A stretch of DNA of 37,138 bases from a virus. The stretch spans positions 1-37,138 of IMG/VR virus record IMGVR_UViG_3300031977_000431; one strand, given 5' to 3'. Shown here in pieces: positions 1 through 37,138 of the stretch. Under the pieces are notes generated by a model. The model was not told the origin of the DNA. It saw nothing but the letters and a program-made list of their open reading frames with translations, and did no database searches. Both the position numbers and the translations under genes were made by a program. Position 1 is the first letter of the stretch. Each line of letters starts with the position of its first letter.

Positions 1-308
1 CACACAAGTTTGATACCCAGGCGAGACTGGGACAATACTGGTACTAAACATCCATAGACTGTGGATAAGTAGCTTTAAGCTGTGGATAAGACTATGAGAA
101 ACTTTCAGGAAGGATTTGTAATAGTCCGATATGGTCCGTTACAATATAACCAAGTGCTGATTAAGCCACATGGTATTCTTTCTGAATGTCTAGTCTTAGC
201 CAGTAGCCGAGGAGTTGGTCGCTCCGTTCAGCACTGTCTTTTTACTTTACCCCACTCATTCACAAAATCAAATAGCTTTCACATTTTTGAATAGCCATTC
301 ACAAAAAC
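1..308. other. Origin-like non-coding region with two DnaA boxes (copy A)
   Basis: There is no convincing gene in these 308 bases. Two perfect DnaA boxes (TGTGGATAA, reverse complement TTATCCACA) lie at 60-68 and 81-89, exactly 21 bases apart, about two helical turns. A short stem CCCAG/CTGGG (16-20 with 27-31) lies just upstream, inside weaker outer pairing between 8-17 and 40-49. An AT-rich stretch follows (about 235-310). Both copies keep these elements unchanged although they differ nearby. A phage without a polymerase gene that recruits host DnaA would fit. An ORF of 70 codons on the plus strand (82-294) is disrupted by a one-base indel in copy B and is not accepted as a gene. Confidence 0.55.
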
Positions 309-533
309 TTATAGGTCTGGCTCCTGCTGCTCTTCGATTGCCTCTTCAACACTAAGCTCTGCCTTCCAGTCGTAACGATCGATAGCATCAATCAGGTTAC
401 CTTCTTCATCACCACCAATGACACGCACGACGTTAAATATGTCGTATGGGCAGTATTTGATGAACACATCTAGCCAATCACCATCTGCGTTGAATACTTC
501 AAACACTGCATCGTAATCTTCTTTAACTATCAT
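309..533 (-). CDS. Small acidic early protein, copy A (74 aa)
   Basis: I do not recognise the family. The protein is small and acidic, and its C-terminal two thirds, from IKYCPYDIFNVVRVIGG onward to the end EEQQEPDL, are almost identical to the copy at 36266-36595. The start has a good ribosome binding site (GGGAGGAC). Copy A lacks the 35-residue N-terminal extension present in copy B, so the two alleles differ in domain make-up as well as sequence. It is the last gene of the early operon before the origin-like region. Several aromatic and acidic residues around residues 10-25 vary conservatively between the copies. Confidence 0.8.
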   Translation of the reverse strand: MIVKEDYDAVFEVFNADGDWLDVFIKYCPYDIFNVVRVIGGDEEGNLIDAIDRYDWKAELSVEEAIEEQQEPDL

Positions 534-554
534 GACCGTCCTCCCGAAGATGGC

Positions 555-746
555 TTACGCCACCTCTCCATAAACACCATTTTTAAGATCGTTGCAAAAC
601 TCAGATGCGCCTGACTGATGCTGACCTGGTGACAACCAAAGATCGCCAGAAGGAGTGCGCACCATCCAACGGTTACGCTGACCTTCAGCCTTAACGTAGC
701 CGTATGCGAATTTTCCGTTGAAGCCTTTGATTTTGAAGTTGCTCAT
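555..746 (-). CDS. Small hypothetical protein, allele-specific (63 aa)
   Basis: The function is unknown. The gene is the first one behind a consensus promoter (774-802) and starts with a strong ribosome binding site (AAGGAGATACACAC before ATG). The product is small, with a glycine/aromatic-rich N-terminus (FKIKGFNGKFAYGYVKAEG) that could form a small beta barrel, which is inference only. In the right-hand copy the equivalent position holds an unrelated 72-residue protein (36616-36834) behind the same leader, so this locus appears to be an exchangeable cargo slot. Confidence 0.75.
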   Translation of the reverse strand: MSNFKIKGFNGKFAYGYVKAEGQRNRWMVRTPSGDLWLSPGQHQSGASEFCNDLKNGVYGEVA

Positions 747-764
747 GTGTGTATCTCCTTAGTT

Positions 765-789
765 GATGTAAACATTATACGATTACATC
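765..789. promoter_or_regulatory. Operator-like inverted repeat over the early promoter
   Basis: GATGTAA (765-771) and TTACATC (783-789) form a perfect 7-base inverted repeat with an 11-base spacer, centred on the -10 box of the promoter at 774-802. A dimeric repressor bound here would block RNA polymerase. The HTH protein at 5255-5458 is a possible ligand (inference). In copy B the arms are degenerate, so regulation may differ between the alleles. Confidence 0.5.
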
Positions 790-802
790 TAAGGTGTGTC
801 AA
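774..802 (-). promoter_or_regulatory. Consensus sigma70 promoter driving 555-746 (P1)
   Basis: On the minus strand TTGACA (797-802) and TATAAT (774-779) are perfect consensus boxes with a 17-base spacer. The -35 box contains the stop codon of ninG (TGTTGA), so the promoter starts inside the upstream gene. Upstream is the AAACAAAAAGTG block shared with three other leftward promoters. Confidence 0.88.
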
Positions 803-1389
803 CACTTTTTGTTTCTTATTTTCTTTAAATGCCGTAATCGCTTACGAAATATTGCCGTACATCTCTGCAGGTACTCGATTGTGAACTTGCGAGGAGTGTT
901 ATCCGACTCTAATGCTAACACCAGGTCTTCACCGATCTTATCCATTAAGCCGAGACGATACGATATAGCCGACCCTGACTCGTAGCGGTTACATCGGACG
1001 CATTGGGCGTGTATGTTCAAGGTATTAAAACGCAGGTGACTAGCAGAACCCCTACTCCGATAGTGACCTGCATCCATCGTTCCACCTAGTTTATTCTCTG
1101 GCAGGTTACCGCACGATATGCATGGCTTACCTTCATCCCGGTATCGCACATAAGCATTCACTGCTACCTGGCAGTCTTTGATGTAATCGCGTGCAGTCTT
1201 GATCTTTTCTTTGCGCTCTTTCAGATCTGCGCGTTTGGCCTTCTGTACGGCCTGCTGACCGGTTTTTGACTTGGTATATGACTGTAGGCATTCATAGGAA
1301 CAAAATGCCCGTAGGGAGCCTGTGATGGCCTTCTGTGAATCGACCTTCTTTCGGCAGCTAGAACAGCGCCTGGTCTTAGACTGGATCAA
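799..1389 (-). CDS. ninG: NinG/Rap-family recombination protein
   Basis: NinG of lambdoid phages is a DNA-binding nuclease-like protein that assists recombination and processes branched DNA. The 196-residue length fits the family. The N-terminus has a zinc site (C9, C12, C30, C34), followed by a lysine-rich coiled stretch. Then comes the typical C-terminal region with PCISCG, a DAGHYRS motif and CVRCNRYESG, an HNH-like Cys/His arrangement. The start is a TTG overlapping the stop of the upstream gene, so translation is probably coupled; no better in-frame start is visible. The last codons carry the -35 box of the next promoter. A partial second copy lies at 36887-37138. Together with the NinB-like and YqaJ/Sak3 genes it makes a recombination set. 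Confidence 0.9.
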   Translation of the reverse strand: MIQSKTRRCSSCRKKVDSQKAITGSLRAFCSYECLQSYTKSKTGQQAVQKAKRADLKERKEKIKTARDYIKDCQVAVNAYVRYRDEGKPCISCGNLPENKLGGTMDAGHYRSRGSASHLRFNTLNIHAQCVRCNRYESGSAISYRLGLMDKIGEDLVLALESDNTPRKFTIEYLQRCTAIFRKRLRHLKKIRNKKC

Positions 1390-1676
1390 TGCAAATATTC
1401 TGCGCCATTCTTATCTTCAAGGAAATCTAATGCCATGCAGATAACTTTGTATGCAGCCTCTTGTAGATCTTCAGGTAGAGCGCCCATGCCCTTCATCTCT
1501 TCGTGCGACTCTCGTATGGCACCCATGGTATCGATCGCAAAACACAGGTCTTCAAATATCTCCTGCGTCTGATCACCCTGGAATGCGATAATCTCTTCTA
1601 ATGCGCTGATGTAGTCTTCATCACCCATCTTTGCCCGGTCGATCTCGTAAACTTCTTCCATCACCTTGTAACCCAT
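1386..1676 (-). CDS. Hypothetical acidic helical protein (96 aa)
   Basis: No family is recognised. The sequence is acidic and predicted helical, rich in Glu, Met and Ala. It sits in the operon between the zinc-ribbon protein and ninG, overlapping both. The start is uncertain: ATG at 1674-1676 has only a weak ribosome binding site, and ATG at 1659-1661 is preceded closely by AAGG. Both are in frame, and the choice changes only five residues. Confidence 0.7.
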   Translation of the reverse strand: MGYKVMEEVYEIDRAKMGDEDYISALEEIIAFQGDQTQEIFEDLCFAIDTMGAIRESHEEMKGMGALPEDLQEAAYKVICMALDFLEDKNGAEYLH

Positions 1677-1812
1677 CTATTAGCACCGATTTCTGACCGT
1701 CTTTGAGTCTCCAATCATATCTGGATTTACAGTCAGAGCATAGCAGTTGATTTATACTGGATAGAACGACAAGTGGGCCACCACATGACCCACACTTCTT
1801 ACCCACGAACAC
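1621..1812 (-). CDS. Small zinc-ribbon protein (63 aa)
   Basis: Two Cys pairs, CGSC near residue 7 and CSDC near residue 26, form a probable zinc ribbon in the N-terminal half. The C-terminal half is basic and polar. The GTG start overlaps the stop region of the DUF3310-like gene and is preceded by GAAGG. It overlaps the next gene by 56 bases, which is long for this genome, so the C-terminus or the downstream start may be mis-assigned. Such small zinc proteins are common in phage early operons; the role is unknown. Confidence 0.65.
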   Translation of the reverse strand: MFVGKKCGSCGGPLVVLSSINQLLCSDCKSRYDWRLKDGQKSVLIDGLQGDGRSLRDRPGKDG

Positions 1813-2101
1813 TGATAGCCTTCTCGATATACCAGACCGCTTTCTTCAGGTCCTCGACATCGTCCCATTTATGTCCGGTTCTCCACAGGTATTTGAATGC
1901 CGTCATTTCGCAGTAAGTGGCTAGAGCTTCCTTACCTCTACTGGCCTCCATTGCATCAATGCACTCAATGCTACCCTGGGTATAGTGTGGCGGTCTGTTA
2001 ACCATGTCCGGTTTAATGTCCGGTACAATCGTCTCCTCGATAGCCTCTAGCATCTCATCGATGATCGCTTCTTCTTCTTCAGTCATGTAGTCGTAGTTCA
2101 T
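1799..2101 (-). CDS. DUF3310-family protein
   Basis: The core VNRPPHYTQGSIECIDAME followed by FKYLWR and EDLKKAVWYIEKAI is the signature of DUF3310, a small phage family sometimes annotated as a nucleotide kinase-like protein; its biochemical function is not settled. Here about 33 acidic residues precede the domain. The gene has a strong ribosome binding site (GAGAGGACG) and overlaps the upstream stop codon by ATGA. Location in an early operon with MazG and recombination genes nearby fits a nucleotide or DNA metabolism role, which is inference. Confidence 0.82.
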   Translation of the reverse strand: MNYDYMTEEEEAIIDEMLEAIEETIVPDIKPDMVNRPPHYTQGSIECIDAMEASRGKEALATYCEMTAFKYLWRTGHKWDDVEDLKKAVWYIEKAISVRG

Positions 2102-2286
2102 CGTCCTCTCCCGCAGTCCATCTTGTGTTGACCACTTGGCAACTTACATTGTGGGCAGATGTCGTACAGTCTGTGCATACGATCAATACCCTCCTGTACC
2201 CCAGCTTCCCAGGCTTGCTTCATGTCTGCCTTAACACATACATTAACTTCGTATGGGTACTCAGCAATCCAGTCTTCAAACGTCAT
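2098..2286 (-). CDS. Small zinc-knuckle protein (62 aa)
   Basis: The ATG at 2284-2286 is chosen because it is preceded by GAGGAAGAGTA; an upstream in-frame TTG at 2338-2340 has its GGGAG directly against the start and would add 18 residues. The C-terminus has CPQC followed by HKMDC, a putative four-ligand zinc knuckle. The same spacing with HKIDC is seen in the small protein at 3197-3358, so the two may be related. The N-terminus (FEDWIAEYPYE, then AWEAGVQEGIDRM) resembles many small phage proteins of unknown function. It is the first gene of the 0.8-2.3 kb operon. Confidence 0.78.
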   Translation of the reverse strand: MTFEDWIAEYPYEVNVCVKADMKQAWEAGVQEGIDRMHRLYDICPQCKLPSGQHKMDCGRGR

Positions 2287-2367
2287 TACTCTTCCTCGCT
2301 TATTCTGCTGTTTAATTATTCGCTGATTCAGGTAGTCCAACTCCCGTTAAGCTAACTAAAGTAAACT

Positions 2368-2380
2368 ATAGTGACACTAT
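2368..2380. promoter_or_regulatory. Palindromic operator-like site upstream of 2098-2286
   Basis: ATAGTG-A-CACTAT is a perfect 6-1-6 palindrome, and a further half-site (CACTAT) lies at about 2388-2393. On the minus strand a TATAGT (-10-like) overlaps the left arm, but no good -35 box lies 16-18 bases upstream. A weak, activated or repressed promoter for the second early operon is the likely meaning. Confidence 0.4.
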
Positions 2381-2485
2381 TTCTGCACACTATGCGCCAA
2401 ATTGCGCCATAATGAGCTGAATACTGCACATAATCGGCTTATTAAGTGTCAGAAAAGTATCGAGTTTTTTGTTCATATTTCATGC

Positions 2486-2515
2486 AAAAAGGTGAGCAGT
2501 TTTAGTTCTTGCTCA
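2486..2515 (-). terminator. Probable Rho-independent terminator ending the 2.6-6.9 kb operon
   Basis: On the minus strand TGAGCA, an 11-base loop and TGCTCA form a 6 bp stem followed by CCTTTTT. It lies about 65 bases beyond the stop of the gene at 2582-3115 and before the operator-like site of the next operon. The stem is short, so termination may be partial. Confidence 0.5.
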
Positions 2516-2581
2516 GGAAGTCCCACGCGATTTGAGCGGAATCAATCCCATCACTGGGCGATCAGAAGCTTGGTGGGTTCT

Positions 2582-3115
2582 TTAAACTATATCATCTGGT
2601 GATAGAGTTCGGTTAAACCTAGTCTCTTTACCCATATCCACAAAACTAACGCGAACCTCATCGCCAAGGCGGTAGAACTTCACATCGTTAATGCAGTGAT
2701 TCCAATCTTCGCACCACTCCATGATGTCATCGAGCGTACCCATATAGAAAGCATCTGCCTCATCTTCGCAAACCTCGCTTACTGTGGCGATGTACTTAAC
2801 AGCGCGTTCTTCGGTCGGTTCTTGGTATGACGCAAGCTCTGTGCGTAACTTTCCGTTATCTTTAGCTATGCTAGTGATCTGCTCGTTAGCGTCTCTTAGT
2901 CTTTTTTTAAGGTAGCGGATATCCTTCTCAGCAATCTCTAGCTTCTCTTCAAGCTCCATGACTGTATCTTTGAGCGTACTAATACGCCCTTCTTGCATCT
3001 CGCAGGCAAAGTTCCAAGCCTGTTCAGCGCACTCTCTATGGCTTAATAAAGACGGATCGTCTCCCGTGTGTGCACTATTCCACCACTCTTTAAATGATTT
3101 TTTTGATACTTTCAT
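2582..3115 (-). CDS. Coiled-coil hypothetical phage protein (177 aa)
   Basis: The N-terminus (FKEWWNSAHTG, then HRECAEQAWNFACEM) matches the style of small phage proteins that carry an AWxxAxxM motif, followed by a heptad-rich coiled coil at residues about 43-95. The C-terminal third is a compact acidic region with many aromatic residues. The start has GGAGAGGATT. The function is unknown. It is the last gene of the recombination operon, just before a terminator. Confidence 0.8.
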   Translation of the reverse strand: MKVSKKSFKEWWNSAHTGDDPSLLSHRECAEQAWNFACEMQEGRISTLKDTVMELEEKLEIAEKDIRYLKKRLRDANEQITSIAKDNGKLRTELASYQEPTEERAVKYIATVSEVCEDEADAFYMGTLDDIMEWCEDWNHCINDVKFYRLGDEVRVSFVDMGKETRFNRTLSPDDIV

Positions 3116-3196
3116 AATCCTCTCCGTTTATTTAGGCGGGCATGGTAGGCATCGATCCCTCTCTAATTGAATTGAAATCCCACCACGCCCTAAACT

Positions 3197-3358
3197 TTAC
3201 TTGTTCTTCCAGTGCTTAGAGCAGTCTATCTTATGCCCTTTGGCAGAGCTATTTCCACACTCCTTGCAAGGCCATTGGTCGCTAAAGATCTTTTTAAAGT
3301 TCTCTTCAAACTTCTTTTGATCCTTATGGTGTCCACCACTGTTGTAGTTCCAATTCAT
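3197..3358 (-). CDS. Small zinc-knuckle protein (53 aa)
   Basis: The frame starts MNWNYNSGG, contains CKEC and then HKIDC, and stops at 3197-3199. The CxxC...HK(I/M)DC arrangement is shared with the protein at 2098-2286. The ribosome binding site AGGGG overlaps the stop region of the preceding small gene, so the pair is translationally linked. Tryptophan, lysine and histidine residues make it basic, as expected for a nucleic-acid-binding finger. The function is unknown. Confidence 0.72.
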   Translation of the reverse strand: MNWNYNSGGHHKDQKKFEENFKKIFSDQWPCKECGNSSAKGHKIDCSKHWKNK

Positions 3359-3367
3359 GTTATACCC

Positions 3368-3535
3368 CTAAAGTTTACATGCACCGCCTGCACAACCGTC
3401 GTCGTCATCGAAGCTCATCTCTTCTAGCTCTAGCTTTTCCAACTCGATCGCAACAGCGTCCATTAGTTCGTGCGAACCACCGTAGACCTCTAGTGCCTCA
3501 AAAATAGTGATCAGTTCTTCTTTGCTTAGTTCCAT
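3368..3535 (-). CDS. Small acidic Cys-tailed protein (55 aa)
   Basis: The frame starts MELSKEELITIFEALE, an acidic amphipathic helix, and ends with a run of four aspartates followed by GCAGGACKL. The two C-terminal cysteines separated by AGGA are striking and could bind a metal or form a disulfide. The ribosome binding site is modest (ATAGGCT). The stop codon lies ten bases before the start of the next small gene. No family is recognised. Confidence 0.7.
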   Translation of the reverse strand: MELSKEELITIFEALEVYGGSHELMDAVAIELEKLELEEMSFDDDDGCAGGACKL

Positions 3536-3610
3536 AGTATTTAGCCTATATTAGTAGGAGTGAATAAAAGTGCGATGTGTACACAAAGTATACACACCGT
3601 GTAAATACAA

Positions 3611-3991
3611 TCAGCCATAGTAGGTTGTTTGTTCTGATTTGCTGACCCATGGCATTGCCAATGCAAGCATCTGAGCCGGAGTGTAAAAGGTTACCTTTCG
3701 GTCCTTTTTCTTCGTACCTTTAGCATTCGTTTTGATCAGCTTGTAATGCACCATGTACTTCCTAGCTGTCTCTTCGGATATGCCGTACTTCCTAGCAATG
3801 TTCAGGTGTGTAGTCTTGGCTGCTAACAACCCAAGCACAACACTGTTCTGGCAGTCTTTACGGAATTTTTCCACTGGTGTTTTGTAGTCAAATCGCACCG
3901 GTGGCCTACCTGCCCTCTGCCAACGTGTGTAGCAGGCATTACAGAAACCCTTACAATGGATCTCATGTTTTCCACACTCTAGACACTTCAT
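3611..3991 (-). CDS. Zinc-finger plus helix-turn-helix protein (126 aa)
   Basis: The N-terminus carries three Cys pairs or Cys/His groups (CLEC, HCKGFC, NACY), typical of a treble-clef or HNH-like zinc site. It is followed by a basic RWQRAGRPP stretch and an HTH-like segment around residues 55-85 (LNIARKYGISEETARKYM). A DNA-binding regulator or homing-endonuclease-like protein are both possible; no catalytic HNH residues are evident, so regulator is preferred. The start overlaps the MazG stop by ATGA and has AAGGAAG upstream. Confidence 0.75.
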   Translation of the reverse strand: MKCLECGKHEIHCKGFCNACYTRWQRAGRPPVRFDYKTPVEKFRKDCQNSVVLGLLAAKTTHLNIARKYGISEETARKYMVHYKLIKTNAKGTKKKDRKVTFYTPAQMLALAMPWVSKSEQTTYYG

Positions 3992-4344
3992 AGATCTTCT
4001 TCCTTTACAAAAACACCATCTGGACGTAAAAAGCCTTTTCTGTCCTTGATTTCAGCCCACGCCTTTCCCAGGCATTCTTCAATCGATGTGTCCTCGATCG
4101 CCATGATCATTAGTGCTACCACAATGATATCACCGCAAGCGTCCAACATAAGGTCACGCCTACCGCGAGCAATAGCGCCTCCCAATTCTCCGACTTCTTC
4201 AACCAGTTTAAGATATTGTGTTTTAGCATCTGAATTCTCCGTTATGCCACGATCGGCACCCCATTGAATGATTGCCTCTACAAGCTCCTCCAGGGACAGC
4301 ATAGCCGTCCCATCGAGCTCCTGTGTTAGCTCAAAATTATCCAC
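3988..4344 (-). CDS. mazG: MazG-like nucleotide pyrophosphohydrolase
   Basis: MazG-fold enzymes hydrolyse NTPs or dNTPs to the monophosphate and pyrophosphate, and in phages may lower aberrant nucleotides or alarmones. The 118-residue length suits a single all-alpha domain. The metal-binding motif EEVGEL is at residues 49-54, and the second acidic motif ACGDIIVV at 69-76 is followed by a WAEIKDRKG segment. The start is a GTG with GGGAG seven bases upstream and overlaps the previous gene by 19 bases. Single-domain phage MazG proteins are common in marine phages. Confidence 0.88.
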   Translation of the reverse strand: MDNFELTQELDGTAMLSLEELVEAIIQWGADRGITENSDAKTQYLKLVEEVGELGGAIARGRRDLMLDACGDIIVVALMIMAIEDTSIEECLGKAWAEIKDRKGFLRPDGVFVKEEDL

Positions 4345-4805
4345 GCTAGTGCTCCCAGTGTGATCGTGTTCAATACCATAGATGCCTTAACCATCTGCTG
4401 TGTTTGTTTCAACTCCTCTAGAGCATTTTCAGCTTTGTCGCGTGCATCCACTAGGAATGACTTCATGTCATTCACATTGCTCGAAACATTACGGCTGCGG
4501 TCGTACATGTCGTCCATCTGCGAGAACAGCAGACCCATCTGAGCCATATTGACAGGAGCCTGGTGGTTATCATTTTTGATAACCTTTGGCTCGCGGTGAA
4601 CTGTTTTTGGTTTGACCTTTACTTGTTTAAGGCTAAGACCTAGATCAGACATTCTTTTGCGAATAGCACTATCTGTGCGCCCAAAGATCTTCACCATCTC
4701 TGGTACCTGTCTACCATCCTCAACCATAAGTTTTAGCAGCTCATGTTGCTGTTCTGTCCATGGTTCGCGTTTAGTTGTTGGCTTTTTCATTACTTTATAT
4801 TCCAT
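4326..4805 (-). CDS. Myb/SANT-like HTH protein with C-terminal membrane anchor
   Basis: The protein has a basic N-terminus, then a Myb/SANT-like or GcrA-like HTH at residues about 10-50 (WTEQQHELLKLM, then MVKIFGRTDSAIRKRMSDLGL). A polar linker and a coiled coil at about 85-140 follow, and then a short hydrophobic C-terminal segment (residues about 142-158, ending AWIILS), a possible tail anchor. A DNA-binding head with a membrane tail is unusual for a phage early protein and could tether DNA to the membrane (inference). The ATG at 4803-4805 is chosen for its AAGGGAAAT site; an in-frame GTG at 4860-4862 would add 19 residues. Confidence 0.75.
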   Translation of the reverse strand: MEYKVMKKPTTKREPWTEQQHELLKLMVEDGRQVPEMVKIFGRTDSAIRKRMSDLGLSLKQVKVKPKTVHREPKVIKNDNHQAPVNMAQMGLLFSQMDDMYDRSRNVSSNVNDMKSFLVDARDKAENALEELKQTQQMVKASMVLNTITLGALAWIILS

Positions 4806-4821
4806 TTTGATTTCCCTTGGC

Positions 4822-5253
4822 TTAACCGCCACGTTGTTGATCGATGTATTGCGCATATTCACCGTCCTCTGGACGCGGGAGTAGTAACCCCAATTGTGCG
4901 CACCACATGTCGATACGTTTCATATACTCTGCCATCTGACTAGGTGACAGGTCTGTTGTTGATTTAAGCTGCTCATTGATCTCCGTCTTGCCCATCTTTG
5001 GTACTTGACGGTATCCCAGGTGCAGGTGTCGCATTAGATCGTGCACATTCTCCTTATTGTGGTTTAGATTCCATTTCTCGTTAATGAAAGGGCCAATTAA
5101 GCCAATCCATTCCCAGTACAGTGCATTCTGTGCCAGTGACCGGGTTCCCTGCTGCGTAACAACAAAGAAGTGACCCTGTTGTTTTAGCAGCTCCTTCAGC
5201 TCTCGGCAGACCATATCAATGCCTTGCTCCGAGCTAACCAGTCTTTTCAGCAT
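4822..5253 (-). CDS. ninB: NinB/Orf-family recombination mediator
   Basis: Lambda NinB (Orf) is a recombination mediator that binds single-stranded DNA and SSB and replaces RecFOR functions. The 143-residue length fits. The motif RSLAQNALYWEW at about residues 38-49 is characteristic, followed by NVHDLMRHLHLGYRQV and a region with serine/threonine-rich SPSQMAEYMKRID, as in the family. It follows the HTH gene by one base, so translation is probably coupled since its own ribosome binding site is weak. Its usual partner is SSB; the phage's SSB-tailed protein lies two genes upstream. Confidence 0.85.
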   Translation of the reverse strand: MLKRLVSSEQGIDMVCRELKELLKQQGHFFVVTQQGTRSLAQNALYWEWIGLIGPFINEKWNLNHNKENVHDLMRHLHLGYRQVPKMGKTEINEQLKSTTDLSPSQMAEYMKRIDMWCAQLGLLLPRPEDGEYAQYIDQQRGG

Positions 5254-5254
5254 A

Positions 5255-5458
5255 TTATTTATCCATGCTCAAGAATTCAGGCAGAGTCATATCGAAGAAC
5301 TCTGCAAACATGTATACCTTGCTTAGACGCATATCTTCAGACTTATGCCATCTGTGTAGCTGCTGACGTACAACACCGAAGTGCTCGCACATGTCCTTGC
5401 TAGATATACCCGATCGCTCCTGCGCTTTGCGTATGCAATTTCCAACGTGTGTCATCAT
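5255..5458 (-). CDS. Cro/XRE-type helix-turn-helix regulator (67 aa)
   Basis: The 67 residues form one HTH domain: IRKAQERSGISSKDMCEHFGV, then RQQLHRWHKSEDMRLSKVYMFAEFF. The recognition helix is probably around VRQQLHRWHKS. Lambda Cro-like proteins of this size bind inverted repeats as dimers. The start has TGGAGATA. It lies within the recombination operon rather than divergent from it, so it may act as a late-phase shut-off of early promoters, for example at 765-789. That target is inferred. Confidence 0.82.
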   Translation of the reverse strand: MMTHVGNCIRKAQERSGISSKDMCEHFGVVRQQLHRWHKSEDMRLSKVYMFAEFFDMTLPEFLSMDK

Positions 5459-5476
5459 TATCTCCAGTAACGCGCC

Positions 5477-5734
5477 TTAAAAAGGCACGTCATTGTCGAA
5501 TTCCATAGCAGCCGGTGCAGGTGCAGGTGCAGCAGCAGGTGCCTGGCTTGGCTCTTTAGCCGTAGCAGATAGGGACATGAACTTATCACCCTTCTGAGAT
5601 GTTTTTATCCAGGCTGATAGCCAGTATTCAGTGCCATTTGCATCGGTCCATGAACCACGGTAATCAGGCTGACGATCGTTTTGCTTGTCATTCTTAAATA
5701 GCACGCCAGAATTGCTGTTATCGTATTGAGACAT
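5477..5734 (-). CDS. Small SSB-like protein with an SSB C-terminal tip (85 aa)
   Basis: The first 50 residues (GVLFKNDKQND, then YRGSWTDANGTEYWLSAWIKTSQKGDKFMSLSAT) look like a small beta-rich fold found beside phage recombinases. A disordered PAPA-rich linker of about 20 residues follows. The C-terminus is MEFDNDVPF, almost the same as the E. coli SSB tip MDFDDDIPF that binds partner proteins. This layout of fold, linker and acidic tip is that of SSB, but at half the usual length. The gene sits directly after the exonuclease and annealing genes. A minimal phage SSB or a decoy for SSB partners are both possible. Confidence 0.8.
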   Translation of the reverse strand: MSQYDNSNSGVLFKNDKQNDRQPDYRGSWTDANGTEYWLSAWIKTSQKGDKFMSLSATAKEPSQAPAAAPAPAPAAMEFDNDVPF

Positions 5735-5735
5735 A

Positions 5736-6338
5736 TTAAAGCTCCTTTAGCTTTTGGTATTGTGTTTCGATTGTTTCGCAGGCTTTTTCGACTTCTGCCT
5801 GTAGAAGTTTGATGTAATCTTCATCACGACCAACACGCACGATCAGTACCGGCATTGATGGGTGATATGCAACAAAATCTAGCCACTCCGCTTCCATGAT
5901 CCAGAGCTGACCTTGCGTTTGCTGCTTGTATTTTGTTGGGACCACGCCACCCCTGAGATATGCCACATGGACTGATGGCGACGGGCACTTAATTTCAACC
6001 AATCCTTCAGACCCAATGACTCCATCTGGGCTAACGCCACACTCAAGTTCGTCGTGCTTACAGAAACCTTTTTCAGTAACGGTGTTACCTGTTGCAAGCT
6101 CATAGTAGCTACGTGCGTCGGGCTCCAACTCGTTACCACGTTCCATCCACTCGGTCTTTTTGACATAGGTGGTCTCTCCAGTTAGCTTTTCAGCGATCAA
6201 TTGATTAATATAATTATCTGCCTGTGTGGACGGTTTCCCACCACCAGTGATTAACTTATCGAAGCCAGATCCACTAGGGCACCCTAAACGGCTTTCTAGC
6301 CATTCATCAGTACCCTGTTCAAAGTTAAACTCTCGCAT
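5736..6338 (-). CDS. YqaJ/lambda-exonuclease family nuclease
   Basis: This family degrades one strand of double-stranded DNA ends to give 3' single strands for a partner annealing protein. The 200-residue protein begins with EQGTDEWLESRLG, the usual YqaJ start, and has the nuclease core: E70 (MERGNELEPDAR), D105 (CGVSPDG), E115 and K117 (EIKCPSP), then KYKQQTQGQLW. All four catalytic positions are intact. It abuts the annealing protein gene upstream (one-base overlap at 6338), the classic exonuclease-annealase pair. It probably acts in concatemer formation and recombination. Confidence 0.93.
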   Translation of the reverse strand: MREFNFEQGTDEWLESRLGCPSGSGFDKLITGGGKPSTQADNYINQLIAEKLTGETTYVKKTEWMERGNELEPDARSYYELATGNTVTEKGFCKHDELECGVSPDGVIGSEGLVEIKCPSPSVHVAYLRGGVVPTKYKQQTQGQLWIMEAEWLDFVAYHPSMPVLIVRVGRDEDYIKLLQAEVEKACETIETQYQKLKEL

Positions 6339-6940
6339 TACTGTTGCTCCGTCGCTGCATTAGCTGCAATACGCTGATTGATAAGACCCATTGCGTGATC
6401 GTATTTAGCAACCGGCAACTGATCTAGTCGCTCCACCTTGCATGCAGATGCAAACTTCTGTGCATCGATGCCTGCATGTGCAATGCCTTCCATCATCAGT
6501 TCAAACTGCTCTTTAGAGATTGATGCGTTTTGCGCCTCTACCTCAGCAGATGGTAGATCTTGGCCTTTGTAGATATATAGTCCAAGTCCAGTCGACACGC
6601 TGATGTTTTTGGCTAGGCACCGCATCATTGCATCAGATATCTTGCGAGAGTCTGGGTTTTGAATAGCGTTGTTACGGTGATCCATTACTGGTAGCCAGAT
6701 ACGACGCGTGTAAGACTCTTCACCGTCACGAATAGTTAACTGCGAATAGACCATCACGGTGCCGTCTTCAAACTTGTCAAACGTAGTGTCGAAGTCGTAA
6801 TCAGGAAAGTGATTACCTAGAAGCTCTACAGCAGATGCCCATGATAGGTATGTAAGATTGCCCTTCTTCTCGGTCATGTTATTGACGTTGATAGGCGACA
6901 AGGTTTCCCACACGCGTGCAGGTAGTGATTTGTTTTGCAT
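6338..6940 (-). CDS. Single-strand annealing protein (DUF1071/Sak3-like)
   Basis: The segment NLTYLSWASAVELL followed by YTRRIWLPVMDHRNNAIQNPDSRKISDAMMRCLAKNIS-like text, ending in GLGLYIYKGQDLP, is diagnostic of DUF1071, the Sak3 branch of Rad52-like annealing proteins. These bind and anneal single-stranded DNA. The length of 200 residues fits. It is the first gene of the early operon behind the promoter at 6969-6996 and has a good ribosome binding site (CGGGAGAGC). It partners with the YqaJ nuclease directly downstream. Confidence 0.88.
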   Translation of the reverse strand: MQNKSLPARVWETLSPINVNNMTEKKGNLTYLSWASAVELLGNHFPDYDFDTTFDKFEDGTVMVYSQLTIRDGEESYTRRIWLPVMDHRNNAIQNPDSRKISDAMMRCLAKNISVSTGLGLYIYKGQDLPSAEVEAQNASISKEQFELMMEGIAHAGIDAQKFASACKVERLDQLPVAKYDHAMGLINQRIAANAATEQQ

Positions 6941-6968
6941 TGTTTTGCTCTCCCGTTATTGAGTCTTC

Positions 6969-6996
6969 AGTATACATGAATGGTTTACAGTTTCAA
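6969..6996 (-). promoter_or_regulatory. Leftward early promoter for the recombination operon (P2)
   Basis: TTGAAA (6991-6996) and TATACT (6969-6974) on the minus strand, spacer 16. The upstream bases AACAAAAGGTG match the AAACAAAAAGTG block of the other early promoters. It lies 29 bases before the annealing protein start. Confidence 0.7.
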
Positions 6997-7116
6997 CACC
7001 TTTTGTTGACTTTTTTCGCCTAATACCAGAAATAATTTAAAAAAAACAGTCTTGTTGAGCGTCGTCGGTAGGAGGAAAATACAATCCTTGCCAACATCTA
7101 CAAGAGGGAATCATAA

Positions 7117-7299
7117 ATGGCTAATAACGTGGAGTTCATCAACAAACAGATCAGTGCATACTCATCAGATATCAAGCATATGGAGTCTGTGATGAGTCGT
7201 ACCCTGGATAGCTCTGAAGAACAAAAGCTACGATCTGAAGTGGCTCGATTTAAGACTGAAGTAGCAAACTACCAAAAGATGCTTAGTCAGATTGCATAA
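7117..7299 (+). CDS. Lone plus-strand small coiled-coil protein (60 aa)
   Basis: This is the only convincing plus-strand gene. The protein is a heptad-rich helix through residues about 5-58, with no membrane segment or cysteine. The ribosome binding site AGAGGGAAT lies upstream of the ATG; an even stronger AGGAGG sits 31 bases further up with no obvious start behind it. It is divergent from the recombination operon and ends against the terminator at 7298-7325. No strong plus-strand promoter is visible (TTGACT at about 7005-7010 with a long spacer to AATAAT). A regulatory role in the early/late switch is possible but unproven. Confidence 0.75.
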   Translation: MANNVEFINKQISAYSSDIKHMESVMSRTLDSSEEQKLRSEVARFKTEVANYQKMLSQIA

Positions 7300-7325
7300 A
7301 AAAAAGCCCGCGATACACAGCGGGC
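7298..7325 (-). terminator. Strong Rho-independent terminator closing the late operon
   Basis: GCCCGC (7306-7311), an 8-base loop and GCGGGC (7320-7325) form a GC-only 6 bp stem. On the minus strand it is followed by eight T (A run 7298-7305). It stops leftward late transcripts before they read antisense through the plus-strand gene and into the early operon. The plus strand lacks a T run, so it is directional. Confidence 0.92.
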
Positions 7326-7361
7326 GAATGGGAAACCAACGGGAGGAGTTGGTGAGGCTTA

Positions 7362-8540
7362 TTATCGCAGGACCTGACTGATATTTATAGTATGTCTCTC
7401 AATTTCTCCATGCAACTTATGGAAAACCAGAGCCTTACTATCTTGGCCCGCGCGATAACCTCCAGAGTACGCGTAACCATCCTTCCCTGCAAGCGTTCTG
7501 AACGATTCAACAATACAGCCGGAATATTCCTTCCTGGTGTCATGGTGAATATGCCCGGTAAGCCATAGGCGGGTCCCATCTTGGGAGTTTGACCATTCAG
7601 TCGGGTGATCGGTCGCCATTACCATCGGCAGCTTATCTGGCTTGCAGGTGTGCCCATGATGCACCCCGAAGAAGTTATTGCCGAAGCTGAAGTATTGGAA
7701 CACCGAACTGGTACAGTCGATATCAACACGCTCATCTTCCTGGTACATGTGCTTTAGTGCAGCCTGCAGGAACATTGCACCGGTGTCGTCGTGGTTACCT
7801 ATCGTGGTAATCACCTTGACCGTATGGTGATGCTCCAGGGCAGAGTCGATCATCTGGATCATAATCTTCAGGCCGGTATCGACCATCATCATATAATTGC
7901 CGTCTGTATCGAGAACGTGCCTGTGACGCTCTGTAACGCCCGCTACGTTGTCTCGGTGGAAATAGTCACCAAGGTTAACGATAACTGCTTGCTCGCAGTG
8001 AGGCGCTGTTTTGACAAGTCTATCGAAGACTCCACAGAATACTTCCTGTGCCTTCTTCAGATCCCAGTCTTCACCGGTCTCTTCTTTGAATGCCTTCATG
8101 CCGATATGCGGATCACCCAGTGGGTAGATAGTCATCAGATCTTTAACATTGTAAGAAATGTTGTACGGTTTAGGGTCGAATACCGGCAGTTGTTCAATAT
8201 ATTGATCAATTACCTCTTTGATATTCTCAATGAATGCCTGCTTATCCAGGTCTGTTTTGACCCATTGCTGCTTTACCTGACCATCGTCGCCATAGAGAGT
8301 GGACACCCCTTTAACGACAAAACCATCCGCAGTGGGATGGTTCATATCGTAACCGGGTGCGTAACCACGCTTGGCAGCCATCTGCTTGGCCTTGGTAAAT
8401 GCAGAACGGACATAGCTATCTGAGACACCAAATTGTTCGGCTATCTCTTTGCTAGAGAGCCCATCAACGTGCATCTTGCACATCTGGTACTGTTTAGTGG
8501 TCTGATCGAGTAGATCGAGAATATGCGGATCTAGGGACAT
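7362..8540 (-). CDS. HTH-fused calcineurin-like metallophosphoesterase
   Basis: The N-terminus has an HTH (residues about 25-55, LSSKEIAEQFGVSDSYVRSAF). The C-terminal 250 residues are a complete calcineurin-like metallophosphoesterase: GDPHIG (142-147), GDYFH (191-195), GNHD (248-251), HHGH (294-297) and GHIHH (329-333). All metal ligands are present. Related phage proteins occur in marine phages, and the fold includes SbcD/Mre11-type nucleases and phosphatases; the HTH suggests a nucleic acid substrate. It is the last late gene, after the endolysin. The ATG at 8538-8540 fits the GGAGG spacing better than the adjacent GTG. Confidence 0.88.
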   Translation of the reverse strand: MSLDPHILDLLDQTTKQYQMCKMHVDGLSSKEIAEQFGVSDSYVRSAFTKAKQMAAKRGYAPGYDMNHPTADGFVVKGVSTLYGDDGQVKQQWVKTDLDKQAFIENIKEVIDQYIEQLPVFDPKPYNISYNVKDLMTIYPLGDPHIGMKAFKEETGEDWDLKKAQEVFCGVFDRLVKTAPHCEQAVIVNLGDYFHRDNVAGVTERHRHVLDTDGNYMMMVDTGLKIMIQMIDSALEHHHTVKVITTIGNHDDTGAMFLQAALKHMYQEDERVDIDCTSSVFQYFSFGNNFFGVHHGHTCKPDKLPMVMATDHPTEWSNSQDGTRLWLTGHIHHDTRKEYSGCIVESFRTLAGKDGYAYSGGYRAGQDSKALVFHKLHGEIERHTINISQVLR

Positions 8541-8570
8541 CACCGTCCTCCGTCTTTACACTCGGACTCC

Positions 8571-8951
8571 TCAGTAGCTCCAAACAGTTGGCTCTGGGAA
8601 TCCATCTTCAGCAGTCGCTGTATCAAGATGAATAAATCGCCCTGAGCCTTTCTGCTGTACACCGATGCGCTTAAACCCAAGTGTAAACGCAAGACGTAGT
8701 ATCTCATGTGCGTCAGCACGGTCAACCCCTATGTCACAAGCCTTTGCAGAGGAGTGTGCACCAGGTTTTGACTTCTTAGCTTCGATCGGATGATCTGGGC
8801 AGCGGTAGCCAGATGTAATACGCATAGGTTTGCCATATGCCTCGCGCAGTTCATCGAGCTTATCCATGAAACCCTGGTCCATTGGTGATTGACCACAACC
8901 ACACTGGCAGGCCATTTCTGATTCACTAAAGTATTTTGCTGTCCAACTCAT
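8571..8951 (-). CDS. M15-family peptidase endolysin
   Basis: The protein is a peptidase_M15_3-like L,D- or D-Ala-type endopeptidase of 126 residues that cuts peptidoglycan stem peptides. Zinc ligands are visible: H66 and D73 in PGAHSSAKACDIGV and H108 in RFIHLD. SGYRCPDHP lies before them as in the family. A cysteine cluster in the N-terminus (CQCGCG, residues 15-19) is common in this subgroup. No signal peptide is seen, so it needs the holin upstream. The start overlaps the holin stop (TAATG). Confidence 0.92.
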   Translation of the reverse strand: MSWTAKYFSESEMACQCGCGQSPMDQGFMDKLDELREAYGKPMRITSGYRCPDHPIEAKKSKPGAHSSAKACDIGVDRADAHEILRLAFTLGFKRIGVQQKGSGRFIHLDTATAEDGFPEPTVWSY

Positions 8952-9319
8952 TACTTCTTACTTTTTATTGATTCAACCACGCCACCACCAAAGTAGAAAC
9001 CAACAATGGTCAACATGATCTCACCTAGCCACATCTCGTTGGCAAAGCGTTTGGCCTCTTCGACATTCTCTAGTGGCACGATTCCGTATAACGCGCCAAT
9101 TACGCCATTTGCCATAATGAAGATAAAGACCCCAGTAAACATTAGAGCCAAGTAACGCTGTGCTAACTTAAATGGTGCATAGGCGTTCATAATGTCTACT
9201 TTAGCTTTTGTCTTTGCTGCAATCTCTTCTTCAGTCGAAGTGTGCATTGAGTCGATCAAATCCATGCCTTTTGAAATGACATCGCCTGACCCGAAGATTT
9301 TACCTAGTACGCTGAACAT
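8951..9319 (-). CDS. Holin (GTA/3TM type)
   Basis: The sequence resembles the 3TM holin family used for phage or gene-transfer-agent release: an amphipathic N-terminus (MFSVLGKIFGSGD), a charged linker, then two clear membrane segments (residues about 58-80, YLALMFTGVFIFIMANGVIGA, and about 97-115, MLTIVGFYFGGGVV), ending with ESIKSKK. It directly precedes the endolysin with overlapping stop and start, the usual holin-lysin order. It would make the membrane lesion that lets the endolysin reach the wall. Confidence 0.87.
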   Translation of the reverse strand: MFSVLGKIFGSGDVISKGMDLIDSMHTSTEEEIAAKTKAKVDIMNAYAPFKLAQRYLALMFTGVFIFIMANGVIGALYGIVPLENVEEAKRFANEMWLGEIMLTIVGFYFGGGVVESIKSKK

Positions 9320-9516
9320 TATTTAGCACTCGCATCTGCTTGTAATCGCCACTCAAGCTCTTTAATGGATAGCTTCATCTCATTAATGTCTGCTTGGTTG
9401 GCATATTTATACATGACAGTTTCCATCTTCAACTGCATATCGTTTAGCGTCTTAAAATTCCAAGTAATTAGTGCGAGCAAAAGAGCTAGTACACCTTGTA
9501 TGATCTTCTGCTCCAT
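9319..9516 (-). CDS. Small membrane-anchored coiled-coil lysis protein (65 aa)
   Basis: An N-terminal hydrophobic segment (residues 5-19, IIQGVLALLLALITW) is followed by a helical charged region to the end. This signal-anchor plus coiled-coil layout is like an inner-membrane spanin or an antiholin. No outer-membrane spanin with a lipobox was found next to it, so a two-component spanin is not shown. It overlaps the holin start (9319) and follows the next coiled-coil protein gene. Confidence 0.72.
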   Translation of the reverse strand: MEQKIIQGVLALLLALITWNFKTLNDMQLKMETVMYKYANQADINEMKLSIKELEWRLQADASAK

Positions 9517-9519
9517 AAC

Positions 9520-9792
9520 TTAGAACCTCGCTAAATAAAACATGAAGCTGACAGCGCCCGCCAATAAAATCCAAAACAGCCGATCAGCGAATCGAGCCAC
9601 ACCTGCGTTTTCGCGGACTATTTTAGCCAACCCGTCTATATCGACCTCGACCTTTTCTACGCGCTGCTCGACGTTATCGAGACGACGGTTAGAACTAATC
9701 ATCTGCTCTTCGACGCGTACTATCTTGGTTACCGCGTCGGTTAGTTTGTCTATTTTTGACTCTAGGCGGTCAAAGCGCTGATCTGTATCCAT
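9520..9792 (-). CDS. Coiled-coil protein with C-terminal membrane segment (XhlA-like)
   Basis: A long coiled coil (residues about 8-58, DRLESKIDKLTD onward) is followed by a C-terminal membrane helix (residues about 70-88, LFWILLAGAVSFMFYLARF). This is the layout of XhlA-type phage membrane proteins that work with holins. The ATG at 9790-9792 is used since AAGGAAC lies seven bases upstream and the start overlaps the previous stop (TGATG). Together with 9319-9516 and the holin, three membrane proteins precede the endolysin. Confidence 0.78.
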   Translation of the reverse strand: MDTDQRFDRLESKIDKLTDAVTKIVRVEEQMISSNRRLDNVEQRVEKVEVDIDGLAKIVRENAGVARFADRLFWILLAGAVSFMFYLARF

Positions 9793-10082
9793 CAGTAGGT
9801 TCCTTCCCACACCCGCAGTTTATCGAATTCGCCTGATAGCATCTTCTTCTTAATAACATCTGCGCGAGCCTGGTGGTCATCCCACTTAACCCCTGCTTCC
9901 TTCAGCCACTCCATTACAAGTGAACGCGGAACAGTGCCCACAAGACGGCTTTCACCTAGTACACCGCCACTAAGCTCTTTATTGGCTTTGGCGTATTTTA
10001 CTGCGTGTGACCAGTCATGGGTCTTTTTGTGAATAAACTTTTTGGTGTCGTGGTCGTACACCATTTCTTCAGCTATTTTCAT
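9792..10082 (-). CDS. Hypothetical protein downstream of capsid (96 aa)
   Basis: No family is recognised. The sequence is basic and soluble, with VYDHDTKKFIHKKTHDW near the start and a conserved-looking PRSLVMEWLKEAGVKW in the middle. It overlaps the 67-residue gene upstream by 14 bases and has a GAGGTTTCCG ribosome binding site. Position between the capsid and lysis genes suggests a minor virion or completion protein, which is inference. Confidence 0.75.
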   Translation of the reverse strand: MKIAEEMVYDHDTKKFIHKKTHDWSHAVKYAKANKELSGGVLGESRLVGTVPRSLVMEWLKEAGVKWDDHQARADVIKKKMLSGEFDKLRVWEGTY

Positions 10083-10272
10083 CGGAAACCTCTACCTTCT
10101 TGCGACGGGTACGTTTCGGAGCTGCCTTAACCGGTTCAGCCACTTTTGGCTCATGGTAAGGTTCTAGCTTCGTACCAAACTTCTCAGCACTATCAAGCTC
10201 GACAATATCGCCACGACGGTATTTAACGCCATGCACGAACAATGAAGAGTAGGTTACTTTAAATTTAGCCAT
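10069..10272 (-). CDS. Small protein after major capsid (67 aa, KOW/SH3-like)
   Basis: The ATG at 10270-10272 is preceded by GGAGAAAAAT; an upstream in-frame ATG would pass into the terminator. The N-terminal half (FKVTYSSLFVHGVKYRRGDIVELD) resembles small beta-barrel proteins found next to phage capsid genes. The C-terminus is disordered and basic (KAAPKRTRRKKVEV). A head-associated or DNA-contacting role is possible; it is not shown. Confidence 0.72.
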   Translation of the reverse strand: MAKFKVTYSSLFVHGVKYRRGDIVELDSAEKFGTKLEPYHEPKVAEPVKAAPKRTRRKKVEVSDENS

Positions 10273-10288
10273 ATTTTTCTCCGCATAC

Positions 10289-10311
10289 AAAAAAGGGGCC
10301 GAAGCCCCTTT
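10289..10311 (-). terminator. UUCG-tetraloop terminator behind the capsid gene
   Basis: Minus strand AAAGGGGC-TTCG-GCCCCTTT followed by T residues: an 8 bp stem with the very stable cUUCGg tetraloop and a T6 run (10289-10294). It sits 15 bases after the capsid stop. It would reduce expression of 10272 and the lysis genes relative to capsid. Confidence 0.93.
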
Positions 10312-10325
10312 ATCTTACACTAAAC

Positions 10326-11282
10326 TTATGAAGTAGTGTTATCGAATACGCCACCAAGAGCTGCTTCGTTGCGAACTACTAGAGTCAATTCAGTAGTTAC
10401 CTGACGACGTGTAGAGTCACCAGTTTTCGCAAGAGCGATGTTCTTAGTTGGACGTAGAACAGCACACTCAACCATGTCGTTCTGCATGATGTATACATCG
10501 CGTGAACGGTTTTCACGGCTTGGTACAAACTCAACTGAACCCCATGGAGTCATGTAGATGTTAAGTAGGTTCGCTACTTCACCATCAGATGCACCGATAG
10601 TTGAACGTTGGTTGTTGTTACCAGTGAAGCCTAGTGCTTTGTTCATCTGGAATGCAGATAGGTAAACAGTTTCAGGTTTACCGCCTTGTTCCCAGATAGA
10701 CTGCATTACACCGTCGAAACGTGCCTGAGAGAAATCCTGCAGAGCAGTAGTTTCGTCAGTACGCGCATCAGAACCGTCACCAGTAGGATCAGCACCTTCG
10801 TTCGCACCGAAGTCAGTGTTAGTAGTCAACCATGCACCTAGACCTGCTAGACGACGTGCAGTAGTAGAGTTACCTGCTACAGCAGCTTGGTTGTCGAATA
10901 GAGCTTTCTCGATGTCTAGCTTCTGTTCTTTAGCCACTTTAAGAGTCTGGTAGCCGATCTCGCGTGCACGACCTGCTTTAGATAGACCTTCGTCAGTATC
11001 AGGAATGCTTACAGCGTTCTTGAAGATCTGAGTACGGTTACCAAGGCGAGTAGTCGCAGTGCGAGCTTCAGCAGTAGTGTCGTCGCCTTCGATGTTAGCG
11101 TTAACCGCTGAAGAACGAAGTGAGTCAGTCTGCCACTCGTGGTAAGTGTTAGTCGCTTTAGTCTTTTTCATTGCAGAGTAAAGCGGAGTTTCTTCTGGAG
11201 AGATATTAGTGATAACGTCGCTAAGATCTTCTTTAATGCCGACTGCATCGTATGAGTCGAAAGTATTAGTTGGCTGTGCCAT
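10326..11282 (-). CDS. Major capsid protein (SU10/DUF5309 type)
   Basis: The protein forms the icosahedral shell. The start (MAQPTNTFDSYDAVGIKEDLSDVI), the ISPEETPLYSAMKKTKA motif, and the long E-loop-like helix segments match the DUF5309/SU10 major capsid family, which has the HK97 fold. The 318-residue length is normal. It follows the scaffold gene by seven bases and is followed by the strong UUCG terminator, so its mRNA is probably abundant and stable. The C-terminal half contains FVPSRENRSRDVYIMQNDMVE and the VVRNEAALGGVFD end common in the family. Confidence 0.92.
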   Translation of the reverse strand: MAQPTNTFDSYDAVGIKEDLSDVITNISPEETPLYSAMKKTKATNTYHEWQTDSLRSSAVNANIEGDDTTAEARTATTRLGNRTQIFKNAVSIPDTDEGLSKAGRAREIGYQTLKVAKEQKLDIEKALFDNQAAVAGNSTTARRLAGLGAWLTTNTDFGANEGADPTGDGSDARTDETTALQDFSQARFDGVMQSIWEQGGKPETVYLSAFQMNKALGFTGNNNQRSTIGASDGEVANLLNIYMTPWGSVEFVPSRENRSRDVYIMQNDMVECAVLRPTKNIALAKTGDSTRRQVTTELTLVVRNEAALGGVFDNTTS

Positions 11283-11288
11283 TTTAAA

Positions 11289-12338
11289 TTACCTCAAGTT
11301 AGGATCAATCAATAAGTCTAGGGCATCCAATGGATTACCTGACTTTCTAAGTTTCGCCATGCGTTCGCGTTGAGCTTTAGACTTAGATGCAGTCTTCTTG
11401 GCACCGGGTTTAATTGCCGGTTTCGCCTTTCGGACTTTTTTCTCAGCTTGCGGTTTACCTTCCATCAACTCAGCATACTTAATCGCATGGTGTAGGGTCA
11501 CAAAATCCTGGTGGTTTCTGATCATGCCTACCTGCTCTGGAGTATAGTTAAAATACTTCTGAGCGCCTGCAAGTAAGTTCTCTTGGAATTTCGCAGCCTT
11601 CTGCGGTTCCTTAAGCTCTGGCAGTTTCTCAACAAGTTTCTGGGCCTCCTGCTGTGCGTATACAGCCTGTGCGCGTTGTTCTGCTGCACTTTGTTGCTGT
11701 AATTGCTGTTGCACTTGTCCCATCTTCTGTTGGTATTCCTGCATATCTTTTTCATACTTCTCTTTAGCAGATAGGTACTCAAAAGGTGCAGTCTCTAGCA
11801 TTTCAATGGATGGCTCTTTAGGTGGTGTCAAAGACAGTTCACCGTTCTGCGCCTGCTGAAGCAGCTGTGCTAATTGCTGTCGCTCCTGCATTAGGGCACC
11901 GTAAACATGCTCGGCCTCTTTCTTGGCCTCCGCTGCTTGCTGCATGCCTTTTTGGACGTACTTCTGACCTGAATAACCTCGCTTGAGTTCTGCAAGACTT
12001 ACCTGAATCTCTTCTCCGTCCACTGGAACAGTGTGGAGTTCACTCTCAGGGTCTGTTTCCTCAGCCTCGTCTTCTTCGTCTTCGTACTCATCCTCATCAT
12101 CAGATTCTGCGTCAGACTCTTCCGATTCGTCGTCAGACTCCTCTTCTTCGTCCTGATCCGATGCGTCAGACTCATCAGTGTCTTCAAGCTCTTCAGATTC
12201 ATCGATCGGGTCCTCGGTGGGTTGCTCGATCTCGTCTTCAGCAATCTCTTCAACTACTGTTGATTCTTCCGGCTCAATAATTAGAGCTGTGGCTGAGTCT
12301 AGGTCCAGCCGACCTGTACTAGATTCTGTCGTTTCCAC
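11289..12338 (-). CDS. Capsid scaffolding-like protein
   Basis: The protein has a very acidic, disordered N-terminal third (repeats of E, D and S up to residue about 100) and a glutamine-rich coiled coil (residues about 130-245). A basic C-terminus (KAKPAIKPGAKKTASKSKAQ, residues about 305-325) completes it. This composition plus a position directly upstream of the capsid gene is the pattern of phage scaffolding proteins, which bind capsid protein by the basic end. The GTG start with GGAG ten bases upstream is the best available. No maturation protease domain is visible. Confidence 0.82.
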   Translation of the reverse strand: METTESSTGRLDLDSATALIIEPEESTVVEEIAEDEIEQPTEDPIDESEELEDTDESDASDQDEEEESDDESEESDAESDDEDEYEDEEDEAEETDPESELHTVPVDGEEIQVSLAELKRGYSGQKYVQKGMQQAAEAKKEAEHVYGALMQERQQLAQLLQQAQNGELSLTPPKEPSIEMLETAPFEYLSAKEKYEKDMQEYQQKMGQVQQQLQQQSAAEQRAQAVYAQQEAQKLVEKLPELKEPQKAAKFQENLLAGAQKYFNYTPEQVGMIRNHQDFVTLHHAIKYAELMEGKPQAEKKVRKAKPAIKPGAKKTASKSKAQRERMAKLRKSGNPLDALDLLIDPNLR

Positions 12339-12358
12339 GGTGCAGATTCTCCAGTTGA

Positions 12359-12595
12359 TTAATTGTCTTTGCTATCGTGCATATACCCGGCATCAATTGC
12401 CCGTTGTATATACACCTCTACTGCATCAAGGGCCCGTAGGATATCTTTAGCAGCAGTTATTTGCTCTATAGTAGCAGAAACACTAAGGAAAGTGTCAACC
12501 TGCTCTTGACGAACCCCTTCAATTACTTCCTGAAAGGCTTCGTCGCTGTGTATTCTCTTAAATCGAGCTGCCCGCTCTCTGATCTCGATTTCCAT
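12359..12595 (-). CDS. Small helical protein next to portal (78 aa)
   Basis: The sequence is wholly helical: an RAARFKRIHSDEAFQEVIEG start, then RQEQVDTFL and RALDAVEVYIQRAIDAG. It follows the portal stop by five bases. Small proteins of this style lie between portal and scaffold genes in many marine phages. The function is unknown. Confidence 0.75.
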   Translation of the reverse strand: MEIEIRERAARFKRIHSDEAFQEVIEGVRQEQVDTFLSVSATIEQITAAKDILRALDAVEVYIQRAIDAGYMHDSKDN

Positions 12596-12600
12596 TTAGC

Positions 12601-14709
12601 TTAGTACCTTGCTTGTTGTACCGCCTGTTGTGGTGCAGTGTCAGGGAAACGTGGTTCCGCCTGCATTGCCTTAATACGTTCAACGTCTACTGCAGTACCG
12701 TATTTACCGATAACCTCTGCAGCTTTGACAAGTAGATCTTGGTCCATCTTATCACGTTCGCGGTCATCCTGCGCCAGAGCTTTCTGAGCATCCAACTGGA
12801 TCTTAGCCTGAACCTCTTGTAGCTTGGTCTGAGCTTTGATCTGTTCGGCCTGTACCTGCGCCTGTGCTAGTGCTGCGTTAGGATCTGGCTGTTGGTTCTG
12901 CTGTGCCATCTGCTGCTGCTGTTGGATCAACTGCTGCTCGATCTGCGGGTTCATTGGCATGTAGTAGCGATCAGAGTTACGCATACCACCTAGAGCCAAG
13001 ATATCAGCCAAGGTGTTGCGGATGTTCGTCATGCCTACTAGACCATTACCTGGGCCGTAGTTCTGCCAGATCTGCATTTGAGTCTGAAGTGTCTGCATTA
13101 GTGCAGATGCCTTCTCGTCTTCTTTACCAGTGCCCAGGCCAACATTCACAGAGATACCCATTTCGGTGTTCCATGAACGTGGATCGATCGGTGCGAACTG
13201 ATCACCCGATAGACGCATCATCACTTCATCTGGGCTATTCTCAGCAACCAGTTTAAGCATCAGCTTGAATAGGCGAGTCATACCACCCTCAGCAAAGTTG
13301 CGAGCGATAACCTCTACCTGACCGGCTGCTGCCTGTACAGTAAGTTGAGCTGCTGTAGCGGTAGAATTCTGCAATGCATCCGGGTTAAGACCCATTGATG
13401 CGCGAGAGACGCCAGTCTTCTGCTCAATTGTTTGATCGTAGTATTCCATCGCACCAAGTGTCTGACCTGCTACAAATGGAACTGCCATATCTTGAACGGC
13501 ACCTGCCTGTTTCATGCGAACCAAGCCACCGATCTCGTTGTTCATCAGATCTTCTACATTGACCATACCTTCCACAAAACCTAGTCGTGGAGTATTGGTC
13601 ATTGCAATGTTATCCAGAACACCGCGTAGCATAGCAGTCGCAGCATCCTGGTCATTGATGATTAGATCAGCCACTGAGCGACCGAAGAATGCATGTGGCT
13701 CTGGGTCACACTCGAACACAGCGAATGGTACTTCAGACCATGGCTCAACACTGAGTAGTTCGTATTCACTACCACCCATGATGATACGCTGCATCTGTGC
13801 GACACCTGTACCCTCAACGTCCATCTTCATGTAACACTCAGTCACGGTGACGATCTTCATTGACGGGTCTTGGATGTCTTCTTCGTTAACTTGGTCGTAG
13901 CCACGACGCTCGAAGTCTTCAGCCTCTGCCATTGTGTCGTAATCCATGACACCGGATAGCATAGAGACTTGGTCGTAGTCGTAACCCATCTCTACCAGGT
14001 CAGATACACGCATGTCGGTGCGCTGACCAACACAGTATGCATCATCGATGTTGCGAGCAGAGCGTGATACGAAAAACTCTTCAGGTGGTACAGATTCAAC
14101 ACACAGCTTGCCTTCGTCACTGTATCGATTGATCGTTAGTGTGTAGCTAGGCATTTCCTGCTCTACACCAAACTCATCCATCATTAGAGACGTTTCCATC
14201 GACTGCTCGATTACCTCTACATCGTCTTCATTGACGACTAGCATCATCTCTTGCTCAGTCAGATTGGATAGTGTGTATGTTTCTGCTGTTTTATATGTAT
14301 CCCAGTACACCTTCACAATACCGGCTTTCTTCAGCAGTGCATCATGGAATGCATCCGATAGGACACGGAAACCATTCTTCTCAGCGAACTGGCTGTGGAT
14401 GTATTTGGTAGCAGTATCTGCTGCCTGAACATCTTGTGCTGTATTTGGTGTGTACTGTACGAAATTCTCATTAGACAGGAATATGCGCAGCAGACTTGGT
14501 TTGATATTACGGATGGTGTCACGAACCTTGGTAGCAACTACAGTGCTACGGCCCTCAATCTCACCAATATCAACCTGACCATCAAAGTATCGCTGTGCCT
14601 TGATTCGGTCGTCAGCGATCTCTGACTCGATGAAATCTACAGCATCGTTAACAGCGTCTCGTGCGACGTTCTTGATCTGGATCTCATCCATTGGCTGTAG
14701 CTCTGCCAT
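12601..14709 (-). CDS. Portal protein (P22-like size)
   Basis: Twelve copies form the gate through which DNA enters and leaves the head. The 702 residues are close to P22 portal (725). Visible portal features include an N-terminal clip/stem region with YIHSQFAEKNG and DALLKKAGIVKVYWD, and the SVPPEEFFVSRSARNIDDAYCVGQR stretch often seen in P22-type portals. A Q-rich C-terminal coiled region (residues about 600-680, the barrel) also fits. The start overlaps the stop of the 682-residue gene (TAATG). Confidence 0.92.
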   Translation of the reverse strand: MAELQPMDEIQIKNVARDAVNDAVDFIESEIADDRIKAQRYFDGQVDIGEIEGRSTVVATKVRDTIRNIKPSLLRIFLSNENFVQYTPNTAQDVQAADTATKYIHSQFAEKNGFRVLSDAFHDALLKKAGIVKVYWDTYKTAETYTLSNLTEQEMMLVVNEDDVEVIEQSMETSLMMDEFGVEQEMPSYTLTINRYSDEGKLCVESVPPEEFFVSRSARNIDDAYCVGQRTDMRVSDLVEMGYDYDQVSMLSGVMDYDTMAEAEDFERRGYDQVNEEDIQDPSMKIVTVTECYMKMDVEGTGVAQMQRIIMGGSEYELLSVEPWSEVPFAVFECDPEPHAFFGRSVADLIINDQDAATAMLRGVLDNIAMTNTPRLGFVEGMVNVEDLMNNEIGGLVRMKQAGAVQDMAVPFVAGQTLGAMEYYDQTIEQKTGVSRASMGLNPDALQNSTATAAQLTVQAAAGQVEVIARNFAEGGMTRLFKLMLKLVAENSPDEVMMRLSGDQFAPIDPRSWNTEMGISVNVGLGTGKEDEKASALMQTLQTQMQIWQNYGPGNGLVGMTNIRNTLADILALGGMRNSDRYYMPMNPQIEQQLIQQQQQMAQQNQQPDPNAALAQAQVQAEQIKAQTKLQEVQAKIQLDAQKALAQDDRERDKMDQDLLVKAAEVIGKYGTAVDVERIKAMQAEPRFPDTAPQQAVQQARY

Positions 14710-16757
14710 TACTTAACTCCTGTGTTACGCAACACTTCTTTAATAGACGCATATGCCTGCTTGAGTCGCTCTTCTTCGACCTGTCTAGGTGTTTTACCTA
14801 GAGCTTTCTGTGTCAGTGATAAGCCTGCATCAACTGCTGCGTTTGTTGTAGCATCCAATCCAAGACCTCTGAGAGCTTGCGTTGTGCCTGCAGCCTGAGT
14901 TGCCTGGAAATTGCCAACAGCAGCAGGACCAAACACCTTGTCCAACTCTTTAGCAAACCTTGATAGAGAGTATACACTTGATTCGTCTGGTGGTGTTACT
15001 GGCTTGGCATTTGGGTCATACGGACCAACTTCTTTTGATGTTGATGGCTGCTTAAACTGCTCAACAGTCTCGTCTAGTTGACGAAGTGCTGAATCCAGTC
15101 GGTAGCTGTTGCCGTACTCACTAAATAGCTTACGGAATTCCTGGCCTAAAGCACGGTAATCACCCTCACCAACAGACTCGCGAACAGCACGCGTCATTGA
15201 ATCTAGAAGGTTGTCTTCAGTATCAATAATGCGAGATAGCACGTCATTCATTCGTGCATATCGCGGGTTCAACTCACGGACAATCTCGTTAGCTTCCGAG
15301 CGCAGCGCCTTGGCGAAGCTGCGACCAGACTCTGGGATGCCATTGTTCGACAATTTTTCCCAGTTGATCAAAGAGTCTAGCTGTTGCTTAAGCACATGCA
15401 TGCCGTATGCGTCCGGGTTCTTTGTCTTAGCAATCAGATCGGCTGTCTTGCGTATGATCGCTTTAGATCCGTCATCCTCTTGGATTTTTGAACCTTCAAA
15501 ATCGATAGTAGATTTACCATCTCGGTAGAGTAGTGGCTTACCATCAGCACCGATTTCGTACTCAATACCTAGATCATCCATCTGCTTCGCAAATAGGTCG
15601 TTGATGCGCATGTATGGAACCTCTACACCCTTAAGTTCCTGCTCTGCAATCTGCTTAAGTTCGGCACCTGCACGACGCTTCTTATCAGTCAAGAAGTCCA
15701 TGCGAGTCTGGATGACATTGCCAACAGTCTCGGTCGGTCTACGGACCTTTGGACTTAATGGGGCTGCTTTGAGAGCCTCCATATCATTAACCATCTTGAA
15801 CATATTAAAACGCGTAGGACCGGATGCGACTTTTAGTGTCTGCACTACTGCGGGATCAAACCCAAGATCAATCGCCTGGATTGCAGCAGTATCTTTACTA
15901 CCTGATCGTGTAAATTCTGCTAAACCTTTTTGCGTCTCACCGCGCTGAATCTCACGCTCAATGATCGGCTTGGCAGAAAACTCTGCCTCACCGGTTGTCA
16001 TCTTGCGGTTTATTTCAGCAGGAATAGAGGCTTTTTCTTCGTCGCTCAACACAGCGTATACCAGATTGCGTTCAGCAAGAATCTTCTCTAGCTCTGGCGT
16101 AGGTGATCCATCTGGGTTCTTCAGCTTAACTGGACCCTGTAGGGATCGGTATGCTTTTAGACCAGTAATTGCCTGCAGAATGTCTGGCAGGATGTAGTAG
16201 GCAGTCTCTTCAAGTGGTTGGGCGTTATATCTCTCAACGGCCTGCTGTGACATCTCTGGACCTTTACCTAAGACATCTAAGCCACCTTCACCAAGCGTAG
16301 CCTCTAAACCCTCACCAAGCGCACCAATAGTCTTTTGGCCTGCCACAGATTGTGGCATATAGGTTAAGCCACTCTGAACACGTTCAATGGTCTCAGGACC
16401 GGCACCACGCTCTTCAGATATAAGCGCATCACCAATACCGGCAGCATATGAAATAGGAGCTGCTATAGCTCCAGTGCCAATTGTTGCTAGTGTCTCTACA
16501 CCACCTTTTGCAATGTTTGCCAGACCTTCACCAGTGAATGGATCTAGGTTGATACGACCCTGTGGAATGCCTGCTTTTGGACTTTCAGTCATTGCCTCTG
16601 GATCAATAAACTGGCCACTGCCCAGGTAGTTGCGCACCACGTTATCAATGGCAGACTTTGGAGCACCTGCAGGTAGCTGATGCTCACTTCCGTCGGGCAT
16701 AGTAATTACAGTAGCGCCATCTCTTTCTTCGACGCTAATATCAAATGCTTTTGCCAT
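14709..16757 (-). CDS. Large internal virion/ejection protein (682 aa)
   Basis: I do not recognise a family domain. The first 120 residues include a hydrophobic Gly/Ala-rich region (IAKGGVETLATIGTGAIAAPISYAAG), which could insert in a membrane. The rest is long helices (residues about 330-640). Size, helical make-up and position between structural genes and the portal fit an ejected internal virion protein, like those of P22 or T7. No lysozyme or transglycosylase catalytic motif is apparent. The ribosome binding site is GAGGG. Confidence 0.75.
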   Translation of the reverse strand: MAKAFDISVEERDGATVITMPDGSEHQLPAGAPKSAIDNVVRNYLGSGQFIDPEAMTESPKAGIPQGRINLDPFTGEGLANIAKGGVETLATIGTGAIAAPISYAAGIGDALISEERGAGPETIERVQSGLTYMPQSVAGQKTIGALGEGLEATLGEGGLDVLGKGPEMSQQAVERYNAQPLEETAYYILPDILQAITGLKAYRSLQGPVKLKNPDGSPTPELEKILAERNLVYAVLSDEEKASIPAEINRKMTTGEAEFSAKPIIEREIQRGETQKGLAEFTRSGSKDTAAIQAIDLGFDPAVVQTLKVASGPTRFNMFKMVNDMEALKAAPLSPKVRRPTETVGNVIQTRMDFLTDKKRRAGAELKQIAEQELKGVEVPYMRINDLFAKQMDDLGIEYEIGADGKPLLYRDGKSTIDFEGSKIQEDDGSKAIIRKTADLIAKTKNPDAYGMHVLKQQLDSLINWEKLSNNGIPESGRSFAKALRSEANEIVRELNPRYARMNDVLSRIIDTEDNLLDSMTRAVRESVGEGDYRALGQEFRKLFSEYGNSYRLDSALRQLDETVEQFKQPSTSKEVGPYDPNAKPVTPPDESSVYSLSRFAKELDKVFGPAAVGNFQATQAAGTTQALRGLGLDATTNAAVDAGLSLTQKALGKTPRQVEEERLKQAYASIKEVLRNTGVK

Positions 16758-16768
16758 TATGCCCTCGC

Positions 16769-18103
16769 TTATTGAATCGGGTTGCCGTTGATGTCGTATT
16801 TAAATGTCTTTTTGACACCAGGTGCAGTAGATTCTGTTTTTGGAATATCTGCAGTCTGAATCCACTCTAGCGGGTTAGCCAGTTTCATCATGTCTTCACG
16901 CGCTTGCTGTGGTGAATAATTAGGGTCCATCATAGCACGATTAGCGATCTCACCCATCTTCATATCGTACATTGCGATATCTTTTAGGGTCTTAATGATC
17001 ATCTGGTTACCTTCTGCTGTATTCATCAGGCTAGGTAGTGATGCTTGGAATAGACGCAAATCTGCATCAGACATTGTGCCTGAGCCTGGTGGGCGCTGTG
17101 CAGGTACTAGACGACTGATGATGGCGTTAGCTGCCTCTACTGCAGATGCACCTTCTAGCTTGATGCCGATCGAGCCAAGTGCATTAGTTAGTGCTGCCAT
17201 ACCACCTGAAGGAGAGCGACTCAGTGCGTCTTCTAGGTATGCAATCTCACGGATTGATCGTTGCGCCTGTAATCCACCTTCAGATAGAGTGCTAAACTGC
17301 TTAATAATCGCATCATTAGCACCCTTATTCCATGAGTCGCCTTCACCCATAATTATTTCAGTCTTACCTGAATCCTTGAGTCGATTAACTTCGCTATCGT
17401 ACTGCTCTTGACTAATACGACCTGCAGACAAGTCTGCTTGTAGCTTACCGATCGTAGACTTAGCGCCAGTATCTAGCTGCGACTTAACAACAGCGTTATA
17501 GATGTCCTTAGCCAATGCAGGGTTTGATAGAGCTGCCTGTGCATGCTCTTTGTAGCCCATCTCAGCCAACTGACGTGCAATGCCTTGTGCAGCAGACTGC
17601 GTAGATTTCTGCGCTTGAATAGACTCTAAGCGTTTAGCAGCGTATGCAGCCAACTGCTGATCTGGGTTCAATCGCATAGTGTTGAATGCCATTGCGAGGC
17701 GCAGCATGTTGCTTTCATCGCCAAAGTAGTCAGACACTTTCTGCATGAAGCCTGGATCTTTATCACCGCCGGCTGCAAGTTGCTTAGTAGCAGTCTCAGC
17801 AATCTTGCCTTGAATCTGCTCTGGTGTTGATACCTGTGGTTTTTGCATTGGCATAGGCGACTGCATCATGCGAGCCTCAGACATCTCTGCAGGTGATACC
17901 ATGCCACCTGTTCGATCTGACATTGCCTTGTCTGCAAGAATATTACCTACTGGAGCTGAGATTGGCGCAGCAGCCGGGCTCATCTGTGGCGGTTGAGCCA
18001 TCATTTCTCGCTTGCGCTTTTCTTCATCGCTCATGCCTAGAGCACCACCGATAAAGTCTAAAATGGTTGTTGCTCGATTACCAAGTGGGCTTTGAATTGC
18101 CAT
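16769..18103 (-). CDS. Putative internal virion protein (444 aa)
   Basis: The N-terminus has a short hydrophobic patch (TTILDFIGGALGM) followed by a proline/methionine-rich disordered stretch (residues about 35-100). The remainder is helical, with a central coiled region and an NAIISRLVPAQRPPGSGTMSDADLRLF motif that is common to marine phage structural proteins of this size. It lies between the 425- and 682-residue structural genes. The leader upstream (18104-18189) has two stem-loops. Confidence 0.75.
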   Translation of the reverse strand: MAIQSPLGNRATTILDFIGGALGMSDEEKRKREMMAQPPQMSPAAAPISAPVGNILADKAMSDRTGGMVSPAEMSEARMMQSPMPMQKPQVSTPEQIQGKIAETATKQLAAGGDKDPGFMQKVSDYFGDESNMLRLAMAFNTMRLNPDQQLAAYAAKRLESIQAQKSTQSAAQGIARQLAEMGYKEHAQAALSNPALAKDIYNAVVKSQLDTGAKSTIGKLQADLSAGRISQEQYDSEVNRLKDSGKTEIIMGEGDSWNKGANDAIIKQFSTLSEGGLQAQRSIREIAYLEDALSRSPSGGMAALTNALGSIGIKLEGASAVEAANAIISRLVPAQRPPGSGTMSDADLRLFQASLPSLMNTAEGNQMIIKTLKDIAMYDMKMGEIANRAMMDPNYSPQQAREDMMKLANPLEWIQTADIPKTESTAPGVKKTFKYDINGNPIQ

Positions 18104-18119
18104 CTCTTTCTCCTATATA

Positions 18120-18178
18120 GACCCCGTTAGGGGTCCTGACCTGCCTACATGATGCGGGCGAGCTGTTAAGTAAGCAGG
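18120..18178 (-). promoter_or_regulatory. Structured leader with two stem-loops
   Basis: On the minus strand, CCTGCTTAC (18170-18178) can pair with GTAGGCAGG (18140-18148) with one mismatch, closing a 21-base loop; and GACCCC (18130-18135) pairs with GGGGTC (18120-18125) around a four-base loop. The second hairpin ends about 15 bases before the start codon of 16769-18103, close to its ribosome binding site. There is no T run, so it is more likely a processing, stability or translation element than a terminator. Confidence 0.5.
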
Positions 18179-18189
18179 CCAGAACTCTT

Positions 18190-19467
18190 TTACTTCTTAC
18201 CGTAAATACTACCTGCGGTCGTAGCTGCCATGGTCAAGTAATCAAATAGACCAGGCTGTTTGCTTTCGGTAGTAGTTGACGGTTGTGGTGATGCGCCAAG
18301 TGCTTGTGCTAGGTAGCCAAGCGCCTGTGCCGGTGCACCAGTGTAACCTGCATATTGACCTTTCGCAGCATCAATAAGTGCCTGCTGAATAGCCTGTTGC
18401 TGTAGACCAACATTCTGTAGGTTTGCAGTAGCCTGCTGACCCATATCGAACGCTTGGCCTGCAAGACTACCCATCTGACTAGCTGCACCAAGACGCTGTT
18501 GCGCACCCTGCAATCCTGCAGACTGGTTAAGCTGTTGTGCTGTCATCATGTTCTGAGCACCGAACTGACCTGCTTGGTTCATAGCAGCCTGATTCTGTAG
18601 CATGGCTTGGTTGGCAGCGCCTGCACCAAACTGACCGGCAGCATTCAATGCAGCCATGTTAGCCTGTGATGCACCCATGCGGTTGCCAATGTCAGATAGA
18701 GCCATTTGCTGTGCATTCTGGAATCCGCCCTGACGTAGACCTGCAATCTGCTGATTAAGGTTGTTCTGGATATTTGCTGCCATAGTACCTTCAGCAACAC
18801 CATGACGTGAACCACCAAATGCGCCTGCTGCAGTAGCCTGTGCACCTAGCTCATTAGATGCCATTTGCTGACCAGTCATAGCATCTTTCTGTAGCCCCTG
18901 AATGACTGACTCATCATATGGGTTCATGTAAGAGCTTAGATCAGTCGTAGCCAATTGCCCTGCTGTCATAGTCGCAGGTCGATAACCGGTTGAACCTACC
19001 ATTGCAGGACGGTATCCAGTAGCCTGTACTTGCTGTGGTTGGTAATACTGACCCTGTGCAGTGTTAGCCATTGCTGACTGAAGACCCTGAGCTGCTGCAG
19101 TATTCACATTAAATGGCTGCGGAGCGCCTGTTGGTGTCTGCATAGGTGGCAGTGTCGCAGGGCCACCACCTTGTACTGACGCCATTGGTGATCCAGTGTA
19201 TGTATTTACATCAGATCCAGTGCCATTCCATGCCCCGCTGCTTGATGGATCACCAGGAACACCAGTAAGTCTAGCTCCACTTATACCTTTGTATGGAGAT
19301 ACACTACCTGAAGGTGCCGCTCCAGAGCCTATATTGGTACCCATAGTGCCTACACCTTGAAGGCTATTCTGTACAGGGCCAGTGTATGGCTTATATCCAT
19401 TCTGTATTGCCCAATTCATGAGTGGCTGTCCTGTTTGTGCGGTAGCTCCGCCTGCTGCGCCTGCCAT
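18190..19467 (-). CDS. Gln/Ala/Gly-rich virion structural protein (425 aa)
   Basis: The protein is low-complexity: Q, A, G and N dominate residues 110-400, with repeated NQAGQFGAQN-like and GYRPA motifs (TGYRPAMVG, TGYRPATMT). The segment YMNPYDESVIQGL followed by GGSRHGVAEG is a marker of a structural protein family frequent in marine phages. It lies in the block of internal virion proteins. A short hydrophobic C-terminal segment (LFDYLTMAATTAGSIYGKK) might be a membrane or assembly element. Confidence 0.78.
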   Translation of the reverse strand: MAGAAGGATAQTGQPLMNWAIQNGYKPYTGPVQNSLQGVGTMGTNIGSGAAPSGSVSPYKGISGARLTGVPGDPSSSGAWNGTGSDVNTYTGSPMASVQGGGPATLPPMQTPTGAPQPFNVNTAAAQGLQSAMANTAQGQYYQPQQVQATGYRPAMVGSTGYRPATMTAGQLATTDLSSYMNPYDESVIQGLQKDAMTGQQMASNELGAQATAAGAFGGSRHGVAEGTMAANIQNNLNQQIAGLRQGGFQNAQQMALSDIGNRMGASQANMAALNAAGQFGAGAANQAMLQNQAAMNQAGQFGAQNMMTAQQLNQSAGLQGAQQRLGAASQMGSLAGQAFDMGQQATANLQNVGLQQQAIQQALIDAAKGQYAGYTGAPAQALGYLAQALGASPQPSTTTESKQPGLFDYLTMAATTAGSIYGKK

Positions 19468-19479
19468 ATCTATATCCTC

Positions 19480-20514
19480 TTAAATTCCGCGTCGCTGATT
19501 TGACGTGCTAGGTTTAGAAGGTGCTTTTGCAGGTGCTGCCTGCGTCATGCTACCACCACCTCTGAAACTTGTAGTCCAACCACCACCACTTGTTCTTCTT
19601 GTTGTACCACTAGGAGACCATGTACTACCAGATGATCTAGCAGCATCAATCTGAGCCTGCATTGCTGCAGCCTTCTCAGCAGCTACCTGAGCCTCGATCT
19701 CTTTAGCCCAATCAAAGTTATTCATGTTTAGACGCATATTAGCTTCACGCGGTGTTAGACCTGTCTTACCATCTTTAGATAGACCGCCACCAAGGTTGAT
19801 AGTGTAGTCGTAATCATTGATGTTAGATGTACCGATAGAGTCGCGTGCATTAGTACCAAGGTTGCCAAAGAAGCCTGGGTTCTCGACACCGGCTAGATCC
19901 TGCATAGCACCAACCGCCTGAGCATTGTTTGCCATAAGCATCATACCGCCACCAGGGAATATATTAGCCAATAGACCCTTCGGTGACATTGGGTCAATAT
20001 ATCCAAAGTCATTGACTGTAGATCTCATGTACGGATTACTTTCGCTTGGGGCTTCGTAATTCCCACCGCTAGAAATTGAAACATAATCCTGATTAATCTC
20101 CGGAGTGCCACCACCAAATGTAACAGGTACTACACCAGTTTGTGGATCGACAAACATAGATTGGTTCATTGCGTATTGACCTGGACGACGCTCCGCAAGC
20201 TCTGCTACAGCTTGATCGTATAAATCGCCTGAAGAGTAGCCAGTAATACCACCTGCGAACTGCTGTGCTGTTGGTACGCCTGCATTTGCATCACCACCCT
20301 GTGGCACAAGACCAAAGGCAGCAGCAGCGTCGTATGTAGCTTGGTTGCCTAGTAACTGGTTTGCGTTTTGAGCTGCTACGTCTGGACCGTAATACGGCAT
20401 GTAGCCAACTTCAGAGGCCATTTTAGCCTTGGCTAAGTTTTCTTTAGCCGGACCTTCTAGCCATGATGGAATCTGAACTGAGCTAGTATTGCTTCCGCCT
20501 TTACCGCCAGACAT
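19480..20514 (-). CDS. Gly/Ser-rich virion structural protein (344 aa)
   Basis: The start (SGGKGGSNTSSVQIPSWLEGPAKENLAKAK, broken here by a polar stretch) and a PYYGPDVAAQN motif resemble the family of structural proteins that pair with the 425-residue protein next door. A C-terminal disordered GGGWTTSFRGGG and lysine/proline/serine tail follow. Position supports a virion role; the exact role is unknown. Confidence 0.72.
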   Translation of the reverse strand: MSGGKGGSNTSSVQIPSWLEGPAKENLAKAKMASEVGYMPYYGPDVAAQNANQLLGNQATYDAAAAFGLVPQGGDANAGVPTAQQFAGGITGYSSGDLYDQAVAELAERRPGQYAMNQSMFVDPQTGVVPVTFGGGTPEINQDYVSISSGGNYEAPSESNPYMRSTVNDFGYIDPMSPKGLLANIFPGGGMMLMANNAQAVGAMQDLAGVENPGFFGNLGTNARDSIGTSNINDYDYTINLGGGLSKDGKTGLTPREANMRLNMNNFDWAKEIEAQVAAEKAAAMQAQIDAARSSGSTWSPSGTTRRTSGGGWTTSFRGGGSMTQAAPAKAPSKPSTSNQRRGI

Positions 20515-20515
20515 A

Positions 20516-20872
20516 TTATATCTCCTTACCTAAAGTCACGAACATCTGCTCGTAACCATAATCGGCAAGAACTCGTTTCCACCCTTGGCGACCTGCTATG
20601 GTCATTGAAGAGCAGCCTTGAGCCTTACCCCACGCTTCTGCAGATTCTTGCATATCAAGTATCTGGTCCATGTCACCGCCCGCCAAGAAGACATGTAAAA
20701 CTTTCTTGCTAGGATACACTATTATCTCGGTAACTGCACATGCCTTATCACCGGCCCATAGCTGCATTTTACCTTCTACGATCGCCTGACAAACGTCTTC
20801 AAAATCGTGTGTACCACCTGAATATGCGAGAGCAGCTTCTATCCACTCTCTGCATCTTTCTAGCTCGCCCAT
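20516..20872 (-). CDS. GNAT-fold virion-associated protein (118 aa)
   Basis: The C-terminal half has features of a GNAT acyltransferase fold (VLHVFLAGGDMDQIL, then AWGKAQGCSSMTIAGRQGWKRVL ADYGYEQ). Similar small proteins, for example T7 gp13, are encoded next to internal virion proteins and are needed for assembly. Acetyl-CoA binding residues are not convincing, so structural use of the fold is plausible. Its start has AGAGG. Confidence 0.72.
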   Translation of the reverse strand: MGELERCREWIEAALAYSGGTHDFEDVCQAIVEGKMQLWAGDKACAVTEIIVYPSKKVLHVFLAGGDMDQILDMQESAEAWGKAQGCSSMTIAGRQGWKRVLADYGYEQMFVTLGKEI

Positions 20873-20880
20873 ATAAACCT

Positions 20881-21528
20881 CTACTGGTGTATTCTCGCCA
20901 CAGACAAAGTGACCGATGGTGTCGCAGGACAGAATGACTCTGCTGCGTGCGCCTCTAGTGTAACAGCCGTATCAGATGTTGCCCACTTAGCCTCTAGGTA
21001 ATCACCTGCCGACACACTAAACAGTGCTGTACGGCTCATAACGACGGTTGCACCATTGTCTACGATAGATACCTTGATTGTAGACCCGGCAACATCAGTG
21101 CCATTGATAGCAGGCCAAAACCATAAATCCTTTAGGGATGAGTTGGTTGACGTGATCTGCACCGAGAATGCCAGTGAGTATAATCCACCGTCGTTAAAGT
21201 GGATCTCTGTATTGTTCTCTAGTGTCACACCATCGCCATTGGCAATACCGTCCCATTGGATCTCGTAGGCCGTATTGATCGCAGCAGCAGTGATATTTGT
21301 GTTGCTGTATGCCATACCAGAGCCATCCTGTATGACTAGCGGACGATATACACCATCGATAGAGATGACCGGCTCTTTCTGATCGTTATCCCATAATAGG
21401 ATTCCGTCCTCTGGAGCCTTTGTCTCGCCACGTCGCCAGGTTAGAGTATCTTTAGCGGTATCAAGCGCCTGCACAAGACGGTTTGCCCATGCCTGCCAGT
21501 TACCGCCAAATGGACGTGGAAAGCTCAT
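20881..21528 (-). CDS. Putative tail/receptor-binding protein with jelly-roll domain (215 aa)
   Basis: The first 80 residues form a trimeric-style helical and short beta attachment region (FGGNWQAWANRLVQAL, LTWRRGETKAPEDGILLWDN). The C-terminal 130 residues are a beta-rich C1q/TNF-like jelly-roll by composition (GLYSLAFSVQITSTN, LWFWPAINGTD, SAGDYLEAKW). Such domains occur in phage receptor-binding or head-decoration proteins. The start overlaps the tail nozzle gene stop by ATGA. Confidence 0.65.
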   Translation of the reverse strand: MSFPRPFGGNWQAWANRLVQALDTAKDTLTWRRGETKAPEDGILLWDNDQKEPVISIDGVYRPLVIQDGSGMAYSNTNITAAAINTAYEIQWDGIANGDGVTLENNTEIHFNDGGLYSLAFSVQITSTNSSLKDLWFWPAINGTDVAGSTIKVSIVDNGATVVMSRTALFSVSAGDYLEAKWATSDTAVTLEAHAAESFCPATPSVTLSVARIHQ

Positions 21529-23015
21529 CGACGACCACCCTGTTTAGCTTCGATACGGTTTGTGCCGACACGCCAATCTGCAAGTCTAGCGCCCTCAATA
21601 CGCATGCGAATCTGTCGACCTGAAAAACGTACTGATGTTGGATTGCTCATAGAGTAAGCGCCATATTCACGCTCAGTGTCATTAGGATGGAATCGGGTCT
21701 TAAATTTAACCTGCACATCACCCTGAGTCTTCTCGTCTGGGATCAGGTCAGTGACGTACATTATATTGTCACCATTACCTAAGCTGATCGGACCAGTCTC
21801 TGCCCACGGTGCATCTAGGTTACCGTAGTCAAAGCCAATCTCATGTACGAATGGACGACATGTAGCTGAACAGAAGAAGAATGGATGCTTGTATGCACCT
21901 AGATCAACACCAGTGGTGCGACCCATATAACCTGTGTACCAGAACCCTTCGCGGTAGTTGTAGACCACATACGAATCATTCTCAACAGAGTCTTCAGATG
22001 GGTAGAACCACCAGATCTCGTTGTACTGCTTATTCGATACAGCGCAGATCTTAGACTTTTGCGATCGGTTGATGTTGGTGAAGACGTAGTCATCTACTTC
22101 GGATGGTAGCTCTTGAACCTGACCGCCATTGTAAGCATAGAAGTTCTTATCACCCATCCAGAATGCACCTGCCTGAACAGACACTGATGCCATTGGGCCG
22201 ATGATGCCACAATAGCTACCAACACGCTCGAAGCTGTATACGAACTGACCACCGATGTATGTCGCTGCGTGCGCATCCTGATCAGTAATGATTAATGTCT
22301 GACCCTGTACGCGTTCAGCACACTCGATGTAGCCAGATGTCTGCAGCTCTAAATCACCGGCTTCGTTTGTAGCCAGTGGTGTCCAGGTTGTATTGTCTTC
22401 TCGGTCTGACCACTGAACTAGACGTGGGTTACCGCCTGCACCAAGCGCAAAGACAAAACGCTCCTCAGTAACAATAACGCCACGGTTATCGACCGGTGCA
22501 TTACTTACCTGTGCTGCGACAGTAGGTGTTGTTCGATCAAGCTGCCACTCGTAGATCTTGCCGTCAGCTGTAGAACATGCGAGCAAATATTCACCCCATG
22601 TATCCATTGACCAGGTAGTCGCAGGAATGGTTGATTTAGCCTCATTACGCTCAGTGCCGTAGTAGCTAGATCCGTAGTAAGAACCACCAAAACCTGCGTT
22701 AAGTGACGCATCAGCATCACCTGCTGTTAAGCCAGTAGGTGTGATGTCGATCAGTGTGCCGTTGTCTAGGTAGGTTACAAGCTGAGTAGCATTACCTGCT
22801 GCTAAGTAACGCTCACTAGCATTGGACTTCCAAGCAATAGCACCACGCATTGGATAGTCACCTTCATCAGTCGTGAACGCAGTCCATCCACCAACCGGGC
22901 GAATAGTATTATCTATCCAACGAACAAGGTTAGAATCGCGCCAACGGCCTGCAGACTGGTAGTCTGTGCCATTCCTGTAAATGCCCGCAGGTAATTGTAA
23001 TGGTATCAGCGCCAT
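21525..23015 (-). CDS. Tail nozzle / gp10-like DNA stabilisation protein
   Basis: The sequence MALIPLQLPAGIYRNGTDYQ with GRWRDSNLVRWIDNTIRPVGGW is the marker of the gp10-like packaged-DNA stabilisation or tail hub protein found in P22-like and many marine phages. The rest is beta-rich with repeated propeller-like segments. The ATG at 23013-23015 is chosen because GGAG lies seven bases upstream; the in-frame TTG at 23025-23027 would fall inside that site. Length is 496 residues. Confidence 0.85.
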   Translation of the reverse strand: MALIPLQLPAGIYRNGTDYQSAGRWRDSNLVRWIDNTIRPVGGWTAFTTDEGDYPMRGAIAWKSNASERYLAAGNATQLVTYLDNGTLIDITPTGLTAGDADASLNAGFGGSYYGSSYYGTERNEAKSTIPATTWSMDTWGEYLLACSTADGKIYEWQLDRTTPTVAAQVSNAPVDNRGVIVTEERFVFALGAGGNPRLVQWSDREDNTTWTPLATNEAGDLELQTSGYIECAERVQGQTLIITDQDAHAATYIGGQFVYSFERVGSYCGIIGPMASVSVQAGAFWMGDKNFYAYNGGQVQELPSEVDDYVFTNINRSQKSKICAVSNKQYNEIWWFYPSEDSVENDSYVVYNYREGFWYTGYMGRTTGVDLGAYKHPFFFCSATCRPFVHEIGFDYGNLDAPWAETGPISLGNGDNIMYVTDLIPDEKTQGDVQVKFKTRFHPNDTEREYGAYSMSNPTSVRFSGRQIRMRIEGARLADWRVGTNRIEAKQGGRR

Positions 23016-23026
23016 CAGATGCTCCA

Positions 23027-23054
23027 AAGAAAAACTGCCTACTAGTGAGGCAGT
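23027..23054 (-). terminator. Terminator-like hairpin ahead of the tail nozzle gene
   Basis: Minus strand ACTGCCT, seven-base loop, AGGCAGT, then TTTTCTTT. The 7 bp stem with a T-rich tail is a good Rho-independent terminator. It lies 12 bases before the ribosome binding site of 21525-23015, so the downstream genes would need read-through or a further promoter. Confidence 0.85.
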
Positions 23055-23064
23055 ATATCATCAA

Positions 23065-23523
23065 TTAAGGCTTAGTAGGCCAGTTGATGTTCTCTGGAAA
23101 ACCTGCTTGATCAGTAATATCGCGCAATGCCTGGCGGTACACTGCCATTTCAGCAGACATGGTAACATCAGAGTTTGCTGTCCAATCGGTTTCTGCTAAT
23201 AACAGATCACGCTTAGATCGTGCAGCCTCAGCTTTGCCTTCAGTCGAGTTCTCGTATGCAATACGATCTGCCTCAGCCTTCTCCTCTGCAGCAATCTCTG
23301 CATCAATTACTGCCTTTCGCTCATTTGCAATAGACTCAGCCCATGCAGGAAGAGCTGTGATAGGTTCGTTTGGCACATCATTGCTGACATACTCAATCTC
23401 GCCACTTGTGCCATCCCACTGTACAGCGTGTACTTCAGCAGGCACTGAGCTTAAATCTAGTTCATCATGTCCACGACCATCAACGTGTACAAGACCCATG
23501 TCTCGGATAATAGTAAGTTTCAT
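23065..23523 (-). CDS. Phage tail assembly chaperone
   Basis: The C-terminus SKRDLLLAETDWTANSDV followed by YRQALRDITDQAGFPENINWP is diagnostic of the Phage_tail_APC family. These are tail-fibre assembly chaperones. The N-terminal beta region includes HAVQWDGTSGEIEYV, common in the family. The helical middle is alanine/glutamate-rich. It lies just after the fibre and oxygenase genes. The start has CGGAGC. Confidence 0.9.
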   Translation of the reverse strand: MKLTIIRDMGLVHVDGRGHDELDLSSVPAEVHAVQWDGTSGEIEYVSNDVPNEPITALPAWAESIANERKAVIDAEIAAEEKAEADRIAYENSTEGKAEAARSKRDLLLAETDWTANSDVTMSAEMAVYRQALRDITDQAGFPENINWPTKP

Positions 23524-23524
23524 T

Positions 23525-24091
23525 TTATGCTCCGCTTAAATAGTACCAACCAGTGGCAATGTATTTGTTGCAAGTGTAAACAGGGTTGCCACGATGCGTA
23601 TGCGTCCATGCAGCAGGAAATAGAACCACTGTCCCTTTCTTTGGCTGAATCTGTAAACCCTGTTCAATAAATTCTGTTGTACCTTCACCTTCCGGTGTGT
23701 CGTTAAGGTAGATCATCCATGTTAGACATCGAGCTGAATTTTGACCATCTGCGCCTTGCTCTGCGTGCCACAAGTGAAAACCACCCTTGGGCGGTGTTCT
23801 TTGCACTTTGCAGGTGATCGAGTAAAAATCATTCATACCCAATGCGGGATGTTCATCTTGATACAGTGCAAGCGCCTGATTCAATACACCGTTGGTCTCA
23901 CTAGCTAAATCCTGAGCGTCACGATCAAAGTATCGACTAGCGTCTTTTCGGTTGCGTAAACCGCCATTAGCATTTTCACCACAGTCATTACTGTCTGAGC
24001 TATTTTCTAGTAGCTCATCTAGCTTTGCGACCATGCGATCACAGTAATCATCTGATGCGAGATTGTCGTACACACCTATAAAATCAGACAT
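23525..24091 (-). CDS. 2-oxoglutarate-Fe(II) oxygenase
   Basis: The protein belongs to the prolyl-4-hydroxylase-like oxygenases, which hydroxylate protein or nucleotide substrates using 2-oxoglutarate. The iron ligands appear in FHLWHAE (H109 with E111, or H106) and WTHTHRG (H164 or H166), and the 2OG-binding basic residue is probably R167. TTEFIEQ with KKGTVVLFPA precedes the second His as usual. It sits in the tail gene block rather than with metabolism genes, so modification of a tail or host surface component is a possible role (inference). The ATG at 24089-24091 is chosen by its AAGG spacing. Confidence 0.87.
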   Translation of the reverse strand: MSDFIGVYDNLASDDYCDRMVAKLDELLENSSDSNDCGENANGGLRNRKDASRYFDRDAQDLASETNGVLNQALALYQDEHPALGMNDFYSITCKVQRTPPKGGFHLWHAEQGADGQNSARCLTWMIYLNDTPEGEGTTEFIEQGLQIQPKKGTVVLFPAAWTHTHRGNPVYTCNKYIATGWYYLSGA

Positions 24092-24398
24092 CAGACACAT
24101 CCTTAAACTGGATCAGGTTATCCTTAGCCTCTGCCGTAGCGCGAAGCAATGCCTGTGACGACTCATTAGCCTTAACCATCTCATTGCGGAATGACTCAAC
24201 CGCAGATGATGTGTGGCGAGTATGAAGTGCATTCTCTACTAGCAACATTGGTGTCCAAGCCATTGCGCAAGCATAATCGTCAACTTCTTTACCAGAGTTA
24301 GGATCAGTGCCTCGCATCTGAACAAACCATGCGCAATCAAACATCTTGCATGGCTCAAAATTATTCAGTGGACAATTGTTTTTAACTTCCAACTTCAT
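24084..24398 (-). CDS. Conserved small protein with N-terminal cysteines (104 aa)
   Basis: Cysteines near the N-terminus (NCPLN, PCKMFDCAW, YACAMAW) suggest a metal or iron-sulfur site with four ligands. The C-terminal half is helical (SSAVESFRNEMVKANESSQALL). Similar small proteins next to a 2OG oxygenase and fibre genes are frequent in marine phages, but their function is unknown. The 8-base overlap with the oxygenase gene suggests joint expression. Confidence 0.78.
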   Translation of the reverse strand: MKLEVKNNCPLNNFEPCKMFDCAWFVQMRGTDPNSGKEVDDYACAMAWTPMLLVENALHTRHTSSAVESFRNEMVKANESSQALLRATAEAKDNLIQFKDVSDV

Positions 24399-24418
24399 AC
24401 CCGCCCCTTGTTTAAATA

Positions 24419-25357
24419 TTAGTCTTTTGTAGCAATTATGATGTCCACATATTGTACATTAATTGCCGCAGTTGCAGAGCTTAAACTACCTGCCAAGTTC
24501 CCTACAGATGGCGCACCGTTTAGAACGCCTGATAAGTTATGCGAAGCAGAGTGACCATGCGCACCGTTTCCTCCTGTACTATTTGTGTTGCTGTAGTAAC
24601 CTACATTACCATTACCAGTATTAGTATTTAACCCCGCCCTTCTTGCACCACCACCGTGTGCATGGCTAGGAATGGTATTTACAGATAGTGTTGTATTACC
24701 TACAGATACGTTACCAGACATACTCACTGCTAAGTTACCAACTGCAGGCTCACCAGAGATACCAACCGTACCACTCACACTAGGTGTACCCAGTGCAGTA
24801 GACATTGCAGTCGTACCACCGGAGCTTGCAGTGCCTGATACAACGCGCAGTGCTTTATCGTTGTGTGTAGTCGATTTAGTCCAACCTGTAGGTGCAGATG
24901 TTTGTTGGAACAGCATTGCAGTGCCAGAAGGAACAAAGTCTGGAATAGTTACAGCAGCAGATGTTAGCCCAGTAACGTGACCATATGTATCAAGAGTTAC
25001 ATCTTGAATAAACGTAGTGCCTGAGTTATTAACAGATTCCTGTGAAGATGTATCAGCGTGCGCAATAGCGTCATCACTAATAGTAATACCTCCACCTGCA
25101 ACAGCATTTACTGTAACGCTGCCCGATGTGCCACCACCAGTAAGACCACTACCGGCAACCACCTCAACAACTGCATTATTGGCAGTAGTCTGAGCTGTGG
25201 ATGCAGCAGATGACGCAGCAGCAGCAGCATCGGCATTAGCTTTAAGCTGAGTGTCAATGGTGTCTAAGTTTGTATTTAGCTTAGTGCCCCAGGTGTCCTC
25301 AGAGGCACCAACCTCTGGCTTAGTTAAGCTGTAATTCGTAGTAGTAGTATCAGCCAT
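24419..25357 (-). CDS. Tail fibre/collar-type protein (312 aa)
   Basis: The N-terminus ([30 protein letters not shown]) is a very common phage tail-fibre attachment motif. It is followed by an alanine-rich helix, beta repeats, and a C-terminal tail-collar-like region with [10 protein letters not shown] and [14 protein letters not shown]. The repeated HxH pairs may coordinate iron along a needle-like fibre, as in T4 gp12 and gp37. The end [15 protein letters not shown]-like text matches collar domain ends. Confidence 0.85.
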
Positions 25358-25367
25358 TGGTCATTCC

Positions 25368-27158
25368 TCAAGCCACATTAGTCCAAGTTGTAGATGCCTG
25401 TGATTCGGCAGCCCATGAATTTGTAGCGGTGCCAATTGGCTCCCACTTCTCTCGCCCAATAGTAATCACTACAGATGTAGATGATACCACACCTGAAGTT
25501 AATTGAATCCTTTCTGCATTAGATGATGTGCTAGTCTCTGCCGATGTAGAAGCATCGCCATTAATGCTAGCCACACCATTTGCATAAACGAATGTATCGG
25601 CTTCAGATAATGCAGAGCTCTCTCGCACTGCTAGACCCGATGCAGTTGTACTAGATGTTGCACTGCCTGCAACAGATGATAGGTATATGACCTGACCGGC
25701 AGATGTAGATGTTGCCAATCCGTCAACCTGGGCATCACCCTGCTGTATTAGTAAACCTGCAGAATCAACTGTAGATGATCCGTCTGACTGTGCAGAGCCA
25801 TCAGCAATTCGCAACCCGGCAGAGTCAGAAGTCGAGCTAGATGACAATGATGCATCACTTAGCTTAATAACCTCAGCACCAGACACGGTGCCAGATGATG
25901 TCTCGACGATAGACTCAGCGCGAGCAATGCGCTCACCTAGCAGGTCAATAGATACAGTGGCATTAGCCGTAGCTGTAGCAGAACTTACAGTGTAGTTCGC
26001 AGAAGCTGTACCAGAAGCTGTACCATTTACTGTACCACTAGACTCACCAATACGAAGACCGCTTGACGATGCAGTAGATGTACATGCAGTAGACGCTGAA
26101 CCACCGATCGCAGCATCGCCACTTGCAGTTGTGCCAGATATGGCAGCAATATCATTAGACACACCAAGACGGATGATCTCAGCCGATGATGATGTGCTAG
26201 AGCTTGCGCTAGTGCTCGCTGATCGTGCGAACGTACCCTGACCATTAGCCGATGTACCTGATGTAGCAGAATCAGTTGCAGATGGTTGCTGAATACGCTG
26301 TGCTGCAGTCACTACACCAGATGTATTGACCACAATAGAGTTAGCGGTGCCGATTCGTAGACCGAGACCGTCAACTGTAGAATTCGCTGTAGTAGAGGCA
26401 GACCTGTTTGCAGTCAAGAAAGCCTGAGCTGATGAGCCAGAGCTATTCGAGATCGCAGATGCGCCCCTGTGAATGCGTTCACCTATGGCAGACGCAGATG
26501 ATGAATTACTAATGGTAGAAGATGCATCAACAAACTTAACAGCAGAGTAGTACCCATCGCCATAGTTTGTTGCGCCATATGCACTAATACCCTCATCGAA
26601 AACTTCTAGGTACGCATAAATAGCACCGCAGTTAGCACCATTCTGAGCTGTGTAAAAACTCAGCGTACTAGAGTCAACCGTAACAATGCGAGATCTTAGC
26701 CATACATCATTAGATGACCCTGCGCTAGAGTTCTCACAATAGTAGTAGTAATTGCCTGTGTATCCAGTGGTATTACCAGTGCTGCCAGATGGTGTGCCAC
26801 CTGAATCACGCCAGAATCTACCTGCATGTGTATCTGCGTTGCTTGAACCTGTCTCAAGATTTTTCCACTCTACAGCAGCATATGCTGATGATGGATCACT
26901 AGTGCTTACATTCTGAGTATTATCTTGATTCTTATTAGTCTCAAAATAATGAGTGCCAGACTCAGGATCAAAGGTGTTGCCACCAATATTGAAGTCGTCT
27001 AGCTGTATATCACCATCATATGCAGGGCCAGATGCGTGATAAACGACAAGTCTGGCCTTACGACCAATGTAGTCACCAATATCAGCAGAGCGCAAAGTCC
27101 AAGTGGAGTTGTTCTGTGCCGGTACTGATACCAGTGGTCCAATGATCGTAGAGGCCAT
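25368..27158 (-). CDS. Repeat adhesin / tail fibre with 20-residue repeats (596 aa)
   Basis: Residues 1-200 form a beta-sandwich-like, possibly carbohydrate-binding domain rich in aromatic, Gly and Asn residues (TWTLRSADIGDYIGRKARLV and later GNYYYYCENSSAG). Residues about 205-560 consist of degenerate tandem repeats with an almost constant 20-residue period, rich in Ser, Thr and Ala, with an Ile or Val at a fixed place (units such as AGLRIADGSAQSDGSSTVDS). The repeat section suggests a beta-solenoid or trimeric stalk. It lies between fibre and adaptor genes. The C-terminal 30 residues include REKWEPIGTATNSWAAES. Confidence 0.8.
   Translation of the reverse strand: MASTIIGPLVSVPAQNNSTWTLRSADIGDYIGRKARLVVYHASGPAYDGDIQLDDFNIGGNTFDPESGTHYFETNKNQDNTQNVSTSDPSSAYAAVEWKNLETGSSNADTHAGRFWRDSGGTPSGSTGNTTGYTGNYYYYCENSSAGSSNDVWLRSRIVTVDSSTLSFYTAQNGANCGAIYAYLEVFDEGISAYGATNYGDGYYSAVKFVDASSTISNSSSASAIGERIHRGASAISNSSGSSAQAFLTANRSASTTANSTVDGLGLRIGTANSIVVNTSGVVTAAQRIQQPSATDSATSGTSANGQGTFARSASTSASSSTSSSAEIIRLGVSNDIAAISGTTASGDAAIGGSASTACTSTASSSGLRIGESSGTVNGTASGTASANYTVSSATATANATVSIDLLGERIARAESIVETSSGTVSGAEVIKLSDASLSSSSTSDSAGLRIADGSAQSDGSSTVDSAGLLIQQGDAQVDGLATSTSAGQVIYLSSVAGSATSSTTASGLAVRESSALSEADTFVYANGVASINGDASTSAETSTSSNAERIQLTSGVVSSTSVVITIGREKWEPIGTATNSWAAESQASTTWTNVA
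25479..26546 (-). repeat. Degenerate 60-base coding repeats in the adhesin
   Basis: Successive units, read from SGLRIGESSG onward, are each 20 codons: about 15 units with a conserved G/A-x-x-(I/V) start and Ser/Thr/Ala-rich end. Two or three units have one extra or missing residue. Purifying conservation of period with loose sequence suggests structural repeats that can expand or contract. Confidence 0.75.
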
Positions 27159-27170
27159 ATCTCTATCCTA

Positions 27171-27551
27171 TTAGTCTAGAGTGATATCGATGTCGCCTGC
27201 AGGGATACGGAATACGTCACCTGATGCGATAGTCTTGCTTGAACTTAGGTTAGCGTATGCAAGTAGGTTTCCACCTGATGATGCGTCGTAGATACCGATT
27301 GAAGTAATAGTACCCCAAGATGCAGTAGCAGTAGGCCATTCAATCGCAGCAGAAGTAGTCGCTGTGTTACCAGACACAGAGAAAGAACCTGCTTTACGGA
27401 CGTATGAACCGCCAGACACTTCAGTACCGCCACCAGTTTCGCCTGGTGCAGCTGTAAATAGGCCAACGTAAACGGCAGCCGGTGATGAGTAAGCATTGCC
27501 CGCGAAAACGTGGTCAAGTAGCTCGGTTTCTAGGTAGTTTGAAAAAGACAT
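27171..27551 (-). CDS. Gp80-like phage tail protein (126 aa)
   Basis: SNYLETELLDHVFAG followed by AAVYVGLFTAAPGE and a beta-rich remainder with ITSIGIYDASSGGNLLAYANL matches the phage family called Gp80-like or phage tail fibre protein. It is a small all-beta structural protein probably at the tail tip or head-tail region. Stop and start overlaps (TAATG) link it to the adaptor gene. Confidence 0.82.
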   Translation of the reverse strand: MSFSNYLETELLDHVFAGNAYSSPAAVYVGLFTAAPGETGGGTEVSGGSYVRKAGSFSVSGNTATTSAAIEWPTATASWGTITSIGIYDASSGGNLLAYANLSSSKTIASGDVFRIPAGDIDITLD

Positions 27552-28180
27552 TAGCCCATTCCTCTAAGTTTAAGTTTGAGCCCAGAACCAGAATACTGAG
27601 CTTTTTCACCTGAATCAATCAGATTAGATACAGCAGCAGAATACATCTGCGCCCAAACAGCCACCCTAGCATCGTCTGCTAAGTATGGTGCAGAATGCAG
27701 TAGAGTGCCATACAAATAAACATCTGGGGCCTCAGAGAGTAGCCAGTTGCTTGCTTGAGAGTCACCTAATGCATCCAATTTCTTGTAGTATACCAGTTCT
27801 ATATCGGTATCTTCTACCGGTGTCGGGTATAGCTCGAATTCGCCACGAACATGCGCATAAAGTGTGGGCACACCTGCCTGGTCTTCACTGCTTGCTCGCT
27901 TGTCTGCAATAGTCGCAATCGATGCTAGGTTGATCGGTGATGTACCGTTACCAACAACATGCATACGGATAGTCTCTACCCAGTCAGCAGGGATCTGCAT
28001 GTACTGGTCGCCACCTGATTGCTGACCACTTGATCGTCCTTCCATACGCCAGTGACGTACTGAACGGTTAATATCTGCCTCAGCCAACGTGATGAACGTA
28101 GGAATGACAGAATCGAGATCGTCTCGGTTGAGGAAATCGGCAACAGCAGACTTCAGCTCAGTGTATGTTGAAATAGCCAT
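27551..28180 (-). CDS. Head-tail adaptor (gp4-like)
   Basis: The protein begins MAISTYTELKSAVADFLNRDDL, then FITLAEADINRSVRHWRM and YMQIPADWVETIRMHV, matching the helical head-tail adaptor family seen in SU10-like and P22-like podoviruses. It would join the portal to the nozzle. The 209-residue length fits. The start overlaps the stop of the tiny gene 28180-28230. Confidence 0.85.
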   Translation of the reverse strand: MAISTYTELKSAVADFLNRDDLDSVIPTFITLAEADINRSVRHWRMEGRSSGQQSGGDQYMQIPADWVETIRMHVVGNGTSPINLASIATIADKRASSEDQAGVPTLYAHVRGEFELYPTPVEDTDIELVYYKKLDALGDSQASNWLLSEAPDVYLYGTLLHSAPYLADDARVAVWAQMYSAAVSNLIDSGEKAQYSGSGLKLKLRGMG

Positions 28181-28230
28181 TATTTACCTCGGCCTTTGCC
28201 TTTGCCTTTCTTCTTGCTGCTACATGCCAT
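28180..28230 (-). CDS. Tiny cationic peptide gene (16 aa)
   Basis: Short frame of 16 codons, MACSSKKKGKGKGRGK. It begins inside the end of the 753-residue gene with GAGGATATTACT as its ribosome binding site and ends TAATG into the adaptor start, so it is translationally coupled on both sides. The peptide is strongly basic with a GK repeat. It could bind DNA or RNA, but with such short length a chance frame cannot be excluded. Confidence 0.5.
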   Translation of the reverse strand: MACSSKKKGKGKGRGK

Positions 28231-30481
28231 AGTAATATCCTCGTTTACGCTGCTCTTCAGTCAACTCAGCATTGCCCATTGTCGCAGGTTTTATCGATTC
28301 CATAAATAGCGGTAGAAGCATATCAACACCAAATGCAATGTTACCGAAGTCACGACCAGGGTTAGCCACGCCTGTTAGATCAGACTGGCCTGCTGCTTGT
28401 GCTGCCATAGGTAGAGCTGAATCTGGTACATCAGTGCCTGCAAATGAGTTGTTAGCCAATGCAGCCAGTATAGCACTACCTGCTGCTCCACCCTTAATGC
28501 TCGCATCTTTGTAGCTAGATCCTGCGGTAGATTGAATATCTCTGATATCACGACCTTCTTTGTACCATGAAGGATTATCGATACCGCCCGCCATATCCAT
28601 AATTCGATTGCGTGCCTCTTCTAGGGAGATCTTACCTGCTTTCTGCAGAGCCATTACATCGTTAACGGCTTTGACGTTTTTCTCTGTCTTGAACCCGGCA
28701 GGGAATAGACCGCGAACACCTTCCCAGGTAATTGATTGCATTTCACGCGGTAAAACACCTGCCTGTTCAGCAGCCTGGCGATACGCATCAGCATACACAC
28801 CGTATGTACCCTTAGCGCCTGTGCTTGCAGAGCTTGCTGCACCGGTACCAAAGTTGTGTGCAACAGGTATTGATTTACCACTGAATGGCTCAACCAGACC
28901 CGCTGCTACAGCATGTGTATCGATGGTAACATCACCAAACTTAGCATTTGGATCGATGATGTTGTTGTAGAAATTACGGACCTTATGCATTCCGCCCATC
29001 TGTTTTGAGATGTTCTCTTGGGTAGGGTTCTCAAGCACGGAAATGGCCTTAGCTATCTCGGTGTTACTACCCCAACCGGTCTTCTTGTCTTCACCTTTTG
29101 CTGTCTTAGCAAAGTCCATGAACTGACCATCTGCACTCACTATACGGTGGGCACGATTGTTGTATGTCTCATCAAAACCACGAACGTACATGGCTTTCTG
29201 CGTATCAGTAAGCTCTTCCCATGGCTTAGATACGACCTCTTTAAGGTCTTTAGCGTACTTCTCATCGCCATATATGCGACTGAAAGTATTCTTCATATCA
29301 TCGGTTACACCAAAATCCTTCTTGGTCTTAACGATGTCTATTAGTCGCTCTGCCAGTGACACGTTCATGTACCAGTCTTTTTGCGGTGACAGTGCTGCCA
29401 TTACGCCTGCTACAGAATTTGGAGCAACCTGGTATTCAGCAGCAAACTGGTTAGCTAGTTTGTTAGCCCCGTCGTACCACAGCTTACTCTGATCACGAAC
29501 CTCTTCAGGGATTTGATCAAACATCCATAGCAGGTTGTCACTTACACGGTCTCGGAAATCATTGAACACTCGATCCGGGCGACGCGATGAAATTGGTGTA
29601 TTGTATCCACGGAGCAACTCGGCATTGCGTGCTACCTGCTTATCACCACTCGCCAACATAGAGTCAACGTCGATGATCAGGTTGTTCAGTATTGGGTTCT
29701 CTTGTGCTGTTTTAGCCGTAGGGAATCGAGTAGCAATACGGGCATCATCTGGTGTAAATATTCCACCTGCATTCTTAACCCATCCTGCCTCTGCATCTTC
29801 AGACTGGAGTGCAGCGCCAAGACCTAGACCACCCGCTGTAAGGCCAGACAGAGCGCCCATGATATTTGGACCTTTGTATTCTGGATCAAATGCAGCGTTT
29901 ACAGACTTAACATCACCGCCACTAAATGCACGCGATGTTGCCGGATTTGCAAGGTTTGACTCTGCAGCTTCAGGAAAGTATTTATTCAGATAATAGTTAC
30001 CGATACCGGGATCGATGACGTTTTTAAATTCGGTAGATTTAATACCTTGTTTGTAGTTCTGGTCAAAAATATTATCTGTAGAGATTTGCTTTGAGTATGT
30101 ATCTGGCGTTACTTCTATGCCATTAAGATTGCTCCACAGATTACCACCTACGTCGTAGCTGACCTCTGGGTTTTTAGTATAGACAGGATATACAGCACCG
30201 ACTGGATTACCATCTTTCATGGTCATACCATAACTAGATGCCACATACGGATGACTACTTGCCCAAGACGCTCGGTCATTATTGATGTACTCCTGACCAC
30301 TCCTTGAGCCTTTGTAGAACACATTATCTACGTCATAACCCTGCTCGGCAGCACGGGCCATACGACTAGCCTCATCCATTGGCAGTTCGCCAGAACTGAT
30401 GCGCTTTGCTACAGACTCTGGATAACCAAGAGCCACTAGGTCTTCAACTTTGCGACCAATCCAATCAAGAATGCTAGACAC
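28220..30481 (-). CDS. Large virion protein with N-terminal ADP-ribosyltransferase-like domain (753 aa)
   Basis: Residues about 50-160 (VFYKGS, ASSHPYVASSYG, GAVYPVYTKNPEV, then FKNVIDPG) resemble the ADP-ribosyltransferase-like domain of phage polyvalent proteins, which are ejected into the host. The catalytic set is not clear: no strong conserved final Glu is seen. A glycine-rich hydrophobic stretch (residues about 208-225) follows. The middle region includes SVAGVMAALSPQKDWYMNVSLAERLID and TIDTHAVAAG, seen in marine phage virion proteins. The GTG start has GAGGGAAG. The gene lies between the terminase and adaptor genes. Confidence 0.72.
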   Translation of the reverse strand: MSSILDWIGRKVEDLVALGYPESVAKRISSGELPMDEASRMARAAEQGYDVDNVFYKGSRSGQEYINNDRASWASSHPYVASSYGMTMKDGNPVGAVYPVYTKNPEVSYDVGGNLWSNLNGIEVTPDTYSKQISTDNIFDQNYKQGIKSTEFKNVIDPGIGNYYLNKYFPEAAESNLANPATSRAFSGGDVKSVNAAFDPEYKGPNIMGALSGLTAGGLGLGAALQSEDAEAGWVKNAGGIFTPDDARIATRFPTAKTAQENPILNNLIIDVDSMLASGDKQVARNAELLRGYNTPISSRRPDRVFNDFRDRVSDNLLWMFDQIPEEVRDQSKLWYDGANKLANQFAAEYQVAPNSVAGVMAALSPQKDWYMNVSLAERLIDIVKTKKDFGVTDDMKNTFSRIYGDEKYAKDLKEVVSKPWEELTDTQKAMYVRGFDETYNNRAHRIVSADGQFMDFAKTAKGEDKKTGWGSNTEIAKAISVLENPTQENISKQMGGMHKVRNFYNNIIDPNAKFGDVTIDTHAVAAGLVEPFSGKSIPVAHNFGTGAASSASTGAKGTYGVYADAYRQAAEQAGVLPREMQSITWEGVRGLFPAGFKTEKNVKAVNDVMALQKAGKISLEEARNRIMDMAGGIDNPSWYKEGRDIRDIQSTAGSSYKDASIKGGAAGSAILAALANNSFAGTDVPDSALPMAAQAAGQSDLTGVANPGRDFGNIAFGVDMLLPLFMESIKPATMGNAELTEEQRKRGYYYGM

Positions 30482-30538
30482 GAACTTCCCTCAAAATAGA
30501 TAAAGCTCGCCCATAGCTATTTTAACGGTATTGGCTAA

Positions 30539-31849
30539 TTAAGCAACACCGCTAAGGTTTCTGCGTAGTGGAGTAGACCATGATGTCTGATCAACCAGAC
30601 CCTTGCGATAGATTGCGATCATACCGAAGGCATCTGCACCATGCGATGACCAGTCATGCTCTGGACCTAAGCCCATGTTGCGTGCCTCGTCTCTCTTCTC
30701 GTGATACCAACCCAGTGCCTCTCGACCGTACTTGGTGTTCTCATCGTGGAATCGTACCGATGGGAACATACGACGCGTAGCCTCAATACGGGCCATTACA
30801 GCACCTGCACCCTGATTAGGTATAACGTCAGTGACAAACCCGGCATCGCGCAGGAATGACTCAGGTGTAACCTTGTAGACCATATCGTGCTTTCGTCCAT
30901 CGTGTGGCAGCACACAGATAGCCTCTTCGTATCCGCGCTTGCGCATCCACCCTACATGCTCATCAAACGGCTGACCCACAGCTTCGTAGTAATCCACTAC
31001 ACGAACCTCTTCACCGATGAACTGAGCCACCCAGACGGCAGTAGCATCTGACCGGTTGGACGTGCCACCTATGTCCCAGAATGCATAGGTCTTGTTGATA
31101 GGGTCACGACCAAAGAATCCAATACGTTGTTCCAGTGCAGCAGTAGACAGTGCCTGGGCATAGTATGCACCTTCTAGCACCGTAGCGTACTCACCTTCCC
31201 AGACGTGTGGATATCTGTCCGGTGTCATACGGAAACAGTCGTCCTTCTCCTGCAGCAGGACACTACTCAGCCATGGATTATCTGACCAGTTAGCACGAAC
31301 GACTACAGCGCCCTCTGGGATATTCTCACCACGCAGTAGCTGATCGATCGCATCAGTAGGACGACTAGGGTTCCATGATGCCCAGATCTCTGACCCTTCT
31401 TTACGGATGGTAGGCGTTAGCAGCTCCAGTGATCGGTGCGAGATAGACTGAGCCTCCTCAATCCATGCCCGGTCGAAGCCTTCAAGTGACTTTATAGAGT
31501 CAGCAGTGTGATCCTGCATACCCATGAAGATGATGATGCCATCACCAGGTGTCTCGATGTGCTCTCGCAGTACCTTAAAGCCTTGAGCCTCACCTAGACC
31601 ATATGCCTGCAGCTTATCCTCGATCAGTCGCTTAGATGATTGCTTGAGTGATTTCTGCACCTCACGGATACAGACAGAGCGCATACCTGGATTGCGTAGA
31701 TGGTCATCTATCATCAGCTCGACAAAGAAGTGCGACTTACCACTACCACGACCACCCCAACAACCCTTATAGCGTGCAGGATGCAGTAACGGCTCAAAGA
31801 CCTCTGCGGTCTTAAACTGAATCTTAGTCTTGTGTATCTGTTGTGTCAT
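30539..31849 (-). CDS. terL: Large terminase subunit
   Basis: The terminase ATPase pumps DNA into the head and cuts it. Walker A GGRGSGKS lies at 32-39, Walker B IEEA at 130-133, and the RNase H-like nuclease shows WDIGGTSNRSDAT and HGADAF. The 436-residue length and motif spelling resemble Sf6/P22-like and PBSX-type enzymes, which package by the headful mechanism. That predicts circularly permuted ends with identical redundancy, which bears on the diverged repeats of this window. The start lies inside the small subunit gene. Confidence 0.95.
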   Translation of the reverse strand: MTQQIHKTKIQFKTAEVFEPLLHPARYKGCWGGRGSGKSHFFVELMIDDHLRNPGMRSVCIREVQKSLKQSSKRLIEDKLQAYGLGEAQGFKVLREHIETPGDGIIIFMGMQDHTADSIKSLEGFDRAWIEEAQSISHRSLELLTPTIRKEGSEIWASWNPSRPTDAIDQLLRGENIPEGAVVVRANWSDNPWLSSVLLQEKDDCFRMTPDRYPHVWEGEYATVLEGAYYAQALSTAALEQRIGFFGRDPINKTYAFWDIGGTSNRSDATAVWVAQFIGEEVRVVDYYEAVGQPFDEHVGWMRKRGYEEAICVLPHDGRKHDMVYKVTPESFLRDAGFVTDVIPNQGAGAVMARIEATRRMFPSVRFHDENTKYGREALGWYHEKRDEARNMGLGPEHDWSSHGADAFGMIAIYRKGLVDQTSWSTPLRRNLSGVA

Positions 31850-32246
31850 CGCCCGGCCTAATGATTACTCGCTCTACAAGTGTTGGCATAAAGGTGCCGT
31901 CAGATGATGTGTGGTCCAGTGTAGTCTTATTGAACCCATGCATAGCGTTAAGCTCTTTGACTGAGCTGATACGCTCCATGTTTGTAGACTCAGCGCCCCT
32001 AGCAATAGTTGCTAATACCTCTACGCTGTCTGCTCTATCCCATAAAGAGATATCTGATAACTGCTTGCGTAGGTCGCCAACCCTTGAGGAAACCTTGGGG
32101 TCAGCCATTAGCTTAGATGCGCTTTGCTGTACTGATTCAGGCTTAGTGGTTGGTTTTACATCGAATGCTGTGCGGTATGCATCTGCCTGGCTCATGCCGT
32201 CGGCTACACACTGTGCAAACTTCTCTTGCTTTGGCGTTAGTTCCAT
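31824..32246 (-). CDS. terS: Small terminase subunit
   Basis: The start LTPKQEKFAQCVADGMSQADAYRTAF is the classic HTH of terminase_2-type small subunits that recognise the packaging site. A middle coiled region (LMADPKVSSRVGDLRKQLSD) supports oligomerisation. The 140-residue length is typical. It overlaps terL by 26 bases and follows a candidate promoter at 32288-32316. The ribosome binding site is GGAG. Confidence 0.92.
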   Translation of the reverse strand: MELTPKQEKFAQCVADGMSQADAYRTAFDVKPTTKPESVQQSASKLMADPKVSSRVGDLRKQLSDISLWDRADSVEVLATIARGAESTNMERISSVKELNAMHGFNKTTLDHTSSDGTFMPTLVERVIIRPGDDTTDTQD

Positions 32247-32287
32247 ATCGGTGCTCCAATGAACGTCCCAATGTTGTTAATGCGCCA

Positions 32288-32316
32288 AGTATATATCAAC
32301 CCAAGTAGCCTTCCAA
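32288..32316 (-). promoter_or_regulatory. Candidate late promoter upstream of the terminase genes
   Basis: TTGGAA (32311-32316) and TATACT (32288-32293) on the minus strand, spacer 17. It lies across the end of the 31-residue gene and about 40 bases before the terS start. The -35 box is weaker than in the early promoters, as expected for a late or activated promoter (inference). Confidence 0.45.
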
Positions 32317-32391
32317 TGCTGCTGCAAATAGGAATAGGCCAAGTATTACTGTCGCAGCGTATGGTGCTTTAGTCATCCAGAAGTTACTCAT
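32296..32391 (-). CDS. Single-pass membrane mini-protein (31 aa)
   Basis: The 31-codon frame MSNFWMTKAPYAATVILGLF continues with a hydrophobic segment to LEGYLG; residues about 12-26 can span the membrane. It has a good ribosome binding site (GGGAGG) and overlaps the preceding stop by ATGA. The size and position upstream of terminase recall small phage membrane peptides of unknown role, such as lysis or superinfection modulators. Confidence 0.68.
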   Translation of the reverse strand: MSNFWMTKAPYAATVILGLFLFAAALEGYLG

Positions 32392-32690
32392 GCCTTTGCC
32401 TCCCATGCTTTCTTTACCATCGTCTTGTAGATCTCGATGACAATATCATTGCCGTACCAGTTGGTCTTACTCTTAAGAACTTCGTTGGCTGCCTCTATCA
32501 TATCTTCACTTGGTTCGATCGGTGCAAAGATATAAGGACCATGGTCGCATCGCTGTTTCAACCCTTCTACATGACCACGGTACCAACCATGACTAAAGGC
32601 GTTTTGTGCTAGACCTTTACCCCTAGTTCCTTTTGGCAGTTCAGCCCACCATCCATCAAACGCATTGAATACTTCTTCTCTGCTATTCAT
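32388..32690 (-). CDS. Hypothetical protein (100 aa)
   Basis: The ATG at 32688-32690 is preceded by GAGGGCGAG and overlaps the previous gene; the upstream longer reading is not supported. The protein contains WWAELPKGTRG and AFSHGWYRGHVEG, then a helical C-terminus (EDMIEAANEVLKSK). The style is that of small phage early proteins with an AWxxA-like helix; function is unknown. Confidence 0.75.
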   Translation of the reverse strand: MNSREEVFNAFDGWWAELPKGTRGKGLAQNAFSHGWYRGHVEGLKQRCDHGPYIFAPIEPSEDMIEAANEVLKSKTNWYGNDIVIEIYKTMVKKAWEAKA

Positions 32691-32910
32691 CGTGCTCGCC
32701 CTCGATCTCGTATGACATGTGTTCGTCTGCATCAACCTTATCTAGGATGTTGCGTGTAATGAATCGACGGTCCCACTCTGCCATCTGTGTCTGCTTGTTA
32801 GCGATTAGCCAATCAACAACACGGACGCACTCAGGAATGGTCATGTCGCCATCTGGATTAGTAACCAAGTCAGCGATCATCTCTTCGCGTGTAACTAGCT
32901 TGTAAAACAT
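32683..32910 (-). CDS. Hypothetical acidic protein (75 aa)
   Basis: The gene has a strong ribosome binding site (GAGGAGGTATAACA) placed at the end of the 43-residue gene. The product is acidic with a helical middle (TIPECVRVVDWLIANKQTQMAEWDRRF). No family is recognised. Confidence 0.75.
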   Translation of the reverse strand: MFYKLVTREEMIADLVTNPDGDMTIPECVRVVDWLIANKQTQMAEWDRRFITRNILDKVDADEHMSYEIEGEHDE

Positions 32911-32912
32911 TG

Positions 32913-33044
32913 TTATACCTCCTCGATGGTGAATCGGTTGAAACGCTTTTTAAGCATCTTACGAAGTGATTCGTAGTTTGATGCGCTGATGACGGTAGTG
33001 TATTTACCACCGTCTTCCCAGTATTGAATTCTATAAGCAGTCAT
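32913..33044 (-). CDS. Small hypothetical protein (43 aa)
   Basis: Frame MTAYRIQYWEDGGKYTTVIS, then NYESLRKMLKKRF and stop TAA. GGAGCTAGTA forms the ribosome binding site. The two predicted beta strands and one basic helix look like a complete mini-domain. The end of the gene contains the GAGGAGG site of the next gene, showing close packing. Confidence 0.72.
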   Translation of the reverse strand: MTAYRIQYWEDGGKYTTVISASNYESLRKMLKKRFNRFTIEEV

Positions 33045-33059
33045 TACTAGCTCCAGTGG

Positions 33060-33293
33060 CTACGCGATGTAGCCGTTTAGTTTCATGCCGTCTTCAAGCT
33101 CCTGCTTTGCTGCTAGTAGCTCTGACTCGAACTTGATAGAAAAACCTTCTGGATCGTACATAAAGTCGCGCAGACCAATCTGGCGGTTAGATAGCACGTT
33201 GCGCACCTGGAATGGTTTCGCTTCAGGCCATACAGTATTTTTTACTGCTTTGATTGCTGCCTGGTAGTTGTTTGCAATGTTTGTGTTAGTCAT
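33060..33293 (-). CDS. Hypothetical early protein (77 aa)
   Basis: The ATG at 33291-33293 follows GAGGGCGAGACAA and lies 29 bases downstream of the P3 -10 box; the longer frame upstream would cross the promoter and is rejected. The protein contains IANNYQAAIKAVKNTVWPEAKPFQVRN-type text (helix, loop, strand) and ends with a Glu-rich helix. No family is recognised. Confidence 0.78.
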   Translation of the reverse strand: MTNTNIANNYQAAIKAVKNTVWPEAKPFQVRNVLSNRQIGLRDFMYDPEGFSIKFESELLAAKQELEDGMKLNGYIA

Positions 33294-33321
33294 TTGTCTC
33301 GCCCTCTGTTTCAATACAAGT

Positions 33322-33350
33322 ATTATCTCAAAACGGTATCGAGTCGTCAA
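33322..33350 (-). promoter_or_regulatory. Early promoter inside the primase-like gene end (P3)
   Basis: TTGACG (33345-33350) and GATAAT (33322-33327) on the minus strand, spacer 17. The upstream AAACAAAAAGTG block matches P1 and P4. The -35 box is made from codons for the C-terminal SVDDSIPF peptide of 33328-33768, so protein tail and promoter share bases. Confidence 0.82.
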
Positions 33351-33768
33351 CACTTTTTGTTTCATTTGTTTGCATTAATTGATCACGCTTACCCTGGATA
33401 CCTTCCAACCGGGCTTCGGCTAGTTGGACCCTGCGCTTGTCGGCTAGTGTGGTTGGTGGTGTTACCTTTGCCATCTCTACCACTAGTCGATCCATCTTCT
33501 CTTCCTCCTGCATCTTCTTGGTAATTACTGGTCTCTGGTATTCAGAGTCAGGTGCAAAGATCTCTTTTAGATCTAGCCCAAGCGACTGCATAACATCAGG
33601 ACCACCGGCACCACATACAAAACAGTAACAACCGACACTTCCATCACTCCTCTCTGATATCATCAGATTTCTGTCTTTACCTTTATGCACCGGACATGGT
33701 GCACGCCATTTAGCCTTTCCGCTTTGTCTTACGTTATCCAGGCTTCCCAAAATATTATCAATGCTCAT
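33328..33768 (-). CDS. Stand-alone CHC2 zinc-finger (primase-like) protein with SSB-like tail
   Basis: The zinc motif PCPVH, then CYCFVCG (C25, H28, C49, C52) is the CHC2 finger of DnaG-type primases, but the 146-residue protein lacks the TOPRIM catalytic domain. It may bind a template or partner primase. The C-terminus SVDDSIPF copies the SSB tip DDDIPF, the known docking peptide for primase, helicase and repair factors. The ATG at 33766-33768 has GAAGAGGAAGTC; the longer upstream reading is rejected. It overlaps the helicase stop. The promoter P3 is encoded in its 3' end. Confidence 0.85.
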   Translation of the reverse strand: MSIDNILGSLDNVRQSGKAKWRAPCPVHKGKDRNLMISERSDGSVGCYCFVCGAGGPDVMQSLGLDLKEIFAPDSEYQRPVITKKMQEEEKMDRLVVEMAKVTPPTTLADKRRVQLAEARLEGIQGKRDQLMQTNETKSVDDSIPF

Positions 33769-35252
33769 GCTGACTTCCTCTTCGCCCATCGGATGTTCTG
33801 ACTAGTGATCCAATTTCTGACATCTTGTGGTATCTCTAAGCCACGATATACAGGTCCGATCTTGTTAGGCCATACGCCAAACTTCTCTTTGTATTTATGT
33901 TTTGCCCAACCGTCGTTGTAACCCTTACTTCTAGCGTAGTTTACAAGACCGCCATACCACAATTGTTTCTGCTCTTTTGTGTAGGCTTTATTATCTACCT
34001 TAGCTACCTTCTGCAGCTCCTCTTCAGTGGTCTCTAGTTGGACCTTGATCGGAACCTCGTAACCACATGAGCAGCGCAGGCCGATGAACTCTCGGTAACA
34101 CTGTGGGCACTCTCTTACCTTTGGCTCTGGCTTATCTTTGTCCGTCGTCAGACTGCGCTCGTCGTATTGCTTTTCACCGTCGTCTAGCTCTGCCGGTACG
34201 ATGTCTTCAGCAAACCCATGCAATGCCAGGTTGTTGGTGTGGGATAACACGATAGCATTCTCTTTGCCTGGTGCCGTCCTTAAAATTCTTCCAATTCTTT
34301 GGACCCAGATAATTTTTGATCTGGTTGGAAATGCGTCAATGAGGCAGCTCGTCTTTGGACTATCCCACCCTGTATTCAGTAGGCGCGAACAGGATAGGAT
34401 CAAGAACTCTCCACGATCGTGTGCATCCAATATCAACTGACGGTGTTCTTTATCCATGTAGCCATCAATGTGTTCTGCGCCAATACCTGCTGCACGGAAC
34501 TCTTCTACCAGTTGTTTGCTGTGTCGGATGCTAGGCGTAAATGCAACTGTCTGCCTTCCCTCAGCATGCAGCTTCCAGTTCTTAATGATATCACCGTTAA
34601 GCAGCTCATCCTTCTCGATAGCCTCAGCCAGATCACGCTCATCGTAATCACGACCACCGGTTGGCAGTGTTCTACTGCGCACTCCCTCGGTAGCTATCTT
34701 GCGACCGGCATAATAGTCAGCCGGGCAAAGGTAACCCTGAGCCAATAGATCACGCGGTGTAATCGGCACGATCAGATCATCGTAATACTTACCCAGACCA
34801 CGGCTCATTGGCGTTGCTGATAGACCAATAAAGATAACTGCGTTGTATCGCTCCATCAGCTCGATTAGGTACTTTGGTACAGTGTGACACTCATCGACGA
34901 TCGCCAGGTCAAACTCGAATGGTCGCTTGCCTGCCTTTGCGCGTGCAGCCAATGTCTGGATTGAGCAAATTTGGACAGGTTTACTGTAATCGGTACGCCA
35001 ATGATCAGCCTGCATGACACCTACTGGTATCTTGTGATCATCGAAGCTCTCTAGCGCCTGTTCGACCAGGGTGATACGGTCACAGATGAACACTACCTTT
35101 TTACCTTTCTCTACAGCATTCTTAATGATCGCTGCTGCAGTGATGGTTTTACCAAACGAAGTAGGTGCAGCCAGGATTGGTCGCTTGTGACCGGTCGCTA
35201 TTGATTGGCGTAGCATGTTGATCGCCAATTCTTGGTGTGGGCGTAAATTCAC
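33765..35252 (-). CDS. Superfamily 2 DNA helicase (DEAD/DEAH, UvsW/type III-like)
   Basis: Walker A AAPTSFGKT at 28-36, DECH at 120-123, SATP (FIGLSATPMSRG) and a C-terminal QRIGRILRT motif VI are all present, so the ATPase should be active. After the helicase core there is a zinc ribbon (CPQC, CSCGYE) and a basic C-terminal region with a WYGGL-like fold often found in phage helicases. The GTG start has GGAGG. It probably unwinds or anneals forks and remodels recombination intermediates, as T4 UvsW does. It lies with the primase-like and nuclease-like genes. Confidence 0.92.
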   Translation of the reverse strand: MNLRPHQELAINMLRQSIATGHKRPILAAPTSFGKTITAAAIIKNAVEKGKKVVFICDRITLVEQALESFDDHKIPVGVMQADHWRTDYSKPVQICSIQTLAARAKAGKRPFEFDLAIVDECHTVPKYLIELMERYNAVIFIGLSATPMSRGLGKYYDDLIVPITPRDLLAQGYLCPADYYAGRKIATEGVRSRTLPTGGRDYDERDLAEAIEKDELLNGDIIKNWKLHAEGRQTVAFTPSIRHSKQLVEEFRAAGIGAEHIDGYMDKEHRQLILDAHDRGEFLILSCSRLLNTGWDSPKTSCLIDAFPTRSKIIWVQRIGRILRTAPGKENAIVLSHTNNLALHGFAEDIVPAELDDGEKQYDERSLTTDKDKPEPKVRECPQCYREFIGLRCSCGYEVPIKVQLETTEEELQKVAKVDNKAYTKEQKQLWYGGLVNYARSKGYNDGWAKHKYKEKFGVWPNKIGPVYRGLEIPQDVRNWITSQNIRWAKRKSA

Positions 35253-35261
35253 ATCAGCCTC

Positions 35262-35720
35262 CTACATCTTTTTAAATTTTGAATCTGTCTGGCGTACTAG
35301 ATAGATCGGACCATAACCTAGATCGCCAATAGAATCTTCATTAATCAGATCCTCTGCAGTCACATAACCAAGTATGTCGATCAGGTTATCCTCAACGTAT
35401 GCCAGGATGTAGACCTCTGTGCTGCTTTTCTTTTTATTCAGTGTGGCGGTCATGCTGCCATGCTTAATGTCGGTCGCTTTCACATCGACCTTTTTATCTT
35501 TAATGATGCAGTCGTAATCATCAACACCGAAGTTAAGATCAGGCCATGCATTGAATAATTTACACACTGCCATCTCAGCTCTAGCACCAATAATGTTTAG
35601 GTACTCACCGTTTTTCTTACACATGCGCAGCTTATTGTTTTTGTAATCAGCTTCACGGCCTTTACCAACGTAGTCAGCAATAGCCATTTCACTCACTGTC
35701 AGCTTGACTAACCTTCCCAT
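35262..35720 (-). CDS. Putative PD-(D/E)XK-like nuclease (152 aa)
   Basis: The segment GARAEMAVCKLFNAWPDLNFGVDDYDCIIKDKKVDVKAT carries an Asp, a spacer and a DVK motif as in (P)D-(D/E)XK nucleases; here the lead motif is DYDC and the second DVKAT. The rest fits a small single-domain endonuclease or a resolvase-like protein. The role with helicase next to it may be Holliday or fork processing (inference). The ribosome binding site is GGGAGGG. Confidence 0.72.
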   Translation of the reverse strand: MGRLVKLTVSEMAIADYVGKGREADYKNNKLRMCKKNGEYLNIIGARAEMAVCKLFNAWPDLNFGVDDYDCIIKDKKVDVKATDIKHGSMTATLNKKKSSTEVYILAYVEDNLIDILGYVTAEDLINEDSIGDLGYGPIYLVRQTDSKFKKM

Positions 35721-35751
35721 TTTACCCTCCCGTTTTCGGACAATAGTAGGT

Positions 35752-35912
35752 CTTTGATGGACTATAGGTGATCCATCTGGCCTTTTGTCTTCTCGTCTAT
35801 ACAGTCACAGTCATCAGCAATCATTTCGCGGTATATGCAGGCTGATAAAACCCGATCCTCTGCCACCGAAGTGGATATCACCATTAACGCTGTTTATTCC
35901 CGTCCATCAAAG
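35752..35912. repeat. 11-base perfect inverted repeat enclosing 139 bases
   Basis: CTTTGATGGAC (35752-35762) and GTCCATCAAAG (35902-35912) are perfect reverse complements. They enclose the weak 40-codon frame 35762-35884, next to the origin-like region. A large stem-loop, cruciform or paired protein sites are possible. Confidence 0.75.
35762..35884 (-). CDS. Possible small protein (40 aa), low support
   Basis: Frame MVISTSVAEDRVLSACIYRE, then MIADDCDCIDEKTKGQMDHL and stop. The C-terminal half looks protein-like (acidic, two Cys), but no clear ribosome binding site precedes the ATG; GGGAAT is too far upstream. It lies in the otherwise gene-free 545-base gap. Confidence 0.3.
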   Translation of the reverse strand: MVISTSVAEDRVLSACIYREMIADDCDCIDEKTKGQMDHL

Positions 35913-36016
35913 GTCGGACTGTACATCTGCATTGTTCGCAGGTGGTGCTGCAGAGGCCACACAAGTTTGATACCCAGGCGAGACTGGGACAATACTGGTA
36001 CTAAACATCCATAGAC

Positions 36017-36046
36017 TGTGGATAAGTAGCTTTAAGCTGTGGATAA
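36017..36046. other. DnaA box pair (copy B)
   Basis: TGTGGATAA occurs at 36017-36025 and 36038-36046 with the same 21-base register as in copy A (60-89). The 20-base sequence around and between the boxes is unchanged between the copies. The surrounding 35721-36265 is a 545-base interval without a strong gene, the longest in the genome. Confidence 0.55.
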
Positions 36047-36265
36047 GAACATGAGTAACTTTCAGGAAGGATTTGCAATAGTCCGATACGGTCCGTTACA
36101 ATATAACAAGTGCTGATTAAGCCACTTGGTATTCTTTCTGAATGTCTTTGTCTTAGCCAGTAGCCGAGGAGTTGGTCGCTCCGTTCAGCACTGTCTTTTT
36201 ACTTTACCCCACTCGTTCACAAAATCAAATAGCTTTCACATTTTTGAATAGCCATTCACAAAAAC

Positions 36266-36595
36266 TTATAGGTCTGGCTCCTGCTGTTCTTCGATTGCCT
36301 CTTCAACACTTAGCTCTGCTTTCCAGTCGTAACGATCGATAGCATCAATTAGATTACCTTCTTCATCACCACCGATTACACGCACGACGTTGAACATGTC
36401 GTATGGGCAGTATTTGATGTACACGTCTAGCCACTCATCGTTAGCGTTATATACTTCAAACACGTCATCGTAATTTTCTTTAATCTGCATGAAATGCCTC
36501 TTTGGTATCTTTTTGCATTGCTCTTGATAATACTTTGCGATGTCTTCAATTTTTACCGTATGTGCTTCACCATCAGCTTTAACTGTGTAAGACAT
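36266..36595 (-). CDS. Small acidic early protein, copy B (109 aa)
   Basis: Homologue of 309-533. The first 35 residues (SYTVKADGEAHTVKIEDIAKYY onward to KRHF) are not present in copy A; the remainder is closely related, with an identical last part. GGGAGACC precedes the ATG at 36593-36595. The extension can fold as a strand pair plus helix. The two alleles differ in composition at this end only, suggesting recombination in the middle of the gene. Confidence 0.8.
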   Translation of the reverse strand: MSYTVKADGEAHTVKIEDIAKYYQEQCKKIPKRHFMQIKENYDDVFEVYNANDEWLDVYIKYCPYDMFNVVRVIGGDEEGNLIDAIDRYDWKAELSVEEAIEEQQEPDL

Positions 36596-36615
36596 GACTG
36601 GTCTCCCTGGCAGGC

Positions 36616-36834
36616 TTACGCCTGCTCTCCTGATAACCAAAGTTGTGCAAATGGGCGAAACTCACCGTTACGCTGTTTAATCATTGGACGGTTGATAAAA
36701 GAGACATAAACCATCTGTCGATCACCGTCAATTTTAAGCGCGTTAGTGATAACAACTTCTTCACCAGACGTAGAAACTACTGCGTTAGCTGAATCAATGC
36801 GGTCGATTTTTACTTTCTGATTTACTGCAAACAT
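36616..36834 (-). CDS. Small hypothetical protein, swapped allele (72 aa)
   Basis: The gene occupies the place of 555-746 in copy A but is not homologous. The leader (AAGGAGATACACA) and promoter are shared. The product is beta-rich with VNQKVKIDRIDSANAVV and YVSFINRPMI, like an SH3/KOW-type fold (inference). Function unknown. Confidence 0.78.
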   Translation of the reverse strand: MFAVNQKVKIDRIDSANAVVSTSGEEVVITNALKIDGDRQMVYVSFINRPMIKQRNGEFRPFAQLWLSGEQA

Positions 36835-36860
36835 TGTGTATCTCCTTAGTTGGTGTAAAC

Positions 36861-36890
36861 ATTATATGATTACTACTAAGGGTACGTCAA
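36861..36890 (-). promoter_or_regulatory. Early promoter, copy B (P4)
   Basis: TTGACG (36885-36890) and TATAAT (36861-36866) on the minus strand with an 18-base spacer, one longer than in copy A. The AAACAAAAAGTG block upstream is conserved. The inverted repeat over the -10 box is degenerate here. The promoter overlaps the ninG stop as in copy A. Confidence 0.8.
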
Positions 36891-37138
36891 CACTTTTTGT
36901 TTCTTATTTTCTTTAAATGTCGTAATCGCTTACGAAATATTGCCGTACATCTCTGCAGGTACTCGATTGTGAACTTGCGAGTAGTGTTATCCGCCTCTAA
37001 TGCTAACACCAGGTCTTCACCGATCTTATCCATTAAGCCGAGACGATACGATATAGCCGACCCTGATTCATAGCGGTTACATCGGACGCATTGTCCGTGG
37101 ATATTAAGGGTGTTAAATCTAAGGTGTCCTGCCGAGCC
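36887..37138 (-). CDS. ninG: ninG, copy B, truncated by the window end
   Basis: The C-terminal 83 residues and stop of a second ninG copy are present; the 5' part lies outside the window. Protein differences from 799-1389 are few: for example SAG for SAS, HGQC for HAQC, LEADNTTRK for LESDNTPRK. The end CxxC site and the terminal NKKC are kept. Confidence 0.92.
   Translation of the reverse strand, partial: GSAGHLRFNTLNIHGQCVRCNRYESGSAISYRLGLMDKIGEDLVLALEADNTTRKFTIEYLQRCTAIFRKRLRHLKKIRNKKC

Follow-up and report, generated by a model that had tools for sequence, protein, structure and literature searches.

The diverged direct repeat at the ends of a metagenomic phage contig is very probably a self-overlap through a second genotype

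Results

The sequence analysed here is an IMG/VR virus record of 37,138 bases (G000 in our set, hereafter the window) whose completeness field is blank. Its two ends resemble each other, and we regard it as very likely that this resemblance is a self-overlap, arising because the contig was closed through a second, related genotype, and not a duplication. Very probably the phage has the region once rather than twice, and its true genome probably measures about 35.96 kb and holds a single ninG. The direct repeat is best regarded not as a feature of the genome, but as an ordinary and common assembly consequence of strain variation.

The contig ends form a mosaic direct repeat

The window begins and ends with similar sequence in direct orientation, and self-BLAST returned two forward repeats only, 1-526 against 35958-36483 (94.1% identity over 527 columns, E=0) and 748-1038 against 36835-37126 (92.5% identity, E=1.5e-119). 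The original prediction had described positions 1-1050 and 35958-37138 as a diverged direct repeat with a swapped block inside it, and both points were borne out by self-BLAST and alignment. The similarity of the two stretches is far above chance; between about 527-747 and 36484-36834 they are unalignable and code for a different small ORF on each side. That description can be refined in two respects, since the copies agree at every one of the first 91 positions and the mosaic runs on into ninG. Along the repeat, 91 identical bases are followed by a segment at about 92-95% identity, the replaced block, a segment at about 95%, and a final 45 bases at 67%. Counted on the left copy, differences number 0 in 1-91, 10/217 in 92-308 and 25/225 in 309-533, and, beyond the block, 7/50 in 748-797, 5/208 in 798-1005 and 15/45 in 1006-1050, with divergence jumping near 1006 (37094 in the right copy). 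No exact terminal repeat, by the standard DTR criterion of at least 20 bp, was found in the window (exact DTR 0), the exact match being the 91 bases at the left end only. Coordinates are collected in Table 1.

Table 1. Features of the two copies of the repeat and of the adjoining helicase gene.
Feature	Position	Strand	Basis
Left stretch, identical to 35958-36048	1-91		Exact match; two perfect DnaA boxes
Left allele, ninG-distal segment	92-526		About 92-95% identity to 36049-36483; includes ORF 309-533
Small ORF, 74 aa, left allele	309-533	-	Frame and C-terminus shared with 36266-36490
Swapped block, left version	527-747		63-aa ORF 555-746 (-); unalignable to right version
ninG, complete, 196 aa, NinG/Rap Holliday-junction endonuclease family	799-1389	-	Pfam PF05766 8.5e-48; phrog_171 1.1e-70
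Helicase, adjoins ninG region in relatives	33765-35252	-	PF04851/PF00271; synteny
Right copy, very probably an overrun of the circular map via a second genotype	35958-37138		Self-comparison, differences by segment
Small ORF, right allele, 124 aa from TTG	36266-36640	-	Upstream extension; C-terminal 74 aa are the counterpart of the left ORF
Swapped block, right version	36484-36834		72-aa ORF 36616-36834 (-)
ninG, partial, C-terminal 83 aa, second allele	36887-37138	-	PF05766 positions 116-192, 77.5 bits

Both alleles keep intact reading frames

In minus-strand direction, the complete ninG of the left copy is followed by the 63-aa ORF, the 74-aa ORF and the contig start. The right copy opens inside ninG, at the contig end, and continues through the 72-aa ORF, the 124-aa ORF, a non-coding stretch and a 152-aa ORF to the helicase. 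The complete ninG passes the curated cut-off of PF05766 (163.2 against 25.4 bits), and the frame of the ninG fragment is open past the contig end, so that this copy stops where the contig stops. Between the two sides, the base changes in the 74-aa ORF, whose frame is intact in both, are synonymous in 10 cases and non-synonymous in 15, and those in ninG are synonymous in 14 cases against 6 others. Because the frames are intact and the ninG changes mostly synonymous, both alleles look like working genes; the same pattern rules out sequencing error as the source of the divergence.

Such a pattern would also suit a true tandem duplication, where the diverged ninG and small-ORF loci, both apparently encoding working proteins, would lie in one genome and the piece between 37138 and 1 would be missing from the contig. 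However, the second copy ends exactly at the contig end, which would have to be a chance coincidence with the contig break. We consider this very unlikely, and just as unlikely its variant in which a second allele integrated beside the first, leaving a genome that holds both alternative accessory blocks.

Three further observations concern the coding content of the window. From the 152-aa ORF to the small ORF, a stretch of about 545 bases (35721-36265) contains no convincing gene in an otherwise densely coding genome; Rfam and tRNA searches gave no matches, including none in Rfam for this stretch. Positions 33346-33381, in the overlap of the primase gene and a 101-aa ORF, match 798-831 at the end of ninG (83%, E=4e-4); the match is AT-rich and possibly reflects chance or a small shared element. 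Finally, a 2OG-Fe(II) oxygenase gene (PF13640, 4.9e-14) lies at 23525-24100 amid tail genes.

The region is a single locus in related phages

A NinG profile search covered 19 records, the window and 18 relatives. Each of the 18 relatives gave exactly one match and none gave two; only the window gave two, the latter of them cut by the contig end. A further search was in agreement. The ninG region sits once, in the interior of the relatives' contigs, and in 14 relatives, which include near-copies so that the independent cases are fewer, ninG and helicase lie on one contig in an order that bridges the left part of the window to its right part. Closing the window at 1 = 35958 yields a circle of 35,957 bases in which about 1.5 kb separate ninG from the helicase; in relatives this distance is 1.3-3.7 kb. 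One long contig of 35,482 bases (G001), with the gene order yqaJ, ssb, cro, ninG, helicase, primase, terL, tail and head genes, erf, yqaJ, is by gene order the circle of the window, opened at yqaJ instead. The relatives recovered by a terL search of genome contigs were all at ≤68% identity. In the length of its circle and the distance from ninG to helicase, the window matches relatives that have no duplication, a further point against the tandem arrangement. The original prediction had offered closure through a second genotype or a true duplication; the former is supported and the latter disfavoured by relatives in which ninG is single (18/18) and its region single and interior.

The interval between ninG and helicase varies in gene content

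ORFs between ninG and helicase differ in nearly every relative, with scattered pairwise matches only; a right-side ORF of the window weakly matches L027 (27% over 117 residues), and the window's small ORFs are otherwise without relatives in the collections covered. As judged from these gene comparisons, the interval is a gene-content hotspot between conserved genes, and a swapped small ORF is therefore expected there. Two strains differing at this place by a replaced small ORF is ordinary phage mosaicism.

No match was found for the 63-aa ORF of the left block in Pfam, PHROGs, phage records or IMG/VR, nor for the 72-aa ORF of the right block in Pfam, PHROGs or phage records, and scans with the 152-aa, 124-aa and 63-aa proteins gave no relatives. 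The small ORFs of the window had no match among phage records, nucleotide searches of phage records likewise gave none, and exact-pattern scans of IMG/VR with two conserved parts of the repeat were also negative. Pattern and protein scans found no contig with allele L (the left version) or allele R (the right version) alone, in a collection from which the records nearest to the window may be missing. Lacking such outside relatives, the alleles could not be compared one by one with outside genomes.

A 4.2 kb contig (L016, 3300045135_001041) encodes a terminase protein 99% identical to that of the window. Its DNA similarity (93.7%) is limited to window positions 30333-31889 and its remainder has no match to the window, a further sign of mosaicism.

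The identical stretch contains two DnaA boxes

The probability that the first 91 bases would be free of differences was 0.002 by permutation when the 31 differences over 1-526 were considered, and 0.028 with 1-308 only. Two perfect DnaA boxes, 9-mers of the sequence TTATCCACA, lie in this stretch on the minus strand at 60-68 and 81-89, 21 bases apart; their copies at the right end span 36017-36046, and the window contains no further perfect box. Given two such boxes in the identical stretch and none elsewhere save in its copy, the repeat might be read as a recently duplicated regulatory or origin element under constraint, the 91 bases being identical because of their function. Yet no perfect box was found between ninG and helicase in 13 relatives, and constraint would account for the 91 identical bases but not for a second, truncated ninG; we see an exceedingly small chance that this reading is correct. 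The 13 relatives, none of which is among the closest genotypes, do not support the idea that the 91 bases are identical because the boxes are conserved, and a DnaA-dependent origin, if present here, would be specific to the lineage of the window. The label of origin region given to this locus by the original prediction thus finds slight support in the two boxes and none in the relatives.

Under closure through a second genotype, positions 1-91 are probably shared sequence ahead of the point in the assembly graph where the genotypes diverge. An exact run of 91 bases followed by divergence fits a contig that starts at a graph branch. Among default k-mer sizes, however, 91 is uncommon, and some of the run could stem from conservation around the DnaA boxes. 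At the right end there is no exact match of k-mer length to the left part, and a merge of the alleles does not explain that end.

Other viral contigs also overlap themselves inexactly

As a control, ends were compared in 22 long viral contigs, window included. In 3/22 the ends repeat each other exactly, over 99, 127 and 141 bases, which are k-mer lengths. Inexact end overlaps were observed in five of the 22, namely the window, G001, G011, G024 and G026 (4/21 without the window). The overlap of G001 measures 135 bases with one mismatch, its final 99 being exact; that of G011 (142 bases) is exact over its initial 126 and then diverges, as does that of G026 (124 bases at 98%) after an initial 116. 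In G024 (L129/L130; IMG/VR 3300020045_004406), positions 1-926 match about 43631-44554 of 46512 at 88% over about 927 columns, which is possibly a further overrun. Imperfect self-overlap being present at the ends of other examined contigs, the weight initially placed on the finding was overstated. The authors of CheckV reported that peaks in terminal-repeat length correspond to assembler k-mers, and treated k-mer-length repeats as assembly products (PMC8116208). Moreover, strain heterogeneity perturbs assembly, and de Bruijn assemblers cannot phase variants lying more than k apart (PMC5610896, PMC11443906).

Discussion

The following scenario very probably accounts for the repeat. The record is a contig, assembled from a metagenome, of a podovirus-like phage whose map, of about 35,957 bases, is circular (a circular molecule, or a permuted and terminally redundant one). 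The source sample would have supplied reads of at least two close genotypes differing in the ninG-helicase interval. At the left end the assembler would have been on one genotype, carrying allele L; having gone round the circle once, it would have re-entered the locus through the other, carrying allele R, from 36049 onwards, and ended inside ninG, about 1.2 kb past the circle, the 91 identical bases representing an overlap in the assembly graph. Each real genome most likely holds one copy of the locus, and L and R would be alleles linked by homologous recombination in the conserved flanks around the replaced small-ORF block.

Two genotypes would also be needed if a mixed infection had given rise to a recombinant concatemer and individual virions packaged from it carried one allele at each end. 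Such terminal-redundancy heterozygosis is known in principle for headful phages and classically in T4, and the premise of the original prediction that headful packaging makes the redundancy identical within each virion is therefore not strict. However, a metagenomic contig is built from a population and does not stand for a single virion, and ends made by headful packaging would not all coincide at this site; we hold this explanation to be highly improbable.

If closure through a second genotype is correct, the record overstates the genome length by 1,181 bases, and the second ninG in its annotation is spurious. The finding is chiefly cautionary: overruns of this kind mimic linear genomes or gene duplications, and exact terminal-repeat tests can miss them. 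Indirectly, the repeat also gives a glimpse of how phages within one sample vary in the ninG-helicase hotspot.

The window resembles the DTR contigs of CheckV, defined by direct terminal repeats of k-mer length, in that the whole circle is covered and its start is repeated at the end. In contrast to these, its repeat is about 1.1-1.2 kb long and inexact, because the second pass very probably follows another genotype, and the exact-DTR test therefore does not call the window complete. Conserved flanks, a replaced small ORF and abrupt shifts in divergence are likewise features of allelic mosaicism in the accessory-gene hotspots of tailed phages, although here the mosaicism appears inside one contig and not between two genomes. 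Compared with the NinG/Rap genes (PF05766) of lambdoid and marine phages, the complete ninG is a full-length, unremarkable member of the family, and the second copy is a fragment cut off where the contig ends.
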